From Candidatus Melainabacteria bacterium RIFCSPHIGHO2_02_FULL_34_12 (GTDB taxonomy: Bacteria > Cyanobacteriota > Vampirovibrionia > 2-02-FULL-35-15), in contig MFRM01000013.1 of NCBI GenBank assembly GCA_001784555.1, positions 1-64,000 on the forward strand: a DNA stretch of 64,000 bases, in the 5' to 3' direction. The stretch's first letter is position 1. Each line of letters opens with the position of its first letter. This document shows positions 1-64,000 of the stretch, piece by piece. The notes beneath the pieces were generated by a model. The model made no database searches, was not told where the DNA came from, and worked only from the letters and a program-made list of their open reading frames with translations. Both the position numbers and the translations under genes were made by a program.

Positions 1-707
1 AAATTTGTCATGTAAATGATCCCCCGAATCTTGGTTGTTGGTGGGGTTTGAAAGAAAATTGTCTAGAAACATGCATAGAAACCCTCCCTCCAAGCTCAAC
101 TTCTGCTGTATGCACTTCAACACCAACACCTACTCCAACATCAACACCAACACCTACTCCAACATCAACACCAACTCCAGCTTTGACACCAACCCCTGTA
201 TCATCAGCATGTGCTTGTACAGGTACTTTTACATGTCCAGGTTGCAATAATGGTTTTTGTGCAACTGGTATGTGTACTTTAGTGAGTGGTTTTTTAAATG
301 ACTGCCTTTGTTGTCCAGGTGCACCAGAAGGTTGTCCACCAACAGGTTGTTCTGATACTTGTGATAATACCCTATGTACAACAGCTGATGGCTTACGTGG
401 TATGTGTACTGATCAACAGAATATTCTTTCTTTTCCTCTTTGTATATGCAAGGCAGATTTAATAACTTTAACAGCAACCGAACCATCTCCCTCTGAAACT
501 TCTACTGACACAGAATTATTAGCAAGAGAAGCAGAAGATACTTCTGATATAAAATGCGGAGATTGCAAACCACCGGACTGTAACGGTAAATGCGAAAATC
601 CAGAAAAAGAATGTGTGACTAAATTCAGTAAAAAGAAAAACAAAGATATATGCAAATGCAGAAAGAAAGATGCATCTGAAGAAGAAGATGATGAAGATGA
701 AAATTAA
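1..707 (+). CDS. Cys-rich Pro/Thr-linker protein, 5' end outside the window
   Basis: The reading frame is open from base 3 with no stop before the first possible start (TTG at 48), and the upstream codons already give Cys-containing sequence, so the gene probably begins outside the window. Visible parts are a short Cys-containing segment, a Thr/Pro linker of TPTPTS-type repeats (about bases 110-200), a Cys-rich block of about 20 cysteines, and a charged tail ending in an acidic Glu/Asp run. It is the first of three consecutive plus-strand Cys-rich genes with the same style. No catalytic motif is seen. It is probably exported like its neighbours, but the signal peptide is not visible. Function unknown. 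Confidence 0.7.
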   Translation, partial: ICHVNDPPNLGCWWGLKENCLETCIETLPPSSTSAVCTSTPTPTPTSTPTPTPTSTPTPALTPTPVSSACACTGTFTCPGCNNGFCATGMCTLVSGFLNDCLCCPGAPEGCPPTGCSDTCDNTLCTTADGLRGMCTDQQNILSFPLCICKADLITLTATEPSPSETSTDTELLAREAEDTSDIKCGDCKPPDCNGKCENPEKECVTKFSKKKNKDICKCRKKDASEEEDDEDEN

Positions 708-954
708 ATTTATTTAATCTTTACCTGAATCATTAAAAATATCTAAAAACACCCCAAAATCTATAATTAACCAAAACAAAACCATACACTGATATATCTA
801 GTTGTCAGTTTAATGAAAATTATCACAAGGCAATAGTGGTATATCATATATGCTAAGTGTTACAAAACAATGAACATAAAGAGCATAACAGCGTCTTAAT
901 TGAAGTATTTTTAGTAATTTAGGCCATGATCTGAGAATCTTGAGAATCTAATAA

Positions 955-3264
955 ATGAAAAAAGAAGAAAAAAATAAATACAATAAAAATTATTTTTTAA
1001 CATTAAGTCTACTGCTTACTATTGTTATTGCTTCATTTATTATCCTGCCTCTTGCAACATATTCAGCGCCGTCACCTACTCCGTCTTGTGCAACTATACC
1101 AGGATGTACATTTGTAGCTAATTGCATGAATGGTACTAATTGCATGGCTCCTAGCATGTGCATGGGTAGTGCCCCAACAAATATATGTTGCTGTATGGGA
1201 ACACCTACACCTACGCCTTGCAGTGCTTATCCAGCACCTGCTTGCGGAGCTATATGTGGAACAGCAGGTGAAGGTTTTGCTGGTCAGGTATGTGTAAGTG
1301 TAGGCGGAGCACCATGCATGTGCAAAACTGCATGTATGAGTGGACTTGCTGCTTGTAGTGATGGTTATTGTGCTCTAGGTACTGGAACATGTGTAAGTAT
1401 GGGCGGAACATGTGCTTGTTTTAGTCCTACACCAACGCCGTGCAGTATGTGCGGAACTTGTAATTTAGGTGATGTTCAGTGCAGCGGAACTGATCGAAAA
1501 GGTTGCGTAAGAGATCCAGCTACAAATATGTGCGCGTTTACTAATCAAATAGAAAACTGTGCTGCTGTTGCTGGTGGTACATGTATGAATGATGCTACAG
1601 GCTGTATGGCAACTTGTGCAACTCCGACTCCTCCACCAAGTCCAACCTGTGTTGCTCCTCAAATGATTTGTGGTGTATTTCCTACAAGTTACTCCTGTTG
1701 TCTTAATGCATGTTGTACTGTGCCAGGTAAAGCAAACTTATGTGCAGCATCAGCTGGATGTGCAGCTTCACCTACTCCTGCTGTAAGTAGTGCAGCTGCT
1801 GGAAGCACCGCACCTTCAACAGCTTCATTAGCTGCTTTAACTACTTCATCACCAACGAGTACTCCACCACCACCGACAGCAACGCCATCACCTTCGCCAA
1901 CAAGTACTCCACCACCTCCAACGGCTACTCCATCACCTTCGCCAACAAGTACACCGCCACCGCCGACAGCAACGCCATCATCTTCGCCAACAAGTACACC
2001 GCCACCACCGACAGCAACGCCATCACCTTCGCCTTCGCCAGATGTCAGCCCATCACCGGATGTTAGCCCATCACCAGAGGCCAGTCCATCGCCGGATGTC
2101 AGTCCATCACCAGAGGATTCACCATCACCTTCACCATCGTGTTGTTGTGAATGTGGTACATGTCCTATTGAACCTGAGGATGAAGAAGATCCTATGGCAA
2201 GACTTGTCGCAGGTAGAATTACATACTTAGATGTAAAAGATGTTTTAAATACTACATATAAAAATTATGAACTGGAAAAAAGAGAAAATAAACTTTCTGC
2301 CAGAAAAGAAACTAATGTGCTGGAAAATATTGATCCAACAAGAGGTGAAATTTATATTAAAGGTGCATTTTATGGAAAAGGCAGAAAAGCTGTACCGGAA
2401 AACAAATTAATTAATGAAATACAACTAACAGGAGACGGGAATTCGCTACGTGTAAAAGTTAATAAGAATTTATTAAACAGATCTGTTGGAGATAAAGAAA
2501 TCTGGATAAGATTTGCCTGCGGTGATAAATGCAAGTGTAAGGCTTCAGAAGATTGTTGTGATGATCCAAATGTGACTGGTGATGAATGTTTGAAATGCGT
2601 TAAGGGAGCATGCCAGGTATCAATGCCTGGTAGCCCATGGATGGCTTGTGATGGTCCAAAGTGTGACTGTGCAAATAAGAATTTTACTTGTGCTGCAGCT
2701 GGCGGTGGCTATGCTTGTGGTTGTGATTCTGACATGGATTGTGCAGGAGGGAATTGTGTAATATCCACTGGTAATACGATTGGTCAGTGCAAGACTGGTT
2801 CAACCAGAAAAGCAGGAGAAATGTCAGCTCCTTCTCATATGTTAAGTCTTCAGTCTGGTAATGTTATAGCTGAAGATAAAACAAAAGGTTCAGGTGTACA
2901 TGATATTCAGGTCCAGTCTAAAAAGAAACAAGATAAGAAAAAGAAAAAACAAGCAAAACTAACGCCATCACCTCTTCAGTGTGAGGAAGTTAAATTAAGT
3001 ATTGAGGGAAATAATCCTCCTGTTGTAAATGTATGCATGGATGGAGCCTGTGAAAATGAAAATGAAGTTTGTGGGCTAGGAACAGATATTGATCCATTAA
3101 CCGGGAGTGAAACATATAAATGCGGATGTTTTAAAGACTGTAGTAAACTAGAACCTCCAAATTGTTCTGATGGCTATTGTTATCCTAATGAATGTGGAGA
3201 AGTGTTTGATACTGAAAGTGGACTAATAAAATGTGGCTGCAAGGAACCTATAAAATCAGACTAG
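955..3264 (+). CDS. Large Cys-rich secreted protein with Pro/Ser/Thr repeat linker
   Basis: 769 residues. A charged N-terminus (MKKEEKNK) and a hydrophobic segment at about 14-37 form a signal peptide or anchor. Next come Cys-rich modules separated by PTPTP linkers, then a long Pro/Ser/Thr stretch at about 290-395 made of four 15-residue repeats and SPSPDV-type hexapeptides. A mixed region and two more Cys-rich modules follow, with a Lys-rich patch near 655-670. The module CGTAGEGFAGQVCV near residue 102 recurs almost unchanged in the next gene, so the two are recent paralogs. The composition suggests disulfide-bonded modules on stiff linkers at the cell surface. No enzyme motif recognised; function unknown. 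Confidence 0.85.
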   Translation: MKKEEKNKYNKNYFLTLSLLLTIVIASFIILPLATYSAPSPTPSCATIPGCTFVANCMNGTNCMAPSMCMGSAPTNICCCMGTPTPTPCSAYPAPACGAICGTAGEGFAGQVCVSVGGAPCMCKTACMSGLAACSDGYCALGTGTCVSMGGTCACFSPTPTPCSMCGTCNLGDVQCSGTDRKGCVRDPATNMCAFTNQIENCAAVAGGTCMNDATGCMATCATPTPPPSPTCVAPQMICGVFPTSYSCCLNACCTVPGKANLCAASAGCAASPTPAVSSAAAGSTAPSTASLAALTTSSPTSTPPPPTATPSPSPTSTPPPPTATPSPSPTSTPPPPTATPSSSPTSTPPPPTATPSPSPSPDVSPSPDVSPSPEASPSPDVSPSPEDSPSPSPSCCCECGTCPIEPEDEEDPMARLVAGRITYLDVKDVLNTTYKNYELEKRENKLSARKETNVLENIDPTRGEIYIKGAFYGKGRKAVPENKLINEIQLTGDGNSLRVKVNKNLLNRSVGDKEIWIRFACGDKCKCKASEDCCDDPNVTGDECLKCVKGACQVSMPGSPWMACDGPKCDCANKNFTCAAAGGGYACGCDSDMDCAGGNCVISTGNTIGQCKTGSTRKAGEMSAPSHMLSLQSGNVIAEDKTKGSGVHDIQVQSKKKQDKKKKKQAKLTPSPLQCEEVKLSIEGNNPPVVNVCMDGACENENEVCGLGTDIDPLTGSETYKCGCFKDCSKLEPPNCSDGYCYPNECGEVFDTESGLIKCGCKEPIKSD
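1858..2037 (+). repeat. Four 45-bp coding tandem repeats
   Basis: Four consecutive 45-bp units each encode STPPPPTATPSPSPT or a close variant. They differ mostly at third codon positions, and unit length is a multiple of three. An 18-bp SPSPDV-type hexapeptide repeat follows up to about base 2120. This is a coding linker repeat, not a CRISPR array. Confidence 0.9.
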
Positions 3265-3275
3265 AGGATTAATTT

Positions 3276-4349
3276 ATGAAAAGTAAAAAAGAAATTAAAA
3301 ATAAATTGTTTGGGATGAAGTCTTTTTTTTGTTGTATTCTAATAATTCTTATTATTCCGCTTCTAAGTTTTAATCATTCATTGCCACCATTGGCAAATAT
3401 AGCTGAAGCACAAGCAACAGCATCACCATCACCTTTTCCTGGGTGTATGGCTATTGTACGCACTGCTAACTGTAGTGATCATACATCTAATTGTTATTCA
3501 GCTCTAGTTGCCGATCAATGTCCTGCACCCAATACAAACTGCGAAAATCACTCCCAGGGAGGAACCACACATTATTGTTGTTGTCCTTCATCACCTACAC
3601 CTACGCCTTGCAGTGGTTATACTGCACCTGCTTGTGGAGGAGGTATGTGTGGTACAGCAGGTGAAGGTTTTGCAGGTCAGGTATGTGTTGACGACGGAGG
3701 TTGCATGTGCAGAACTCCATGTATGAGTGGACTTACTGCTTGTAGTGATGGTTATTGTGCTCCTGGTACGGGAATGTGTGAAAGTATAAGCGGATCATGT
3801 CAGTGTGGAACTCCAACTCCATCACCGCCTCCTACTCCATGTACGAAGTGTGGTGACACACCTGTTGGATACAGTTATTGTGCGGATGATGGAACAACGA
3901 TAGTAAACTGTAGCAATGATAATGGGGATGCTATTTGTGAAGCTGTTCCAGGTCTTGATTGTGCGACGGTTGGAAAAGTTTGCGGATATGTAGAGGGTGC
4001 TCTAGCACCAGATGCTGTTTGTTTACCTGCTCCAAGCCCTACTCCGACTCCTTGCGGTACTCTTGCAGCACCTGCATGTGGAGGCGGATATTGTCCTGGT
4101 TTCAATATATGTACTGCAATGTCGGGTTCTTGCTCTTGTGATGAGTGTTCCTTTTGTGAAGCTAGCGATCTCACCCTTCATTTTGTAGGAGCGTCATATT
4201 GTGATGGAAATGCAGTATCGACATGTATGAACGATGACCATAACGGAACATGTGAAGTTAGTACAACAAACTGTGATCCAGGAGAAACTTGTGTGAATGG
4301 AAGGTGTGAACCAACTGAAGCTGCGACTTCAACACCTATGCCCGAATAA
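3276..4349 (+). CDS. Cys-rich secreted protein, paralog of preceding gene
   Basis: 357 residues, starting 12 bases after the previous stop, with AGAGGA ahead of the ATG; probably one operon. A hydrophobic segment at about 16-33 is the likely signal peptide. At least four Cys-rich modules are separated by PTPTP or SPPPTP linkers. The module around CGTAGEGFAGQVCV, then CSDGYCAPGTGMC, is nearly identical to one in the upstream gene. The C-terminus ends in a short Thr/Pro tail with no obvious sorting motif. Function unknown; a surface or matrix protein is the simplest reading. Confidence 0.85.
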   Translation: MKSKKEIKNKLFGMKSFFCCILIILIIPLLSFNHSLPPLANIAEAQATASPSPFPGCMAIVRTANCSDHTSNCYSALVADQCPAPNTNCENHSQGGTTHYCCCPSSPTPTPCSGYTAPACGGGMCGTAGEGFAGQVCVDDGGCMCRTPCMSGLTACSDGYCAPGTGMCESISGSCQCGTPTPSPPPTPCTKCGDTPVGYSYCADDGTTIVNCSNDNGDAICEAVPGLDCATVGKVCGYVEGALAPDAVCLPAPSPTPTPCGTLAAPACGGGYCPGFNICTAMSGSCSCDECSFCEASDLTLHFVGASYCDGNAVSTCMNDDHNGTCEVSTTNCDPGETCVNGRCEPTEAATSTPMPE

Positions 4350-4465
4350 AAACAGTTAAATAAGAAAAATTAATTTTTGCAGTACAAATTCATGTGCTTT
4401 TAGCATTTGATATTATTTACCTATAAGGTTTTAAATATACATTTGGAGAAAAGCGGAGAAAAAAT

Positions 4466-5011
4466 ATGTCAAAATCAAATGGAGCAAATGGAAAAACAAA
4501 TAATACAGAAAGTACTGAGGCCAAAGCTGAAAAAACAGAAAAAAATGAAACAGGAGCACTCTTAAAAATAGGAGAGACTTTACAGACAGCAATTGTAGGT
4601 GTACTTGATGGTTCAAGTACCATATTTAGATCAGTCCTTGGAACTTTTAAGGATTCAACAGTTTTTGCTATCAGAGCAGGAAAAGAAGTTTCAGATGAAT
4701 TAGGCAGAAGCGTAAAATCCAGTGCATTAGGTACCCTTGAAGGTACACATGAAATTGGTCTTAAGGCAGCAGGTACTTTTGGAAAAACAATAATTGGATT
4801 AAGTCAATGTGCTTATGATACTAGTGCAAAGGTAGGTAATATTGCAAAATCAGCTGCACTTAGTACCATCCGGGGAACAGCAGATATTGCTGATGAATTA
4901 GTTGGAAAAATCAAATCAGGGGTAGGAAGCGTTATTCCAATAGACAAATTCAGGATGGCAAAGAAAAATCCACAAACAATTCCTCCGATAGAATCCGCAG
5001 AGAATAATTGA
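4466..5011 (+). CDS. Small protein with repeated amphipathic helical segments
   Basis: 181 residues with a good ribosome-binding site (GGAGA, 6-7 bases before the ATG). The first 30 residues are polar (Lys/Glu/Thr/Asn). The rest consists of Gly/Ala/Ser-rich segments resembling one another (for example SSALGTLEGTHEIG and SAALSTIRGTADIA), each followed by a Gly/Lys-containing stretch. No signal peptide or clear membrane span. The pattern suggests repeated amphipathic helices, as in membrane- or granule-associated proteins, but no family is recognised. It follows the Cys-rich genes by 116 bases on the same strand. Confidence 0.7.
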   Translation: MSKSNGANGKTNNTESTEAKAEKTEKNETGALLKIGETLQTAIVGVLDGSSTIFRSVLGTFKDSTVFAIRAGKEVSDELGRSVKSSALGTLEGTHEIGLKAAGTFGKTIIGLSQCAYDTSAKVGNIAKSAALSTIRGTADIADELVGKIKSGVGSVIPIDKFRMAKKNPQTIPPIESAENN

Positions 5012-5015
5012 AATG

Positions 5016-6356
5016 TCATTTTGTTCTGCATGCAGCTAACATTCCAGCAGCCTCACCCATAGCCCAGCAATTAGCCTGAATTCGAGCAGAACCTTGTGCT
5101 TCAAAAGTAGCTGAGAGACAGCGTCCTGCCACAATTAAATTTTTAATTTCATCTTCTTTTGGAAGAAGCGAACGAAGAGGGATTTGATAATAATCTCCAT
5201 GAGGGGGTTTTCCTGTCATCGCCCCATTGCCGTCTCGCCGTCTCGCCGTCTCGTGTATATCTATAGGCCAATTTGAATTTGCAACTGCATCATCAAATTT
5301 TTTCCCGCTTAATACATCTTCTGCATTTAAAATATACTGCCCAATTAAACGCCTGGATTCTCTTACTCCTATTAACGGAGCAATCTGGCTAACATAAGAT
5401 TTTTTAAATCCCGGAAGATATTTTTTACAGAAATTACTTATTCTTTTTATCATTTGTCTTCCATGTACAAGCAGCCACGATGTATCATCGTTATTTAAAG
5501 GATCCAGAGCTTTATTTTCAGGGGTTATTCTAGGGCAGTTAAATGCTACAAATCCAGGTGATCCTGGTACTGAAAAGATCTGGAAATATGCAGCATCTTC
5601 TTTTGTCAGATCTCCTTTTTTTAAAGCCTCATCAAAAAATGGTTTTAATGTCCAGCTTTTTTCATAGGTATAAGCTGATGACAGTAAAATATCTCCGTTT
5701 TCCAGAAAATATACCGGTGAGTCACCTGATTTGTCGTTTTTTTGAAGCCATGAAGCAAATTCATTTAAATCTACTCCGCTCATCATAAAACGAAGTGACA
5801 TTGCTTGTTTTTCTTTTGCTTCGTAACTTACTCCTGATAAGTGTATTAAGTCACCGTCGCCAGTCGTATCAATGAACTCTTTTGCACTTATTGAAAATAT
5901 GCCACCCTTATTAAACATAAAAACTTTTTGAACTTTTTTATTTTCAACTTCACAGGAAATAATTTGATTATCAAACATTATTTTTACGCCGGCGTCTGAA
6001 CATATTTCATCCAGAACCCATTTATAAATCTCAGGATTAAACCAGCCGGGGTTCCCATCATTGAAAGTAGCTCCACCACCAGCTTTTACAAGCCTGTCAC
6101 ACACTTCTAGAAATACCCCTTTTGTTAAAGTGTTTTTTGCGTCCAGTGCATTTTTCATCATCGGTGTGACAAGAGCACCAGTTGCCATTCCGCCGAGAAA
6201 TGTAGCTTTTTCGATTAATACAGTTTTTGCACCTGAACGTGCTGCAGAAACTGCAGCTGCTACACCTGCTGAGCCGCCACCAGCTACGAGGACATCATAA
6301 GGGGGTAATTCTTTATAATTCAGCTCTAGTTTTGACATATTTTTGGGCAGACACAT
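5016..6356 (-). CDS. FAD-dependent oxidoreductase (FAD_oxidored family)
   Basis: 446 residues. The N-terminal Rossmann motif VLVAGGGSAGVAAA (about residues 25-38) binds the FAD ADP moiety, followed by the acidic-end strand TVLIEKA. GDGD at about 166 and a C-terminal GRCLSATFEAQGSAR block fit the PF12831-type family, whose substrates are often unknown. Start: ATG at 6356 has AAGGGC upstream, but both lie inside a palindromic repeat; ATG at 6338 (MSKLELNY) is the alternative without a clear binding site. An octamer tandem repeat at 5229-5252 inserts ETARRRDG-type sequence. It lies 16 bases after tatD and is probably co-transcribed. Confidence 0.85.
   Translation of the reverse strand: MCLPKNMSKLELNYKELPPYDVLVAGGGSAGVAAAVSAARSGAKTVLIEKATFLGGMATGALVTPMMKNALDAKNTLTKGVFLEVCDRLVKAGGGATFNDGNPGWFNPEIYKWVLDEICSDAGVKIMFDNQIISCEVENKKVQKVFMFNKGGIFSISAKEFIDTTGDGDLIHLSGVSYEAKEKQAMSLRFMMSGVDLNEFASWLQKNDKSGDSPVYFLENGDILLSSAYTYEKSWTLKPFFDEALKKGDLTKEDAAYFQIFSVPGSPGFVAFNCPRITPENKALDPLNNDDTSWLLVHGRQMIKRISNFCKKYLPGFKKSYVSQIAPLIGVRESRRLIGQYILNAEDVLSGKKFDDAVANSNWPIDIHETARRRDGNGAMTGKPPHGDYYQIPLRSLLPKEDEIKNLIVAGRCLSATFEAQGSARIQANCWAMGEAAGMLAACRTK
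5229..5252. repeat. Octanucleotide tandem repeat (three copies) inside a gene
   Basis: GCCGTCTC occurs three times in a row (GAGACGGC on the coding strand). Twenty-four bases equal eight codons, so the frame is kept. The segment is much more GC-rich than its surroundings. The coding-strand octamer GGCGAGAC resembles the GGCGAnnC units in the phosphohexomutase gene at 23919-23965. Confidence 0.85.
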
Positions 6357-6370
6357 AGGTCTGCCCTTAC
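6345..6370. repeat. GTAGGGGC-type palindromic repeat, copy 1
   Basis: GGGCAGAC and GTCTGCCC form a perfect 8-bp stem around a 6-base loop, followed by TTAC, matching the family's GTA(A/G)GGGC...GCCCTTAC ends. It fills the gap between tatD and the FAD oxidoreductase and contains the possible start codon and Shine-Dalgarno-like AAGGGC of the latter. Confidence 0.75.
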
Positions 6371-6372
6371 AC

Positions 6373-7140
6373 CTATTTTATCCCAAACAATCTCTTAGCA
6401 TTTGCAGATGTAATTTCTCCTATCTCATCTACACTAACATTGTGTATCCTGGCTAATTCTTCTGCAACTAATCTTACAAACATTGGTTCATTTCTTTTAC
6501 CTCGGTGAGGAATTGGCGCAAGAAATGGACAGTCAGTTTCAATAAGAGTATTTTTTAAAGAAATCTCTTTTGCTACAGTTTTAAGATCAAGAGCATTTTT
6601 AAATGTAAGTATTCCTGACCAGGAAATATAAAAACCTAGATTTATTGCCTCTTTTGCAACTTCCAGATTGCCTGTATAGCAGTGGAGAACTCCACCACAG
6701 TCAGGCCTTTCTTTTTTTAAAATTTCAATTGTTTCTTTAAATGCATCTCTGGTATGAATGATGAGCGGAAGAGAAATTTCTTTTGCAATTTGAATTTGTT
6801 CTTTAAATACTGAAAGCTGTATTTCTTTTGGGCTGTAATTATAATAAAAATCTAAACCCGCTTCACCAATTGCTATTACTTTTTCTTCTTTTGTATATTT
6901 AATAAGTGTGTCTTTTGTCACACTATCCCATGATTTTGCTTCGTGAGGGTGAATTCCGACGCTTGAATAGAGATTTTGATACTTTTTAGTTAAGACTAGG
7001 TTTTTTTCTATCTCTTCCAGATTGTCGCAGGACTGGACAATATGGGTAATGTCATTGGAAAATGCTTGTTGTATAACTTTATCAACATCTTCTTTAAAAT
7101 TATCAAGAACAAGATGTGCATGTGAGTCTATAAATGGCAT
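6373..7140 (-). CDS. tatD: TatD-family metal-dependent hydrolase/DNase
   Basis: 255 residues, the normal length. Metal-binding motifs are in order: DSHAHL at 5-10, GEAGLDF near 93, IIHTRDAF near 130, LHCYTG near 153 and ETDCPFL near 203. TatD enzymes are amidohydrolase-fold Mg-dependent 3'-5' exonucleases or deoxyribonucleases in the cytoplasm. The start MPFIDSHAHL is fixed by conservation, since the HxH motif lies directly behind it. The start codon overlaps, head to head, the start codon of the divergent sensor kinase. The FAD oxidoreductase gene follows 16 bases downstream. Confidence 0.93.
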   Translation of the reverse strand: MPFIDSHAHLVLDNFKEDVDKVIQQAFSNDITHIVQSCDNLEEIEKNLVLTKKYQNLYSSVGIHPHEAKSWDSVTKDTLIKYTKEEKVIAIGEAGLDFYYNYSPKEIQLSVFKEQIQIAKEISLPLIIHTRDAFKETIEILKKERPDCGGVLHCYTGNLEVAKEAINLGFYISWSGILTFKNALDLKTVAKEISLKNTLIETDCPFLAPIPHRGKRNEPMFVRLVAEELARIHNVSVDEIGEITSANAKRLFGIK

Positions 7141-9139
7141 GGTAGAAAATCCCGATATAACTAGAGGTGTTAAAGATTACGTATCCAGAAAAAGACTGCT
7201 GGGTCTTTTTCTAGGCCTTATGCTGGCTATTATTGTACTAAATGTAGACAAAAAATTATGGCAGCCGGTTGAGCTTGAAACCATAAACAGTCGTAATACA
7301 TCATTTTCTGCCTATCAAAATCAGATCAACACTGACAATGTAGTTTTAATTTTATTTGATGACAGAACACAGTTTTTACTCAGACAAAACGGACTGCCTA
7401 TAAAAGATTTTGAGAAAAAAGGAAGAGATTTACTTGCCTCTGCCATTCATAAACTTGAAGGTTCTGGAGCAAAAGCAATTGGAATTAATTTTAATTTAAA
7501 CAGCCCATCAGATCCTAAATCTGATTTAAACCTGGCAACTACGATTTCAAGGTATAAAAACATTGTAATTGCAGATTCAATTCATTCATTCCCATTTTAT
7601 GTTAAAAATAATATCCTGAAAAGTGCTGCTGCAATTGGTTATGGAGAATTATTTTCTGACTACGATAAAATCGTCCACAAAATTAAGCTTACTGATAAAG
7701 GATACAAAGACGTACCTTCTTTTTCTTATGCTCTTTATAGAGTTTTGTCAGGGGGTAAAGATGTAAATAAAAAAATAAAACAAAAAAATGAATTTTATCT
7801 GCGCTATCCTCAAAAACCTTTTACTGTTTATTCATTTATTGATTTAATTGACGGTCAGATTACCCAGAAAAAACTAAAAAATAAGATTGTAATTCTTGGC
7901 AGCGGCTTAAGGAGTAAATTAATCAGTGATCAGCTTTTAAATCCTTGTGAAAAATATGCGCTTATTTCTGACAGTAAAGTACAAGCAATTGCATTTTTAA
8001 ATTTATATCAGGAAGCATATCTTTTTAAATATGATTTGAATGATTACAAATGGTTTTTTGTGATTTTTAGCATTTTAATTGGCATTCTTTTCAGCAGTAT
8101 GCAAACAGTAAAAAGAATTTCTATTGCTTCATTTTTGTTTGTTATGCTCCTTGCAGGGGGACAAATTGCATATAACAGCTATCATATTGTACTTGAAATA
8201 GTTCCTCTTGTTTTTCTTCTTCTTGGAAACCTTCTAATGGGTTCGCTTGTGTTTTTACAACTAAATTTGCAGGAACAGAACTTAAACCTGGAAGAAGCCC
8301 TGACAATGCTTAGTAAACGTAGTGAAGAACTGGAAAACTCCAGACAGCTGCTTCAAAACAAAAATATCCAGTTAAGCGGTACATTGGCTGAATTGCATGA
8401 AAGAGTTGAAGAACTAAGAAAAGTAAGAAAGCAGCTCTCAAACCGAAGAGAAGAAGAAAGAAAACGAATTGCAAGAGAACTGCATGACGATACACTTGCT
8501 AGGATTACTGACTTGAAAAGATATATAGAATCAGTTATAAATTCTGATGCTGTAGCTCTTCAGGTTAAAAAAGATCTTGGAATTACAATTCATACACTGG
8601 ATAATGTTACCTATGAAATAAGAAGAATAATTAATGCATTAAGACCTTCAATGCTTGATAATGCTCTTGGACTTATCCCAGCAATTGAAAATTTACTGGA
8701 TGAATTAGCAAAACGTTCTTCATTTACGATTAAAACCAAATTTAAAACAAATCTCTCCAGATTAAAATTATCTGACCCAGACGAAATCAACCTTTATAGA
8801 ATTATTCAGGAAGCATTGAATAATGTTTTTAAGCATTCTCAAGCAAGAAATGTTGAGGTAATACTTAAAGAACAGCCAGGACAAGTTTTAGTTATTATAA
8901 AAGATGACGGAATTGGAGTAGAGGCTAATACGCCTCAGGATGGAAAAGAAATCAGCTATGGTCTTATTGATATGAAAGAAAGAGCAGATTTAATTGGAGC
9001 TGAAGTACAGTATATTAAAACATCTGGAGGCTGTGGTACTACCATTGAAATTACTATTCCACTGACAAAAATTAAAAAAGCTGAAAAAACATCTGATGCT
9101 GAAGAAATGTTTTCAAATACACCCAGCAGTGTTATCTAA
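7139..9139 (+). CDS. CHASE2-domain sensor histidine kinase (HisKA_3 type)
   Basis: 666 residues from ATG 7139. The frame is open further upstream, but that part lies antisense to tatD. Order: membrane helix (about 16-34), extracytoplasmic CHASE2-like sensor (about 40-285), two or three membrane helices (about 300-385), coiled coil (about 390-435), HisKA_3 dimerisation domain with phospho-acceptor His near 449 in RELHDDT, and HATPase with INLYRIIQEALNN, DDGIGV and YGLIDMKERA. This architecture belongs to NarX/DesK-type kinases, which pair with LuxR-type regulators. No response regulator is next to it, so it is an orphan here. The last 8 bases overlap the convergent gene. Confidence 0.9.
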   Translation: MVENPDITRGVKDYVSRKRLLGLFLGLMLAIIVLNVDKKLWQPVELETINSRNTSFSAYQNQINTDNVVLILFDDRTQFLLRQNGLPIKDFEKKGRDLLASAIHKLEGSGAKAIGINFNLNSPSDPKSDLNLATTISRYKNIVIADSIHSFPFYVKNNILKSAAAIGYGELFSDYDKIVHKIKLTDKGYKDVPSFSYALYRVLSGGKDVNKKIKQKNEFYLRYPQKPFTVYSFIDLIDGQITQKKLKNKIVILGSGLRSKLISDQLLNPCEKYALISDSKVQAIAFLNLYQEAYLFKYDLNDYKWFFVIFSILIGILFSSMQTVKRISIASFLFVMLLAGGQIAYNSYHIVLEIVPLVFLLLGNLLMGSLVFLQLNLQEQNLNLEEALTMLSKRSEELENSRQLLQNKNIQLSGTLAELHERVEELRKVRKQLSNRREEERKRIARELHDDTLARITDLKRYIESVINSDAVALQVKKDLGITIHTLDNVTYEIRRIINALRPSMLDNALGLIPAIENLLDELAKRSSFTIKTKFKTNLSRLKLSDPDEINLYRIIQEALNNVFKHSQARNVEVILKEQPGQVLVIIKDDGIGVEANTPQDGKEISYGLIDMKERADLIGAEVQYIKTSGGCGTTIEITIPLTKIKKAEKTSDAEEMFSNTPSSVI

Positions 9140-9725
9140 TCATTCCAGTAAACATCATCCCAAAAATATTTGCAATTAAAAAAGTAAATAAAAATATTCC
9201 CAGGAAAAAAGGAATAATAGCCATTAAAAAAACTCTCCATGCTTCAAGCTGAAAACTTTTAGCAAGCGATATCCAGAATAAAATAAATGACCAGATACTG
9301 ATTAGCACCTGAAAAAACATATAAACAGAAGGATTTAAATTATAGATTAAGTTTATAGGTGTTAAAAGAAGAAAAGGAATGCCGGAAAGCCCTGTAAACC
9401 CTAGAAGCCTGCCTAAATTATTGTTCGGGGTTTTGAAGACCGTACTGAAACAAAATATAAATATTCCTACAAAAAACCAGCTTAAAAAACCTATAAATTC
9501 AATGCCAACAATACTTAAAATTCCTATATTAGAAGGATCAATTTTACCCAAGTTTGATAAAACAACTGCAAGAAATCCATAGATAATCACAGTAAATGTA
9601 TCTTCGTTATATAATTCCTGAAATATTTTTTTTGGTGAAAACAATACTCCATAAAATGCTTCAAGAAAACTAATTTTAGGTTCATCTGAAGTTAAATTTT
9701 GTTCAATATTTGTATGTGTATTCAT
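9132..9725 (-). CDS. Yip1-domain integral membrane protein
   Basis: 197 residues. A cytoplasmic N-terminus (about 1-45) carries FYGVLFSPKKIFQEL, the short motif typical before the membrane part of bacterial Yip1-family proteins. Five hydrophobic segments follow, including a Pro-containing GFTGLSGIPFLLL helix. The molecular role of bacterial Yip1 proteins is largely unknown. It abuts the pyrimidine-nucleoside phosphorylase gene upstream with zero gap (stop 9726, start 9725), so it is probably in the yebC-deoA transcription unit. Its 3' end overlaps the convergent kinase by 8 bases. Confidence 0.75.
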   Translation of the reverse strand: MNTHTNIEQNLTSDEPKISFLEAFYGVLFSPKKIFQELYNEDTFTVIIYGFLAVVLSNLGKIDPSNIGILSIVGIEFIGFLSWFFVGIFIFCFSTVFKTPNNNLGRLLGFTGLSGIPFLLLTPINLIYNLNPSVYMFFQVLISIWSFILFWISLAKSFQLEAWRVFLMAIIPFFLGIFLFTFLIANIFGMMFTGMIR

Positions 9726-11024
9726 TTACTTTATTTTCTCATGAATTAATTTTAGTTTAGAAGGTGCTTTCTGTCCAAATTTTATTGCAGAAATCAGCTT
9801 TATTTTTGCTTTTTGAGCATCTTCTTTGTTTTTTGCATGTATTTCAAGTAATGCATCCTCTTTTTTTATTTTATCCCCATATTTCTTATAGAATAAAATG
9901 CCGACAGAATGGTCAATTTTATCCTCTACTTTTTCTCTGCCTGCTCCAAGCCTGTGTACTGCTTCACCCACTATATATGCATCTATATCATAAATATATC
10001 CTTCTTCCTCTGCTTTCATGACCTCAATATGATTTGCTTTTTTAATGGGCCATGAATTTTCAGATAAATCGCCGCTCTGGGCTTTTATCATTTCTTCAAA
10101 CTTTTTAAGAGCACTTCCATTTTTTAATAAAATTAAAAGTTCTGATTCAATGTCGCTCTCTTTTTCCTGGCTTATGAGTTTTATTGCCTCTTTGGAGAGT
10201 AAAATCAAAATCTCAATTAAATCAGGCACTACTTTTCCTGATAATACTTCAATTACTTCTAAAATCTCAAGGCTATTTCCTACTGCATAACCAAGAGGCT
10301 GATTCATATCTGTAATAAGTGCTGTTATATTTTTATCCAGATTTTTTCCTATATTTACCATGCTTAATGCAAGCTTTTTTGCCATATCCGGAGTTTTCAT
10401 GAAAGCCCCTTTGCCTGCTTTTACATCCAGAATTATGTTTTTTGAGCCGCCTGCAATTTTTTTGCTCATGATTGAAGAAGCAATTAAAGGAATAGAATCC
10501 ACAGTATCTGTTACATCCCTGATGGCGTAGAGTCTTTTATCTGCTGGAGCAAGATCGGAGCCTGCACTACTAACAGCAAGCCCTATTTTTTTAACCTGTT
10601 CTTTTATTTCATCGATAGTTAAATTTGTTTTTAATCCAGGAATAGATTCAAGTTTATCTATGGTTCCGCCGCTTATACCCAGCCCTCTTCCGGAAAGTTT
10701 TGGAATATTTATTTTGTTTTTTGTATATGCTGCAACAAGTGGTGCAAAAAGAAGGGTGATTTTATCCCCTATTCCGCCCGAGCTGTGCTTATCGACAGTA
10801 GGCTCAAGTCCTTCCCAGCTTAAAATGGTTCCTGACTTAGCCATAGCTAAGGTTAGAGCTGAAATTTCAGAGTCATTCATTCCATTTGATTTCACAGCTT
10901 TTAACCACAACGTAATTTCTTCTTGATTAAAGTTATCCAGGTTTTTAATAAATAAATTAATTTCTTCAGGAGTATGAACTTTTGAGTTTTGTTTTCCTTT
11001 AATATATTCTTTTATATCAAACAA
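9726..11024 (-). CDS. deoA: Pyrimidine-nucleoside (thymidine) phosphorylase
   Basis: 432 residues, the usual length. The phosphate-binding signature appears as DKHSSGGIGDK (about 81-91). SGRGLGISGGTIDKLE and AGSDLAPADKRLYAIRDVT are the other conserved blocks. It cleaves thymidine and/or uridine with phosphate to give base and (deoxy)ribose-1-phosphate in pyrimidine salvage. Whether it is the thymidine- or broad-specificity type cannot be settled by eye. Its first 8 bases overlap the end of yebC, which suggests translational coupling. Confidence 0.93.
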   Translation of the reverse strand: MFDIKEYIKGKQNSKVHTPEEINLFIKNLDNFNQEEITLWLKAVKSNGMNDSEISALTLAMAKSGTILSWEGLEPTVDKHSSGGIGDKITLLFAPLVAAYTKNKINIPKLSGRGLGISGGTIDKLESIPGLKTNLTIDEIKEQVKKIGLAVSSAGSDLAPADKRLYAIRDVTDTVDSIPLIASSIMSKKIAGGSKNIILDVKAGKGAFMKTPDMAKKLALSMVNIGKNLDKNITALITDMNQPLGYAVGNSLEILEVIEVLSGKVVPDLIEILILLSKEAIKLISQEKESDIESELLILLKNGSALKKFEEMIKAQSGDLSENSWPIKKANHIEVMKAEEEGYIYDIDAYIVGEAVHRLGAGREKVEDKIDHSVGILFYKKYGDKIKKEDALLEIHAKNKEDAQKAKIKLISAIKFGQKAPSKLKLIHEKIK

Positions 11025-11805
11025 TTTCTCTTCCTTTGATCAATCCTTCTTGCAAGTTAGCTAGAATCTCATCTTTTATATCAAAATTAGAATAAACATT
11101 CTGTACGTCATCGTGCTCTTCTATCATTTCCATTAGTTTTAAAATATTTTTTGCAAGATCTGGAGCACTGATTTCAATATGTTCTTTTGCACTGTATAAA
11201 ATCTGGGTTTCAGAGGGTTTTATATTTTTTGCAAGAATGTTTTTTTGAACTTTTTCAAGTTCCTCGGATTTTGTAATTATTATTGCATTTTCACTATCTG
11301 AAAAATCAATATCACGAGCACCTGCTTCTATGGCGAGCTCATATATTGCATCCTGGCTTTTAAACATTGAATTTGGAATTTTTATTTCCCCGCGTTTTAC
11401 AAACATCCAGCTTACAGCGCCAGACTCTGCAAGTTTTCCGTGGTATTTTACAAAATAACTTCTTAAATCCGATACTGTTCTATTCTTATTATCAGTAGCA
11501 CACTGAACCATTATTGCAGTGCCGCCCGGGCCATATCCCTCGTATATAATTTCTTCAATTCTTGAGCCGTCATCTCCGGTGCCGGCGCCTTTTTCTATTG
11601 CTCGTTGAATGTTGTTTTGAGGTACGAGGTTTTCTTTTGCTTTTTCAATTGCAAATCTTAAGCGGAAGTTTGCCTGAGGATCAGCTCCTCCTAATCTTGC
11701 AGCCACCATTATTTCCTTGGCAATTTTTGAAAATACGGCACCCCGTTTTGCGTCAGTGACTGCCTTTTTACGTTTAATTTGTGCCCATTTAGAATGTCCA
11801 GACAT
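11017..11805 (-). CDS. yebC: YebC/PmpR-family protein (TACO1 type)
   Basis: 262 residues from ATG 11805, chosen because MSGHSKWAQIKRKK is the near-universal start of the family; the frame extends 7 codons upstream into a palindromic repeat. Conserved blocks GYGPGGTAIMVQCATDNKNRT and GAVSWMFVKRG are present. Family members are described as transcription regulators (PmpR) or as factors relieving ribosome stalling at proline runs. The latter would be relevant beside the Pro-rich genes here, but that link is inference. First gene of yebC-deoA-Yip1. Confidence 0.93.
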   Translation of the reverse strand: MSGHSKWAQIKRKKAVTDAKRGAVFSKIAKEIMVAARLGGADPQANFRLRFAIEKAKENLVPQNNIQRAIEKGAGTGDDGSRIEEIIYEGYGPGGTAIMVQCATDNKNRTVSDLRSYFVKYHGKLAESGAVSWMFVKRGEIKIPNSMFKSQDAIYELAIEAGARDIDFSDSENAIIITKSEELEKVQKNILAKNIKPSETQILYSAKEHIEISAPDLAKNILKLMEMIEEHDDVQNVYSNFDIKDEILANLQEGLIKGREIV

Positions 11806-11816
11806 AAGATTTAATC

Positions 11817-11843
11817 GTAGAGACATGCCATTGGCATGTCTCT
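11817..11843. repeat. GTAGAGAC-type palindromic repeat, copy 2
   Basis: GTAG is followed by a 12-bp inverted repeat (AGAGACATGCCA / TGGCATGTCTCT) with one central base. It lies just upstream of the yebC start and creates an apparent in-frame upstream ATG. Confidence 0.75.
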
Positions 11844-11887
11844 TGTGAATTAGTTTACCATCTCATTTTATTTATTCGTATATTTTT

Positions 11888-11914
11888 GTAGAGGCATGGT
11901 TTCCATGCCTCTAT
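11888..11914. repeat. GTAGAGGC-type palindromic repeat, copy 3
   Basis: TAGAGGCATGG and CCATGCCTCTA form an 11-bp stem around TTT. It sits 45 bases from copy 2 in the yebC/secF divergent intergenic region. No T-tract follows, so it is unlikely to be a simple terminator. Confidence 0.75.
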
Positions 11915-11959
11915 ATTGTTAGGTAAAATTGACAAGGTAATTTTAATTAGAAAACACTT

Positions 11960-12904
11960 ATGAAAGTAGACATTGTTAAATACCGTTGGTTTTGGTTTGG
12001 GTTTTCCTTAGCTGTTTTAATTCCTGGATTAATAGCAATAGGATTTTGCTTTCAAAAATTTGGTTCACCGTTAAAACTCGGGTTAGATTTTACAGGTGGT
12101 ACAAAACTTGAATATAGGTTTCCTCATGAAGTAAAGCTTGAAGAAGTAAGAGCTATTTTAGATAAGCATAAACTAGGCGGGAGCAATATTCAGCTTTCAA
12201 AAGTAGCCTCTAATGGTTCACAAGTGGTGGTGATTAGATCAAAAGCAATAAAACAAAGAAAATCATCCCAGACCAAAGCAAGCCAGAAAGAAAAAATAGA
12301 TGAAGAGTTTACTCAGACTTTTGGTAATTTTGAAATTCTATCCATTGATACAGTAAGTCCAATAATAGGTCCTGAACTTTTAAACTCCGGACTGCTTGCT
12401 TTATTTTTTACTCTGGTTGGAATTGTGATTTATATCAGCTACAGATTCAGGAAAGATTATGCAATCTGTGCAATTATTGCAATGATTCATGATGTTTTTG
12501 TTCTTGTGGGTTTGTTTGCAATATTTAGTTTTTTCTGGGGGCTTGAAATTGACAGTTTATTTATAACTGCTGTTTTAACAGTAATCGGGTTTTCAATTCA
12601 CGACACGATTGTGGTCTTTGACAGGATTAGGGAGAATTCAAAATTCCTTACTAAAAATAAAACATTTGGGGAAATTGCAAATGACAGTATAAACCAGACA
12701 CTCATAAGGAGCATTAATACCTCACTTACTACATTAATTGCACTTGGAACATTGTATTTATTTGGCGGAGAAACTACAAAAACATTTGTAGGTGCAATGT
12801 TCCTTGGAATAGCTTCAGGTACTTATTCCAGTATTTTTGTAGCAAGTGCACTGCTGGTCTGGTGGAGAGAAATTGTGAAGAAAAAAAGACTAAAGAGTGC
12901 GTGA
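11960..12904 (+). CDS. secF: Protein translocase subunit SecF
   Basis: 314 residues. An N-terminal membrane helix is followed by the periplasmic P1-like region with LGLDFTGGTKLEYRF. Five more helices contain the SecD/SecF signatures, including VLTVIGFSIHDTIVVFDRIREN and the SINTSLTTL helix. SecF works with SecD and SecYEG to use the proton gradient for late protein translocation. secD is not adjacent in the visible window, unlike the usual secDF order. A very small membrane-protein gene follows after 12 bases. Confidence 0.95.
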   Translation: MKVDIVKYRWFWFGFSLAVLIPGLIAIGFCFQKFGSPLKLGLDFTGGTKLEYRFPHEVKLEEVRAILDKHKLGGSNIQLSKVASNGSQVVVIRSKAIKQRKSSQTKASQKEKIDEEFTQTFGNFEILSIDTVSPIIGPELLNSGLLALFFTLVGIVIYISYRFRKDYAICAIIAMIHDVFVLVGLFAIFSFFWGLEIDSLFITAVLTVIGFSIHDTIVVFDRIRENSKFLTKNKTFGEIANDSINQTLIRSINTSLTTLIALGTLYLFGGETTKTFVGAMFLGIASGTYSSIFVASALLVWWREIVKKKRLKSA

Positions 12905-12916
12905 TAAAATTCTTAT

Positions 12917-13066
12917 ATGATTAACCAAGATTTACTTATCGGTGCAGGAATAGCTTTTAGTATACTTACAATAATTTTTATACTTTATCTAACTATTTTT
13001 AGAAATATAATGCCTGATCACAAAGAAGATGACGGAAAACCTTTTTTCCCTTTTGATGAAAGATAA
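12917..13066 (+). CDS. Small single-span membrane protein (49 aa)
   Basis: ATG 12917 to TAA 13066. One hydrophobic helix (about residues 6-29, rich in Ile/Leu/Phe) is followed by a polar tail with DHKEDDG and FFPFDER. It begins 12 bases after the secF stop and ends 1 base before the convergent patatin gene, so it fills the gap exactly. No strong Shine-Dalgarno is seen. It could be a small Sec-associated or unrelated membrane peptide; the coding call rests on the length of the open frame, the sensible membrane pattern and the tight packing. Confidence 0.5.
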   Translation: MINQDLLIGAGIAFSILTIIFILYLTIFRNIMPDHKEDDGKPFFPFDER

Positions 13067-13067
13067 A

Positions 13068-14042
13068 TTAATATTCAGCTATATTTAATGTACTGGTTTT
13101 TTGTTCAATTTTCTTTTTTATTTTAGGAATCATTTTTATGGCTTCATCTTCACCAGCTTTAATGGCCTTTATAAGGCTTTGAGTATCAAGATCTAAAATA
13201 CCAACTCCATTTAAGTCTGGGCTTATTACAATATCTGCTTTTTCCAGCACTAGTTCAGATTGTGCCAGTAGCCCAAGATTTATAACCCTTGTAATTACTC
13301 CTTCAAATGATCTGAAATTTTCTGACTTTGCTTCTTCTGGTTTTGCATCTACATCAATAGCAATTACAATATCAGCTCCCATTTTTCTTGCTTCTTCTAC
13401 AGGGATGTTTTGAACCACACCCCCATCAATAAGCAGCTGATCGTTAATAGGAATAGGCTGGTGAAGGGATGGGATTGCTGCGCTAGCCTGAACAGCAAGC
13501 CCTACATCGCCTGATTTGATTACAACGGGTAAACCTGAAATTAAATCAAGTGCAATTATATGAAGGGGAATAAAGATTTTAATTTTTCCGTCATCCTTTG
13601 AAATTAAATTATCTACAAAATGTTGTAATCTTCGGTCATTATATAACCCGGCATAAAATGGTCTTCTTAGAATGGTTCTACAAGTTCTATTCATATAAAC
13701 AAATGCTGCCCGAAACAACGAGAAATCAATCTTATATACTTTTTCTATGGCACCGCTTAATACTTGATATTCAAGTTCATCCAGTCCAACTCCTCCTGCA
13801 TAGAGAGATGCAATTAATGCTCCTGCACTGGTACCTACCAGATAATCTACTGGGATATTTTCTCTTTCAAAAACTTTCAGCACACCTATATGTGCAGCTC
13901 CTCTTGCCCCGCCGCCTCCAAGTGCAATTCCGATTTTAGGTCTGACGACAGGGTTGTTTTTTGCATGGACAGGTAAAGATAAAAAAGTAATTATTGAAAT
14001 AAGTAAGCAAAAAATCAGTAAGTAATTATGGTGTCGATTCAT
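13068..14042 (-). CDS. Secreted patatin-like phospholipase (RssA type)
   Basis: 324 residues. Signal peptide at 1-27 ending in VHA. The oxyanion motif GGGGARG lies near 43-49, the nucleophile Ser in GTSAG near 69, and the dyad Asp in DGGVVQN near 205. This is a complete Ser-Asp catalytic dyad of a lipid acyl hydrolase. The signal peptide suggests action in the periplasm or outer membrane, whereas classical RssA is cytoplasmic. Its start overlaps the end of cysC by 4 bases (ATGA type), so the two are translationally coupled. Confidence 0.9.
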   Translation of the reverse strand: MNRHHNYLLIFCLLISIITFLSLPVHAKNNPVVRPKIGIALGGGGARGAAHIGVLKVFERENIPVDYLVGTSAGALIASLYAGGVGLDELEYQVLSGAIEKVYKIDFSLFRAAFVYMNRTCRTILRRPFYAGLYNDRRLQHFVDNLISKDDGKIKIFIPLHIIALDLISGLPVVIKSGDVGLAVQASAAIPSLHQPIPINDQLLIDGGVVQNIPVEEARKMGADIVIAIDVDAKPEEAKSENFRSFEGVITRVINLGLLAQSELVLEKADIVISPDLNGVGILDLDTQSLIKAIKAGEDEAIKMIPKIKKKIEQKTSTLNIAEY

Positions 14043-14611
14043 GTATCAAGATAGTTATTTTCTTTAAGCCAGTTAATTATTTGATTTGCACTTTCTTCAG
14101 GCATTCCTTTATTTGTCTCAACTGTAATTTCAGGGCTTGTAGGTTCTTCATATGGATCTGATATACCTGTAAATTGGAGAATCTCTCCGGCTCTTGCTTT
14201 TTTATAAAGACCTTTTACATCTCTTTTTTCAACTACTTCAAGCGGACACTTTGCATATATTTCCACAAAGTTTTCATGCATTTCCCTTACTTCATCTCTG
14301 ATTTCCCTGTAAGGTGAAATTGCAGCAGTGATTACTATTACACCGTTTCTTGAAAGCAAACTTGCTACGTAGCCAATTCTTCTTATATTTGCATCTCTGT
14401 CTTCTTTGCTGAATCCTAATCCTTTACTTAAGTGTGTGCGTACAATATCCCCGTCAAGTATTTCAACTTTTAATCCTTGTTCCTTTAGCTTTTTTTCCAA
14501 AATATTTGATATTGTGGATTTTCCTGCTCCTGAAAGACCTGTAAACCAGAGAGTAAGTCCGGTTTGTACTTTTTTGTTTTGGTTTAATGTTTCAGCAGTC
14601 ATTATTTCCAT
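14039..14611 (-). CDS. cysC: Adenylyl-sulfate (APS) kinase
   Basis: 190 residues, complete. P-loop FTGLSGAGKST (about 24-34), LDGDIVRTHL, and the lid region FTGISDPYEEP characteristic of CysC. It converts APS and ATP to PAPS. No sulfate adenylyltransferase or PAPS reductase gene is in the window, so PAPS may serve sulfation or the rest of the pathway is elsewhere. A second in-frame ATG at 14602 follows GGAAATA and could be the true start. It lies between grpE and the patatin gene on the same strand. Confidence 0.93.
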   Translation of the reverse strand: MEIMTAETLNQNKKVQTGLTLWFTGLSGAGKSTISNILEKKLKEQGLKVEILDGDIVRTHLSKGLGFSKEDRDANIRRIGYVASLLSRNGVIVITAAISPYREIRDEVREMHENFVEIYAKCPLEVVEKRDVKGLYKKARAGEILQFTGISDPYEEPTSPEITVETNKGMPEESANQIINWLKENNYLDT

Positions 14612-14630
14612 ATATTACAATATCTTACCT

Positions 14631-15146
14631 TTACTTTTCTTCCTGTTTTACAGATACTGCTACAAGAGCAGGTCTGATTACTTTTTTATTTAAGATGTAG
14701 CCTTTCTTTAAAATCTGCATTACGGTATGGTCAGGGAGTTCATTAGTCGGAATTTGATGAAGCGGTTCATGATACACAGGATCAAAAGGTATTCCTGTTT
14801 CTTCAATAGCTTGAAGTCCAATATCTTTAAGACACTTTAAAAGCATTTCAAATACCAGATTAAAGTCTTCGATTATTTTTTCTGAGGGACTGTCTGGTTT
14901 TACAGCACTTCTTGCATAATCAAATGTATCCATGGCAGGCAGAAGTATTTCTATGGTTTTTTCTGCTGCGTATTTATAAAGATCTTCTTTTTCCTGGGTA
15001 GTCCTTTTTTGAAGGTTTTGATAGTCTGCCAGAGCTCGTAAATATTTGTTTTCTACTTCAGTTATTTTATCTTTCAGGGCTTGCACTTCCTGAGCAGTAC
15101 TTTTTTCTTCTGGGGAAAGCTCTATTGTTTCATTGCTTTCAGTCAT
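14631..15146 (-). CDS. grpE: Nucleotide exchange factor GrpE
   Basis: 171 residues from ATG 15146, preferred over ATG 15173 because AGGAAG lies 6 bases upstream. An acidic N-terminus and long coiled coil (about 20-75, with YLRALADYQNLQKRT) are followed by the beta-domain signature PFDPVYHEPLHQIPTNELPDHTV. GrpE releases ADP from DnaK. dnaK and dnaJ are not adjacent, and no CIRCE element (TTAGCACTC-N9-GAGTGCTAA) is seen upstream. Confidence 0.93.
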   Translation of the reverse strand: MTESNETIELSPEEKSTAQEVQALKDKITEVENKYLRALADYQNLQKRTTQEKEDLYKYAAEKTIEILLPAMDTFDYARSAVKPDSPSEKIIEDFNLVFEMLLKCLKDIGLQAIEETGIPFDPVYHEPLHQIPTNELPDHTVMQILKKGYILNKKVIRPALVAVSVKQEEK

Positions 15147-15321
15147 TTTTTCTTCCTTTCTTTCTTTATTCATATATGAATCTATATTCTCCCTTAATAA
15201 GTTATTTGAATTTTAACTTTTTTTGGTAATTGCCCCATGCCTTTCAAAACCTTTTCATAACCTTTATATAGCATTCTATAGACTATCTGGAAAGTACAAC
15301 CAATTAGAAAAGAAGGAAATT

Positions 15322-15807
15322 ATGAAGACAAATACTAATGAAGAAATATCATTTACTAATTGTTATGGTGGTCTATACCTCAATAAACAAGAAGGAACCA
15401 TAGCCATAGACTTTAAATCTTCAGAATTAGTTCTATACTTCCATACATCTTTATATCAGTCACTTGCATGGTTATTACATACTGCCTCAGATTGTGAAGA
15501 ATTAATGAGATTTGTCAACTGGACGGTTGATCCTAAATCAGTAAATAAAAATACATTAATTGAAGTACACGGGCCAGAACATGCAGCATGTCTGATTTGT
15601 TCGCCATCTCATGAGCGAGTTCAATTAAATCTGGAAATTGGTGTTTCAGTTGATTTAAAATTCACTGATTTTAAGGGAATCCTTGAGCTTATAAAAGAAG
15701 CACAAAATGATCTTGAATGGAGAAGACAACTTTTACAATGGTCATTAAAACTTGATATTGATCCGCATTCAGACAGCAAAGACATTAAAGATAAAAAAGT
15801 AATATAA
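15322..15807 (+). CDS. Hypothetical protein, about 161 aa
   Basis: Start ATG 15322 is chosen for its strong AGAAGGA site; the frame is open back to 15223 without a comparable site. No signal peptide or membrane span. Alternating beta-like and helical segments, with a Cys/His pair in HGPEHAACLIC and a C-terminal helix around EAQNDLEWRRQLLQW. No family recognised. It lies between the divergent grpE operon and the ppsR-like gene, followed by a palindromic element. Confidence 0.65.
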   Translation: MKTNTNEEISFTNCYGGLYLNKQEGTIAIDFKSSELVLYFHTSLYQSLAWLLHTASDCEELMRFVNWTVDPKSVNKNTLIEVHGPEHAACLICSPSHERVQLNLEIGVSVDLKFTDFKGILELIKEAQNDLEWRRQLLQWSLKLDIDPHSDSKDIKDKKVI

Positions 15808-15829
15808 GTTTAAGATAAATTAATCAACA

Positions 15830-15933
15830 TTCCTTCACTGCAGGTCCTGTCGCCTGCAGGTACCCTTCAGAGCTTCGTCACAGAGTTCCTCGCTCTGAAC
15901 CCTTCCCTTCCGGCGCCACCCGCAGTGAAGGAA
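15830..15933. mobile_element. MITE-like palindromic element (104 bp)
   Basis: Perfect 12-bp terminal inverted repeats, TTCCTTCACTGC and GCAGTGAAGGAA, enclose a GC-rich core containing nested stems (CTGCAGG ... CCTGCAGG and AGAG ... CTCT types). It carries no open reading frame of its own. The right end creates an apparent GTG start for the downstream gene. Confidence 0.6.
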
Positions 15934-15996
15934 ACTAAGTTGAGAAACTTAATTGACAAAGCACTAGGATATAATTATTGTATATATTGCAAAACA

Positions 15997-16803
15997 ATGT
16001 TTACGGTTTATACATTATCAGATTCAAGCGGTGAAACTGCTGAGATGGTTGCAAAATCTGCAATAAGTCAGTTTGAATCTGTCTCTAGCGAAATTAAAAG
16101 ACTTCCAAAGGTAAGTTCAATAGAACAATTAAAAGAATTACTTAAAAGAGAAATACATTCTCCTTGCATTGTTATTTATACTCTTGTTCAACCCGGGGTG
16201 AGGCAGGCATTAATTGAAGAATCTCAAAAATATTCTATACCTATTTATGATGTTTTAGGCGGACTTGTTGGGAAGCTTGAAAATATGTTTCATGCCCAGC
16301 CTTTGCGTGAACCTGGACTCAGATTAAAAATAGATCAAGCTTACTTTAACAGAATGGATGCCATTCACTATGCCATAAAATATGACGATGGACAGAATTT
16401 AAATGGTATAGCTCATGCAGATATAATTTTACTTGGTATATCTAGAACCGGCAAAACCCCGAGTTCTATGTATCTTGCACAGCACTATGGTTTAAGAGCA
16501 GCAAATATTCCTGTTGTTCTTGGAGTAGAGCTGCCAAAAATACTATATGAAATAGATCCGCATAAAATAATTGGTTTTATATGTGATCCTCTTGTACTTC
16601 AGTCATTAAGAAGTACACGGGCAAGTTCACTTCAGATGGATTACAGCTTAGATTATTGTGATTTTAATCAAATATCACAGGAGCTAGACTATGCGAAAAA
16701 GATTTACAAGGATTTAAAATGTGAAGTTGTCGATATGACAAACCGGGCAGTAGAAGAAATTGCTGCAGAAATCATTTCAAAACTTCAACTGGTAAAGAAA
16801 TAA
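15997..16803 (+). CDS. ppsR: PEP synthase / pyruvate-phosphate dikinase regulatory protein
   Basis: 268 residues from ATG 15997; an upstream in-frame GTG at 15925 lies in the repeat element and is unlikely. The start MFTVYTLSDSSGETAE matches the family (DUF299, kinase-pyrophosphorylase). The P-loop-like GISRTGKTPSS and SLRSTR blocks are present. The enzyme is bifunctional: ADP-dependent phosphorylation and Pi-dependent dephosphorylation of a Thr in PEP synthase or PPDK, controlling the pyruvate-PEP step. The target enzyme is not in the window, so the subtype is not settled. Confidence 0.9.
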   Translation: MFTVYTLSDSSGETAEMVAKSAISQFESVSSEIKRLPKVSSIEQLKELLKREIHSPCIVIYTLVQPGVRQALIEESQKYSIPIYDVLGGLVGKLENMFHAQPLREPGLRLKIDQAYFNRMDAIHYAIKYDDGQNLNGIAHADIILLGISRTGKTPSSMYLAQHYGLRAANIPVVLGVELPKILYEIDPHKIIGFICDPLVLQSLRSTRASSLQMDYSLDYCDFNQISQELDYAKKIYKDLKCEVVDMTNRAVEEIAAEIISKLQLVKK

Positions 16804-16804
16804 T

Positions 16805-18622
16805 TTACAATTTTATTGCAGAGCAATTTTGCTCCCATTTAAGAGTTTTATTTATTCCATATTCAGAAGATACGTCTTCATTTACAAGAAATACCTTTAC
16901 AAACTCTAACTTACTTTTTTGTTTTTCAGATTTATTCCAATTCTTGCATGCATAAGCTGTATAGTTAAATGCATTTATATCATATCCTGGGTACAGTGAA
17001 ATATTTAATGAGTCTTCAAAATAATTTTTCCAGAATCTATTTTTATAGTAGGTGCTTAAAAAATCCGGTTTTCTCCAGCTAATTTTTTCTTTATATCGAA
17101 GTAAGTTATATTCTTTTCCATCATTAAAGATTCCTTGTACTAAATACCATTTTATGTTTCTGTCTTTTGTGCTGATTGGAGCAGATTTATACCATGGTTG
17201 TTCAATATTTAGCAATGTGCCTAAAGATTTTAAATTGTCTGGAATTTTATACTTTCCATATATATTTTCCACATTTGAAAAAATTATAAAAATCATGAAT
17301 ATTACAATAAATATTTTTTCACAATCATTTTGCTCTATATTTATTTTTCTGAATTTTAATGATGAAATTATTCGAGAACCTAAAAATCTGTTACTTGCAA
17401 TTTTTTCGTAAATCATGGTTCCATATTGCACTATAGGTCCAAATCTAAAAAATGGCAGCAGGTAATAAAGTACAGGCGAGTTTTCACATAAAATAAGAAA
17501 TGCAGTGTATTTAGTATGAAGTTTTCCTGTATGATCCATGACGACCCAGGAATTTTCTTTTTGCATTACCTCGTAAACCTTTAAATCATCTTGTGCTGGC
17601 AGTATCTGTGTCTCAGGAATGAGGAAAAATGTTCTTATAATCAGGACCATTTTCTTGCAAAAACCACACATACCGTCAAAATAAATTTTTATCTGTAGAG
17701 GCGTTTCGCGAAACGCCTCTACAGGTGTTTTTAGTTTTTTAGTGAATGAATCCCAGAACCTTTCAGGTAATAATATAAATAATGCTGCAATATTTACCCA
17801 CGGCAAAAATCCACTGTCAAAAAATACAATTAAACAAAGATTTAATAAAGTATAAACTCCTATTGAAAAAAGACGGACTTGAGAAGTAAATATTAGTGGC
17901 AGCAAAAATAAAGGACTTAATAATGCAAGCCATCTTACTGAATGTGTAATAAGTTTTAAATATGAAATAGGCAGATGTGTAGCAAGGTAAGTGCTTAAAG
18001 GAGTTCCATCCTGAACTGAGGTGGCAAGACTTAAAATAGCTTCGCCGCCTAACCATTTAACGTCTTGTTTTAAAGCAAAAGAAGTAAATAAATATACAGA
18101 GATTATTTGAATATATATTGCAATAGACGACAGGGAAAAATAAACAGATGAAAAGATTTTATCTGATGTGTTTAATGCATTATCAATGGAATATTTTGCT
18201 CCCAGCGGCAAAAACATCCCCCAAAAAAGAAGAAGACTAAGCAGGTAGTCCCCACTATCGTTAATAAATGAGCATCGGACATGAAGTGATGTCAGTAAAA
18301 TCCATGATATAAAAGTAACTAATCTTGTTCTATATCCAAATGCTAGTGCAAGCGCAAAGAATATTTCAATTATTAAAAGAACTAAAATAATTGAAGGTCT
18401 TCCATGGATTGCAAAAATACTTATATTCCATGCGTTGCTGTTTTGATTAAAAAATTGAGTTCTGGGCACTATACCATCATCAGAATAAAAAGCAGATACT
18501 ATTCCCAGTCTGGAGATTATATCAATGATAATTAAAACAGCCAGTAAAATCCTAAGAAATGCCAATGATCTTAAATCGATTCCAAAAAGCGCATTTATTT
18601 CTTTTTTATTTGTATTTTCCAT
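16805..18622 (-). CDS. HTTM membrane protein fused to DCC (DUF393) thiol-redox domain
   Basis: 605 residues. The N-terminal half (about 1-295) carries many hydrophobic helices with HTTM features (FGIDLRSLAFLRI, FGYRTRLVTFISW, LLFWGMFLPLG), the domain related to vitamin-K-dependent gamma-carboxylase. A DCC-type thioredoxin-like domain follows (about 312-430) with IYFDGMCGFCKK, a CxxC-like redox motif. A soluble C-terminal region follows a further membrane segment near 445-460. The linker at about 300-310 is encoded by a 32-bp perfect palindrome. Start and stop overlap the upstream HTTM gene by one base (TAATG). Activity unknown; a redox-linked membrane modification enzyme is inferred. Confidence 0.8.
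   Translation of the reverse strand: MENTNKKEINALFGIDLRSLAFLRILLAVLIIIDIISRLGIVSAFYSDDGIVPRTQFFNQNSNAWNISIFAIHGRPSIILVLLIIEIFFALALAFGYRTRLVTFISWILLTSLHVRCSFINDSGDYLLSLLLFWGMFLPLGAKYSIDNALNTSDKIFSSVYFSLSSIAIYIQIISVYLFTSFALKQDVKWLGGEAILSLATSVQDGTPLSTYLATHLPISYLKLITHSVRWLALLSPLFLLPLIFTSQVRLFSIGVYTLLNLCLIVFFDSGFLPWVNIAALFILLPERFWDSFTKKLKTPVEAFRETPLQIKIYFDGMCGFCKKMVLIIRTFFLIPETQILPAQDDLKVYEVMQKENSWVVMDHTGKLHTKYTAFLILCENSPVLYYLLPFFRFGPIVQYGTMIYEKIASNRFLGSRIISSLKFRKINIEQNDCEKIFIVIFMIFIIFSNVENIYGKYKIPDNLKSLGTLLNIEQPWYKSAPISTKDRNIKWYLVQGIFNDGKEYNLLRYKEKISWRKPDFLSTYYKNRFWKNYFEDSLNISLYPGYDINAFNYTAYACKNWNKSEKQKSKLEFVKVFLVNEDVSSEYGINKTLKWEQNCSAIKL
17693..17724. repeat. GTAGAGGC-type palindrome, copy 4, in frame within a gene
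   Basis: A 32-base perfect palindrome: CTGTAGAGGCGTTTCG followed immediately by its reverse complement. It is read in frame as PVEAFRETPLQ between the HTTM and DCC domains, and shares GTAGAGGC ends with the intergenic copies. Confidence 0.9.
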
Positions 18623-20466
18623 TAATTAGTTTTTTCCTGACTTTTACTTTCATCTACTAAATTTTTAATTCGGGTATTTGTATTATTTGCTTCCTCATTT
18701 CTGCCTTGTAATCTTTGGATGGCTTCAATTGCAGTAAGTATTTGCGTAAGTCGTACGTCATTTGCGCCATATTCGACCCCAAGTAATTCAAGAGCCTTTT
18801 TGTAAAGGATCTCGGCTTCAGAGTATTTTTGTTGGTAAATAAAAAGAGAAGCATTGCTGTAAAGATCAATCACAGCTGTAATAGCATTTCCTTCTGATTT
18901 TTTAACTACTTCATTTAATATTTCATCTACGCTTCTTTGACTGTAAAAGCAATACTGTTTCCAGACAAAACTTTTTTCTGGTCTTACAAACTTGTGATTT
19001 GGTTTAGGATCCCACTTCATGAAGTATATATCGAACTCTTGGAGCTCTTTATCCCCTTTATGAGTGTTGTTCCATTCTCTACAAAGATTACCTGCATAGT
19101 ACGGCAAATTCGGCTGGTATGTGGGATCAGCTATAACAGAGAGAATGTATCTTCTCCAGTTTCTGTTTTTATACATTTCAGAACCAATTTCTGGCTTATC
19201 CCATTTTACTGATTGTCCGTTTCTAAATATATCTATTTCAGAACCGTCTTTAAGCTTGCCTACTGATACTGGCCAACCGCTTGACCAGCCTCCTGGAGCA
19301 GTATACATGCCCCACATCTGATCTATGCTTAGAAAACTTATTAAGTACATGAAAGGACGCGGAAAGTCATATTTTTTTGGATCAACAGACCATAAATTTA
19401 TAGCAAGAACACTAAAGAGAAAATATGTAGCAAGAACATTACTTAATAAAGATGACTTTAAGTTTATAGTACTGACTCTTTTGTCTTTTATTAAAAAATT
19501 TGAGAAAAAATTACTTAATAATAAATCTATTTTTTCCCAAAACCAGCTCGGGAGAAAATGCAGTGCTGCTGCGCTGGATACCAGATGAAAAATTTCAAGA
19601 TCTATGCAGATTCCAAAACAAATATGCATAAAAACATAGCCAATTACAGAAATTGTACGAATGGGACCGTTAAAGACAGGTATAAAAAAAAGTAAAGGAC
19701 CTAAGCTTTCAAAAGCTATCACTGAATTGGTCATAAAATGAAGTACATCCATTGGTAGTTCAAACACTAATTTACTGAAGTATGTTTCCAGGGAAACATT
19801 TGTAATTGCATAATAAACAGCAGTGCCATCTCTCCATGTTTCATTTCTTAGCTTAAGTATTATTGAAAACCAGTAAATAAAAGCAAATTGCAGACAGTAA
19901 GCAGCACTTCCCATTGAAAAAAATCTCTTAGGCAGTTCTTCTTTTGATTTATTCATTAAGCTATCAATTGAAAAGCAGGCTCCAAGAGGTAAAAGCATTC
20001 CCCAGAACAATAAAAGTCTCAGTTCAAAATCTCCTCCATCTAATGCCAGTGCATCTCTATGTTCAAGAGAAATAAGAAAAAACCAGGAAAGAAAGGTCAT
20101 TAATTTTGTGCGATAACCAATTAAAAGCAAAAAAGCAAAGATAGCTGCAAGGAGAAATAATATTGCTTGTATCTCAACTCTTCCGCTTATAAAGTGAATC
20201 GAGTATGACCAAATATGTATATAATTTACTGCTAAGCTTCGTGGCATTAAGCCAGTGTCGTTATAAAAAATATTCAGATCAGGAAATCGATTTAAAAGAT
20301 CAGCCAAAATGACAAATGCAACCACTATCCGGAATAATGCCAGCGATCTTAAATCAAATCCAAAAAGTTCTTCAGCCTTGCTATCTTTATTTTTTAAACT
20401 TCGCCAAATATAAACAGTGAATACAATAGTAATGATAATTAATAAACGTATTGCTTGTGATTCCAT
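18622..20466 (-). CDS. HTTM membrane protein with C-terminal TPR-like region
   Basis: About 614 residues from ATG 20466 (MESQAIRLL). An alternative GTG at 20502 has AAAGGA upstream but overlaps the previous gene. The frame holds HTTM features (FGFDLRSLALFRI, IGYRTKLMTFLSW, LLFWGMLLPLG) and many membrane helices, then a long soluble region rich in Trp and charged residues. At the C-terminus is a TPR-like pair of helices (QQKYSEAEILYKKALELLG) resembling the TPR lipoprotein two genes upstream. Paralog of the following HTTM-DCC gene but without the DCC domain. Function unknown. Confidence 0.8.
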   Translation of the reverse strand: MESQAIRLLIIITIVFTVYIWRSLKNKDSKAEELFGFDLRSLALFRIVVAFVILADLLNRFPDLNIFYNDTGLMPRSLAVNYIHIWSYSIHFISGRVEIQAILFLLAAIFAFLLLIGYRTKLMTFLSWFFLISLEHRDALALDGGDFELRLLLFWGMLLPLGACFSIDSLMNKSKEELPKRFFSMGSAAYCLQFAFIYWFSIILKLRNETWRDGTAVYYAITNVSLETYFSKLVFELPMDVLHFMTNSVIAFESLGPLLFFIPVFNGPIRTISVIGYVFMHICFGICIDLEIFHLVSSAAALHFLPSWFWEKIDLLLSNFFSNFLIKDKRVSTINLKSSLLSNVLATYFLFSVLAINLWSVDPKKYDFPRPFMYLISFLSIDQMWGMYTAPGGWSSGWPVSVGKLKDGSEIDIFRNGQSVKWDKPEIGSEMYKNRNWRRYILSVIADPTYQPNLPYYAGNLCREWNNTHKGDKELQEFDIYFMKWDPKPNHKFVRPEKSFVWKQYCFYSQRSVDEILNEVVKKSEGNAITAVIDLYSNASLFIYQQKYSEAEILYKKALELLGVEYGANDVRLTQILTAIEAIQRLQGRNEEANNTNTRIKNLVDESKSQEKTN

Positions 20467-20473
20467 AATTAAA

Positions 20474-22492
20474 TTATTCCAATGCCATTGCAACAATTTC
20501 ACTTATGTCCTTTACTTGAGGAGGAGACTGGCTTTTATCTAAAGTTTTTGCTGTTTCCAGCATTATGGTACAGAATGGACAGGCACTTGCTACTATTTTT
20601 GCTTTTGCTTCTTTTACCTCATTTAATCTCATGACATTAATTTGTTTTCCGGGAGCTTCATACCAAAGTTGTGCTCCTCCGCCACCGCAACATGTGCCTT
20701 TTTCTTTTGAGTTTTCCATCTCAATGTATTTAATATTTGGAATTTTATTTAATATGTTTCTTGGAGCATCATATTGACCGTTATGACGCCCAAGATAACA
20801 TGAATCATGATAAGTAATCTCTTCTTTTATTTCTTTAGTCATTGAAAGTTTGCCCAGCTTTATAAGTTCCCAGATAATTTCAGTATGATGAAATACCGCA
20901 GTATCATTTAAACCAAATTCAGGATATTCATTTTTAAACGTGTTAAAACAATGCGGACAGTGTGTAATTATTTTTTTTACTTTTGCATTTTTAAAGGTTT
21001 CAATATTTTTCAGAGCTAATTCCTGGAAAAGTCCTTCATCACCGGCTCTTCTTGCAGTATCACCGTTGCATTTTTCTTTCTTTCCTAGAATTGCAAATTT
21101 TATGTTTGCCTTTTTAAGCAGAGTAACCATAGTTTTTGCAATATTTTGATTCCTGCTGTCATATGAACCTGCACATCCAATCCAGTATAAATATTCAAAA
21201 TCGTTTGTGCTTTCAATTTTTGGAACATCAAGCCCTTCTGTCCATTTTTCACGATCTTCAGGAGGTTGTCCCCAGGGATTAAAACGTGACCTGATATTTT
21301 TTAACGTGTTCAATAAATTATTGGGAGCTTTATTCCCTCCTATTAAAGTTCTTCTAAGGTCAATGATTTTTGAAAGTGGATTTATTCCTACAGGGCAAGC
21401 TTCTACACATGCCCTGCATGAAGTACATGACCATAGTGTTTCCTGTGAAATTTGGGATGGTAAATCAATATCAGAGCGGGCAGAAGAACCTTTGTAACCA
21501 TGCGGAAACATTGGTTTTTCATACATAATTTGTTTTAAGTCAAGAATTACCCATTTTGGTGAAAGTGGTTTATCAGTATTTGTTGCAGGGCAAACTTCAT
21601 GACATTTACCGCAGGCAGTACATGAATCCAGATCCATTAAATCTTTCCAGGTAAAATCTTCTATCTTATTCACTGTTTGTGCGAAATCCTCCGGCGGATT
21701 TTCCATGGCAAGAATTTCTACGAGATTAAATGGAGTATTTAATGCACCATTGGGTTTTAAATCCTTAAAAAATATATTTACCGGACTTATAAACATATGA
21801 CTAAACTTTGTATATGGAATTAATGCGACAAAGGAAAAAGTTTGAATTGAATGCAGCCACCATAATGTAAAATGAATGTTTTTTTGACTCTCATAACTTA
21901 AAGGACTAAATAAAGCACCAATCATAGCTCCTATTGGTGCATAAGGTTCAAACTGATTTGTAGCAGATTGTCTGATCCCTTCAATTAAAAACCCAAGTAC
22001 AACGAATAAAAAAAAATAAGTGATTTGTATCCAGTCATTGTGATAATTATCAAGTCTTTTTGGTCTTTTTATGTATCGGATATATGCAAAAAATCCAAGT
22101 CCAATAAGCATTAAAACACCCGATAAATCCATTAAAAGTGAGTAAGTCTTATAAAATACTCCATGAAAAAAATATTCAGGCATTCTGTCCTGAACTGTTA
22201 AGATATCAGTTCCAATCCACAACACAAAAAAACCATAAAAGACCAGTATGTGTGCAATTATAGGGAGTTTTTCTTTTCCCCAGTTTTTATGGAGAAAAGC
22301 CTGCTCAAACATAATTAGAATACGGTTGGTTATTTCAAAAAAATCATTTTTTCTTTTACCTTGTGACCAGGTTTTTAATTTGAGGTAGAATCCATAAAAA
22401 AAGAATACCAGTGAAATAAAAAATAAGGAATAAAATATTTCTTTATAGTATGGGAGATCATGAATATTCCACCATAGTCCGCGTGTTTCCAT
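20474..22492 (-). CDS. EtfD/HdrD-like membrane Fe-S oxidoreductase
   Basis: 672 residues. The N-terminal part (to about 235) has five or so membrane helices with His residues, like the heme-b subunit of HdrE/NarI. Two 4Fe-4S motifs follow, CTACGKCHEVCP near 286 and CTSCRACVEACP near 354. Then come two CCG (DUF3483-type) domains ending in CCGGGGAQLW near 600 and a final CPFC. This is the Rv0338c-like architecture; such EtfD proteins pass electrons from ETF to menaquinone. The ETF genes lie at 48.9-50.9 kb together with a separate ETF-QO, so two routes may exist. It is followed by two HTTM genes. Confidence 0.88.
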   Translation of the reverse strand: METRGLWWNIHDLPYYKEIFYSLFFISLVFFFYGFYLKLKTWSQGKRKNDFFEITNRILIMFEQAFLHKNWGKEKLPIIAHILVFYGFFVLWIGTDILTVQDRMPEYFFHGVFYKTYSLLMDLSGVLMLIGLGFFAYIRYIKRPKRLDNYHNDWIQITYFFLFVVLGFLIEGIRQSATNQFEPYAPIGAMIGALFSPLSYESQKNIHFTLWWLHSIQTFSFVALIPYTKFSHMFISPVNIFFKDLKPNGALNTPFNLVEILAMENPPEDFAQTVNKIEDFTWKDLMDLDSCTACGKCHEVCPATNTDKPLSPKWVILDLKQIMYEKPMFPHGYKGSSARSDIDLPSQISQETLWSCTSCRACVEACPVGINPLSKIIDLRRTLIGGNKAPNNLLNTLKNIRSRFNPWGQPPEDREKWTEGLDVPKIESTNDFEYLYWIGCAGSYDSRNQNIAKTMVTLLKKANIKFAILGKKEKCNGDTARRAGDEGLFQELALKNIETFKNAKVKKIITHCPHCFNTFKNEYPEFGLNDTAVFHHTEIIWELIKLGKLSMTKEIKEEITYHDSCYLGRHNGQYDAPRNILNKIPNIKYIEMENSKEKGTCCGGGGAQLWYEAPGKQINVMRLNEVKEAKAKIVASACPFCTIMLETAKTLDKSQSPPQVKDISEIVAMALE

Positions 22493-22516
22493 AATGGAAC
22501 TATATTAACAAAGTTT

Positions 22517-23416
22517 TCAGCTTTTAGTCTGATTTTTAAACTTTATTCCTTCTGCACGCTCAGCAAATTCTTTTGCTTTATCGTTTTGTCCAATCTTTTT
22601 GTAAACCTCAGATATATTCTCAAGAACAATTGCTAATTCAGGATGATTTTTACCCAGGGATTTTTCAAGAATTGAAAGGGTGCTGTTAAACAGTGGTACT
22701 GCTTCTTTGTATTTTCCTTCCAGGTAGTAAACAGCCGCAAGATCATTTTGTGCTTTTGCATACAATGGATCTTCTTTTCCTTTTGCTTTTTCACTTATTG
22801 TTACAAGCTTTTGTAAAACATTTTCAGCTTCTTTGTATTTTTTCTGAGTCTTATATAATTCAGCCAAATTTGTAAGTGGTGTCTGAAGACTTATATGATC
22901 CTTACCCAGATTCTTTCCCATAATATTTACTGCTCTTTTATATAAGGGCTCAGCTCTTTCATAATTCCCCTGAAATAAATATAAAGTCGCAATATTATTT
23001 AAGGAAAGGGATACGTCCAGATGTTCTTTACCCAGCGTCTTTTCTCTGATATCAAGTGATTTTTTATAGTTTAATTCAGCTTCAGGAAGTTTTTTTTGAA
23101 GCCTGTAAAGTTCACCCAGGTTATTCAATGATGTAGCAACATTTGCACTGAAATTCCCAAATTCTTTTTCAGCATATTTTAAGGTTTTATTTGCTTCTAC
23201 AGTTGCCTCTTTTAATTTTCCTTGGTTATAAAGTTCTACTACTTTGGAATTTAATTCCTGCCATTTTTTTTCTTTTTCAGGTGATACCTCAGCTTTATTA
23301 CCGGTCTGATTCGCAGCACATTCCAGGCATGGGCCTTTTTTTGCACAGGATGTAAACATTAGTCCTGTAAATAAAACCACAGAAATTGTAATTATAGCTT
23401 TAATATTTTTGTTCAT
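22517..23416 (-). CDS. TPR-repeat lipoprotein
   Basis: 299 residues. The signal sequence with lipobox FTSC (Cys near 24) predicts a membrane-anchored lipoprotein. At least five TPR units of the kinesin-light-chain type follow, with repeated patterns such as ATSLNNLGELYRLQKKLPEAE and SLNNIATLYLFQGNYERAE. TPRs mediate protein interactions, probably in the periplasm. It stands 24 bases upstream of the EtfD-like gene on the same strand and probably heads the HTTM cluster. Confidence 0.87.
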   Translation of the reverse strand: MNKNIKAIITISVVLFTGLMFTSCAKKGPCLECAANQTGNKAEVSPEKEKKWQELNSKVVELYNQGKLKEATVEANKTLKYAEKEFGNFSANVATSLNNLGELYRLQKKLPEAELNYKKSLDIREKTLGKEHLDVSLSLNNIATLYLFQGNYERAEPLYKRAVNIMGKNLGKDHISLQTPLTNLAELYKTQKKYKEAENVLQKLVTISEKAKGKEDPLYAKAQNDLAAVYYLEGKYKEAVPLFNSTLSILEKSLGKNHPELAIVLENISEVYKKIGQNDKAKEFAERAEGIKFKNQTKS

Positions 23417-23501
23417 TTTTTTTCTCCGCAGTTAATTATTATACTGAAGGATTTATTTAATAATTCGATGACTACGGATAAAAATGATATTATGAGTAAA
23501 G

Positions 23502-24950
23502 GTGAAACCAAAAATAAAATTTGGTACAGACGGCTGGCGTGGCATAATAGCTAAAGATTTTACCTTTAAAAATATTAGAATAGTGGCACAAGCTACAGCA
23601 GAGCAATTTTTAGAAGATTTAAAAAACAATAAAAATCTTAAAAATCTGGCTTTTATCGGTTATGACAGAAGGTTTCTTGGAAAAGAATTTGCTGAATGTA
23701 CAGCAAAAGTCTTTTCAGAGAATGGTTTGAATGTAAGTTTGTATTTAAAAGATGTTCCTACACCTATGGTTTCTTTTGACGTAAAGAAGAATTCAGCCGT
23801 TGGCGGAATAGTTATAACAGCCAGTCATAATCCGCCGGAATATTCAGGTTTTAAAATTAAAACTTCAGATGGTTGTTCTGCAGAAAAAGAATATACAAAT
23901 AAGATAGAAGAAAGAATCGGCGAGCCGGAGAACCGGCGATACGGCGAAGAACGAACTGGCGAAGAAGGAAGAATTAATTTAATCGAACCTTCAAAAGACT
24001 ACGTAAATTTTCTTAAAAAAACTTTTGATCTGGAATCCCTTAAAAAATTAAACGATATTGTAATTGTTGATTCCATGAATGGAACTGGAAATGGCTATTT
24101 AGAGGATTTATTGTCAGGCGGCAGTTTAAAAGTAAAAACTATAAGGGGTGAAATCGATGTAACTTTTGGAGGAATAAATCCTGAACCCATGATGCCTCAG
24201 CTTGAACCACTGGCAAAAGAAGTATTAAAAAACAATGCTTTAATTGGACTTGCAACTGATGGTGATGCAGACCGGGTCGGAGCAATGAGTGAAAAAGGTG
24301 ATTATATAAGCACGCATAAAATCCTTGCAATTTTACTTTATTACCTGGTAGAAAAGAAAAAACTTTCAGGTGGGGTAGTTGTTACATTCTCCCAAAGCGT
24401 ACTTGTAAAAAAAATGGCAAAACATTATGGATTAAAACTTTATGAAGTGCCTATTGGATTTAAAAATATTGCTGAACTTATGCTAAGTAATGATATTTTA
24501 ATAGGTGGAGAAGAAGCTAATGGAATTGGTTCTAAGTTACACTATATGGCTGACAGAGATGGAATTTTTAATGCCTTACTCCTTCTTGAAGCTGTAAAAT
24601 CCTTTAATTTAAAACCAAGTCAGCTAATTGAAAAATTGCATAAAGAATTCGGGGCATTTTACTATGACAGAATTGATATGCATATTCCAAGCACTGAGGT
24701 AGGGATATCATTTGTTGAGAAAATAAAATCTAAACCTCCAGAAGAAATAAATGGTATAAAAGTAAAAGAAATTAAAACACTGGACGGTACAAAACTTATA
24801 TTTGAAGATGAGAGTTGGTTGCTTTTTCGTGCATCCGGGACCGAGGCATTACTTAGAATTTACGCTGAAGGTAAAAGCAAAGAATTTGTCAGCTCAATGT
24901 TATTAAATGGAAAGAAACTTTTTGAAAGCTCATTAAAAATAGCTTGTTAG
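23502..24950 (+). CDS. Phosphoglucomutase/phosphomannomutase family protein
   Basis: 482 residues with a GTG start at 23502; a stop lies in frame just upstream, and FGTDGWRG follows as expected for the N-terminus. The catalytic Ser loop TASHNP is near 105, the Mg-binding loop DGDADR near 253 and the phosphate-binding loop RASGTEALLR near 443: a complete alpha-D-phosphohexomutase. Whether glucose-1-P, mannose-1-P or glucosamine-1-P is the substrate is not decidable by eye. An unusual charged insert (RIGEPENRRYGEERTGEEG) at about 139-158 is encoded by a GC-rich GGCGA-type octamer repeat. Confidence 0.92.
   Translation: MKPKIKFGTDGWRGIIAKDFTFKNIRIVAQATAEQFLEDLKNNKNLKNLAFIGYDRRFLGKEFAECTAKVFSENGLNVSLYLKDVPTPMVSFDVKKNSAVGGIVITASHNPPEYSGFKIKTSDGCSAEKEYTNKIEERIGEPENRRYGEERTGEEGRINLIEPSKDYVNFLKKTFDLESLKKLNDIVIVDSMNGTGNGYLEDLLSGGSLKVKTIRGEIDVTFGGINPEPMMPQLEPLAKEVLKNNALIGLATDGDADRVGAMSEKGDYISTHKILAILLYYLVEKKKLSGGVVVTFSQSVLVKKMAKHYGLKLYEVPIGFKNIAELMLSNDILIGGEEANGIGSKLHYMADRDGIFNALLLLEAVKSFNLKPSQLIEKLHKEFGAFYYDRIDMHIPSTEVGISFVEKIKSKPPEEINGIKVKEIKTLDGTKLIFEDESWLLFRASGTEALLRIYAEGKSKEFVSSMLLNGKKLFESSLKIAC
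23919..23965. repeat. Degenerate GGCGAnnC octamer repeat within phosphohexomutase gene
   Basis: About six octamer-like units (GGCGAGCC, GGAGAACC, GGCGATAC, GGCGAAGA and variants, the fifth one base short) run through 47 GC-rich bases in an AT-rich gene. They add a hydrophilic segment after the active-site Ser domain. The units resemble the GGCGAGAC repeat at 5229-5252. Confidence 0.7.
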
Positions 24951-24960
24951 TTTCTGGATC

Positions 24961-25689
24961 TTAGTTAAGTTTTCCTTTTTGAACAGGTCCGGTTTCTCGT
25001 TCGTTTAATTTTTCTGCACCAGTCCAGCCAATGAAATAATCTTTACCGTCTTTAGTTTCAATTGCTTTATAAAGATTCTGTTCTTTAACAAGATTAGCAC
25101 CGCTTAACTGGTTTTTTGCAAACTTAAGATACTCTTCTTCTTCCATATAACTGTAAATGTCAGGATAAACTCTGACAAATAATTTATTCTGGAATTCCTG
25201 AACCTCAACTGGATTATAAATCACATGAACAGAAGTGTTTATTTTCACCAGATTAAAAAGCTCCTTCATATCATCTGGGTGAAGCCTGATACATCCATGT
25301 GTGCTGGCTTTTCCTATGGAGCTTGAATCGCTCGTGGCATGAAAACCATATTCCTGACTTTTTCTGTTCATTGCAAAACCCAGCCAGTATCTTCCGATTG
25401 GATTTCTTTCACCTGGAGCTACTATTTTTGACTGACGGTAAGGATTTACCCATGCAGGATTTGATATCCTCCGGACAATTTTAAAATCACCTAAAGGAGT
25501 AGGTGTAATTGATGTACCTACACCGACAGAATATTCTTTTATTGCCTGTCCGTTGTCAAAAAGAATTAATTTTTTTGCAGGGATATTAAGGATAAGTTCA
25601 TAAGACTCTTGAAGGGTCCTTAATGAATGAGCAGGCAACATGCTAAAAAGGCCAAAAAGCATTATTAATGACAGTATTACTTTTTTCAT
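24961..25689 (-). CDS. L,D-transpeptidase (YkuD domain)
   Basis: 242 residues. Signal peptide at about 1-21. The YkuD domain begins with ILNIPAKKLILFDNGQAIKEYSVGVG and holds the catalytic block HATSDSSSIGKASTHGCIRL with the nucleophilic Cys. It forms 3-3 peptidoglycan cross-links or attaches proteins to peptidoglycan in the periplasm. The catalytic His and Cys are both present. It is convergent with the mutase gene and lies downstream of a Gly-zipper protein gene on its own strand. Confidence 0.93.
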   Translation of the reverse strand: MKKVILSLIMLFGLFSMLPAHSLRTLQESYELILNIPAKKLILFDNGQAIKEYSVGVGTSITPTPLGDFKIVRRISNPAWVNPYRQSKIVAPGERNPIGRYWLGFAMNRKSQEYGFHATSDSSSIGKASTHGCIRLHPDDMKELFNLVKINTSVHVIYNPVEVQEFQNKLFVRVYPDIYSYMEEEEYLKFAKNQLSGANLVKEQNLYKAIETKDGKDYFIGWTGAEKLNERETGPVQKGKLN

Positions 25690-25761
25690 AGTAACAATAT
25701 TATTCCTTTCTTTTTAATTTTTAAACCCTCGCACCAATGTGTTTCTCTGCTTCTTTATTTT

Positions 25762-25787
25762 GGGCAAACACATTGGTATGCCCCTAC
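25762..25787. repeat. GTAGGGGC-type palindromic repeat, copy 5
   Basis: GTAGGGGCAT...TTTGCCC on the minus strand. A further 12-bp inverted partner (ACCAATGTGTTT at 25733-25744 against AAACACATTGGT at 25766-25777) lies on the other side. The stop codon (TAG) of the minus-strand gene ending at 25784 is the TAG of the repeat. Confidence 0.7.
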
Positions 25788-26743
25788 CACATCCCAGCTA
25801 CGTTTCTGTTTTCTGCATCTTCTGAAACGTAATCAGGGCTGCCGTCAAAGCCAGACTTATCCTTTGCAGAATCAAATCCATCTAGTCCGCTGCTATCTTT
25901 TCCGGCATTAGCATTGGCAAGATCTTCATCTGTGCCTGCTCCTGCCAAGCGGCTTTGTTCTAATTTTGAAAGTTCTTCAAGTAGTGCTTTTTGCTCTTCA
26001 GGTGTAAGATCCTTACCAATTCTGCCACCAATAATTACGTATATGGATGAAGCTGGTGTTACGTTGCTGATTTCTCTATCAGCTCCGCTAATACCTTCTA
26101 TACCTACTCTTGCGCCTCTTACAGAACCTTCAACAGCACCGCCAGTTAATCCGGCAAAAAGTCCAGTTACTGCTCCTGTGGCAACTGCTGTTGCTGATGA
26201 GGCCCAGGCAGCAGCTTTTCCTGAAGCATCTCCGCCAAGTGCTTTACTTGCAGAGTCAGCTGTTTTAACTCCTATTTTTGTACCTTCATATAATCCTTTA
26301 CCTGCTCCTGCAATACTTCCTGCAGCAGCGCCAAAGGGAGCTGCAATTACTCCTATTGCTCTGCTTTTTGCATCAAAATGTTCTCTGGGCAATTGCGAAA
26401 AATCACCTACCAAATATGTAGCATGAGGAATGCTTACAGTGGGTCTAATGTCGCTCTTTGATTTTTCTACATCTCTTTCATGTACTGTGTTTTTATCAAA
26501 GAGAAAATTCTCTTCAAGAACTATGCCTTTTGTTCCTAATTTAAAAAACACGGTAGGTTGTGAATTAAACTTAGAGTTGTTTAATTTGTATGAGACATAA
26601 TCTCCCTGTGTAACAGGTTGCTGGCCCTCAGCATTAAATCTCTCTAAAACAACATCTATTGCCTCGCCTGGCCTTGCATGAACTGGCAAACAAATAAATC
26701 CAAAAAGTAAAAGAACTGCTAATAATAAATTAAAGACTCTCAT
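25784..26743 (-). CDS. Secreted glycine-zipper protein
   Basis: 319 residues. Signal peptide at 1-23 (ending PVHA). A beta-rich region up to about 120 contains a FKLGTKGIVLEENF segment. A long Gly/Ala-rich region at about 130-225 has repeated small-residue GxxxG spacing (AAGSIAGAGKGLYEG, GAVTGLFAGLTGGAVEGS), typical of glycine zippers that pack in membranes. The tail is Asp/Ser-rich. The gene ends inside a palindromic repeat that supplies its TAG, so the C-terminus may be non-native. Function unknown; probably cell-envelope. Confidence 0.8.
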   Translation of the reverse strand: MRVFNLLLAVLLLFGFICLPVHARPGEAIDVVLERFNAEGQQPVTQGDYVSYKLNNSKFNSQPTVFFKLGTKGIVLEENFLFDKNTVHERDVEKSKSDIRPTVSIPHATYLVGDFSQLPREHFDAKSRAIGVIAAPFGAAAGSIAGAGKGLYEGTKIGVKTADSASKALGGDASGKAAAWASSATAVATGAVTGLFAGLTGGAVEGSVRGARVGIEGISGADREISNVTPASSIYVIIGGRIGKDLTPEEQKALLEELSKLEQSRLAGAGTDEDLANANAGKDSSGLDGFDSAKDKSGFDGSPDYVSEDAENRNVAGMW

Positions 26744-26947
26744 TTTTTTCTCTCTTTCAAAAATAATTAATTATTTTTTATTTCTCTAGATGACATGACG
26801 TCATTTAATGATGCTGGTTTCTAAGATAATATCCAAAGAAATTATATTAGAGTTTTAAAAGAAAAAATATAAATACAGTTGATAGTTAGGTGTTAACCTA
26901 ATTAAGAAAACCTAAATATTGGACATTAAGAATAAAAAACCGAGTTA

Positions 26948-27436
26948 TTAAGCACCTAATAGTTCAACATCAAAGATTAAGGTTGCATTTGGTGGTATTA
27001 CTCCGCCTGCACCTTGGTTGCCATAACCTAGTGTTGAAGGAATAATTAATTTTCTTTTTCCTCCTACCTTCATGGTGCTAACTCCCTCATCCCAGCCTTT
27101 AATTACCTGACCAATGCCAATTACAAATTCAAAAGGCTGTCCTCTGTCAACTGAGCTGTCAAATTTTGTTCCGTTTTCCAGCCAACCTGTATAATGAACC
27201 TTTACTTTTTGTCCTGATTTTGGTGATGCTCCATTGCCAACAACTTCATCAATATACTTTAATCCTGATTCAGTGATTGTTATATCTTTATTTTCTGAAT
27301 TAATCATCATGTTCTCCGTTTCATTGTTACCGGTGTTTTGCTCACTTATAGGATTTGATTCTTTACTGCAGGATGAAGTACAAATAATTAAAACAAATAA
27401 AACAACTAATTTAGAAATTTGTGATCGTGTAAACAT
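26948..27436 (-). CDS. FKBP-type peptidyl-prolyl isomerase lipoprotein
   Basis: 162 residues from ATG 27436, chosen for the strong GGAGGGG 4 bases upstream (an upstream ATG at 27460 lacks one). Lipobox with Cys near 23-24 (CTSSC). The FKBP fold is complete: [64 protein letters not shown]. It catalyses proline isomerisation in exported proteins, anchored to a membrane. It follows the DsbA-like and TauE-like genes, so an envelope protein-folding group is plausible. Confidence 0.95.
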
Positions 27437-27484
27437 TTTTCCCCTCCGTAGTTTAACCAACTCTCTTATATATGAGTGTAATGA

Positions 27485-27859
27485 TTATATCAAAGGGGAT
27501 TTAAAAAACAACATTTTACATGCAATGACGAGTAAAGCAAATCCAAAAACTTTTTCCAAGAAAATACTGTTAAAAGTACATGCTATTTTTGCTCCAATAA
27601 ATCCGCCAATGAAAAACCCAATACAAATAAAAGCCGCAGTCTGTAAATCTACATGCCCGCTTTTATAATATGTCCATGCTGCAAGGATTCCAACTGGTGG
27701 AACCATTAAAGCAAGCGTAGTGCCCTGAGCTTGGTGCTGGGAAAAGCCAAAAAGTAAAACAAGGGCAGGAATAATAATAATCCCGCCGCCAATTCCAATT
27801 AATCCGCTAAGGACTCCTGCTATAAGTCCTAATAATATATAAAGCAAGAGTTCATTCAT
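27485..27859 (-). CDS. TauE/SafE-type (DUF81) permease, half-size
   Basis: 124 residues with four hydrophobic helices. The first carries the TauE signature GLIAGVLSGLIGIGGGIIIIPAL. This is about half the usual 240-270 residue, two-repeat protein; the second repeat is absent. Either a half-size version that dimerises or a truncated gene. The ends look clean, and the stop is followed closely by the FKBP gene. Family members export sulfite, sulfonates or other organic anions. Confidence 0.85.
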   Translation of the reverse strand: MNELLLYILLGLIAGVLSGLIGIGGGIIIIPALVLLFGFSQHQAQGTTLALMVPPVGILAAWTYYKSGHVDLQTAAFICIGFFIGGFIGAKIACTFNSIFLEKVFGFALLVIACKMLFFKSPLI

Positions 27860-27903
27860 TTTTTAAATCCTTACTGAGCTCATACTCAGGAGGGCACTTT
27901 GAG

Positions 27904-28626
27904 TTACTTCTTAGCAGTTGCTTCTAATCTGGAAAGAACTTTTTCAAAATGATCAACTGGATATGCACCAAGTATTTTGACACCGTTTAAAACAAATCCA
28001 GGCGTGCCGCTAATGCCAATCTTTTGACCTTCTTTCATGTCCTCATCAATTTGTTTTTGAGCATTGTCACTAGCTCTGTCTTTATTAAACTTATCGAGAT
28101 TTAAGTCAAGATCTTTAGCTATCTGAACATATAGCTCATCGCCTAACTTACCTTGATTTTCAAACAATTTATCATGGTATTCATAGAATTTATCTTGCTT
28201 ACCTGCAGCCCAGGCAGCCTTTGAGGCTGGTGCTGCTTCAGGGTGAAAACTAAGCGGAAAATTCTTAAAAACATATTTAATTTTTTTATCATGATTTTTC
28301 ATAAACTCTTTTATAGTGTTATCGCCGCTTTTACAAAATGGACACTGAAAATCAGAGAATCCTATTACAAGGTACTCTGCGTTTTTAGGACCTTTGACAG
28401 GAGATTTACCTATATCAACTTCAACCTTGTCAGCTAAAAGCTTTTCAAATTCTTCTTCTTGTTTTTTCTCAGCAAGATCTTTTTCATATTTTTCAAGTGC
28501 TTCTTTTATTGCTTGTGGATTTTTCTTTATAACATCTAAAACCAGACTTTCAAGTGATGGTTCCTCTGCAAGTGCGCAGGGAATAAATAAAATCACTGTA
28601 AGGACTAACGCTAACAATTTTTTCAT
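27904..28626 (-). CDS. DsbA-family thiol-disulfide protein
   Basis: 240 residues with a signal peptide at 1-20. A polar helical segment (about 25-75) precedes the thioredoxin fold, whose FSDFQCPFC motif near 95 is the redox-active CxxC. The helical insert and GISGTPGFVLNG (cis-Pro loop) follow. It belongs to the Thioredoxin_4/BdbD-like group, which oxidises or isomerises thiols in exported proteins. Relevant here because the window encodes several extremely Cys-rich exported proteins. The start has AAGGAG 7 bases upstream. Confidence 0.92.
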   Translation of the reverse strand: MKKLLALVLTVILFIPCALAEEPSLESLVLDVIKKNPQAIKEALEKYEKDLAEKKQEEEFEKLLADKVEVDIGKSPVKGPKNAEYLVIGFSDFQCPFCKSGDNTIKEFMKNHDKKIKYVFKNFPLSFHPEAAPASKAAWAAGKQDKFYEYHDKLFENQGKLGDELYVQIAKDLDLNLDKFNKDRASDNAQKQIDEDMKEGQKIGISGTPGFVLNGVKILGAYPVDHFEKVLSRLEATAKK

Positions 28627-28772
28627 TTCTAACTCCTTTATTCTTCAGTACTGCATAAATATTCTACCCGTAAATTTTAATATTATTCAAATTATTTGCA
28701 AGATTTTACAAAGATAATAATATAAACCCTTACGCTAAGGATATGTGGCTTTTAATTGCATAAGTCTTAAGT

Positions 28773-30233
28773 TTAAGAAAACCTCTTACTCCATATAAAA
28801 TAAACTGGTATTCCTATTAAAACTATTACCAGACCAGGCCATGTATATAACGGCTTAAAGAAAAGGAGATCCAGAGAAATTGCACTTGCTAATAAGAGAT
28901 ATAAGCCAGGAACATATGGATAACCAAAAGCTTTATAAGGTCTGTCTGCATAAGGTTTTGTTTTTCTTAAAACAAATAAACCCAAAACAGTAAGAATATA
29001 AAACAATAACACTGCAAATATCACATAATCTAAAAGCTGGCTGTAAGTTCCTGATAAACACAAAACAGAAGACCAAATGCATTGTATAACAAGTGCATAA
29101 GCAGGCACATAATGCTTGTTTAATTCTCTGGCTTTATCAAAAAACAATCCATCCTTTGCCATTGCAAAATAAACTCTGGCAGTAGAGAGTATTATGCCGT
29201 TATTACATCCGAATGTAGAGATCATTATTAATAAGGCAACAATAATTGCACCTGAATTACCGAATATCATTTCAGCAGCTGCAGTTCCAACCCTGTCATC
29301 AAGAGCGAACTGAATACCGCGGGAAAAAGTATTACCTGCACCATATTCTCCAATTAAAGGCAGGACTAAAAGGTAGGATACATTAACCAGAAAATATAAT
29401 AAAATTACACCTCCAGTTCCAAGCGCAAGACTTAAAGGAATATTTTTTTTAGGGTTAATGGTTTCAGATGCTGTATAAGTAACAGTATCCCAGGCAATTG
29501 CCGAAAAAAGTGAACCAACCATAGCTGTACCCATAACTTGCAGGATTGATGCACCATGTACAGGAATCCTATGTACGGTTCCTGAAGTAATATTTATCGT
29601 TGACACATCCCAAAAATGCTGAAGATTAAGAACAATTGCCTCATGATTTCTTCCTATAAAAATCCCCAGCAAAATTAAAACTAAAAGAGCAATTATTTTT
29701 ATTGAAGTAAAAATATTTTGAATCCATTTACCTGATTCTAGCCCTTTAGTATTTATTACTGTAAGCAGGACAATTGATATTATGGCAAGGAGGTTTTCAG
29801 TATTAATTCCAACAGTATATGTATTAAATAAATTGATTTTATAAATCCATCTGGATGATGATATAAAAGGGAAAAGTACACCTGTAAATTTGCTAAATGC
29901 AATTGCTACTGCAGCAATAGTCCCGCTTTGAATTACAGTAAATAATGTCCAGCCGTACAAAAATGCAGGAAGCTTTCCATAAGCTTCACGAAGATATACA
30001 TACATACCGCCTGCATGCGGCATCATTGCTGCAAGTTCGCCATAGCTCAGTGCAGCTGCAATTGTAATGAAACCAGTTAATATCCATGCAATTAAAAGCC
30101 ATCCCGGGGAACCAAGTGCCCGTGCCATGTCGGCTGAAACTATAAAAATACCTGATCCAATCATGGATCCCATAACAATGGCAGTCGAATCAAAAAGACC
30201 AAGTCCACGTTTTAATTCACCGGAATCAGACAT
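28773..30233 (-). CDS. APC-family amino acid permease
   Basis: 486 residues with about 12 hydrophobic helices. The first carries the substrate-carboxylate loop GSMIGSGIFIV. ALSYGELAAMMPHAGGMYVYLREAYG is typical of LAT-type/APC transporters. The C-terminal half includes ARVYFAMAKDGLFF. It most likely exchanges or imports amino acids with protons; the substrate is unknown. It stands alone, with the next minus-strand gene separated by a palindromic element. Confidence 0.92.
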   Translation of the reverse strand: MSDSGELKRGLGLFDSTAIVMGSMIGSGIFIVSADMARALGSPGWLLIAWILTGFITIAAALSYGELAAMMPHAGGMYVYLREAYGKLPAFLYGWTLFTVIQSGTIAAVAIAFSKFTGVLFPFISSSRWIYKINLFNTYTVGINTENLLAIISIVLLTVINTKGLESGKWIQNIFTSIKIIALLVLILLGIFIGRNHEAIVLNLQHFWDVSTINITSGTVHRIPVHGASILQVMGTAMVGSLFSAIAWDTVTYTASETINPKKNIPLSLALGTGGVILLYFLVNVSYLLVLPLIGEYGAGNTFSRGIQFALDDRVGTAAAEMIFGNSGAIIVALLIMISTFGCNNGIILSTARVYFAMAKDGLFFDKARELNKHYVPAYALVIQCIWSSVLCLSGTYSQLLDYVIFAVLLFYILTVLGLFVLRKTKPYADRPYKAFGYPYVPGLYLLLASAISLDLLFFKPLYTWPGLVIVLIGIPVYFIWSKRFS

Positions 30234-30289
30234 GCTTAGAATATAGTAGCAAAGATATGCCCATAAACATAATTTACTAAATTATTGCG

Positions 30290-30442
30290 CCCGAGCGAAA
30301 AACTCGGGAGCTTGCTCCCGGAGATGTGAGCGAGTAGCAACAAAACGCTTCCTTACTAACGCCTTCCGATGCCCATGGCTCAAATCGGCGAAAAACTCTG
30401 TGAGCTTGCTCCAGAGATAGTCGATTTGAAGGGAAGCGTTTT
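30290..30442. mobile_element. Nested palindromic (MITE-like) region
   Basis: The left part holds CCCGAG...CTCGGG and GGGAGCTTGCTCCC stems (30290-30319). The right part is bounded by AAAACGCTTCC (30342-30352) and GGAAGCGTTTT (30432-30442) and contains an inner pair TCAAATCG / CGATTTGA plus a GAGCTTGCTC motif repeated from the left part. No gene is encoded. The right end overlaps the stop codon of the neighbouring minus-strand gene. Confidence 0.6.
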
Positions 30443-30935
30443 ATAATTCTTCACCTTCGCAAATATCAGGCATATCATTATTATTTTCATCAATTAAGAA
30501 CACTGATTTTACATTTTCCAGCGACTCTTGCAACCTAGGAAGGTAATCATTAATTATATCTTCAGTTATACATTTAAATGTAAATTTCAAGTCCCGGTTT
30601 CTTAATATTATTTCAGAATTTTTGGATTTACATTTTTTCATTTCTAATTTTGTGAGTTGTCTTTTCAGTCTTATTATATTTTCAGAGGTTTTTTTTTCGC
30701 ACTTAGCTGGAAATCCAAATGTAACTACCAGATTAATTCTCTTTATCAAAAAATTAATTCTCTTTGTTATGGGTCTTGCTCTGGGAGAGGCTTTCTCAAG
30801 TTCGGATCTGGCATTATCTAGCTCCAATAAATTCTCCTGTAATTGCGGAAGTAAAGGTGATATACTCTCAGCAGCAAAAGCCTGAGAAAAATCTGACAGC
30901 AGCACAACCAGACATACTATAAAAAAGCGTCTCAT
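30441..30935 (-). CDS. Secreted hypothetical protein, helical
   Basis: 164 residues. Signal peptide at 1-22 (ending AFAAES). The mature part is mostly helical and charged, with two Cys around KCEKK and KCKSK and one near the end in DICEGEEL. No domain recognised. It lies 27 bases downstream of the RND pump gene on the same strand and may be the last gene of that operon, but its stop falls inside a palindromic element. Function unknown. Confidence 0.65.
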   Translation of the reverse strand: MRRFFIVCLVVLLSDFSQAFAAESISPLLPQLQENLLELDNARSELEKASPRARPITKRINFLIKRINLVVTFGFPAKCEKKTSENIIRLKRQLTKLEMKKCKSKNSEIILRNRDLKFTFKCITEDIINDYLPRLQESLENVKSVFLIDENNNDMPDICEGEEL

Positions 30936-30962
30936 AATTTCAACTTTAACACAATGACAAAA

Positions 30963-33900
30963 CTATCTTTCTGAATTAACAGCAAACTTTTTATAAACCA
31001 CAGGTATAACTAAAAGTGTAAGAGCAGTTGCACTAAACATGCCTCCAAGAATTACTATTGCAAGAGGGTGTTCTATTTCTCTACCTGCACCAGGAAAAAG
31101 TGCAAGTGGAAGCATTGCAAATGCAGCAGTTAAAGCAGTCATCATTATCGGTGCAAGTCTATCCATTGCTCCTTTTTTAATAACTTCATCAATTGGCATT
31201 TTTGGATTTTCTTTTTGAATATCAAAGAACCTGTTTACAAGTAGTATTGAGTTTCTGGTGGATAAACCAAACAAAGTTATAAACCCAACTACGCTTGCAA
31301 TACTTAAAACGCCCCCAAACATTGAAATTGCCAACACTCCACCAATAAGTGCTAGTGGCAGATTAATCATAATTATTGTTGCAACTTTAAATGATTTAAA
31401 AGCAAGTGAAAGTAACATATATATTGCAGCTAAGACAAGAATACTAAGTAAAAATAGTTTTTTATTTGCTTCTTGCTGTTGTTTGTAATCTCCTTCAAAC
31501 TCAAGAGTGTAACCTTCTGGAAGTTTAAGTTTTTCACTAATTAGCTTCTGAGCCTTTTCAACAGATTTTGAGATATCTTGTTTTTTTGCATTTGCCTGGA
31601 CTACAATTCTTCTTGAAACTTTTTCCCTGTTTATAATATTGGGTCCAACTGACTCTACTACATCAGCTAATTGCCCAAGTGGTATTTTTACACCCATTGG
31701 AGTGTCAATCAACGTATTTTTTATTACAGAAAGATTTTTTCTATATGGTTTATCAAACCATATTAATAAGTCAAAAGATTTTTGTCCTTCAATTACTCTT
31801 TGTGAGGTTGTAATACCATTAAAACCAGTTTGGATTACTTCAAGTAAATCCCCTGTTCTAAGTCCATATCTTGCTGCAACATTTTTTCTAATTTTTATAT
31901 GTATTTGAGGGATGTTTGTAATCGGTTCTATTTGTACTTCTTCTAAGGTGTCTATTTTAGATAAAATGCCTGCAATCTTAGCAGCATATCTTTGAAGTGT
32001 ATCTAAATCATTTCCATAAAGTTTTAAAACTATTGGTGCTCTTTGACCAGTTACAACTTGTTCTATTGTTTCAGTAATAAATGACCTGATTAATGTAACT
32101 AGTCCTGGGATTTGTTCAAAATCTTCCCTTATATCTTCAACCAATCTCTCTGTTTCATTTTGAGAAATACCAGGTTTCAAAGTAATATCAAAATGGCTTG
32201 TATTTGCTGAAATTGGTTCATCATCTGATTCAGACCTACCAGCCCTATTTCCAACAGTTACTATTTCCGGATATTTATGTAATTTCTTCTCCATTCTAAG
32301 AGCAATTTTTTGTGTAGCTTTTAGACTAGTACCTGGTGGAGCAATAGCCATAACAATCAGGTTTTCTTCCCCAAGCTCAGGCAGAAATGACCTTCCCATT
32401 GTGAAAAATATAACAAGTGCAATCAGCGAAAGAATTATAGTGCTTGTAAAAACCTGTTTAGGTTTATTTAAAACCTGGTCAAGTAGTTTTGAATATTTTT
32501 CTTTTAAAAAAGTAATTATTTTAGGTTCATGATCAACAAGATTTTCGTTTTTTGATAGCATATAAAAACACATTGCAGGAGTTAAAGTTAATGCAATTCC
32601 AAGCGAAGCAAAAAGAGAAATAATATAAGACCAGGCAAGTGGTTTAAATATCTGACCTGCAATGCCTGTAAGAGATAAAACAGGAAGAAAGACTACAGTA
32701 ATAATATAAGTCCCATACACAACTGAGTTTCTTACTTCACACGAAGCGTTAAATATAACTTCAAATACTGGCTTTGGGTTTGAACTCAATTTATTTTGTC
32801 TAAGCCTTTTATAGATGTTTTCCACATCAATAATTGCATCATCTACTATTTCTCCAACTGCAACTGCTAAGCCCCCAAGTGTCATTGAGTTTATTGTTTG
32901 ACCACATGCTTTTAAAACTAATATTGCAACTATAAGTGAAAGTGGAATGGCAGTTAAGCTAATAAAACTTGTTCTCCAGTTACCTAAGAATAAAAGTAAA
33001 ATAATAATTACTAAAATTGAGCCTTCAAAAATTGCAGAGACTATATTTTTAATTGAGGTATCTATAAAATCAGACTGACTGTATGTTTGTGTAATTTTTA
33101 CATCTTCTGGTAATGCCTTTTTTATAATTCCAAGGGCTTCCTGAATGCCTTTATTTACTTCAAGTGTGTTTACCCCAGGCTGTCTACTTACAGCTACAAT
33201 AACAGCTTCTTTTCCATCTACACTGCCGTAACTTCTTTTAAAAGCTGCTCCAATTTTTACATTTGCAATATCCTTCAAGTAAATTGGTATACCTTCTTTT
33301 TGAGCTATTACAGAGCTAGCAAGTTCTTCTATGGATTGAACCTTACCAATCCCTCTTATTAGGTATTCTCTATCATCTTCAAGCAAATACCCACCGCCAA
33401 CTATTACATTTGCTTTTTGGGCAGCTTCTATTACCTGATTTAATCCAATGTTGTATTGCCTTAGTTTATTTGGATTTACCAGGACTTGGTATTGCTTTAA
33501 GTCTCCACCATAAACCAAAACTTTAGCTACACCTGATACTGACAAGAGTTTATTTCTAATTTCCCAGTCAGCATAGGTTCTTAAATCTATAAGAGGTGTG
33601 ATTTTGCTTGTAAGAGCAAAGAAATAAATGCTTCCTATTGGTGAAGTTATAGGAGATAAGATAGGTGCATTAATACTTTTGGGGAAAAGTTGTGATGCCT
33701 GCTGTGTTTTTTCAGCAACTAGTTGTCTTGCTCTAAAAATATCAGTACCCCATTCAAATACAACAGTTACAAATGAAAGCCCTTCAAATGAGTTACTTCT
33801 TACAACTTGGATTTTAGGAAGCCCGTTTAATGCACTTTCAAGTGGAATTGTAACAAGTGCTTCTACTTCTTCTGCTGCAAGACCTGGTGCTTGTGTCTGA

Positions 33901-34046
33901 ATTACTACTTGTGGCGGTGCAAACTCAGGTAAAACATCTACTGGAGTATTTACTGCTGAATAAGTACCAGAAATAAATAAAATAATCCCAAGAACAATTA
34001 CTAAAAGCCTATTATTTAAAGACCACTTGATTATTTTACTTACCAT
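30963..34046 (-). CDS. Heavy-metal efflux RND transporter (CusA/CzcA family)
   Basis: 1027 residues, full length. The N-terminal helix and NTPVDVLPEFAPPQVVIQTQAPG are typical of HME-RND pumps; the TM4 motif reads AVGEIVDDAIIDVENI, with the acidic residues of the proton relay. Two large periplasmic loops and about 12 helices. It extrudes metal cations (copper/silver or zinc/cobalt/cadmium type) across both membranes with an adaptor and an outer-membrane channel, both encoded directly upstream. The csoR gene at the operon head favours copper, but the ion cannot be fixed from this sequence alone. Confidence 0.93.
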   Translation of the reverse strand: MVSKIIKWSLNNRLLVIVLGIILFISGTYSAVNTPVDVLPEFAPPQVVIQTQAPGLAAEEVEALVTIPLESALNGLPKIQVVRSNSFEGLSFVTVVFEWGTDIFRARQLVAEKTQQASQLFPKSINAPILSPITSPIGSIYFFALTSKITPLIDLRTYADWEIRNKLLSVSGVAKVLVYGGDLKQYQVLVNPNKLRQYNIGLNQVIEAAQKANVIVGGGYLLEDDREYLIRGIGKVQSIEELASSVIAQKEGIPIYLKDIANVKIGAAFKRSYGSVDGKEAVIVAVSRQPGVNTLEVNKGIQEALGIIKKALPEDVKITQTYSQSDFIDTSIKNIVSAIFEGSILVIIILLLFLGNWRTSFISLTAIPLSLIVAILVLKACGQTINSMTLGGLAVAVGEIVDDAIIDVENIYKRLRQNKLSSNPKPVFEVIFNASCEVRNSVVYGTYIITVVFLPVLSLTGIAGQIFKPLAWSYIISLFASLGIALTLTPAMCFYMLSKNENLVDHEPKIITFLKEKYSKLLDQVLNKPKQVFTSTIILSLIALVIFFTMGRSFLPELGEENLIVMAIAPPGTSLKATQKIALRMEKKLHKYPEIVTVGNRAGRSESDDEPISANTSHFDITLKPGISQNETERLVEDIREDFEQIPGLVTLIRSFITETIEQVVTGQRAPIVLKLYGNDLDTLQRYAAKIAGILSKIDTLEEVQIEPITNIPQIHIKIRKNVAARYGLRTGDLLEVIQTGFNGITTSQRVIEGQKSFDLLIWFDKPYRKNLSVIKNTLIDTPMGVKIPLGQLADVVESVGPNIINREKVSRRIVVQANAKKQDISKSVEKAQKLISEKLKLPEGYTLEFEGDYKQQQEANKKLFLLSILVLAAIYMLLSLAFKSFKVATIIMINLPLALIGGVLAISMFGGVLSIASVVGFITLFGLSTRNSILLVNRFFDIQKENPKMPIDEVIKKGAMDRLAPIMMTALTAAFAMLPLALFPGAGREIEHPLAIVILGGMFSATALTLLVIPVVYKKFAVNSER

Positions 34047-34049
34047 GAA

Positions 34050-35372
34050 TTAGCTTTTTGATTTCCTTTTTCCTAAAATAAATCCTAAGATTAAAGTTAC
34101 TAAAAGACCAATTGGGATTAACCAAATTGGGTAAATAGGTTCTCTTTTAACATGCTCATGGTTTTCACTTTCAGCCTCGTGACTATGTTCATCTTCGCTA
34201 TCAGAATGTTTATGACCAGCACTTGTTTTGTCATGTCCATGCTCGTCTTCGTCATGTCCACCTTCTCCAAACTGAAGCTGATAAGCCCCTTTTGTAACTA
34301 TAATCTCACCAGCCATAAGTCCTGAAATAACTTCTACTGTATCAGAATCATGTGCTTCAACTTCAATCTTTCGTGGAATAAATGAACCACCTTTTTTTAA
34401 ATAAACAATGTGTTTATGTTTTCCTTCAGTACCTTCCTTATCAATTTCAACAAGTGCAGTTCTTGGAATTACAATGGAGTTTTTCTTTTTTCCTGTAGAT
34501 ATATGGAGTTGAATAAATGCACCGGGACTTAAGATATTTTCTTTGTTATCAAGTAATGCTTTTACAGGCAGTGTTCTTGTTTCACTTTGTATTACTGACC
34601 CAATATATGAAATATTTCCAGTAAAAGTTTTATCTGGAATACCATCTACAAATACAATTGCTTTTTGATTTTGACTAACTTTAGTTCTGTCTCTTTCATA
34701 GATATCTGCACTAGCCCAGACTTTTGTCAGGTCGTAGCCGTGAAATAATCTTTGATTTTCATTTATAATTTGACCAACAGTTATATCTCTTTCGACAATT
34801 GTTCCAGCTTTAGGCGCTCTAATAGTAAAAGTACCTTCTTCTGCTTCTCCATTTTGACCAGTTAATATTTTCAAATTATTTTTTGCTGCCTTTGCTTTTG
34901 CTTCTGTACTTAGATAAAAAGCCTTTGCAGCATCTAAGTCTTTTTTTGCACTTATTCCTTTTCCAAACAACTTTTCCTCTCTATCAAAATTATTTTTTGC
35001 AAGTTCTAACTCTGCTTCTGACTGGTCAAGTTCAGATTGAAGTTTCGCTATATCTGTGCTTTGAATAACTGCAAGCGATTGACCAGCATTAACCATAGTT
35101 CCTAAGTCAACAAGCACAGAGATTACTTTACCTTGAACAGGTGAGTTTACATCAAAATGGCTGCTTGGTAATTCTTCGATTTGACCAGTCGTTCTTACTG
35201 CATCATCAACTGTTTCTTCTTTTACTTCTTTTGTTTCAATTCCAGTACCTTTAACATCTACCTTTTCCACTGGTATTTTTTCAAACTTTGCTTTAAATCC
35301 TATATCATCTCCATGTGCTAAAGAGGGTAAAAATGAAAGAGCAAAAAGAGCCAGCAAAAGATATTTCTTCAT
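34050..35372 (-). CDS. RND periplasmic adaptor with His-rich tail and C-terminal membrane helix
   Basis: 440 residues. Signal peptide at 1-21. Lipoyl/barrel-sandwich half-motifs flank a coiled-coil hairpin (about 110-165), then beta-barrel segments as in CusB/CzcB. The C-terminus is unusual: a His/Asp/Glu-rich stretch (about 374-410) is followed by a hydrophobic helix at about 417-435 and a KRKSKS stop-transfer tail. The His-rich part probably binds metal and the extra helix would anchor the adaptor in the inner membrane. It overlaps the channel gene by 4 bases. Confidence 0.9.
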   Translation of the reverse strand: MKKYLLLALFALSFLPSLAHGDDIGFKAKFEKIPVEKVDVKGTGIETKEVKEETVDDAVRTTGQIEELPSSHFDVNSPVQGKVISVLVDLGTMVNAGQSLAVIQSTDIAKLQSELDQSEAELELAKNNFDREEKLFGKGISAKKDLDAAKAFYLSTEAKAKAAKNNLKILTGQNGEAEEGTFTIRAPKAGTIVERDITVGQIINENQRLFHGYDLTKVWASADIYERDRTKVSQNQKAIVFVDGIPDKTFTGNISYIGSVIQSETRTLPVKALLDNKENILSPGAFIQLHISTGKKKNSIVIPRTALVEIDKEGTEGKHKHIVYLKKGGSFIPRKIEVEAHDSDTVEVISGLMAGEIIVTKGAYQLQFGEGGHDEDEHGHDKTSAGHKHSDSEDEHSHEAESENHEHVKREPIYPIWLIPIGLLVTLILGFILGKRKSKS

Positions 35373-36637
35373 AGTTCTTCTCCAAACTCATACAATGTTA
35401 CACCAACAGCATATTCCAGTTCTGCAACAGCTACTCGATAACCAAGAAGGCTTTCAAGATATGATTCAGTTATATATCTGTTTTGCTGTTCTGTATTCAA
35501 AACATCAGTTAAGGATAATTTACCTAATTTATATCCTTCTTTTGTCATATCCAGGATATTTTCTGAATCATCAATTAGTCCACTTTGAAACCTGTGAACC
35601 TGCTCCTCCTTTACTTCAAGCTCATGAAATGCATTTGCAACTTCAATTTTTATGTCGTGCTCAATTCTTTCCCTTTCCTTTTCCAGATAACCAACGTGTG
35701 CTTTTGCTTCACTAATTTCTCCCTGTTTTCTGTTAAATACAGGTATTTGAAATGAACCACCAATGAACGGACCCCACCTATTATTTCCCTGACTTGGTCT
35801 TACGGGTCCTCCTACAATATTGAGATTTGGCAAACGTTCCCATCTTGCCTTTTTAATTTTTGCCTCAGCAATCCCAAATTCTTTCTCAAGGATTGCAATA
35901 TCAATTCTTTTATCAAGAGCTCTATCAATTATTTCTTTTACCTCAGGATGCTCGTGTAATTTTATTTTTGGTTTCAACTCCGCAACTACTGGTGATAAAA
36001 GTTCAGAATCAGGATCTCTGCCTAAAATATGATTGAATTCAATTTTTGCTTTTTGCAGCCTGCCCTCGAATTCACTTAACTGGTTTTGAGCTTTAAGATA
36101 TTCTGCTTTTGTTCTTATAAGATCAAGTCTGGAAATATCACCTGCATCATATCTCTTCTCTGCTACATCCAGTAATGTTTTATAAAAATCAGACCTTTCT
36201 TTTGCTAAATCAAGAATCTGAAGACCTACCGACAACTGTGCATATGCAGCATGAACCTCGGTATGGATTTCCCATAAAGTTTTTCTTACTTCAAGTTCAT
36301 CCTTAGAAATCTCCTCTTTTGCAAGCTTTATCCTCCAGTATCTTTTTCTTCCAACTTCGATCTCACTGCCTAATTCAATAGCATGGAAAGAACCACCTTT
36401 TACAATTTCAGCATTTGAACCAATAAAAGGATTTGGTCTGTATTTTGCAAAAATAAGTTTTGCCTGAGAAACAGGCAAAGTAGCAAGGGCAGATTTAACA
36501 TGGTGATTATTTTCCATGGCTTGTGTCAGAGCATCTTTTAAAGTTAATGTTTTTTCACTTGATGCCTGCACGAAAATATTTTGCCAAAAAGCAAAAAAGA
36601 AAATTAAAAAAATAAAAATAATTCTAAATGTAAACAT
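35369..36637 (-). CDS. TolC-family outer-membrane channel (CusC/CzcC type)
   Basis: 422 residues from ATG 36637, which places a signal peptide (about 1-24, ending in VQA) at the N-terminus; the frame is open back to 36703. Two OEP repeats, each with long helices, begin at LTLKDALTQAMENNHHV and near KLHEHPEVKEIIDRAL. NRKQGEISEAKAHVGYLEKERERIEHDIK is typical of TolC proteins. It forms the outer-membrane exit duct of the metal pump. It overlaps the adaptor gene by 4 bases (ATGA type). Confidence 0.9.
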   Translation of the reverse strand: MFTFRIIFIFLIFFFAFWQNIFVQASSEKTLTLKDALTQAMENNHHVKSALATLPVSQAKLIFAKYRPNPFIGSNAEIVKGGSFHAIELGSEIEVGRKRYWRIKLAKEEISKDELEVRKTLWEIHTEVHAAYAQLSVGLQILDLAKERSDFYKTLLDVAEKRYDAGDISRLDLIRTKAEYLKAQNQLSEFEGRLQKAKIEFNHILGRDPDSELLSPVVAELKPKIKLHEHPEVKEIIDRALDKRIDIAILEKEFGIAEAKIKKARWERLPNLNIVGGPVRPSQGNNRWGPFIGGSFQIPVFNRKQGEISEAKAHVGYLEKERERIEHDIKIEVANAFHELEVKEEQVHRFQSGLIDDSENILDMTKEGYKLGKLSLTDVLNTEQQNRYITESYLESLLGYRVAVAELEYAVGVTLYEFGEEL

Positions 36638-36686
36638 GCCCTTAAAATGACGAAAGATAAGTGTTTCGGTTCTGGGAGTATATCTT

Positions 36687-37631
36687 TTATCCGCCAAGAG
36701 CAATAGCAGCTGATTCAGATGCAGCTTCTGCTACACAAACCGGAGCACCACAACAGGCACATACTGCTCCTTCAGTTCTCATTGCAAGTGATTCGTCTTC
36801 ACTAACGGCATTAAAGTACAAAAAAGCTTTATCAACTAAATGACCAAGCCCTACAAAACCTAAACTTAGCCCAAGAATCTGCAAAGCAGAAATTCCAATA
36901 TTACCGAAAAATCTTTTTACAGAGAAGTCCAATGAACTGTTTAGTTCTCTTAATTTATTCAGAGGTAAATTTAAGAGTGCTGGAACAGTATTAATCAGGA
37001 TTTGTAGCTTTGCAAGTTTAAGTGATTCACTTTTATTTATACTGAATCTTGATTTTAAGGAATTATGATCATCATGTTCAGTGTAATCATGGTCTTCATG
37101 AGCACATTTTTCAGTATGGACATGCTTTCCGTTTTTCTCAATAAAAAATACTGCAAGTGCCATAAGCGGTCTTATTAGTACACGCGGTAAATTTGCAAAC
37201 TTTTGAGCTGATATTACAGCCAGAGAACTTAAGCAGGTAAAAAATAATTTCAATGGATTTTTAAAACCTCTGTTTGTCAGGTGCATAGCAACTATTGACA
37301 TAGGAGAAGCTATTAAAGAATCAGTATGAAAAGGTTTGTTTACTTCAGACATAAGAAGTGCAGGAGTAAGATTACTAGCCATAAGTAATAATTGTTTAGT
37401 CGTAGAGTTAACTTTCAGTTCTTTTATAGTATCTTCAAGCGGAAATAATCCTTCAAGAAAATCTCTTACGCAATTAAGGCATCCCCATTCAGTAGTATGG
37501 TTATGCTCTGCTTCAACTTTACAAGTAGGAACTGGACAATCACCGTCATGTTCATCGTGATGAGGACCGACACCACCAGATAAAGCAGGTGATGTAACTG
37601 ACGGTTTATATTGTGCAATAGCTGTTGGCAT
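36687..37631 (-). CDS. His/Cys-rich membrane protein of the metal-efflux operon
   Basis: About 314 residues from ATG 37631 (GAGG 4 bases upstream; an upstream TTG is possible). The N-terminus has PHHDEHDGDCPVPTC and CLNC. A central His-rich loop (HVHTEKCAHEDHDYTEHDDH) lies between hydrophobic segments, and the C-terminus ends with CACCGAPVC and a Gly/Ala tail. Several hydrophobic segments suggest a membrane protein. No family is recognised. Three separate metal-ligand clusters, and its position between csoR and the channel gene, suggest metal delivery or sensing for the pump; that role is inference. Confidence 0.75.
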   Translation of the reverse strand: MPTAIAQYKPSVTSPALSGGVGPHHDEHDGDCPVPTCKVEAEHNHTTEWGCLNCVRDFLEGLFPLEDTIKELKVNSTTKQLLLMASNLTPALLMSEVNKPFHTDSLIASPMSIVAMHLTNRGFKNPLKLFFTCLSSLAVISAQKFANLPRVLIRPLMALAVFFIEKNGKHVHTEKCAHEDHDYTEHDDHNSLKSRFSINKSESLKLAKLQILINTVPALLNLPLNKLRELNSSLDFSVKRFFGNIGISALQILGLSLGFVGLGHLVDKAFLYFNAVSEDESLAMRTEGAVCACCGAPVCVAEAASESAAIALGG

Positions 37632-37668
37632 TTTCCTCAAATCAATATATCACAATAACAAAGGCGCT

Positions 37669-37947
37669 TTACTTTTTAGGATTGTGTTTTATTGTTTCCA
37701 TAACTTCTTTTATAAGCTTCTGACCGGAACCTTTTTTTATAGCATGGCTTACACATGTTGCTAGATGATCCTCTAGGATAATTTCTGTAAGCTTATTTAA
37801 AGCTGACTGTACGGCCTGTATTTGTTTTACTATATCAATGCAATATTTATCTTCCTCGATCATCTTACTTATACCGTGCAGATGTCCTGAAACATAAGAC
37901 ATTCTTTTTAATACTTCTTTTTTAACTTTTGGATTTTGATGAAGCAT
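37669..37947 (-). CDS. csoR: CsoR-family metal-sensing repressor
   Basis: 92 residues, all-helical DUF156 fold. The Cu(I) ligand set of CsoR appears at Cys36, His61 and Cys65, the spacing known for M. tuberculosis CsoR. It is therefore the Cu-type (x-C-H-C) rather than formaldehyde (FrmR) or nickel (RcnR) pattern. Upon metal binding, CsoR releases C/G-tract operators. Such an operator lies at 38048-38072 and a near-copy at 42178-42203. It heads the efflux operon and is divergent from two small Cys-rich genes. Confidence 0.93.
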   Translation of the reverse strand: MLHQNPKVKKEVLKRMSYVSGHLHGISKMIEEDKYCIDIVKQIQAVQSALNKLTEIILEDHLATCVSHAIKKGSGQKLIKEVMETIKHNPKK

Positions 37948-38000
37948 TCTTATACCCTTTTTAAACTCAAATTCTCTTTAAATTAATGATATTTAACACA

Positions 38001-38029
38001 ATTATAACCACAATATGAGATTTATACAA
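38001..38029 (-). promoter_or_regulatory. Predicted promoter of the csoR-efflux operon
   Basis: On the minus strand TTGTAT and TATAAT are separated by exactly 17 bases, 54 bases upstream of the csoR start. It points away from the divergent Cys-rich genes. The CsoR-like operator lies 19 bases behind its -35 box, so repression of this side could be weaker or indirect. Confidence 0.55.
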
Positions 38030-38047
38030 TTAGATACTGTATTTTTA

Positions 38048-38075
38048 ATACCCCCCAGGAAGGGGTGGGTATAAT
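38048..38075 (+). promoter_or_regulatory. CsoR-type operator overlapping a -10 box
   Basis: ATACCC-N13-GGGTAT with C/G tracts inside matches the character of known CsoR operators. The right arm runs into a perfect TATAAT (38070-38075), so bound repressor would cover the promoter. The start codon of the first Cys-rich gene is only 18 bases after the -10 box, implying a leader of about 12 bases. Confidence 0.7.
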
Positions 38076-38093
38076 AAAAATATCCGGTAAAAA

Positions 38094-38342
38094 ATGATGA
38101 GATTCTATTTTTCACTTATTGTTTTATTTGTCTTTGGCCTAAACACTTCTATGGCAGCATTTGCATGCGGATGTGGATGTAAAGATAAAAACTGTGGTGC
38201 TAAAGCAGAAGCACCCATTAAAGAAAAGCTTTATTGTGAAGAAACGAAAAAGATAATAGTAGCTCAAACAATTAATAGTATTGAAAATGGAGCACTGGAT
38301 TCAGATGGTTGTAAAGGTAATTGTAATAATGGAGGAAAATAA
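38094..38342 (+). CDS. Small secreted Cys-rich protein (82 aa)
   Basis: 82 residues. Signal peptide at about 1-22. The mature part starts with FACGCGCKDKNCG, has YCEETKK in the middle and ends with a second cluster GCKGNCNNGGK: eight Cys in about 60 residues. It lies directly behind the CsoR-type operator and probably binds metal outside the cytoplasm. A GGAGG near its end serves the next small gene. No known family recognised. Confidence 0.8.
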   Translation: MMRFYFSLIVLFVFGLNTSMAAFACGCGCKDKNCGAKAEAPIKEKLYCEETKKIIVAQTINSIENGALDSDGCKGNCNNGGK

Positions 38343-38344
38343 AT

Positions 38345-38476
38345 ATGAAAAAGGTAGTTTTATCATTGGTTGCAGGCATATTAATAGGTGTAAGTGGATT
38401 TGCAGTTGCAGGTCATTTTATGAATTGCAAATGCGGTACATTATGTGCATGTAATCCATGTCATTGCAATAAATAA
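38345..38476 (+). CDS. Metallothionein-like secreted peptide (43 aa)
   Basis: ATG 38345 with GGAGG 9 bases upstream, 2 bases after the preceding stop. The signal peptide ends at GFAVA. The mature peptide of about 21 residues has six Cys in C-x-C-x3-C-x-C-x2-C-x-C spacing (NCKCGTLCACNPCHCNK). The same spacing occurs in the peptide at 42268-42393. This density is typical of metallothionein-like Cu(I) or Zn binding, but such proteins are normally cytoplasmic. Not a recognised family. Confidence 0.75.
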   Translation: MKKVVLSLVAGILIGVSGFAVAGHFMNCKCGTLCACNPCHCNK

Positions 38477-38478
38477 TT

Positions 38479-38504
38479 GTAGGGGCGTAGGGTGCTACGC
38501 CTAC
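38479..38504. repeat. GTAGGGGC-type palindromic repeat, copy 6
   Basis: GTAGGGGCGTAG and CTACGCCTAC face each other around GGTG (one unpaired base). It sits immediately after the small Cys-rich peptide gene. It could stop transcription by forming a hairpin, but no T-tract follows. Confidence 0.75.
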
Positions 38505-38545
38505 AGTGAAAATGTAATAGAATTATTCTAGAAAGATTTAATTCT

Positions 38546-38962
38546 ATGAAATCATATACTGAGTATCTGACATTTAATACAAAAAAACGAAGAGAATATA
38601 TAAACATTACTCCACGGGTTGAAGAAGCCGTAAGGAAGTCAGGAGTAAAAGAAGGACTTGTTCTGGTTAATCCTATGCATATAACAGCAAGCTGTTATAT
38701 AAACGATGATGAGGAAGGATTAATAAATGATTTTGATGAGTTCTTAGAAAAAATTGCACCGTATGATTTAAAAAAATACCGTCATCATCAAACAGGCGAA
38801 GATAATGGCGACTCACATTTAAAAAGACAATTGTTTGGAAGAGAAGTAGTAGTTGCAATTACTGACGGCAAGCTTGATTTTGGTACATGGGAACAAATAT
38901 TTTATGCTGAGTTTGACGGAAAACGAAACAAACGAGTCTTAGTTAAGATTATTGGGGAATAA
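38546..38962 (+). CDS. YjbQ family (secondary thiamine-phosphate synthase / UPF0047)
   Basis: 138 residues, the full length of the family. Conserved features include [64 protein letters not shown], with a conserved His cluster. The E. coli homolog YjbQ has weak thiamine-phosphate synthase activity; the real role is unclear. The last 18 codons are present a second time at 39091-39147 with only silent changes. Confidence 0.92.
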
Positions 38963-38995
38963 ATAATCTACTTGGTTTATCAGAAACTAATAAAG

Positions 38996-39080
38996 TGAGG
39001 CTGGAACTGATTTATTTAGTCCAGCCGAACAGTCTATGCAAAGCCGGTTCGAGGAGCTACGTCACCGCAGAACCGGCGGC
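38996..39080. repeat. GC-rich double-hairpin element between duplicated gene ends
   Basis: Two inverted repeats lie in tandem: GAGGCTGGA...TCCAGCC (about 38997-39026) and GCCGGTTC...GAACCGGC (39043-39077). The core includes GAGGAGCTACGTCACCGCAG, similar in style to the cores of the other MITE-like elements. It separates the two copies of the yjbQ 3' end. Confidence 0.55.
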
Positions 39081-39090
39081 AATAAAAAAC

Positions 39091-39147
39091 GCTGAGTTTG
39101 ACGGAAAACGAAATAAGAGGGTGTTAGTTAAAATTATTGGGGAATGA
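39091..39147 (+). pseudogene. Second copy of the yjbQ 3' end (18 codons and stop)
   Basis: Fifty-seven bases that translate to the same 18 residues as the end of the intact gene ([18 protein letters not shown]), followed by TGA instead of TAA. It differs from 38906-38962 at seven bases; all coding differences are synonymous. No start or upstream coding sequence is attached, so it is a remnant. Confidence 0.85.
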
Positions 39148-39354
39148 TTTTAAGCAATACATAATTAAAGCTATTATTTCCTTAATCAAGTTACAAAAAA
39201 TTTTTATCTTTTCTAATTTTATTAAAAAAAGACTCAATAGGAAAACCATTAAATGTAAAATATTCCTAAGTTTTTAAAACAGTCACCAAACCGGTCAGAG
39301 TTTATATTTACCTGGCAGGAAAAGAAAACTAAATAAAATACAAGGGCCCAAAGT

Positions 39355-41430
39355 ATGGTTGCAGAAACCTTAGATATATATAACAAATCCAAAGAAGATC
39401 TTATTAGGGAATTGAAAATTCTCAGAGCACAGCTTGCTGTTATTAAAGAAATAAAATCCTCTGAGGAAATGTATAAAAAGTTAATAGATAATGCAAATGA
39501 TGCCATATTCCTGGCAGATGCAGAAACAGGAATTATTATTGATGCAAATAAAAAAGCTGAAAATCTAATCGGGTTACCTCTTGAAAAAATAATAGGCTTA
39601 CATCAATCAGCCCTTCATCCAAAAGAAGAAGCAGAAAAATATAAAAAAATGTTTTCAGAAGATGTTGAACGAGGTCATGGAATTACACCGCATGAAATAT
39701 TTATCTGTAATAATGAAGGCAGAAATATTCCTGTAGAAATAAGCGCAAGTGTCTTAGAAATTAAGGATAAGAAAGTTATTCAGGGAATATTCAGGGATTT
39801 AAGAAGATGGAAACAAGCAGAAACTTCACAATCACAGCTTGCAGCAATCGTAGAACACTCTGCTGATGGAATAATTGGCACAAGCCCGGAAGGTATTATT
39901 TTTAGCTGGAACCCGGGAGCAGAAAAAATATACGGTTATTCTGCAAATGAAGTTTTAGGAAAATCTGTCATTGACATTTTTGTGCCTGAAAATCATAAAG
40001 AAATTCTTGAAAAAATAGAAAAAATTAAAAACATAAAAAGAACTGAACACTATGAAGCATTAAGAACAAGGAAAGACGGCAAACAAATTTATATCTCTGT
40101 AGAGATTGCTCCAATATTAGACAAAGATGGGAATTGTACTGGTACTTCTTCAGTAGTAAGAGATATAACAGAACGAAAACTTACAGATGAGGCATATTAT
40201 GAAACCCAAAGAAAACTTACTACCTTGATAAATCATTTACCAGGATTTGCGTATCGTTGTGCAAATGATCGCAACTGGACAATGGAATTTTTAAATGATG
40301 GATTTTTTGAGCTTACTGGTTATAAACCAGAGGAAGTAATAAATAATAAATTACTATCATTTAATTCATTAATTATGCCGGAAGATAGAGAGTATATCTG
40401 GAGTGCTATTCAAAAATCAGTTTCAAAAAAACTGCCGTTTACAATTGAATATAGGATTAAAACAAAAGATGGAAAAATAAAATGGATTTGGGAAAGAGGT
40501 AGTGCAGTACTTGATTCTAATAATAATGTAATTGCACTTGAAGGTTTTGATTTTGATATTACTGAACGTAAAGAAGCAGAAGAAAAGCTTAATCAATTTG
40601 CATCTCTTGTAAATGCTTCAAATGATGCAATTATTGGAGAATTGTCGGATGGAACAATTATAAGCTGGAATCCTGCAGCAGAAAAAATATATGGATATCA
40701 AGAAGATGAGATTATTGGAAGACATTATTCAGTGTTTGTTCCACCAGAAGACAGAGATGCAATACTGGAAATTAAGGAAAAAATTAAAAATGGAGAAAAT
40801 ATAAGACATTATGAAACAATGCGTTTTAGAAAAGATGGTTCTACCGTATTTGTTTCGATGAATATTTCTCCGGTAAAAAATACAAAAGGAGAAATAATAG
40901 GACTTTCTGCAGTTGTACGGGATATAACTGATAAACTAAAACTTGAAGCAGAGCTTGAAAAAGCCAGAAAAAAAGAGCAGCAAGAAAAAGAAATAAAATC
41001 TCTTGAAGAGCTTGTAAGACCTGTTAAATCAAAAGATATTACATCACAATTATTTGGACTTATTCCATTGGAAAAATCAGTTCCTGGTATTTTTAATCAG
41101 ATTGTTAAAAGATATGAAAATCTTGTCCAAAAGGCTGTCCTGGAAAATGATGAATCAAATAAGCAATATATTTCAGAAGAATTAAAATTTATAAGTGATG
41201 AATTGTTCAGCTTAAAAGCAGGTCCGGCAGATATAATGGAAATACAGAGTCAAGTCTTAAAGAATAATAATAAAATTGATCCTTTAAGAGGAGATATTTT
41301 AACTGAAAAATCACGATTTATGATAATTGAACTTATGGGATATCTTGTTAATCATTACCGCAAACAGTTTCTTATAACAAGAGATCCGACACAAATGAAA
41401 ATATTAAAAAATGCATATTTAAATGAATGA
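39355..41430 (+). CDS. Multi-PAS sensor protein without kinase domain
   Basis: 691 residues, no membrane span. After a short coiled coil there are four PAS/PAC units (about 40-150, 155-275, 280-400 and 405-530), each with signatures such as DANDAIF, GRNIPVE and ITERK. The C-terminal 150 residues are helical (EKSVPGIFNQIVKRYENLVQKAVLEND...IMEIQSQVL...GYLVNHYRK) and look like the four-helix RsbU N-terminal or KaiA-like interaction domain; this is a resemblance seen by eye. No HisKA, HATPase or GGDEF is present, so output must be via a partner. It overlaps the MEDS-protein gene by 8 bases. Confidence 0.8.
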   Translation: MVAETLDIYNKSKEDLIRELKILRAQLAVIKEIKSSEEMYKKLIDNANDAIFLADAETGIIIDANKKAENLIGLPLEKIIGLHQSALHPKEEAEKYKKMFSEDVERGHGITPHEIFICNNEGRNIPVEISASVLEIKDKKVIQGIFRDLRRWKQAETSQSQLAAIVEHSADGIIGTSPEGIIFSWNPGAEKIYGYSANEVLGKSVIDIFVPENHKEILEKIEKIKNIKRTEHYEALRTRKDGKQIYISVEIAPILDKDGNCTGTSSVVRDITERKLTDEAYYETQRKLTTLINHLPGFAYRCANDRNWTMEFLNDGFFELTGYKPEEVINNKLLSFNSLIMPEDREYIWSAIQKSVSKKLPFTIEYRIKTKDGKIKWIWERGSAVLDSNNNVIALEGFDFDITERKEAEEKLNQFASLVNASNDAIIGELSDGTIISWNPAAEKIYGYQEDEIIGRHYSVFVPPEDRDAILEIKEKIKNGENIRHYETMRFRKDGSTVFVSMNISPVKNTKGEIIGLSAVVRDITDKLKLEAELEKARKKEQQEKEIKSLEELVRPVKSKDITSQLFGLIPLEKSVPGIFNQIVKRYENLVQKAVLENDESNKQYISEELKFISDELFSLKAGPADIMEIQSQVLKNNNKIDPLRGDILTEKSRFMIIELMGYLVNHYRKQFLITRDPTQMKILKNAYLNE

Positions 41431-41995
41431 AGTTCAACAAAATTTAACCATACAAGAATGTAATCTTCATGATCACACATACATGACTTATACTAATCAA
41501 AATGAATTTTTTCATTGTGCAATTCCTTTTTTAAATGAAGGCATTAAAAAAAATGAAAAGTGTCTTATTGTAATAGATCTTATAAAACGAGAAGATGTTT
41601 TAAGAAATTTCAAATTTCTTTTTAGAGACGGAATAAATCCTTTTGAAGAAATGGGCCATTCCAAAAGAATCCAAATCGAACAATTTAAAGATATTTATCT
41701 TGTCGGGGGTAGTTTTAATCCAACTAAAACTTTAGAAATATATTTAGCATTCTTAAATAATGCAATTCTTGAAGCCTATAAAGGCTTAAGAGTATTTGCT
41801 GAAATATCTTCTTCTACTAAAAAATATATTCCGGCAGAAGATTTTTTAAACTGGGAAGAAGAAGCAAATAATCATTTTGATAATAAATTTCTTGCAGTAT
41901 GTGCTTATGATTCAAATTATTTTGACAGCAGTTTTCTGACCAGCGTTAATAAAAGGCATCCCATAAAAATAAATGTCTTAAAAACAAGACTTTAA
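41423..41995 (+). CDS. MEDS-domain protein
   Basis: 190 residues. HTYMTYTNQNEFFHCAIPFLNEGIKKNEKCLIV followed by LRVFAEIS and the LNWEEEAN segment fit the MEDS (methanogen/methylotroph DcmR sensory) domain, a KaiC/RecA-related fold often lacking ATPase motifs. No HTH or kinase is attached. It overlaps the multi-PAS gene by 8 bases, which indicates co-translation and a joint signalling role. The ligand is unknown. Confidence 0.8.
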   Translation: MNEVQQNLTIQECNLHDHTYMTYTNQNEFFHCAIPFLNEGIKKNEKCLIVIDLIKREDVLRNFKFLFRDGINPFEEMGHSKRIQIEQFKDIYLVGGSFNPTKTLEIYLAFLNNAILEAYKGLRVFAEISSSTKKYIPAEDFLNWEEEANNHFDNKFLAVCAYDSNYFDSSFLTSVNKRHPIKINVLKTRL

Positions 41996-42002
41996 GTTTA
42001 TA

Positions 42003-42111
42003 AGGACTTACGCAAAGTTCACTGGGTATGGTACCCATTCGCTCCTTTCCCGCCCTAAAGGGCACACGTCGCTCAGGGCACCATACCGCAGTTCATTTTT
42101 GCGTAAGTCCT
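42003..42111. mobile_element. MITE-like element with 14-bp terminal inverted repeats
   Basis: AGGACTTACGCAAA and TTTGCGTAAGTCCT bound 109 bases; the inverted homology continues imperfectly inward (GTTCACTGGGTATGGT against ACCATACCGCAGTTCA). The core is GC-rich with no gene. Ends of the AGGACTTACGCA type are familiar from cyanobacterial insertion elements; I state this from memory and could not check it. Confidence 0.7.
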
Positions 42112-42177
42112 GTTTATATAAAAATTAATTAAAAACATTAATAATTCGCCCGATTTTATGCTGTTTTTATCATTTTA

Positions 42178-42206
42178 ATACCCATACCGGGGGGGTAGGG
42201 TATAAT
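42178..42206 (+). promoter_or_regulatory. Second CsoR-type operator overlapping a -10 box
   Basis: ATACCC-N14-GGGTAT with an inner TACC/GGTA pair, running into TATAAT at 42201-42206. The layout is the same as at 38048-38075 apart from one spacer base. It lies 62 bases upstream of the 41-residue Cys-rich peptide gene. No csoR is adjacent, so the repressor at 37.7 kb would act in trans. Confidence 0.7.
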
Positions 42207-42267
42207 ACTATTAACCCTGCCATAAATCTCATGTGTTAGGTTTAGGGCAGAAAAAAAGGAGGCATAA

Positions 42268-42393
42268 ATGAAAAATCTAATGTTAACTTTAGTGATTGCT
42301 CTGGGCCTTACTGCAGGTGGATTAGCACTGGCAAATAGTCTAAATTGTCCTTGCGGATCTACATGCACCTGTAGTCCTTGTAATTGCAAGTAA
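42268..42393 (+). CDS. Metallothionein-like secreted peptide (41 aa), paralog
   Basis: ATG 42268 with a perfect AAGGAGG 5 bases upstream. Signal peptide ends near LALAN. The mature part NCPCGSTCTCSPCNCK has six Cys in the same C-x-C-x3-C-x-C-x2-C-x-C spacing as the peptide at 38345. It is preceded by a CsoR-type promoter and followed by a strong terminator, so it is an autonomous, probably highly expressed single-gene unit. Confidence 0.8.
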   Translation: MKNLMLTLVIALGLTAGGLALANSLNCPCGSTCTCSPCNCK

Positions 42394-42400
42394 CTTAATG

Positions 42401-42430
42401 AGAGGCGGTCAAAAAACCGCCTCTTTTTTT
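42401..42430 (+). terminator. Rho-independent terminator
   Basis: A perfect 9-bp stem (AGAGGCGGT / ACCGCCTCT), 6-base loop and a following run of six T. It sits 8 bases after the stop of the 41-residue peptide. It also overlaps the end of the convergent outer-membrane protein gene. Confidence 0.92.
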
Positions 42431-43136
42431 ATTTATTCTGAACTAATGTAGGCAAACTATAATTAAGATAGAAAATTATAAAATGATTTAGTGTTTCAGT
42501 TGCAGGTCCAGGAAAATGTCGATGTTGCAATTGGTATCCTAAATCTGCACTAATATTTTCATTCAACCTGCGATTTATTCCAGCATAAATACGATTTTGG
42601 TTAATGCCAGCCTTCGGTCCATCGTTAGGAGAGTTGAAATTTATAAGTAACTCATCAAATAAAACAAGTGACCACTTTTTATTTTTATCTAATGGATAGG
42701 TTCCTTTAAGTCTGTATCTTCCTCGAAGTGAAACACCATCGACCCCTTGTAAAAATCTTTCTTCAAATCTAATTCTATGTTGAAATTGTAATTTATCTAC
42801 TTCATGAGAAATTATTGCTTCCTGATAAGGTCTTTGCTCTCTTGTAAAGTTCGGTATATAAAGTGTATTCCAAGCATAGCCTTGGTAGAAAGAAAAATAT
42901 TCATTAAACTTATATCCCAACAAACCATGCAACCCAAGTTCATTAAAGTCAGTAGCATTATCAAGCAATCTTGGAATAATGTGAAATCTTGTTTGTACTT
43001 TTTCTGTTATTGGGGCATAAAAATTAATTTCAGTCCACGAACCAAAATCATTTGCAAATGTATCTTTTGCACAAGCAGAGTTTAGATTCCACAAGGACAG
43101 AATTAAAATAACAATCTGTAAGAGAAGATTTTTCAT
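42429..43136 (-). CDS. DUF2490 outer-membrane beta-barrel protein
   Basis: 235 residues. Signal peptide at 1-23 (ending SACA). The mature part consists of alternating beta-strands with DFGSWTEINFYAPITEKVQTRFHIIPRLL, FSFYQGYAWN, QFQHRIRFEERF and a C-terminal aromatic strand (IIFYLNYSLP), the pattern of DUF2490 barrel proteins. Role unknown; such proteins are assumed to sit in the outer membrane. Convergent with the small Cys-rich peptide gene across its terminator. Confidence 0.85.
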   Translation of the reverse strand: MKNLLLQIVILILSLWNLNSACAKDTFANDFGSWTEINFYAPITEKVQTRFHIIPRLLDNATDFNELGLHGLLGYKFNEYFSFYQGYAWNTLYIPNFTREQRPYQEAIISHEVDKLQFQHRIRFEERFLQGVDGVSLRGRYRLKGTYPLDKNKKWSLVLFDELLINFNSPNDGPKAGINQNRIYAGINRRLNENISADLGYQLQHRHFPGPATETLNHFIIFYLNYSLPTLVQNK

Positions 43137-43275
43137 TTTTCTTAGAGACTATTACTTAAACAAAAAAGTTCTCCTCAGAAGACTTATGTTTACTAAAGCA
43201 AAATACATAGTTATTATAATATCTATTATTACTATTAAGGGACATTTTTAATTCTTTCAAGTCTATAATCTAGCC

Positions 43276-44253
43276 ATGGATAATCTTTTTAAAAAAGCAC
43301 TTCTCATTTCTATAAATATTATACTTATCTCTTTTAGTTGTTCATGTGTAAATAAACATTCAAATGGAAGGAATCTAAGACTTGGCTATATGCCAAATGT
43401 GACTCATGCAACAGCACTTGTAGGAATTGAAAAAAATATTTTTCAAAATAAGCTGGGAAATGTTTCACTGAAACCAGTACATTTTATTGTCGGGAATAAT
43501 ATTATTAATGCATTTATAACTAATCAAATTGATATTGCATATATTGGACCTGGACCATTTATTGGGGCAATATCAAAAGGTATACCACTTAAACTTCTTG
43601 ATTTTGCCTGTAATGGGGGGACACTCATCGTAGGTGAAAGTATAGGCAAAGGTTCAAAAATCGCAGTACCTCAGTTTGGAAATACTCAGGATTTACTTCT
43701 TAGAATGTACCTTGAAGAAAAAAAACTTTTAGCTGATGTAAGCATTATTACTATTCCTCCTCAAGATGTTATTACTGCATTTTATACAATGTCAATTAAT
43801 TCTGCTTGCCTTCCAGAGCCCTGGGGCACAGTTGTGTTAGATAAAGCTAATAGCAGCAAGGGTAAATTAAACATTAACCTTTTAGTTGATGAAAAATCAA
43901 TTTGGGATAATGGGAATTACCCCACAACTATTTTAGTTGTAAATAGTGAGTATGCAAAAAACAACAAAGACGTTATAGAAAACTTTTTATCAGCACATAA
44001 GAAAGCAAATGATTTTATATTAAAAAATCCTGGTAAAACGATAGACAGTGTTGCAAAATCTATTACAAACATAGCTAAAAAAGAAATAAGCATTGATATT
44101 GTAGAAAAATCTTTTAAAAGATGTAATTATAATACTCATATTGATTTAAGTACATTAAAAAAACTATTAGCATATGGAATAATGGCAGGGTATTATAAAA
44201 AAGGGCTTTTTAACGAGTTAGCTGACAGCTGTTATGAAAATTGTGCTGATTAG
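43276..44253 (+). CDS. ABC-type substrate-binding lipoprotein (SsuA/NMT1-like)
   Basis: 325 residues. Lipobox near LISFSCSC (Cys about 24). The start RLGYMPNVTHATALVGIEKNIF and the block NQIDIAYIGPGPFIGAISKG are typical of periplasmic binding proteins for nitrate, sulfonates, taurine or thiamine precursors. No permease or ATPase gene is adjacent on either side, so it is an orphan component here. The ligand cannot be predicted by eye. Confidence 0.85.
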   Translation: MDNLFKKALLISINIILISFSCSCVNKHSNGRNLRLGYMPNVTHATALVGIEKNIFQNKLGNVSLKPVHFIVGNNIINAFITNQIDIAYIGPGPFIGAISKGIPLKLLDFACNGGTLIVGESIGKGSKIAVPQFGNTQDLLLRMYLEEKKLLADVSIITIPPQDVITAFYTMSINSACLPEPWGTVVLDKANSSKGKLNINLLVDEKSIWDNGNYPTTILVVNSEYAKNNKDVIENFLSAHKKANDFILKNPGKTIDSVAKSITNIAKKEISIDIVEKSFKRCNYNTHIDLSTLKKLLAYGIMAGYYKKGLFNELADSCYENCAD

Positions 44254-44282
44254 AATATTTTCTAAATAAGTTTTTAAATAAA

Positions 44283-45452
44283 CTATTTATGAACTTTTAC
44301 TGATTCAGGAGCAAATATATCTAAATCAACAAGATCTACATAAGTCCTTATATTTCTGGCATCACGAGGATAAGTAAGAACATCTACAATACTAAGATCC
44401 TTAAGAGATAATTCTTCATCTTCTAAATATTGAAGAAGTTCAGGATCATTACTTTTATATGAGACACAAAAGATTTTTATGCGCATATCAATGGAACCTA
44501 TCCTTTTCTTTAGAAGGTTAAGTCCGGTTCCAATAGGTAACAATGGTATTTTAATCCTTCTGTCAAATCTGTATTTTGCACTTTTGCTTGGTAATCTTAG
44601 ATTAAATTCATTTTTTGAGAGTTTAAAATATTCAGGATCGACTAAAAAATTTTCTTTGATCGTTTCTTTTCCTTCATATGTAGATGTTCTTACAGTACAT
44701 ACAAGCCCGTCATAATTTTTTGCATCTAATATACCTTTTAGTCTGACATAATATTTACTAAGTCCTAAAGATTTTAATTTTAATTCTTGGCTACCGATTA
44801 ATGCTAAAGAATCTTCACTTAATGCAAGTGCTTCTTCAACTGCTTCATTAAGTATACTGCTGTCAACTTCATCCTCGTCTCCAAAAAACACATCTACAAT
44901 TTCCTGTCCTTCTTCTGATAATGGCACTGTAGTAGCATCATCAGCTGGTGTAGGAGTAGGTTCCTCTTCTTCAGGAGTGGGTGTAGGAAGTGGTGCCTTG
45001 GAATTTTTAAACTCTATTGTATTAGTTAATAAATTTGTTATGTTTGTTCCGCCATCTCTTTCAATTTTTAATACATTAAATTCAGCTCCTGGAATTATAG
45101 AATTAGCAACAAATTTTCCCGTGACTGTAGCCTGACCGTCTTTTATTTTTCCAGTAAGAACAAGTGTAATTAAATGTTGTCCGAAGGATGGACTAGTTAC
45201 GGATGAAAGTAATATGGTCGCACCATTTGAAGAAAAAGTAACACCTGGAGAAATATCTGACTTGTTGTCTTTAGTCTCAACTGTAATATTTAAACCGCTT
45301 ACATTATTAAGTTCATTCCCTTTTAATGTAAGCACATAAGTATCTATATTTGAAGAGGAAATAACTGCTGCCAGGGATGGAGAAACATTACCCAGAAAAA
45401 AAAATATAACTAAGAACAAATTTGAAAAGACAATTTTTTTTATAGAAAACAT
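44283..45452 (-). CDS. Secreted protein with cohesin-like beta domain and Pro/Thr linker
   Basis: 389 residues. Signal peptide at 1-28 (ending SLAA). The N-terminal about 125 residues are beta-strand rich (YVLTLKGNELNNVSGLNITVETKD; VTFSSNGATILLSS; HLITLVLTGKIKDGQATVTGKF), similar in character to cohesin-like or PKD-like domains. A PTPTPEEEEPTPTP linker follows, and the rest is a charged mixed domain. The linker style matches the Cys-rich proteins at the window start. Function unknown, probably surface exposed. Confidence 0.7.
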   Translation of the reverse strand: MFSIKKIVFSNLFLVIFFFLGNVSPSLAAVISSSNIDTYVLTLKGNELNNVSGLNITVETKDNKSDISPGVTFSSNGATILLSSVTSPSFGQHLITLVLTGKIKDGQATVTGKFVANSIIPGAEFNVLKIERDGGTNITNLLTNTIEFKNSKAPLPTPTPEEEEPTPTPADDATTVPLSEEGQEIVDVFFGDEDEVDSSILNEAVEEALALSEDSLALIGSQELKLKSLGLSKYYVRLKGILDAKNYDGLVCTVRTSTYEGKETIKENFLVDPEYFKLSKNEFNLRLPSKSAKYRFDRRIKIPLLPIGTGLNLLKKRIGSIDMRIKIFCVSYKSNDPELLQYLEDEELSLKDLSIVDVLTYPRDARNIRTYVDLVDLDIFAPESVKVHK

Positions 45453-45603
45453 ACTATACTCCCATCAACCAGTAAAAATTTAATTCCACAAGAATAATCA
45501 GTTCTATTAGGGATGTCTTGATTAAGAAAGTTTGTTACAAATGAACATCAGGGGATCGCCTACTAAAAAGTTCATGGAATAAATAAAAATATAATAGAGT
45601 GAT

Positions 45604-47205
45604 TTAATCACACTCAGGAATAATGCAGTAATCATCATCAGGATTTGTTTTTATGCCAACTTTTGCCAGATCAAATCTCAAAGTAAATTGATCTGAGCTG
45701 TATTTTTGAATCATTGACTTTGCAGAATTGCAGCCTGTTATTTTACATCCTAAAAGTAATTCAATTGCTTTACGTACACTATTTCCAGCCACAGCTTCTA
45801 ACCCTCCGGTTAAGTTAACATCTGACAGAAAATCAAGAAATGATTTTTTATAAACCTCAAGATGTCTTTCATTCCAGCTTATGAAATCTGATTTGGTAAA
45901 AGTAAATGTTGCAATATTATTGGCTACATGTAGCGTTCCTAAACCAGCCCTTGCAAGTTCATAAGCAAGACTCATTCTGTAAAATTCTTCTTTGACTTTT
46001 CCTAGTGAACTATTATCACTCCAAATGCCTTTATATGATAGTTTGTGAGGCGGTAACTGGTTCTGATCATAGCCAATTAATCTTTTACTAACCAATCCTC
46101 TCTTGAGCAATTCTTCTTCTCCAAGCCTAAATAGATAAAAGATGTTTGGAGTATGACTACAACTTTTAGTCATGGTCTCTAGACCTGCTTCATCAATATG
46201 ATCAGACCACCTGGTTTTGTTTAATATATTACTCACATAAAATTGTCCGTTTCTTACCAGTCCCAAATATGAATTCATAAACCAGGCACTTGCAACTGAA
46301 GCATTTTCCTCTGATTCTTCTCTTTGAAATAAGTTCAAATTTTCTAATTCCCAGAATCTTATTACAGGATCAAGCCCATCCAGTAATCCCGGATATGTTC
46401 TTTTTAAATATCCAATCGTACTAAATTCTGAAAGTTGCCTGTAACCGTACTTTCTTGCTTTTCTATCCCAGCCACTGTATCTTTCAACATCTCTTGCTGT
46501 ATTGATTCTTTCCTCTAAATCAAAATGAATGTGCCTTACAACAGTTCTAACTCTTAAATCTTGATACCCGTCATCTACCTGAAGAGCGCCCTTTGGAAAA
46601 ACAGTGAAAATACCATCAGGATTTTTTTCGGATTTTGTACAGTAACACATTGCAAGAGTAGCCACTTCAGGGTCTCTTGCTTCTTCAGGACAAAGTCTTT
46701 CTGCAACAGCCATAAACTTAACAAAATTTGTTTTAGTTCCATTTGGACTAAAGTGACTTGGAACAAAAGTTCTTTGTCTTTTCATATCTGCTGCTTTTCT
46801 AAGGTCTAAGACTCTCGCCACACTGCCTCTATCTGAAGCAATAGCTTCCAATTCATCTGCCGTACTTTCAAGCGATGTTATGGTTTCACCTCTGTATAAA
46901 TTATCCAATCTATTATATTCATCTGTTTCATCTTTAATTGCCCTGTATAGTTTTTTAGCTCTGAATACAATTGTTCTTCTATACTCAGATTCTTCCGGTG
47001 ACATTAAAGGAGTTAATTCTCTTGCAGCATGCGGATTAAAAATTGGACTTGGTTTCTGAACTATATAATTCGATGGAGCTTCTACTGAAATAGTTCTTCC
47101 TGTTTTATGAGCTTCATTTCCTGTTACACGAAATGATTTTCTGGCAGATGACCAATGCCGTCTATTAGTATCAGTATTTGATCCAGTTTTAGCTATTATT
47201 ACCAT
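45604..47205 (-). CDS. Unknown soluble protein (533 aa) downstream of ETF operon
   Basis: 533 residues, rich in charged and aromatic residues, without signal peptide or membrane segment. A coiled, Arg/Glu-rich region lies near 75-160. A His/Arg block RTVVRHIHFDLEERINTARDVERYSGWDRKARKYGYRQ lies near 210-255, and the C-terminus has several Cys (LLGCKITGC and YCIIPEC). No known domain recognised. It starts 26 bases after the ETF-QO stop on the same strand without an obvious Shine-Dalgarno. It could be co-transcribed, but nothing in the sequence ties it to electron transfer. Confidence 0.75.
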   Translation of the reverse strand: MVIIAKTGSNTDTNRRHWSSARKSFRVTGNEAHKTGRTISVEAPSNYIVQKPSPIFNPHAARELTPLMSPEESEYRRTIVFRAKKLYRAIKDETDEYNRLDNLYRGETITSLESTADELEAIASDRGSVARVLDLRKAADMKRQRTFVPSHFSPNGTKTNFVKFMAVAERLCPEEARDPEVATLAMCYCTKSEKNPDGIFTVFPKGALQVDDGYQDLRVRTVVRHIHFDLEERINTARDVERYSGWDRKARKYGYRQLSEFSTIGYLKRTYPGLLDGLDPVIRFWELENLNLFQREESEENASVASAWFMNSYLGLVRNGQFYVSNILNKTRWSDHIDEAGLETMTKSCSHTPNIFYLFRLGEEELLKRGLVSKRLIGYDQNQLPPHKLSYKGIWSDNSSLGKVKEEFYRMSLAYELARAGLGTLHVANNIATFTFTKSDFISWNERHLEVYKKSFLDFLSDVNLTGGLEAVAGNSVRKAIELLLGCKITGCNSAKSMIQKYSSDQFTLRFDLAKVGIKTNPDDDYCIIPECD

Positions 47206-47231
47206 TTACTATTTTGCATAAGTCAGAAAAA

Positions 47232-48965
47232 TTATAATCCTATAAAATCAGGACCAGAGCCTTCCTGCGTAGGTCTTACTCGTAAGTTTACTTCAGGACA
47301 AACTATCTCGCATGTACGGCACTGGACACAGTTTTCCAGTGACATACCATGTACCCTTATTCCATTAGTAATGTCAACTCTGTGAACTTCTGCAGTGCAG
47401 TCAGAAACGCATGGCGTATTTTTCCCCAGGGAATCGTAAGTTTTTATGCATTTAACACAAACATCTGAGCTGAATTCATCTATGTGTTTATTTCCTTCAT
47501 GATATTTTGTTTTTGCATAAAAAACCGCATCAGCTCTTGAGTAAATTGTTTCTTTTACGTAGCCATTAGTTTTTAATTTTTTATCGTAGTTAAAGTTAGG
47601 AACTATATGTTCATAATCCATTTTGTATTTAATCGGACCAATATCACCGCCGCTGATGAGTTTTTTTAACCGAAATGCATCAGCTATTGCTCTTATTGGA
47701 TTTTTTAAACCAATTAAAAGAAAACCAATATATGCATTTACATTATCAATGCTGTCCATAATTTTAGGCAAATAACTGTCTAAGAGTCTTCTGTTTTCCT
47801 GCCATGCATATCTGAAATATCGTCCTAACTTAAGCTCTTTTCCTACAAAGGTTTCCATAAGCCTGGTTTTATAGGTAGATAATTGTCCTTCTGAAAAGTC
47901 ATTAATTATAAGTGCTTCATGTAAAACTTCAGCTGCCTGAAAACCAGATTCCATTGCCTTGTCAATTCCTGAAAGCCTTTCAATATCTAATACACCTAAT
48001 GCATCACCTAGTAAAAGAACTCCTTCTACTCCAAACTTTTTAGGCAGACTATAATAGCCGCCTTCGGGTAAAACTGCTGCACCATACTTAAGCAGTTTTC
48101 CATCTTTAAGCATTTCCTGGATCCATGGATGTTTTTTATAGCCCTGTAATTTTTGCTGCGGGTTAATATTTGGATTTTCACTGTCAAGTGAAATAACCAT
48201 TCCGACAGTAAGTTTATGATCCTTCATCCCATAAACAAACCCACCACCAAATGAACCGTCAAAAAGCGGAAGTCCCATGGTATGCCAGACTTTTCCTGAG
48301 AAATCTTTATCAGGCGACAGTTGCCAGACTTCTTTAACACCTACAGACCAAATCTGAGGATTTTCTCTTAATTTATAATAGTCAATTAAATCCCTTGATA
48401 TAAATCCCTTATCCCCAAAACAAACAACTTTCGCATAAATATTATTGTCATAATCATCCGGCAAAGTATTTTCTATTACCTGAACTCCTACCACCTTATC
48501 TTCTTCAAAAATAATTTTATGGGCTGAAAATCCAGGGAAAAAATCAATTTCAACATTTGGTGTTTTTAAAAGTTTTTCTTTCAGCTTCTTATACATCCAG
48601 AAAACCACATGACTAAGGGTTAAAATTGCACAATCTTTCTTTTTTAAACCATCAGGTAATAAAGACTCCGGCACATCCCATTTCTTTCTATTTCCTAAAA
48701 CAGAAAAATAACTTTCAGTACAAACCCCTTCCATCGGGAAATCACTGTTTTTATAGTCCGGGAATAATTTTTCAATTACTCTTAAATTTGATACTGCTCC
48801 GCTTACAATATGAGAACCAAATTCTTTGCCTTTTTCAATTATAGCCATTGAGAATTTTTTTTTGCTGATACCTGCTAAATCAACCAAATGATGAGCCAGA
48901 GCAAAGCTGGAAGGTCCTCCGCCTATAAGGACAAAATCATATTTAATTTTGTCTTTGTCAAACAA
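47232..48965 (-). CDS. Electron-transfer flavoprotein-quinone oxidoreductase
   Basis: 577 residues. FAD Rossmann motif VLIGGGPSSFALAHHL at about 12-27, the LLGDALGVLDIERLSGIDKAMESG block, and a C-terminal 4Fe-4S domain with CVQCRTCEIVCP, all matching ETF-QO (FixC/FixX fused type). It takes electrons from reduced ETF to the membrane quinone pool. A further Cys group (CVKCIKTYDSLGKNTPCVSDC) precedes the ferredoxin motif. It overlaps etfA by 8 bases. Confidence 0.93.
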   Translation of the reverse strand: MFDKDKIKYDFVLIGGGPSSFALAHHLVDLAGISKKKFSMAIIEKGKEFGSHIVSGAVSNLRVIEKLFPDYKNSDFPMEGVCTESYFSVLGNRKKWDVPESLLPDGLKKKDCAILTLSHVVFWMYKKLKEKLLKTPNVEIDFFPGFSAHKIIFEEDKVVGVQVIENTLPDDYDNNIYAKVVCFGDKGFISRDLIDYYKLRENPQIWSVGVKEVWQLSPDKDFSGKVWHTMGLPLFDGSFGGGFVYGMKDHKLTVGMVISLDSENPNINPQQKLQGYKKHPWIQEMLKDGKLLKYGAAVLPEGGYYSLPKKFGVEGVLLLGDALGVLDIERLSGIDKAMESGFQAAEVLHEALIINDFSEGQLSTYKTRLMETFVGKELKLGRYFRYAWQENRRLLDSYLPKIMDSIDNVNAYIGFLLIGLKNPIRAIADAFRLKKLISGGDIGPIKYKMDYEHIVPNFNYDKKLKTNGYVKETIYSRADAVFYAKTKYHEGNKHIDEFSSDVCVKCIKTYDSLGKNTPCVSDCTAEVHRVDITNGIRVHGMSLENCVQCRTCEIVCPEVNLRVRPTQEGSGPDFIGL

Positions 48966-50064
48966 GAGATCTTACCTCCTTAGCTTTATTTAATTTAAAC
49001 TCTTTAATCAGCTCTGGAATAATCTGATATAAATCACCGACAATTCCATGATGTGCAAACTTAAAAATAGGAGCATCAGGATCTTTATTTATGGCAATAA
49101 TAAGACCTGACTTGCTCATACCTACACGGTGTTGTATGGCACCGGAAATGCCGCATGCAATATAAACTTTTGGTCTGACTGTTTTACCGGTCTGACCGAC
49201 CTGGTGCTGATAAGGAACCCATCCAATATCTACAATTTTTCTGGATGCGCCTACTGCAGAATTCTCAAAACAAGATGCAAGTTCTTTCATTATTTCAAAT
49301 CCTTCAGGTTTACCTATTCCAAATCCACCAGAAACAATTACATCTGCTTCAGATAAATTTACTGACTTACTGACTTCATGTACTATTTCAATAAGTTCAA
49401 TTTTATAATCTTCAGGTTTTAAGCTTACAGGGATTTTTTTTATTTCACCTTTTCGGTTATTGTCAGGTTGAAGTGGAACCATAATGCCAGGACGAACACT
49501 TGCCATTTGAGGATTTTTCCAGGGTCCTAGTATTCTGGCTTTTAAGCTTTCTCCAAAACTTGGTCTTATGGCATATAAACAACCTGGATAAAGTCCAAGT
49601 TTTTCAGGATCTCCCTTACTAGTATGTTCATAAGGTCCTATATCCAGCTCTGTACAATCAGCTGTTAAGCCAGTTTCAAAGTGTGCAGCAATTCTTGGAG
49701 CTAAATCCCGTCCGGTAGTAGTCGATCCCAGTAAAACAATATGCGGTGGAAGAGGAAAACCAGATAAGAAATCTACAATTACTCTTCTGTAAGGCAATGT
49801 CTGATAATTTTTAAGCACAGGATCATCAGCTACATAAACAATATCTGCTCCATAGCTAATTAATTTTTCAGGAAGACTTTTAAGTTCATATCCTAATAAA
49901 ACACAGGACAATTTACCACCTAACTTATTAGCTAAATCTCTGCCGGCACCTAAAAGTTCAACGGTAACCGGTCTAACGTCATTATTTAGCTGTTCAGCAA
50001 TTACAATTACTTCTTTATTACTTGGGGTAATAATTTCTTTTAAAGTTTTAGTTTCGTTGTTCAT
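48958..50064 (-). CDS. etfA: Electron transfer flavoprotein alpha subunit
   Basis: 368 residues. The N-terminal adenine-nucleotide-alpha-hydrolase-like domain has VELLGAGRDLANKLGG. The C-terminal FAD-binding domain holds IVSGGFGIGKPEGFEI, GWVPYQHQVGQTGKTVRPKVYIACGISGAIQH and INKDPDAPIFKFAHHGIVGDL. It carries the FAD that accepts electrons from acyl-CoA and other dehydrogenases. It overlaps etfB by 4 bases and ETF-QO by 8 bases. Confidence 0.95.
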   Translation of the reverse strand: MNNETKTLKEIITPSNKEVIVIAEQLNNDVRPVTVELLGAGRDLANKLGGKLSCVLLGYELKSLPEKLISYGADIVYVADDPVLKNYQTLPYRRVIVDFLSGFPLPPHIVLLGSTTTGRDLAPRIAAHFETGLTADCTELDIGPYEHTSKGDPEKLGLYPGCLYAIRPSFGESLKARILGPWKNPQMASVRPGIMVPLQPDNNRKGEIKKIPVSLKPEDYKIELIEIVHEVSKSVNLSEADVIVSGGFGIGKPEGFEIMKELASCFENSAVGASRKIVDIGWVPYQHQVGQTGKTVRPKVYIACGISGAIQHRVGMSKSGLIIAINKDPDAPIFKFAHHGIVGDLYQIIPELIKEFKLNKAKEVRSLV

Positions 50065-50894
50065 GTTTTTAAAAACTCAGACACATTGGTGGAAACAATT
50101 AATTCATGTACCATTTTTTCTACCGGTGCTCCCTGATAAATTTTACAATTTCCTCCTATTTCAGATACTTTATCTGTTCTTGCCACAATGGTAGGAGAAC
50201 CTTTTAATCCACACTTTAAAGGGTCTGCGCTAATATCATCCAGATTTATAGTTTTAATATATTTTGCTTTTTCACTTTCATTTCTAAGCAATTGTTGAAC
50301 CATTCTTGCTCCACGAAGACTTTTATATTCAAGCGGATGATAAGAATTAGCTACAGTAATTAAAGCCGGTGGCTCCATCTTTATCCATTCATATCCGCCT
50401 TCTACTACTCTTTTAGCTATAACTTTATTTTCTTCAATCTTAAAATCTTCACAGTAAGTAGCCTGAGAAAGATTTAAACGCTCTGCAATCTGCGGTCCGA
50501 CTTGTGCAGTATCTCCATCTGTAGTTTGTAAACCACAAAAAATCAAATCAAAATGCCCTGCATGTTTTATAACTTTATGCAATGCATATGCAGTAGCAAG
50601 GGTGTCAGATGCAGCAAGCCTCTTGTCGGTTAACAGATAACACATATCGACGCCATGTTCTAATGCTTCCAGCAGGATTTCAACAGCAAGTGGCGGACCC
50701 ATGGTAATAGCAGTTACATTTCCGCCATATTTTTTTTTCATATGCAATGCTGCCTGAAGTGCATAACGATCAAAGGGATTTAACATTCTTTTTGCTTTTG
50801 CACGATCAATGGTGCCGTCAGGATTAATTCCGGCTTTAGCACCTTGATCAGGGACTTGTTTTATAAGTACAAAAATATCTTTTATGTTTGCCAT
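50061..50894 (-). CDS. etfB: Electron transfer flavoprotein beta subunit
   Basis: 277 residues from ATG 50894 (MANIKDIFVLIKQVPD, the conserved beginning; the frame runs upstream to 50921). ETF-beta blocks include MLNPFDRYALQAAL, VTAITMGPPLA and FDLIFCGLQTTDGDTAQVGPQIAERL. It forms the heterodimer with EtfA and binds AMP. It is the first gene of etfB-etfA-ETF-QO. Confidence 0.95.
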   Translation of the reverse strand: MANIKDIFVLIKQVPDQGAKAGINPDGTIDRAKAKRMLNPFDRYALQAALHMKKKYGGNVTAITMGPPLAVEILLEALEHGVDMCYLLTDKRLAASDTLATAYALHKVIKHAGHFDLIFCGLQTTDGDTAQVGPQIAERLNLSQATYCEDFKIEENKVIAKRVVEGGYEWIKMEPPALITVANSYHPLEYKSLRGARMVQQLLRNESEKAKYIKTINLDDISADPLKCGLKGSPTIVARTDKVSEIGGNCKIYQGAPVEKMVHELIVSTNVSEFLKT

Positions 50895-50934
50895 GGCATT
50901 CTTTTTATTCCCATACAACAATCTTCATAATCAC

Positions 50935-50966
50935 AAGCCACTGCGCGCTTTAACGAGCAGTGGCTT
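50935..50966. repeat. 10-bp inverted repeat upstream of etfB
   Basis: AAGCCACTGC and GCAGTGGCTT form a perfect 10-bp stem with a 12-base loop, in the gap between the SulP gene and etfB. No T-run follows on either strand. It could be a regulatory hairpin, a site for a dimeric regulator or another small repeat. Confidence 0.55.
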
Positions 50967-51102
50967 AATACGTCTTTGTATCATTGACCTTACCAAGAAG
51001 AGATTAACATAAATTTTATTTCTTGTTGTTTTATTTTAATCAAAACTTACTGGTTCTTTTGCCTCGACAAATTGTCTATCTCTTTTATCAGGCATAAGAG
51101 TC

Positions 51103-52707
51103 TCAGAGTTTAATACTCTCGAGTGCTGCTTCAAATGAATCAAAGCAATGGTTTTCAGAAATAATTTCCATTGTGCCAATTTTCGACAGACTTGCTTGTA
51201 TAAGTGGTGTTATACCTACAAAAAACACTTTTACGGCTCTTTTTCTAAGCTGTTCAATAGCATCTTCAATTGCATAAGATCCGCTTTGATCGATAATCGG
51301 TACATTATAAAACTTTATTATCAGATATTTTACATCCTGCATTTTAGTCAGTGCTATGTCAAAGTTTTTTACTTCTCCAAAAAATATTGGACCATTAAAT
51401 GTATAAGAATAAACTTTTTTTCTTAGATTAGGAGGAATGTGACTGGCAATTGAGTGCAAATGTTCAAGATTATCAAAACTTGAATGTGTTGAAAAACTTT
51501 TGTCGCTTAGTTTTTTTGCAAACAGTACACTTGATAAAGCAACTCCTGCAATTACAGCCATAATAAGATCTACAAAAATTGTTAAAAGTAAAACTACAAA
51601 CATTACGATTACATCTTCTTTTGGTGCTTTGCCAATGCTCTTTAAACCTTTGTAATCAAGGATTCCAATACCTACAGTAATTAATATTCCAGCCAAACAT
51701 GAAAGCGGAATTATAGATGCAAGTGGACCAATGCTTACAAGAACTGCTAAAAGGAATAATCCATGAACAATCCCACCAAGGTATGTAGTCCCTCCTGATT
51801 TAATATTTACAAGGCTTCTCATGGTAGCACCGGCGCCTGGAATACCGCCAATTAATCCTGCTGCAATATTTCCAATACCCTGACCAATTTGTTCTTGATC
51901 GCTATCATGCCTTTTACTAGTTACTTTTTCTACAACTACTGAAGTAAGTAAAGAGTCTATAGACCCAAGAAGTGCAAGCGTAAAAGCAGCAGGAACAATC
52001 AGATGTAATTCCTCAAATGGAATTATAGGAATCTTTGGAATAGGAAAACCTTGAGGTATTTCTCCAATTCTTGGAATATCAAACTTATAATAAACTGAGA
52101 TTATAGTACCAATAATTAATGCAACAAGCGGAGCAGGAATTTTTTTTGTAATAAGAGGAAAAAGATAAATAACTACAATTGAAAGCAGTCCAATTAAAGT
52201 AGCCTCAAAATTTATATGTTTTGGAATATCAATTAAATGAACCAGCGCTTCCTCTGCATCGCCATATCCTTTTAAACCAAAAAGCGGTGCAAGCTGAATT
52301 AAAGTAATAATTACACCTATACCACTCATAAATCCTGATACAACAGGATAGGGAATATATCGAACAAATTGTCCTGTTTTGATTAATCCAAAAAATATCT
52401 GTAAAAGTCCTGCAAGTATTACTGCACAAAACAAATATTCGGGATGTTTAAGATGACTTGCAATAATCGTAGCAGTAACAACTGTCAAGGGACCTGTTGG
52501 TCCTGTCACCTGACCAGGTGTACCGCCAAACATAGCTGCAAAAATACCGGTTGCGATAGCACCATAAAGACCAGCTTCTGCACCAAGTCCTGAAGCCATA
52601 CCAAAAGCCAGTGCCATTGGCAGTGCCACTATGCCAGTAGTTAAACCAGCCAAAATATCTCCAAATAAGTTGGAAAAATATCTCTCTTTTAAATTAAAAT
52701 GTTTCAT
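51103..52707 (-). CDS. SulP-family anion transporter with STAS domain
   Basis: 534 residues. About 12-14 helices with GDILAGLTTGIVALPMALAFG and GGTPGQVTGPTGPLTVVTATI, the SulP signatures. A cytoplasmic STAS domain follows from about 430 (GPIFFGEVKNFDIALTK ... VPIIDQSGSYAIEDAIEQL). SulP proteins move sulfate or bicarbonate. The divergent neighbours are an ArsR regulator and a carbonic anhydrase, and SulP-carbonic anhydrase linkage is known in bacteria, so bicarbonate (BicA-like) transport is likely. The substrate choice is inference. Confidence 0.9.
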   Translation of the reverse strand: MKHFNLKERYFSNLFGDILAGLTTGIVALPMALAFGMASGLGAEAGLYGAIATGIFAAMFGGTPGQVTGPTGPLTVVTATIIASHLKHPEYLFCAVILAGLLQIFFGLIKTGQFVRYIPYPVVSGFMSGIGVIITLIQLAPLFGLKGYGDAEEALVHLIDIPKHINFEATLIGLLSIVVIYLFPLITKKIPAPLVALIIGTIISVYYKFDIPRIGEIPQGFPIPKIPIIPFEELHLIVPAAFTLALLGSIDSLLTSVVVEKVTSKRHDSDQEQIGQGIGNIAAGLIGGIPGAGATMRSLVNIKSGGTTYLGGIVHGLFLLAVLVSIGPLASIIPLSCLAGILITVGIGILDYKGLKSIGKAPKEDVIVMFVVLLLTIFVDLIMAVIAGVALSSVLFAKKLSDKSFSTHSSFDNLEHLHSIASHIPPNLRKKVYSYTFNGPIFFGEVKNFDIALTKMQDVKYLIIKFYNVPIIDQSGSYAIEDAIEQLRKRAVKVFFVGITPLIQASLSKIGTMEIISENHCFDSFEAALESIKL

Positions 52708-52718
52708 TTAAATAAATA

Positions 52719-52747
52719 TTGACATTATGATCTTAACATATTCTAAT
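52719..52747 (+). promoter_or_regulatory. Promoter of the ArsR-carbonic anhydrase operon
   Basis: Perfect TTGACA (52719-52724), a 17-base spacer, and TCTAAT (52742-52747), 22 bases upstream of the ArsR-family start codon. The -10 box lies inside the palindrome described next, so an operator function is probable. Confidence 0.7.
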
Positions 52748-52757
52748 ATTAGAATAT
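52738..52757. promoter_or_regulatory. Perfect 20-bp palindrome, likely ArsR-family operator
   Basis: ATATTCTAAT followed by its exact reverse complement ATTAGAATAT. It overlaps the -10 box of the divergent regulator gene and lies 31 bases upstream of the SulP start. The imperfect-inverted AT-rich form is typical of ArsR/SmtB binding sites; binding is inferred from position and symmetry. Confidence 0.7.
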
Positions 52758-52769
52758 ATATTATAATAA

Positions 52770-53153
52770 ATGTCCATGGAAACCACAAGCAAACCAAGTA
52801 AAAAAATCCTTGATGAGCAAATAAATTCTGTTTCAAATTTGTTTTCCATATTATCTAATCCCATAAGAATAAAAATACTATGGTTACTGAAAAAGAAAAA
52901 ACATCTTAATGTTCATGAATTACAAAATGAATTAAATATAAGTCAGTCAAATGTTTCACAGCATCTGGCACTGTTAAAAACGCATAAATTAGTAACAGAG
53001 GAAAGAAAAGGCAAGGAAATCCATTACCGCTTAGTAGCCTCAAAAAAAATTTCAAAAGTACTTGCCAGTGCAATTCACTTAATTACATATCAGCTGGCAG
53101 CCAGCAGTGAAGTTTTATCAACATATGCAGAGCTCTTGTCTTTTTTAGGTTAA
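52770..53153 (+). CDS. ArsR-family transcriptional regulator
   Basis: 127 residues. Winged HTH with SNPIRIKILWLLKKKKHLNVHELQNELNISQSNVSQHLALLKTHKLVTEERKGKEIHYRL, the classic ArsR fold. No CxC or His-rich metal site is seen, so it may respond to something other than metals (redox or inorganic carbon). It sits immediately after the palindrome at 52738-52757 and 14 bases before the carbonic anhydrase gene. Likely it controls both its own operon and the SulP gene. Confidence 0.9.
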   Translation: MSMETTSKPSKKILDEQINSVSNLFSILSNPIRIKILWLLKKKKHLNVHELQNELNISQSNVSQHLALLKTHKLVTEERKGKEIHYRLVASKKISKVLASAIHLITYQLAASSEVLSTYAELLSFLG

Positions 53154-53167
53154 AAGAAAGGCTAAAA

Positions 53168-53722
53168 ATGACAAAAGTATCCACGTATAAATTAAAAAGC
53201 GTTATCTCTGAAAAAGATATTCCAGAAGATCTTTTAAATACACCGGTTGCTGAACTTCTAAAATATCATAATCTTTGCTTAAAGTTTAAAACATATGAAA
53301 AAGCAGAAATGGCTGTTGTTATGTGTATGGATAACAGAAAACAATTAAACATTCCAAACAGATTTGCTTTTATTCTAAGAACTGCAGGTGCAAGAATTAC
53401 AGGAAATGAGTTTAAATTATCTTTTGCCATTGGTTTTGGTAACATTAAACATGTTGTTCTTATAGGACATACTAATTGTGGAATGATTAACCTGACAAGT
53501 AAGAAAGAAGTAATAGTCAAAGGTTTGGTTGAAAATGCCGGATGGACTAAAGAACAAGCTGAAAATCACTTTATTTCTTTTGCGCCATTTTTTGAAATTG
53601 AAAATGAAGTTGACTTTACAGTAAGTGAAAGTAAAAGACTAAAGGAAAAATATCCGAAAGTGATTTTTGTCCCAATGGTATATAAGGTTGAAGATAATTT
53701 ACTTTACCTCATTGAATCTTAA
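53168..53722 (+). CDS. Beta-class carbonic anhydrase
   Basis: 184 residues. Zinc ligands and catalytic Asp-Arg pair: CMDNR near 51-55, then GHTNCGM near 99-105 (His and Cys ligands). RTAGARI is also conserved. It interconverts CO2 and bicarbonate in the cytoplasm. Operonic with the ArsR regulator and divergent from a SulP transporter. The length fits a compact beta-CA subclass. Confidence 0.92.
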   Translation: MTKVSTYKLKSVISEKDIPEDLLNTPVAELLKYHNLCLKFKTYEKAEMAVVMCMDNRKQLNIPNRFAFILRTAGARITGNEFKLSFAIGFGNIKHVVLIGHTNCGMINLTSKKEVIVKGLVENAGWTKEQAENHFISFAPFFEIENEVDFTVSESKRLKEKYPKVIFVPMVYKVEDNLLYLIES

Positions 53723-53732
53723 TAAATTAAAC

Positions 53733-54431
53733 ATGATCAGGATGAAAAATCGGATAATCGTTTTATCTGGTTTAGTAATTTATGTTTTAGTTTTTTGCCA
53801 TCATGTATGTGCACAGCAGACTATTTTTAATGTGCCATCTGCTGATGTTACAGAAAAAGGGAAGATTTTTTTACAGCAAGAAGGACAATTTTCAAATAAG
53901 TTTGGTCTTTTTACAGGATATGGTGCTTATGGAATTGGAAGACATACTGAGATAGACTTAACTCTCTTTGGCATAGGTACAAATAATGTAGCCAATGAAT
54001 TCTTAGGAGTAGGCTTTAAAAGCTCATTGCCTTTACATGAAAAATCAGAAACAAAACTAACTTATGGCACTCTTATCCCAATTTCACTTAGAGGCAAAGG
54101 AGTTGGCGGATATGCTTATTCACATTTAAGCACTAGATTATCTAAATTAAATACCAGACTTACAGCTGGTGGTTTTGTAGGTACTACTATAGTTCATAGC
54201 AGAGATTTTATTTGTTTTATAGGCGGTATTGAGCAGCCTGTCACTAAAAACTTTGGATTAATAATGGATTGGTATTCCGGTAAACATGCAAATGGATTTT
54301 TGATTCCTGGGTTTTATTATAATTTCCCTAAAAATACCACTTTATGGGCAGGCTATCAAATACATAATAATAAAGCTAATGGCGATAATGGATTTGTTAT
54401 TGAGTTATCTAAGATTTTGAGTATTAAGTAA
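53733..54431 (+). CDS. Secreted outer-membrane barrel-like protein
   Basis: About 232 residues from ATG 53733 (an open frame runs upstream into the carbonic anhydrase gene, which is not likely coding; ATG 53742 is also possible). A signal peptide ends near HVCAQQ. Repeated beta-strand patterns (YGIGRHTEIDLTLFGIG, SETKLTYGTLIPISLRG, TRLTAGGFVGTTIVHS, TTLWAGYQIHN) suggest a beta-barrel. No family recognised. It follows the carbonic anhydrase gene by 10 bases, perhaps as a third operon member. Confidence 0.75.
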   Translation: MIRMKNRIIVLSGLVIYVLVFCHHVCAQQTIFNVPSADVTEKGKIFLQQEGQFSNKFGLFTGYGAYGIGRHTEIDLTLFGIGTNNVANEFLGVGFKSSLPLHEKSETKLTYGTLIPISLRGKGVGGYAYSHLSTRLSKLNTRLTAGGFVGTTIVHSRDFICFIGGIEQPVTKNFGLIMDWYSGKHANGFLIPGFYYNFPKNTTLWAGYQIHNNKANGDNGFVIELSKILSIK

Positions 54432-54480
54432 TTATTTAATGTGCATTTATTTTATCAACATACTCATGTTTAGAAAAAAG

Positions 54481-55143
54481 CTATCTGGATGATTCTTCAA
54501 TGTCTAAAGACCAAATCTCTTTTTGAGTTTTATAAATGAAGTAAATCAGCACAATGACAAAAAATACCAAAAAGTAAATGAGAGAATTCTCCAAAACTTT
54601 TTTACTATAAATTACAATTGCAGAATTTAAAAAAATCAGAAGTAATCTTCCTTCAGTAGGTTCTATTCGCATGTATGAGTATTTAAATTTGTGACTTATA
54701 GCAAAATAAAGAAAAGAATTAATCATAAAACCTACAAGTACGACTAGGAGTAAAAAGACATGAATCTTGTAAAAATTATCAACTAACATAAGATATCCCA
54801 AGAATATTGAAGACAAAAATACATAGTCAAGGAAATGATCCATGTAATACCCCCATTTAATAAGACCTTCTTTCCTGTATCTTCCAAGGCAGCCATCAAA
54901 ATAGTCAGAAAAATATTGCAGAAGAATACAAAATGAAACTAACCACATCCACCTGATATCTTCTCTTGCAAAATAACTAAATAAAATAACTAACAAGCTC
55001 CAGATTACACTTGATAACGTCAAATGGTAGCTTTTAAGCCATTGGGGCATCTTTAAAACAAGTGGCTCTAAGTACTTTTTCTCATATTTTCTTAATAAAG
55101 ATTCCCCGTATCTTTGGTCGCTGGCAAAACTTTCTTTTGGCAT
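54481..55143 (-). CDS. CDP-alcohol phosphatidyltransferase family protein
   Basis: 220 residues, about five or six helices. The catalytic motif D-x2-DG-x2-(A/G)R-x8-9-G-x3-D-x3-D appears as DYFDGCLGRYR ... GYYMDHFLD near 83-110. The family transfers a phosphoalcohol (for example glycerol-phosphate, inositol-phosphate or choline) from CDP-alcohol to a second alcohol in phospholipid synthesis. The substrate is not predictable. Divergent from the glycosyltransferase gene. Confidence 0.9.
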   Translation of the reverse strand: MPKESFASDQRYGESLLRKYEKKYLEPLVLKMPQWLKSYHLTLSSVIWSLLVILFSYFAREDIRWMWLVSFCILLQYFSDYFDGCLGRYRKEGLIKWGYYMDHFLDYVFLSSIFLGYLMLVDNFYKIHVFLLLVVLVGFMINSFLYFAISHKFKYSYMRIEPTEGRLLLIFLNSAIVIYSKKVLENSLIYFLVFFVIVLIYFIYKTQKEIWSLDIEESSR

Positions 55144-55221
55144 AATCGGCTGGTCCTCAATTTTTATTTTATAATCTTATCACTTGTTTTTAGTGTAAAT
55201 AAAAATGTTGTTAGTTAATAT

Positions 55222-56652
55222 ATGGAATCAGAAAAAACTCATTTGAAAGGAAAGCTGTTTTTAATTCTGATTATTTCATTATTTTTGCGGGTTTATGATT
55301 TAGGAAATACTCAAATATGGTTTGATGAAGGCCAATCAATCTGGATATCAAGCTTAAACAATATTTCTGAAATTTTTAAAGAACTGGTAATAAGTGGTCA
55401 GCAACCTTTGCATTATATGCTTTTGCATTTAGGGATTAGTTTTTTTGGAAAATCAGAATTTTCAGTCAGGTTCTTGTCAGTTATTTTTGGCGTTCTGACT
55501 ATTTTAATGAGTTATAAGATAAGCAAATTAATTTTTGATAAACATGCGGGAATTTTATGTGCTTTTTTAATTGGGATTTCAACATCTCATATATTTTACT
55601 CCCAAGAAGCCAGACCGTATATATTAACTTTGTTTTTATCTCTTATGTCCATTTATTTTTTTATAAGATTATTAGAAAATAACGATATTAAAATATTGGC
55701 TGGCTTTATAATCTCAAATACGTTATTAATCTACAATCATTATTCAGGACTTCCAATAATACTGGCACAAAATATCTATGTTTTAACTCAACACTTTTTT
55801 TTCAATAAAGATTTAAAGCTTAGTATTAAAAAATGGATCATCTCTCAGGGCATAATTTTAACCTTATTTCTGCCTTGGATTATAACCATGATGACTTATT
55901 ATAAGGAAAAGAGTGCTTCACTTTTTTTCTGGGCGCCTCCTATGTCAATAAGCAGTGTAATTAAAACATTTATTAGTTTTGCTGGTTCAGAATCTTTGTT
56001 TTTAATTTTTATAATATTGCTTTTTTTAAATGAAAAAACGCTTAGCCTTAAAAAAAATATTTATTATTTATTATTTTTATGGTTATTAATGCCTTTTGTA
56101 ACTCTACTTGCTATATCAAAAATATTCTTCCCAATTTATCATGAGAGATATGTGCTTATAGCTTTAATTCCATTTTATCTTCTCATCTCAAAAGGATTAA
56201 TGAATGTAAGCTCAACTGTCAGAATAATAATACTTACTGTTATTGTTTCACTTTCTCTGAATAATCTGACAAATTATTACTCAATGAATAAGAAATATGA
56301 CTGGAAAGGAGTAGTAAGTTTTGTAGAAGGACAGGCAACCAGTCAGGATTTAATTGTGTTCAATGCTGCAAGATCCAGGAAGTATAATTTTGACTACTAT
56401 TCAAAAAGGAATGACTTAACCAAGATTGGCTTTCCGCTTAGTCCTTATGAGGAAGAATTGCCAGTTGATGAAAATAATATAAAAGATCTGGGAAAAATTA
56501 CAGCTAATTATAAAAATGTTTGGGTTATAAAATCTCATTCTTACGATCCTAATAGTTTAATCGAGCAAACACTTAATAAAACATTTAATTTACTTACGCA
56601 GAAATATTATCGCGGTGTTCAGGTGATGTTATTTTCAAAAAAAGATAAGTGA
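55222..56652 (+). CDS. ArnT/PMT-like (GT39 superfamily) glycosyltransferase
   Basis: 476 residues with about 10-12 hydrophobic helices. FLRVYDLGNTQIWFDEGQSIWISS near 20-45 holds the acidic catalytic-site residues of GT39/ArnT proteins (DEG). SQEARPYILTLFLSLMSIYFFIRLLE is another characteristic stretch. The enzyme uses a polyprenyl-phosphate sugar in the inner membrane to modify lipids, glycans or proteins. The acceptor is unknown. Confidence 0.87.
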   Translation: MESEKTHLKGKLFLILIISLFLRVYDLGNTQIWFDEGQSIWISSLNNISEIFKELVISGQQPLHYMLLHLGISFFGKSEFSVRFLSVIFGVLTILMSYKISKLIFDKHAGILCAFLIGISTSHIFYSQEARPYILTLFLSLMSIYFFIRLLENNDIKILAGFIISNTLLIYNHYSGLPIILAQNIYVLTQHFFFNKDLKLSIKKWIISQGIILTLFLPWIITMMTYYKEKSASLFFWAPPMSISSVIKTFISFAGSESLFLIFIILLFLNEKTLSLKKNIYYLLFLWLLMPFVTLLAISKIFFPIYHERYVLIALIPFYLLISKGLMNVSSTVRIIILTVIVSLSLNNLTNYYSMNKKYDWKGVVSFVEGQATSQDLIVFNAARSRKYNFDYYSKRNDLTKIGFPLSPYEEELPVDENNIKDLGKITANYKNVWVIKSHSYDPNSLIEQTLNKTFNLLTQKYYRGVQVMLFSKKDK

Positions 56653-56668
56653 GCTTTATTAACCTCAA

Positions 56669-58078
56669 TTAAATGTCATAATCCTCATGTAGTCCGGGTA
56701 TTTTCACACTATTTCCTTTGGCTTTTAATTCACTAGCAATACTTGCCATTGCTTCGGGAGTACCGTGAACCAGAAAAGTAGTTTCCGGCTTGCCAATACT
56801 TTTATGCCATTCAAGTAGCTCGTCTCGTCCTGCATGAGCTGAAAACCCGTTTATTGTATAAACTTTAGCGCGCACATCAATTTCTTCACCATATAGGTAC
56901 ACAGTTCTTGCACCGTCAATTATTTTTCTTGCAAGAGTTCCTTCTGTTGCAAAACTAACAAAAATAACACTACACTCTTCTCTCCATAAATTATGTTTTA
57001 AATGCTGGCAAATACGTCCTCCGGTGCACATACCAGAGCCAGCCATAACTACTGCTCCACTTTTTATATTATTTATCGCTATAGATTCAGCGACATCTCG
57101 AGTGAAACTTAAATTAGATAAAGCAAAAGGGTCTTTTCTTTGCCCAAACATTTTTGCGGATTGCTCATCATAACATTCAGGGTGATGTTTATATATTTCA
57201 GTAGCTGAAATTGCCATTGGAGAATCAAGAAACACTTGCATATTACGTGCTAGCTTACCTTGTTCAACTCCTTCTCTTAAGAAAAAGAGTAGCTCTTGAG
57301 CACGTTCAAGAGCAAATGTAGGGATATAAACGTTACCACCACGCTTGAATGTATCATTTATAGCTAAATAAAGTTCACTGACAGATTCTTCAATGGATTT
57401 ATGTGATCTGTCTCCATAAGTTGTTTCCATAACTACAAAGTCTGCTTGCGGCAAAGGTACTGGATCACGAATTATTGGCTTATTTTTATTACCAATATCT
57501 CCAGAGAACAAAATATTTTTTACTGATCTTCCTTCTTTTATTTCAAGGAATATTGATGCTGAGCCGAGTATATGTCCTGCATCAAAGAATGTAGCAGTTA
57601 TATTCTTTGAAAGCTTTATTGATTTCTCATAAACCACATTATGTCCAAAATAATCTAAAGAATTAAGAACATCCAAAGTACTGTATATTGGTGAAGCACT
57701 ATACCTTTTACTTTTTTTATCTCTTGAATACCGTTTTAAATGTTTTGCATTGCGTTTTGCTTCTTCCTCATGTACATGAGCAGAATCAAGCATTACAAGC
57801 TTTGCTAATTCACGACTAGCTGAAGTTGTAATTATTTTCCCTTTAAATCCTTGTTTAACTAAAAGGGGTATACGCCCACAGTGATCTAAATGAGCATGTG
57901 TAAGCAAAACATAATCAATCTCATTTGGCTTGAAACCAAATGGTTTTGCATTTTCTTCACTTAATCCTTTGCCACCTTGATACAAGCCACAGTCAATAAG
58001 TATTTTAGTATTGCCACTTTCTAACAGAAAACACGAACCTGTTACTTCCCTGGCTGCTCCGTGAAAAGAAAGCTTCAT
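56669..58078 (-). CDS. Beta-CASP metallo-beta-lactamase RNase
   Basis: 469 residues. MBL motif HAHLDHCGRIPLL near 60, the ILFSGDIG and PTFALERAQELL motifs, the beta-CASP block VMAGSGMCTGGRICQHLKHNL, and the RNA-specificity domain motif FSAHAGRDELLEWH with VHGTPEAM at the C-terminus. This is the CPSF73/YSH1-like family with a two-zinc site, in RNA maturation or decay. Convergent with the glycosyltransferase gene. Confidence 0.93.
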   Translation of the reverse strand: MKLSFHGAAREVTGSCFLLESGNTKILIDCGLYQGGKGLSEENAKPFGFKPNEIDYVLLTHAHLDHCGRIPLLVKQGFKGKIITTSASRELAKLVMLDSAHVHEEEAKRNAKHLKRYSRDKKSKRYSASPIYSTLDVLNSLDYFGHNVVYEKSIKLSKNITATFFDAGHILGSASIFLEIKEGRSVKNILFSGDIGNKNKPIIRDPVPLPQADFVVMETTYGDRSHKSIEESVSELYLAINDTFKRGGNVYIPTFALERAQELLFFLREGVEQGKLARNMQVFLDSPMAISATEIYKHHPECYDEQSAKMFGQRKDPFALSNLSFTRDVAESIAINNIKSGAVVMAGSGMCTGGRICQHLKHNLWREECSVIFVSFATEGTLARKIIDGARTVYLYGEEIDVRAKVYTINGFSAHAGRDELLEWHKSIGKPETTFLVHGTPEAMASIASELKAKGNSVKIPGLHEDYDI

Positions 58079-58167
58079 AATTGATTATCCTTAATTCTTA
58101 CGTACTCTTATAATTCTACCTTTTTAATTTTAAATAGTAAGAAGCAACTTTCTCTTTGGGAAGGATT

Positions 58168-59547
58168 TTATTGGACTAAACTACAATCAAATCCAGCCGG
58201 CACAAATGATTCAAAGCCTGGCTTAATCATTCCATTTTCACAGATTGCACTTGTGTCAGTAGAACCATCAGGACCAGTAGGACCACTAGGAGGCATAGAA
58301 CAAATATTACTACTGATACCAGGAGGCATAAATGGTTGTAGCCCTGGTTTAATTATTCCGTTTTCACAGACAATATTTGCTGCATTTGGATCATTTGGAT
58401 TTAAGTTTGCAAGGTCAGAGAGCTTAATCCCAAGAGGGAGATTTTTTAAATCTTGTGGTGTTACACCGGCAGGTAACTCTTTTATACTACTAAGAGGAGG
58501 AAATAATGCTAAATCCTGAATAGTAAACCCTGAGGGTAATTGATCAAGATTTACTCCAATTGGAAATTTTACAAAATCATTTAGATTAAATCCCTCTGGT
58601 AGTTTTCCTAGATCCGCTGGAGTAAAACCAGGTGGTATTTTAATAAGATCCTCTACAGTAAAACCAGCTGGTATTTCTGCTATATCCATTAAGTCAAAAC
58701 CACTAGGAATATTAATCAAATCTCCAAAGCCTGAAGCAGAAGGAAAATCTGTAATGTTCATTATTTTTGCCGGTAAATTGTTTAAGTCAATTCCAGCAGG
58801 TAGCAAATCTGGATTTATTATCTTCGGTAGATTACTTATATCCAGACCGCTTAGATTTTCAAAAGAACCATTAATAGGAATATTATTAAATCTGCCAATT
58901 GCAGATACTTGTCCGTTATCACTTACAGTAATTTCTTCTCCTATAACTTCTGCTGCCTTATCAATAACTTTGTTTGTGTTTTGAAAATCTACTCTTAAAG
59001 TACCTGAAGCAAGATTACCCATAGTAGTCATTTTTAGTGAAGCCATAACAGGTACATCTTTAATAGTATCTATAGTGTTTTGACCATCTTGCTCTATAAG
59101 TTTTCTTACCTCATTTGCTACATCTATAGTTTCACCTGTTACAAGATTTGTACTCATAAGACTAAGTTTTACTTTATCAGTATCTACCTGAATTGTTCCT
59201 CCCTGAAGAAATTTATTAATTACCTCTTGAGGGTCAAGCAAAATTGTATACAAAAATTCAAGTATATTTTTATCAGTTGTTTTTTTTATATCAATTGTTA
59301 ACTGAAGCAGTCCTGTTTCAGGATCAATAACTACATTATTAAAACCATCTTTTACTGTTAATTTCTTAAATGGGACATTGCCTGTACAAACTGCCTCAAT
59401 TGTTCCTCCTGAAGCAAGCGATATTTCACCTGATTGTTCTCCAGCAGGCAGAGCGCCACTGGTATTATCCTGGGAAAATGAAGCATTAAAGTTAAAAAAA
59501 GAAATTGCAATCAGAACAAGTACGGACAATATTTTTTTTCTTATCAT
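58168..59547 (-). CDS. Secreted protein with 12-residue LPxGFxxxDLxx repeats
   Basis: 459 residues from ATG 59547 (AGAGGGG 6 bases upstream; an upstream start at 59604 lacks such a site). Signal peptide at 1-26. The middle (about 240-390) contains about nine tandem 12-residue units with consensus (I/L)PxGFxxxDLxx, for example IPAGFTVEDLIK and LPEGFNLNDFVK. The last about 70 residues contain the duplicated motif ICENGMIKPGF / VCENGIIKPGL with paired Cys. No known family; beta-helix or solenoid architecture and surface location are inferred. Confidence 0.75.
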   Translation of the reverse strand: MIRKKILSVLVLIAISFFNFNASFSQDNTSGALPAGEQSGEISLASGGTIEAVCTGNVPFKKLTVKDGFNNVVIDPETGLLQLTIDIKKTTDKNILEFLYTILLDPQEVINKFLQGGTIQVDTDKVKLSLMSTNLVTGETIDVANEVRKLIEQDGQNTIDTIKDVPVMASLKMTTMGNLASGTLRVDFQNTNKVIDKAAEVIGEEITVSDNGQVSAIGRFNNIPINGSFENLSGLDISNLPKIINPDLLPAGIDLNNLPAKIMNITDFPSASGFGDLINIPSGFDLMDIAEIPAGFTVEDLIKIPPGFTPADLGKLPEGFNLNDFVKFPIGVNLDQLPSGFTIQDLALFPPLSSIKELPAGVTPQDLKNLPLGIKLSDLANLNPNDPNAANIVCENGIIKPGLQPFMPPGISSNICSMPPSGPTGPDGSTDTSAICENGMIKPGFESFVPAGFDCSLVQ

Positions 59548-59604
59548 AAATAACCCCTCTGGTTTAATTGAAACTATACAACAAATCAGATTTGTTTTTG
59601 TCAA

Positions 59605-59661
59605 TCGTAAGAATGATCGATTAGATTAATAATCATTCTTTTGATTAGTCGTAAGAATGAT
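59605..59661. repeat. Inverted/direct repeat cluster upstream of hexapeptide acyltransferase
   Basis: TCGTAAGAATGAT occurs at 59605-59617 and 59649-59661, with the inverse ATCATTCTT at 59632-59640 between them. The three arms could form alternative hairpins in the gap between two divergent genes, 48 bases ahead of the acyltransferase start. Possible operator or small repeat. Confidence 0.55.
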
Positions 59662-59708
59662 TTAGTTAACTTTGGTAATGGGTATTCTTAATATAAGAGG
59701 ATGTTTTT

Positions 59709-60527
59709 ATGATTTTTAAGAATTTAATAACAGAGACCTATCTTTATATAAAAAGTATTTTTTCTAATATATTTCCAAAAGGAAAATACTTCATGAAAAT
59801 CCAATCATGGAAAAACAAAAATAAGCTAAGGAAAAATCCAAGAATGTATACGGTCTTTAGACTGGAAGGAGAAGATGCTACAAAAAATGCAATATTTTCA
59901 TCATTTAAATTAGGCATAAAATTACACATGATATTTCGAGGGTATATTGGAAAGATTGCAAGCTTATTGCCTCCCTGTAGCTTGCAGCAATGTTTATTCA
60001 GATTAGCCGGATTAATTATTGAAAAAGATGTTTTTATAGCACCAGAATTAACTATTGATGTAGTAGTCAATGGATGGACAAGGTTTAGAAAAGGAAGTTC
60101 TTATGGTATTGGCGTAAAGTGTTTTAATCATTTATTTGAACAAAACGGAAGAATCATCCTTGGATATATTGATATTGGAGAGAAAACCTCACTTGGTGGA
60201 TTTGTTACTCTCACACCAGGGGTAAAAATCGGAAAGAATGCAGACATAGGAGCAGAAGTAAAAATAGGACCTGGGGTAACTATTGGAGATAATGTAAAAA
60301 TAGGTGCAGGGGTAATGATTGCTCCTTTTATAAGAATAGGAGAAGGTGCAGTAATTACTACCTGCAGTGTTGTTCTTCAAAATGTTTCTCCATTTACGAA
60401 AGTACAGGGAAATCCAGCTAAACCTGTACCGTGGAAAGTTAAATCAAGAAAACCCAAAATGGATCTTATCGTAAATCACAGTCTAAATATTGAAGAATTA
60501 GCAAAGCTCAAAGCTATTCAAAAATAG
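59709..60527 (+). CDS. Left-handed beta-helix (hexapeptide) acyltransferase-like protein
   Basis: 272 residues; a second possible start is ATG 59793 (MKIQSWKN) with AAGGAA ahead. The C-terminal half contains at least eight hexapeptide turns (LGGFVTLTPGVKIGKNADIGAEVKIGPGVTIGDNVKIGAGVMIAPFIRIGEGAVI) and ends with VQGNPAKPVPW, the usual close of O-acetyl or acyl transferases. The N-terminal half has hydrophobic stretches and no recognised domain. The acceptor is unknown; sugar or lipid modification is likely. Confidence 0.85.
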   Translation: MIFKNLITETYLYIKSIFSNIFPKGKYFMKIQSWKNKNKLRKNPRMYTVFRLEGEDATKNAIFSSFKLGIKLHMIFRGYIGKIASLLPPCSLQQCLFRLAGLIIEKDVFIAPELTIDVVVNGWTRFRKGSSYGIGVKCFNHLFEQNGRIILGYIDIGEKTSLGGFVTLTPGVKIGKNADIGAEVKIGPGVTIGDNVKIGAGVMIAPFIRIGEGAVITTCSVVLQNVSPFTKVQGNPAKPVPWKVKSRKPKMDLIVNHSLNIEELAKLKAIQK

Positions 60528-60554
60528 TCTCCAATTGCAACTTAAATTTAAACT

Positions 60555-61040
60555 CTAAGATTCTCTCTCAAGTTTATTAAAATAAGCTCTTGCAATTTGC
60601 AGTGCTTTGTCATGAAGTAAATTCATGTTCAATCTATCAGGATTACCTTTTATTGTAGCTTCCAAAAGATGTGGATATTTATTTGCTTTCAAGTAAATCG
60701 GGATTAGATAATCTACTGTAGCTAAAATTACGGGTGCATTTTTATTAAAAAGCAATTTTTCAATTTCTTTATTAACCACGTGAAAAAAATGCAACATGGT
60801 GTCTTTATGAAAATTAGTCCCTACTCCATGACCGTGAAACATTCTCTTACCACCTCTGTCGGCTATCCCACTACTACCATGGGACTGAAGTTGTTTTTCT
60901 AATCTAAAACCTTTTTCAGTCTCGGAATAAGCAGAAATTATATTTCCGGTATGAATTTCCTTAATGTCATCAAATGTACATTGAAACAATTTTGCATTTT
61001 TTTGACTTAAAGTAAGAATATAAAATTCTCTGTTTTTCAT
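60555..61040 (-). CDS. Short baeRF-type (release-factor-like) protein
   Basis: 161 residues. ILTLSQKNAKLFQCTFDDI and the block GKRMFHGHGVGTNFHKDTMLHFFHVVNKEIEKLLF, then PVILATVDYLIPIYLKANKYPHL, resemble the bacterial baeRF (archaeo-eukaryotic release-factor-related) family. The known proteins are about 350-380 residues; here the first half is missing. Either a short paralog or a truncated gene. It is 3 bases downstream of the universal-stress gene. Confidence 0.65.
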   Translation of the reverse strand: MKNREFYILTLSQKNAKLFQCTFDDIKEIHTGNIISAYSETEKGFRLEKQLQSHGSSGIADRGGKRMFHGHGVGTNFHKDTMLHFFHVVNKEIEKLLFNKNAPVILATVDYLIPIYLKANKYPHLLEATIKGNPDRLNMNLLHDKALQIARAYFNKLERES

Positions 61041-61043
61041 TTT

Positions 61044-61910
61044 TCACCTGCAAAGTAATACTGGACAAGTTGTTTCCATCAACACATTTTTTGTAGTACT
61101 TCCAAAAATTAATTCCATAAGCCTGTTTTCACCAAATGCGCCTATTGCAACTAACCCAGGATTAAAAATCTTTATCTGCTTAGCAATTCCTATCCATGGC
61201 ATACTAGCTCCAAAATCTACAACGTACGTAGCTTTTAATTTATAAGGTGCAAGAAATTCTTTTGCTTCATCCAAGGGCTTCTGTGCAGAATCAATATCAT
61301 TGGCAATGCTTATAACGATTACTTCAAAGTTTAAGAGCTTTGCAAATGAAACTCCTATGCTTAAAGCACGTTGTGAATTCTGACTGCCATCATAGGCTAT
61401 TAAGATTGTATTCTCCACCTTTGCGTTCTCAGGTACTACAAGTACAGGTCGTGTAGTAGCTCTAAGTAAGTCTTCAGTGACTGGTCCAGGTTCTTTTGAA
61501 TTTTCAGGGTATGTTTTTCCTCTCCTGCCAACTACTATAAGATCTACTGTTCTTGCCATTTGTTCAACTATTTCGTGAACCTTTCCTCTCTTAGTAAAAA
61601 ATTGGTAGTTCACAGCAAACTTTTTGCACTCTTCTTCAAAGCTCTTTTTTAATCTGTCGGCTTCAGCAATAAATTCTTTTTCAGCTTCTACTTGTTCAAT
61701 AGTCGGTCTGGCTTCAGGAATAGCAGAAGAAAAGCCCATTCCTGCGCTTATAAGTTCAGCAGGCTGCCACTCAAGTAAACGCATAATATCCTCTACATAA
61801 AGTCCTTTTACTTTTGCACCACAAATCCTAGCTAAAGCAACTCCGACACTTAGGGCTGATTTGCTTGATTTAGATTCATCCATTGCTATGAGTATGCTTT
61901 TCATGATCAC
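61044..61910 (-). CDS. Tandem universal stress protein
   Basis: 288 residues with two UspA domains (about 1-150 and 155-288). The ATP-binding G-x2-G-x9-G(S/T) pattern is seen in AIGAFGENRLMELIFGSTTKNVLMETTCPVLLC, less clearly in the first domain (VVGRRGKTYPENS). It functions in stress response by an as yet poorly defined mechanism. It forms a small stress operon with the baeRF-like gene downstream and the CBS gene upstream. Confidence 0.93.
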   Translation of the reverse strand: MIMKSILIAMDESKSSKSALSVGVALARICGAKVKGLYVEDIMRLLEWQPAELISAGMGFSSAIPEARPTIEQVEAEKEFIAEADRLKKSFEEECKKFAVNYQFFTKRGKVHEIVEQMARTVDLIVVGRRGKTYPENSKEPGPVTEDLLRATTRPVLVVPENAKVENTILIAYDGSQNSQRALSIGVSFAKLLNFEVIVISIANDIDSAQKPLDEAKEFLAPYKLKATYVVDFGASMPWIGIAKQIKIFNPGLVAIGAFGENRLMELIFGSTTKNVLMETTCPVLLCR

Positions 61911-61954
61911 TCCTCCTATATAGCATTCGTATAATTTCTTATTTCACCTTTTCT

Positions 61955-61978
61955 GGGCAGGATAAATCCTGCCCCTAC
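61955..61978. repeat. GTAGGGGC-type palindromic repeat, copy 7
   Basis: GGGCAGGAT and ATCCTGCCC form a 9-bp stem around AA..A, followed by CTAC. It fills the small gap between the CBS-domain gene and the universal-stress gene. Confidence 0.75.
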
Positions 61979-61992
61979 ATCTTCACAACAAT

Positions 61993-62442
61993 CTATTTAT
62001 ATCTTGCATCATCACTTAACTCTTTAACCATGTCCTGTATACATTCATCATCAAACTCAGCAACAGGAGCAAGATCACTCAATGAAATAATGCCTACAAG
62101 TTTTCCGTCTTTTTCAACAGGTAATCTTCTGTAACCGTAATTTCCCATTATGTCCAATGCTTCTTTGCAAGTAGTCTCAGGGAATATTGTCATAGGCCAT
62201 CTTGTCATTATTTCATCGGCTGTTGTTGTTCCCAGCTCCCTTCTATGTGCAACAACACGAGTAACTATTTGCCTATCAGTTATCATTCCAAGTAATTTTT
62301 TTTGTTCGCCAACTATAAGCACAGTGCCTACATTTTCTTCATCCATTAATTTGGCTGCTTCATAAATACTTGTTTTTGGGGTTATAGTTACAAGGTTTGT
62401 TTGCATTACTTGCTGAACTTGTGTTTCTGTTGCTATTGTCAT
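61993..62442 (-). CDS. Two-CBS-domain protein
   Basis: 149 residues, a tandem CBS pair: MQTNLVTITPKTSIYEAAKLMDEENVGTVLIVGEQKKLLGMITDRQI and MTRWPMTIFPETTCKEALDIMGNYGYRRLPVEKDGKLVGIISLSDLA. CBS pairs bind adenosine nucleotides and regulate other proteins; here no effector domain is attached. It lies upstream of the stress genes on the same strand. Confidence 0.93.
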   Translation of the reverse strand: MTIATETQVQQVMQTNLVTITPKTSIYEAAKLMDEENVGTVLIVGEQKKLLGMITDRQIVTRVVAHRRELGTTTADEIMTRWPMTIFPETTCKEALDIMGNYGYRRLPVEKDGKLVGIISLSDLAPVAEFDDECIQDMVKELSDDARYK

Positions 62443-62518
62443 TGTTTTATCTCCTAGTTCAATTCAATTTATCTATCTATATAATGCCCTGAATTACTAA
62501 TAGATTCATCATTCTAAG

Positions 62519-62546
62519 GTAGGGACTTACCATGGTAAGCCCCTAC
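62519..62546. repeat. GTAGGGGC-type palindromic repeat, copy 8
   Basis: GTAGGGACTTACC and GGTAAGCCCCTAC around AT, with one mismatch in the stem. It lies between the CBS gene and the channel-like gene, next to another hairpin. Confidence 0.75.
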
Positions 62547-62548
62547 TG

Positions 62549-62580
62549 AAGGATGATTTTATAAACCAAAAATCATCCTT
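62549..62580. repeat. Long hairpin upstream of channel-like gene
   Basis: AAGGATGATTTT and AAAAATCATCCTT form a 12-bp stem around ATAAACC, in the divergent gap between the CBS-domain gene and the channel-like gene. The T-run after the stem is short, so terminator function is uncertain. Confidence 0.6.
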
Positions 62581-62662
62581 TTGGCTATTCCCGAGATTGA
62601 TTTTTTTTATTAAAGTAAACTTTAAGCTGGTACAAAGTCAAACAACCTTCGTCTTGCAATTT

Positions 62663-63298
62663 ATGTCAGAACAAATACATCATAAAGATCCACAATTTGG
62701 ACATCACCTTGGCTTATGGTATCCATTAACTTGGCGAATATTAGCAACTCATCGCTATTGGTCTCCATCTATGTGGTTACCTAAAGACTCAGCACTAGCA
62801 ATTGATATTTATATAGGCATATGGTGGTTAATTGAAATTTTGTGCATTGTCTTTTCAGGTTGTCTACTTAGTCTTGCTAAGTATTTTGGCTTGTTACTTG
62901 TTCTTATTCCTTTATTCAGATTGGTTGATCTTATGTTTGTTTTGTTATCTATCCTGGTAAAAGGAAATTACAGAAGACAAGGAGATTGGCCTTCAGTAAA
63001 TAGGGTTATACTTTTAGTAATTTTTAATGCCTTAGAAATTATGGTTTTGTTCGCACTTATATTTTATGCATTGAGTGTACTGACTCCTAATATTGCAAGT
63101 ACAAATCCTGAACTTAAAACTTTTTTTGAGGCTCTTTATTTTAGTTTTGTTACTGGTACTTCTTTAGGCTATGGAATACCGCACCCGGTTGGATGGCTTG
63201 CAAGGCTACTTTCAATATCTGAGGCTTCATATATAATCCTTGTTGTTATTGCGGTAATTAGCTCCATAACAAGTGAAAAGAAAAAATCACAGCACTAA
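62663..63298 (+). CDS. Ion-channel-like membrane protein with SLGYG pore segment
   Basis: 211 residues from ATG 62663 (MSEQIHHKDP); the frame extends upstream only to a TTG at 62597. Four or so hydrophobic helices. Near the C-terminus, ALYFSFVTGTSLGYGIPHP resembles the pore helix and TVGYG-type selectivity filter of Ion_trans_2 K+ channels, followed by a last helix. The filter sequence (T-G-T-S-L-G-Y-G) is close to but not the same as the K+ consensus. Substrate uncertain. Confidence 0.65.
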   Translation: MSEQIHHKDPQFGHHLGLWYPLTWRILATHRYWSPSMWLPKDSALAIDIYIGIWWLIEILCIVFSGCLLSLAKYFGLLLVLIPLFRLVDLMFVLLSILVKGNYRRQGDWPSVNRVILLVIFNALEIMVLFALIFYALSVLTPNIASTNPELKTFFEALYFSFVTGTSLGYGIPHPVGWLARLLSISEASYIILVVIAVISSITSEKKKSQH

Positions 63299-63308
63299 AT
63301 CTGCAAAC

Positions 63309-64000
63309 CTACCTCACTAATTTTGGTTCTTGAGCTTCCTCAACCTCATGCACTGGACCTGGTTCTTGTACTACTCTTAACTGTTTCTCTGATTGTGTTT
63401 CTAGTCCAATTCCCCAATCTTCTGGATTGCCTGATGTAGGTATAACTCGTCCTTTATTTGCTGTAATTGCAATAGCTCCTATTTGTGCAAGTAAAGCAGG
63501 ATTTAGTGTTTTTGCCTGAGCTTGTGTAATTGTGCTTAGATTTATTTTAGCTGGCAATACTTTTACAGGTATTCCTGAAATCAAGGCTCTTAAAGATACA
63601 GTCACATTTTTTGTTAATTTCTGGAAAGTACTCAATATTTCGTTTAACACAATTCCAATCTTTGTTCTTGATAGTCTTTTGCCTGAAAGCAATGTTCTAA
63701 GATTAGCGTTTACTTGGTTTGTTACAAATCGTTTATCCGCAGGTTTATTTTTTAGTAGTAATTTATTCAAAGTTAATTGACGAGTGGCAAATTCCATACT
63801 CTCTGGAATAAAAGTTTTTTGTTTCGGAGGCTTGATTAACGGAGTAGGAATATTTTTATTTGTTAGTAGATCTGGATTTGCTATTAGTTGAGTTAATAAC
63901 CCAGAGCTTTTTGCAATTAATCCTAATAGCCCCGGTCTATTTACAAGCAAGTTAAAAAGTGAGGGATTTGATATAAGTAAACTCAATAGTCTAGGATTTG
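63309..64000 (-). CDS. NPxLL-repeat protein, 5' end outside the window
   Basis: The frame is open to the window edge. The N-terminal visible part shows 10-residue repeats (NPRLLSLLIS, NPSLFNLLVN, RPGLLGLIAK, SSGLLTQLIA, NPDLL), so the gene begins outside the window; the TTG at 63986 is not convincing as a start. The rest is a helical, Lys-rich region and an acidic/Pro-rich tail ending in VHEVEEAQEPKLVR. Convergent with the channel-like gene. No recognised family. Confidence 0.7.
   Translation of the reverse strand, partial: NPRLLSLLISNPSLFNLLVNRPGLLGLIAKSSGLLTQLIANPDLLTNKNIPTPLIKPPKQKTFIPESMEFATRQLTLNKLLLKNKPADKRFVTNQVNANLRTLLSGKRLSRTKIGIVLNEILSTFQKLTKNVTVSLRALISGIPVKVLPAKINLSTITQAQAKTLNPALLAQIGAIAITANKGRVIPTSGNPEDWGIGLETQSEKQLRVVQEPGPVHEVEEAQEPKLVR

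Follow-up and report, generated by a model that had tools for sequence, protein, structure and literature searches.

A REP-like dispersed palindrome in the interdomain linker of an HTTM–DCC fusion gene

The palindrome and its host gene

The window considered here, a 64-kb stretch of DNA, contains a gene for an HTTM–DCC fusion protein, and at the boundary between the two domains of that protein lies a perfect palindrome (Table 1). Its arms, 17693-17708 and 17709-17724, are 16 nucleotides each, are 100% complementary, and have no spacer between them. The outer CT/AG pairs (2 bp on each side of the core) have no conserved counterpart in the flanks of other copies and thus fall outside the repeat, so that the element proper is the 28-bp core. 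An earlier note on this DNA had described a perfect 32-bp palindrome placed at the domain boundary and read in frame as PVEAFRETPLQ, and the complete pairing of the arms, the ORF, and the Pfam positions all agree with that description.

Table 1. Positions in the window of the fusion gene, its domains, the palindrome, and related copies
Feature	Position	Strand	Sequence or source
HTTM–DCC fusion protein, 605-aa ORF, conserved C-terminal region	16805..18622	(-)	
HTTM domain, residues 15-285, PF05090	17768..18580	(-)	Pfam
DCC1-like thiol-disulfide oxidoreductase domain, residues 313-413, PF04134	17384..17686	(-)	Pfam
Codons of residues 300-310, PVEAFRETPLQ, interdomain linker	17693..17725	(-)	
Perfect palindrome, 32 bp	17693..17724	(.)	CTGTAGAGGCGTTTCGCGAAACGCCTCTACAG
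Repeat core (family unit), 28 bp	17695..17722	(.)	GTAGAGGCGTTTCGCGAAACGCCTCTAC = GTAGAGGC-GTTTCGCGAAAC-GCCTCTAC
Relative at 5′ edge of YebC-like ORF	11817..11845	(.)	GTAGAGACATGCCATTGGCATGTCTCTTG; relaxed scan
Intergenic relative	11888..11914	(.)	GTAGAGGCATGGTTTCCATGCCTCTAT; relaxed scan
Intergenic relative, 13/14 pairs	62519..62546	(.)	GTAGGGACTTACCATGGTAAGCCCCTAC; relaxed scan

The peptide encoded by the palindrome lies between a helix (residues 287-296) and a strand (residues 312-315), in a lower-confidence stretch of the AlphaFold2 model, where pLDDT is ~69 for residues 301-310 and 85 and 93 on the two sides. These low values are consistent with a flexible linker. A search of Rfam returned sub-threshold matches only. 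Directly upstream of the fusion gene, at 18622-20502(-), is a second HTTM-like protein with C-terminal TPR-like repeats.

The repeat family and the age of the fusion

Within the window, the core GTAGAGGCGTTTCGCGAAACGCCTCTAC is the sole match to itself at up to 3 mismatches, and shuffles give an expectation of 0. A relaxed scan recovers the more distant relatives listed in Table 1, two of which lie between ORFs while the third is at an ORF's 5′ edge, in keeping with the earlier description of the repeat as intergenic elsewhere in the window. In the whole genome, the core has 4 close relatives elsewhere at up to 3 mismatches. The family to which they belong has the consensus GTAGRGGC-N11/12-GCCYCTAC, in units of 27-28 bp. 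Copies across the genome, which the earlier note had suggested looking for, are readily found: the pattern GTAGRGGC-N4..30-GCCYCTAC has 33 exact-arm copies in the 2.11-Mb genome, against 0 for the reversed control, and the 28-bp form at up to 3 mismatches occurs 134 times versus 9 for the control. Among the matches listed from nine genomes of the family, 49 of 71 exact-arm 28-mers have perfectly palindromic interiors; among the same matches, these 49 interiors are built from 23 half-words, and 34 of them use half-words found in more than one genome. Other cyanobacteria also hold copies (up to 76 in one genome), and records of similar proteins come from Candidatus Melainabacteria and cyanobacteria, among others. 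A search for papers containing the literal repeat string found nothing relevant. Taken together, it is very probable that the window palindrome is one copy of a short, REP-like, dispersed mobile palindrome with GTAG/CTAC ends, belonging to the Cyanobacteriota/Melainabacteria lineage, that landed in the linker.

The linker was examined in an alignment of 77 homologues, which were picked for matching the query over both domains and whose number is silent on how frequent the fusion is. The spacing between W290 and Y314, both conserved, is 18 residues in most of these homologues and 24 in the window protein; leaving aside one protein without a DCC domain, the homologues range from 14 to 23. Their linker consensus is like LKTNERQGLKIYYDGDCGFC. 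The palindrome was sought in the linker DNA of the nearest homologues and not found, and it is absent from the fused relatives in genomes G002 and G005, so the comparison of homologues proposed earlier has a clear answer, that the linker does occur without the palindrome. Linker residues like PVEAFRETPLQ, whose conservation would by the earlier note have counted against its proposal, were looked for in homologues lacking the repeat and not found. Fused HTTM–DCC proteins without the palindrome occur in Melainabacteria, photosynthetic cyanobacteria, Gracilibacteria, and proteobacteria. Because the fusion is present without the palindrome in several phyla, it is the older of the two, and, as judged from these sequences, it long predates the arrival of the palindrome. 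The net gain in the window protein is 6 residues (18 bases), rather than the 10 expected for plain addition, which indicates that ~4 native residues were replaced. The earlier suggestion that an insertion was kept as linker holds insofar as a dispersed palindrome entered coding sequence and today makes up part of the linker, but not in the sense of a simple addition.

Several other origins of the palindrome can be weighed against this evidence. Ordinary codon evolution could have produced it by chance, a view that has the small size of the palindrome in its favor and nothing beyond that; given the shuffles and the 4 close relatives elsewhere in the genome, such an origin is vanishingly improbable, and the existence of a repeat family leads us to reject it. 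A more consequential proposal is that the palindrome joined separate HTTM and DCC genes, via recombination between copies flanking each. Its position exactly at the domain boundary is what such a history would produce, and relatives do have HTTM proteins that are not fused, as well as stand-alone DCC ORFs of ~133 aa. Against this, fused homologues in several phyla lack the palindrome yet can be aligned over their full length, with a linker that is shorter and conserved, and this makes the proposal highly improbable; for the fusion at hand, barring an independent fusion in this lineage, an origin via the palindrome is ruled out by these palindrome-free homologues, in which the linker is typically 18 residues, and the earlier idea that the repeat helped the fusion of two genes falls with it. 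Finally, selection in the HTTM–DCC gene might act on the palindrome as an RNA or DNA structure, for example to pause translation between the domains. For the mRNA, a 14-bp hairpin (-23.5 kcal/mol, z -6.4) is predicted at the domain boundary, as this explanation would have it, but any palindrome gives a hairpin, all HTTM–DCC homologues examined lack the palindrome, and copies lie in many unrelated proteins, inside domains too. We consider selection for structure unlikely.

Palindromes at shared loops of conserved proteins

To what extent the family is read as protein can be judged from 65 copies, a set chosen around exact or near-exact matches and therefore neither random nor genome-wide, of which 42 (about 40 read through) lie in ORFs of at least 140 aa, using the two stop-free frames; a few are at ORF ends and possibly extragenic. 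Judged by sequence motifs, the hosts presumably include QueG-, Ffh-, MiaB-, TrpC-, UDG-, and ArgS-like proteins. Orthologues for 25 sites in conserved genes came from five genomes that belong to the same family but to other genera, and were retrieved with a query of 2756 residues made up of pieces of this genome's own proteins. Another genus has a palindrome at the aligned loop at 16 of the 25 genic sites, by a lenient flag that is raised in 4% of random windows and whose hits include some decayed copies and may include a few spurious ones. With stricter matching, the count is 24 of 117 site windows, versus 86 of 4360 windows drawn at random from these loci (p ~1e-16, which is conservative because the random-window null contains real copies). 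The HTTM–DCC site itself is not among the shared sites. Where another genus has a palindrome at the same loop, its interior is usually different and still self-complementary.

Where orthologues lack the palindrome they are shorter, though not by a fixed amount; most site medians are 1-8 residues, and the outliers of -13, -5, and +14 represent loops with other changes. Since a clean insertion would produce a constant difference, native codons were lost, either at insertion or later. At L010, L011, L015, and L070_339, unit length or loop offset differs between genera, which would favor repeated landing at those sites. We tentatively advance the idea that certain of these loops may be standing landing sites. 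Palindromes would enter them at the expense of differing numbers of native codons and would in time give way, in situ, to other members of the family, so that site and frame persist across genera while the palindrome sequence turns over. If true, housekeeping proteins would be swapping segments of 10 residues much like cassettes.

The same pattern could arise from one old insertion per site, with pairing kept by compensatory or arm-to-arm change and without repeated landing. Borders and frame are the same across genera at many sites, in well-kept pairs the two sides have changed together at 77 positions without loss of pairing, versus 24 one-sided changes, and the interiors at L085 are similar across genera, all of which such a history would explain. 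Moreover, the flanking proteins are mostly 50-80% identical, so that silent positions are probably saturated; differing interiors are then compatible with descent, and interior distance alone cannot tell overwriting apart from an old insertion inherited with its pairing kept. Within that limit, the interior distances across genera, which are not detectably smaller at the same site than at different sites (0.534 versus 0.561, p 0.18), count against single descent. The differences in unit length or offset noted above speak against a single insertion per site, as does the drawing of interiors from few recurrent words common to several genomes. On balance, we regard single descent as possible, if somewhat doubtful.

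In a PrmC-like gene, L141 (G009) and L266 (G010) have ~20 extra residues in the loop aligned with the L090 palindrome, and these are encoded by other inverted repeats, containing GTCATTCCCGCGAAAGCGGGAATCC and GTCATTGCGAGGAAGGACGAAGTC; one loop is thus common to different repeat families. In L086 (1201-1228 and downstream), and in L274 (G006) at the L004 site, tandem partial palindrome copies lengthen the loop, reading GRDLLQQVST LLQQVST LPQQVST (DNA RRDVAYGGDVAYGGDVAYGGDVAC).

Relation to known palindromic elements and proposed mobilization

A close parallel is to GTAG-tagged REPs and their RAYT transposases (Di Nocera et al. 2013), which are multi-copy palindromes of 20-40 bp with a GTAG terminus; they are known in cyanobacteria, mostly between genes and in some cases inside ORFs, with RAYT genes in the same genomes (PMC3733652). 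The present family resembles them in its 27-28 bp units, its GTAGRGGC ends, and its multiple copies. However, the tag of GTAG REPs is at one end and unpaired (PMC3733652), whereas here, both in the window copy and in the exact-arm copies, GTAG pairs with CTAC, so that the unit is symmetrical; and those REPs are mostly intergenic, whereas about 40 of the 65 copies read here, a sample that is not genome-wide, lie in ORFs of at least 140 aa. Because an unpaired tag and intergenic predominance are absent, we do not file the family as a REP, and by analogy it may be called REP-like, working as a REP would. One case has been described in which different REPs occupy nearly the same position in orthologous genes, recB in two Xanthomonas (PMC3733652), and it resembles the many same-loop cases here. 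As to RAYT genes, several family genomes have RAYT-like ORFs, three of which hold a copy, but the copy counts correlate weakly.

Two other systems are comparable in different ways. Rickettsia palindromic elements (RPEs) are found in frame in unrelated protein-coding genes, where they are apparently tolerated (PMC10969869, PMC3733652), and the present family, compared by description, is likewise read in frame within protein genes. The RPEs of one report are ~150 bp (PMC10969869), and RPE-4 and RPE-6 are short and CGTC-tagged (PMC3733652). RPEs lose repeat identity over time (PMC6649704), whereas a paired interior is kept here in 49 of 71 exact-arm copies among the matches listed. In nematomorph mitochondria, functional genes contain perfect coding palindromes that have been gained and lost and whose pairing appears to be actively maintained (PMC6649704); in both the location inside functional genes and the maintenance of pairing our family resembles them. 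The nematomorph palindromes, however, reach 284 bp, and both of their arms encode conserved native residues (PMC6649704), whereas the present units are 27-28 bp and form a dispersed family with constant ends.

In-frame palindromes and GTAG REPs are thus already known, the former discussed so far mainly in Rickettsia and as scattered REPs; what is new is the reuse of the same loop with different interiors, and this family-wide pattern is of more interest than the single HTTM–DCC site. Different palindromes in the same loop of conserved proteins in different genera make it testable whether selfish DNA acts as a repeated supplier of loop sequence, and also how perfect pairing survives changes in the letters of a palindrome.

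RAYT-like ORFs are present in G000, G009, G007, and G010, and G003 has a divergent one. In three of six such ORFs (L053, L054, and L056), one and the same variable loop holds a perfect, in-frame GTAG palindrome. Copy numbers per genome are 33, 35, 18, 4, and 3 where RAYT-like genes occur and 4, 3, 1, 0, 0, and 6 where they do not (one-sided p 0.027, n=11), a weak correlation that is confounded by descent and that leaves IS200-type genes out of the RAYT counts. The 6 copies are in G006, where an IS200-type gene is the only one present; the genomes with 4 and 3 copies are G001 and G002, where no such gene was found.

We infer that the family may be mobilized by RAYT. A RAYT/IS200-type transposase would generate the copies, with a single-stranded hairpin as the probable intermediate. 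They would land frequently, and only those in frame in tolerant loops would survive, the encoded peptide being a tolerated spacer that need not serve the function of the host protein. Pairing could persist either through the overwriting of old copies by new ones or through the correction of one arm from the other.

The other three RAYT-like ORFs (L051, L052, and L055) carry a different type of palindrome, GGGCAAACACATTGGTTTGCCC and relatives, in frame in the same loop. An inverted repeat in the window at 25733-25787, ACCAATGTGTTT/AAACACATTGGT adjoining GTAGGGGC, resembles this second type.

Follow-up and report, generated by a model that had tools for sequence, protein, structure and literature searches.

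Two putatively exported, metallothionein-like peptides and candidate CsoR-type operators beside a Cus-type efflux operon in a non-photosynthetic relative of cyanobacteria

The metallothioneins known from bacteria are, to our knowledge, cytosolic, and the exported copper stores of which we know are folded four-helix proteins. SmtA has no signal peptide, adopts a zinc-finger fold and carries a Cys/His pattern other than that described below, while MymT of Mycobacterium tuberculosis is an intracellular protein with neither an export signal nor a link to a Cus RND operon. CusF, which works with the CusCBA pump, has an OB fold and a site made up of Met, His and Trp. In M. tuberculosis, the copper metallothionein MymT belongs to the regulon of RicR, a CsoR paralogue (PMC10470581). 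Csp1 represents another solution, being an exported copper store that forms a folded four-helix bundle and carries a Tat signal (PMC7558416). Among plant metallothioneins, the gamma-domain of wheat Ec-1 can bind Cu(I) instead of Zn (PMC4813231). The type 2 operators recognised by CsoR proteins combine a TAC/GTA dyad with paired G/C tracts and a TAC-X9-GTA spacing, and in M. tuberculosis the TAC-GTA spacing reaches up to 22 bp (PMC3902906).

A locus that invites comparison with these systems occurs in the window, that is, the whole 64,000-nucleotide stretch of DNA analysed, which derives from a little-studied non-photosynthetic relative of cyanobacteria. Its features are as follows.

30963..34046, minus strand: CusA/CzcA-family heavy-metal RND transporter (TIGR00914, 812 bits, cut-off 701)
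34050..35372, minus strand: CusB-like membrane fusion protein (PF16576, E 7.9e-36)
35369..36703, minus strand: OEP outer-membrane efflux protein, CusC-like (PF02321, E 8.5e-49)
36687..37640, minus strand: u317, a His/Cys-rich predicted membrane protein of no Pfam family, conserved beside peptides/csoR in relatives
37669..37947, minus strand: csoR, 92 aa (PF02583, E 6.4e-27, 94 bits against a cut-off of 22.8)
38049..38071, plus strand: putative CsoR-type operator of cys82-MT1, the G-tract pseudopalindrome TACCCCCCAGGAAGGGGTGGGTA in the divergent csoR/cys82 intergenic region
38094..38342, plus strand: cys82, an 82-aa, putatively secreted Cys-rich protein with a predicted signal peptide and a CGCGC...NCG motif, first gene of a dicistron
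38345..38476, plus strand: MT1 (peptide 1), 43 aa, predicted signal peptide MKKVVLSLVAGILIGVSGFAVA followed by the predicted mature six-Cys tail GHFMNCKCGTLCACNPCHCNK
38546..38962, plus strand: UPF0047 protein, downstream of MT1, a neighbour kept in four relatives
42179..42202, plus strand: putative CsoR-type operator of MT2, the G-tract pseudopalindrome TACCCATACCGGGGGGGTAGGGTA
42268..42393, plus strand: MT2 (peptide 2), 41 aa, predicted signal peptide MKNLMLTLVIALGLTAGGLALA followed by the predicted mature six-Cys tail NSLNCPCGSTCTCSPCNCK; a single-gene unit with its own putative operator and terminator
42400..42432, plus strand: intrinsic terminator after MT2, a 10-bp stem (42400-42425) followed by a T-run

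The full precursors (MT1, MKKVVLSLVAGILIGVSGFAVAGHFMNCKCGTLCACNPCHCNK; MT2, MKNLMLTLVIALGLTAGGLALANSLNCPCGSTCTCSPCNCK) both open with a lysine-rich start and a hydrophobic core (15-residue hydropathy 2.2-2.4), after which comes an AVA or ALA site; these AxA-type cleavage sites were read manually. The putative export signal is followed in each by the tail C-x-C-G-x2-C-x-C-x-P-C-x-C, in which six cysteines form three C-x-C pairs within 15-16 residues. The mature part comprises about 20 residues, and neither peptide has a twin-arginine. Both are small, very rich in cysteines arranged in C-x-C clusters and poor in aromatic residues, as are metallothioneins in the functional sense. The strict tail pattern has exactly two matches in the 2.11-Mb genome, MT1 and MT2. 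For the looser spacing pattern, the window has two matches and 100 dinucleotide shuffles of it have none. A lipoprotein reading was rejected, lipobox-like LSGC and ISGC sequences being present only in the homologous loci L111 and L116 and absent from the window peptides.

Most of what the preliminary description had reported of this arrangement was recovered: the two ORFs of 43 and 41 aa, each with a ribosome-binding site (GGAGG in the present reading) and a putative N-terminal export signal; the identical mature spacing C-x-C-x3-C-x-C-x2-C-x-C, including G after the second cysteine and P before the fifth; the pair of near-identical operators; the terminator behind the second peptide; and the csoR gene heading an RND efflux operon. 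Its placement of both peptides behind operator/promoters holds directly for MT2, but MT1 is a second gene, lying behind the overlooked 82-aa ORF. MT1 starts 2 nt past the cys82 stop, and the two genes form a dicistron. Besides its own predicted signal peptide, cys82 contains the motif ACGCGCKDKNCG and is homologous to an exported CGCGC-YHS protein that adjoins the peptide in L031 (tblastn E 3.7e-6). The YHS domain of the L031 protein is recognised with E 2.6e-12, and the YHS half of cys82 is degenerate in the window. The UPF0047 gene is probably a syntenic anchor and not part of the function; its final ~56 bases (38907-38962) recur in diverged form at 39092-39147, a duplication remnant. Upstream of the MT2 operator, an inverted repeat (AGGACTTACGCAAA...TTTGCGTAAGTCCT, 42005-42115) has the look of a MITE, a small mobile element.

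The genes csoR, u317, OEP, CusB and CusA form an operon headed by csoR, the sole CsoR-family gene detected in the genome. The closest solved structure is M. tuberculosis CsoR (2HH7, E 6.9e-21), and alignment to 2HH7 and 4M1P shows that the Cu(I)-ligand positions, Cys and His-x3-Cys, are kept in the window protein (KYCID, EDHLATC). Among the NCBIfam copper-sensor models, RicR scores best, with 74 bits against a cut-off of 175. Within the operon, u317 is a candidate new metal-handling component. Neither CusF, nor a CopA-type/P1B ATPase, nor VKOR was found in the genome, a lack that is suggestive; completeness is put at about 95%, which leaves room for CopA or CusF among the genes not recovered. 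The sole P-type ATPase match to the heavy-metal model was set aside, as it is under the cut-off and follows a KdpA-like ORF, which identifies it as KdpB-like. Given the absence of P1B ATPase and CusF from the genes found, envelope handling would be the only recognised copper defence.

Upstream of both peptide units lies a G-tract site of the form TACCC...GGGTATAAT, which overlaps a TATAAT hexamer (38070-38075 at the first site, 42201-42206 at the MT2 site), a position that fits repression. The pattern TACCCN{10,16}GGGTATA is found in the 2.1-Mb genome only at 38049 and 42179. Eleven sites from 7 genomes align as ATACCC-n-GGGGT-n-GGGTATAATA, all of them upstream of units encoding the peptide or its secreted Cys-rich/YHS partner. 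Across 11 genomes of the window's taxonomic family, every pattern match with a G/C run of at least five belongs to a peptide/csoR locus, and so does the pair in G008:C73, whereas the scattered remaining matches are without a G/C run of five. A TAC/GTA dyad around two G/C tracts is present in both window sites and in most sites of the relatives; the outer TAC-GTA distance in the window sites is 17-18 bp, as against the 9 bp of the type 2 CsoR operator. From these sites we infer that CsoR binds and controls both peptide units.

The same set of 11 genomes, which appear to be Caenarcaniphilales-type Melainabacteria, was used to define the peptide family. A search of relatives for the conserved cysteine spacing had been set beforehand as a check on the preliminary description, and it yielded homologues, many of them near csoR: 19 family peptides in 9 of the 11 genomes, with the six cysteines conserved (a further anchored variant, L109 4401-4556, was left out of the 19). 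Six of the peptides, both window peptides included, have CxCGxxCxCxPCxC; three keep the spacing with other residues (L111, L116, L117); five are membrane-anchored, with seven cysteines in the form CxCxxxCxCxxCxCC; and another five carry the shorter CxCxxCxCxxCxC, a sub-family that adjoins csoR. Searched against 386 genomes of the phylum, the family profile has no matches beyond this one taxonomic family. The peptides are under purifying selection, dN/dS between orthologues being 0.06-0.32, with dS saturated in some of the comparisons. They match no NCBIfam model, and annotation pipelines are therefore likely to overlook them. No plasmid relative was found.

Linkage to the sensor and the pump recurs in these relatives. 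All seven csoR-bearing genomes (G000, G001, G002, G003, G004, G006, G009) have a family peptide near csoR. The distance is 0.2-0.5 kb in five loci (the window, L117, L132, L133, L134), and peptides of the anchored type lie 1-3.1 kb from csoR in L110, L113 and L115. Genomes G005 and G007 contain neither csoR nor peptide; G008 and G010 (79% and 86% complete) have peptides without a detected csoR, and G008 carries the operators. The gene order of L134, csoR | cys82-peptide-UPF0047, is that of the window, and L117 and L132 keep the order without the middle gene. In L109, L111, L118 and L132, OEP-CusB-CusA genes adjoin the peptides. In L110, the anchored seven-Cys peptide is next to a 112-aa, 17-Cys DUF326-repeat protein (5301-5639, minus strand; PF03860, E 2.7e-7), which the Csp1 model matched weakly and which may be a Csp-like copper storage protein.

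Other copies are wired differently. In three relatives' genomes, the peptide gene and a gene of the MerR family are transcribed divergently (L118 4094-4495; L109 5189-5614; L112 4182-4607; L119 3415-3840), the MerR-family genes being 85-88% identical to the L119 copy. One cysteine of the encoded regulator aligns with the sensor-region Cys of PbrR/MerR, and its C-terminus reads CC...H....C; all NCBIfam equivalogs are under cut-off, and the metal is not named by them. The MerR-linked promoters contain a 22-bp palindrome (ACTCTAAAGCTAGCTTTAGAGT in L071) inside a TTGACT-20-bp spacing, and a palindrome in a 20-bp-spaced promoter is the layout of MerR-type activators. The same export peptide would therefore stand under two unrelated metal sensors, which points to an exchange of sensors within a single peptide family, and copper exclusivity is accordingly not a property of the family. 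A FUR-family gene, possibly Zur-like, was also observed in L116 (~5300-5900), flanked on one side by a peptide gene paired with that of a secreted Cys-rich protein and on the other by a homologue of u317.

A scan of 84,980 species for the exact pattern gave 75 matched stretches, most of which were discarded as chance frames in GC-rich DNA; exported single-domain peptides like MT1 and MT2 were only L023, L031, L039 and L071. The loose-spacing search over the class was usable within the family only, being swamped elsewhere by TGT repeats. The same six-Cys module is part of metallothionein-like proteins that lack an export signal (L019, L022, L030, L042, L051, L074). In Acidobacteria it is joined by a second Cys cluster in exported proteins (L034, L043), of which L034 exceeds the Pfam Metallothio_2 cut-off (23.8 vs 23). 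An exported protein of the latter build was seen in L035, possibly from Phycisphaerales. The L023 peptide of Bdellovibrionales (MRRFSHVLTMLFGLALPAIGLSAGLCPCGEDCPCDPCPCHTDS, ~5106-5237, minus strand) is possibly an independent exported mini-metallothionein, and the ORF after it has, by eye, the look of an ECF sigma factor. Two further observations were made: in L061 (~1340-1684; record title, Neisseria gonorrhoeae DSM 9188), the six-Cys tail is part of the frame of a glycine-rich, bacteriocin-like precursor with a GG leader, and in L120 (4610-5242, genome G209, same class), a 210-aa protein with a signal-like N-terminus carries the six-Cys spacing twice (CNCKEDCKCEDCKC, CNCGEDCKCEDCKC).

Taken together, MT1 and MT2 are probably exported, single-domain metallothionein-type buffers of the envelope that share one small copper regulon, made up of cys82-MT1, MT2 and csoR-u317-OEP-CusB-CusA. 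In the proposed mechanism, apo-CsoR would sit on the G-tract operator overlapping the -10 hexamer and repress transcription; as Cu(I) rises, Cu(I)-CsoR would leave the operator, and the two peptide units would be expressed together with the pump operon. The precursors would exit via Sec and be cleaved after AVA/ALA, and the mature ~20-residue tails, with their three C-x-C pairs, could capture periplasmic Cu(I), which they would probably bind in a small cluster of the Cu(I)-thiolate kind. By holding Cu(I), the peptides would lower its free level in the envelope, and they may take the part of CusF by passing it to the CusBA(OEP) pump. Export, cleavage, metal binding, the choice of metal, CsoR control and hand-off to the pump are all predicted from sequence. 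The chief difficulty is that the six thiols would have to stay reduced in the envelope, where they could oxidise to disulfides; rapid metallation would protect them. Further points count against this explanation: CsoR senses cytosolic Cu, whereas the regulon acts in the envelope, and the operator spacing is unlike the classical TAC-X9-GTA. The preliminary proposal of an exported metallothionein-like peptide under CsoR is well supported by the conserved family, the conserved operator and the csoR/Cus linkage across genera, but must accommodate variable spacing and the copies wired to MerR.

The metal and the role of the peptides can each be read in another way. The peptides might be general soft-metal sponges of the envelope (Zn/Cd/Pb as well as Cu), the CsoR wiring being a local choice and copper not the main ligand. 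Such a function would suit the MerR-type regulators of L118, L109, L112 and L119, with their conserved Cys of Zn/Cd/Pb/Hg sensors, the FUR-family neighbour in L116 and the closest profile, that of a plant Zn metallothionein; copies behind MerR-type divalent-sensor regulators imply that Cu may not be the sole ligand. This account is nevertheless less likely than copper buffering, as in the window and in all seven csoR-bearing genomes a peptide lies near a Cu-type CsoR, often with a CusA-type pump, and both window operators are the only ones of their genome. Copper buffering under CsoR is also to be set against a pure chaperone role, in which the peptides would substitute for CusF at the Cus pump instead of serving as a store or buffer. 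Storage and chaperoning cannot be separated by sequence, and few ions would fit on a single domain of such small size; the missing CusF and the peptides encoded with OEP-CusB-CusA in several genomes likewise speak for a chaperone. We nonetheless regard an exclusive chaperone role as unlikely, since the genes of MT2 and several homologues lie apart from those of the pump, no pump is encoded near the MerR-linked copies of L112 and L119, and the peptides bear no sequence likeness to CusF.

Readings that dispense with metal altogether fare worse than envelope buffering does. An export signal, six cysteines and a normally oxidising envelope would also befit a disulfide-stabilised secreted peptide with an antimicrobial, signalling or redox role that is copper-induced by chance. 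Three C-x-C pairs, however, ill suit an ordinary disulfide core and are characteristic of thiolate clusters, VKOR was not found in the genome, membrane-anchored seven-Cys versions exist and the operon partners are metal proteins, which together make such a peptide highly improbable. That the small ORFs are chance frames, or their spacing a coincidence, has next to no credibility: the ORFs are tiny, and in large collections most such pattern matches are chance frames or TGT repeats, but the restriction of profile matches to one taxonomic family, the dN/dS values, the six cysteines kept in 19 peptides, and the presence of RBS, operator and terminator already contradict it.

A broader picture is offered tentatively. 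A diderm lineage without a copper P-type ATPase or CusF might confine its copper management to the envelope, where exported one-domain metallothioneins of a new class (mature part ~20 residues) would serve as both sponge and shuttle for a Cus-type pump; in evolution, control of the peptide would have shifted between the copper sensor CsoR and a divalent-metal sensor of MerR type, and the peptide would have taken cleaved and membrane-anchored forms. If true, metallothionein chemistry would be at work in the bacterial envelope, and the peptides would be among the smallest natural metallothioneins. The family would also provide a natural series (cleaved or anchored, x3 or x2 spacing, CsoR- or MerR-controlled) in which to ask whether sensor or peptide sets the metal.

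The tail CxCGxxCxCxPCxC is nearly identical to the motif of plant metallothioneins, and Ec-1 TTCGCGEHCGCNPCACG aligns with it gap-free; the plant proteins, in contrast, have two domains and are not exported in this manner. Against PF01439 (plant type 2 metallothionein), MT1 and MT2 score 22.9 and 22.0 bits, below the cut-off of 23.0, in a match (E 1.6e-4) that covers only the last 17-19 profile positions. Instead of two domains and a spacer, the peptides have the C-terminal motif only, their N-terminus being a hydrophobic export signal. The match to wheat Ec-1 (2KAK, PF02068) in the PDB profile search was weak (E 0.0019), and FXYD matches in that search were dismissed as matches to the hydrophobic segment. 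As these scores rest mainly on cysteines, convergence is a safer reading than homology and is likely the source of the resemblance.

With SmtA/BmtA, the peptides share small size, richness in cysteine and metal-responsive regulation, and PF02069, the model of that type, gave no match to them up to E = 1. The likeness to CusF with CusCBA lies in small size, a periplasmic location and co-operation with a pump of CusA type, the last two being predicted for the peptides. Csp1 resembles the predicted role of the peptides as an exported, Cys-rich copper store, but differs by its four-helix bundle and Tat export from a short mature tail that lacks the twin-arginine. In RicR-MymT, a Cu(I) sensor of the CsoR family de-represses a small Cys-rich peptide (PMC10470581), a form of control that is predicted here. 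The system had earlier been called possibly undescribed, and that view can be kept in part: no description of a natural exported or periplasmic bacterial metallothionein, including a one-domain form, was found in the literature consulted, which lay mostly outside subscription papers, but CsoR-family control of a metallothionein is already known from RicR-MymT. What would be new in the present locus is the exported one-domain form, its restriction to one lineage and the swapping of sensors.
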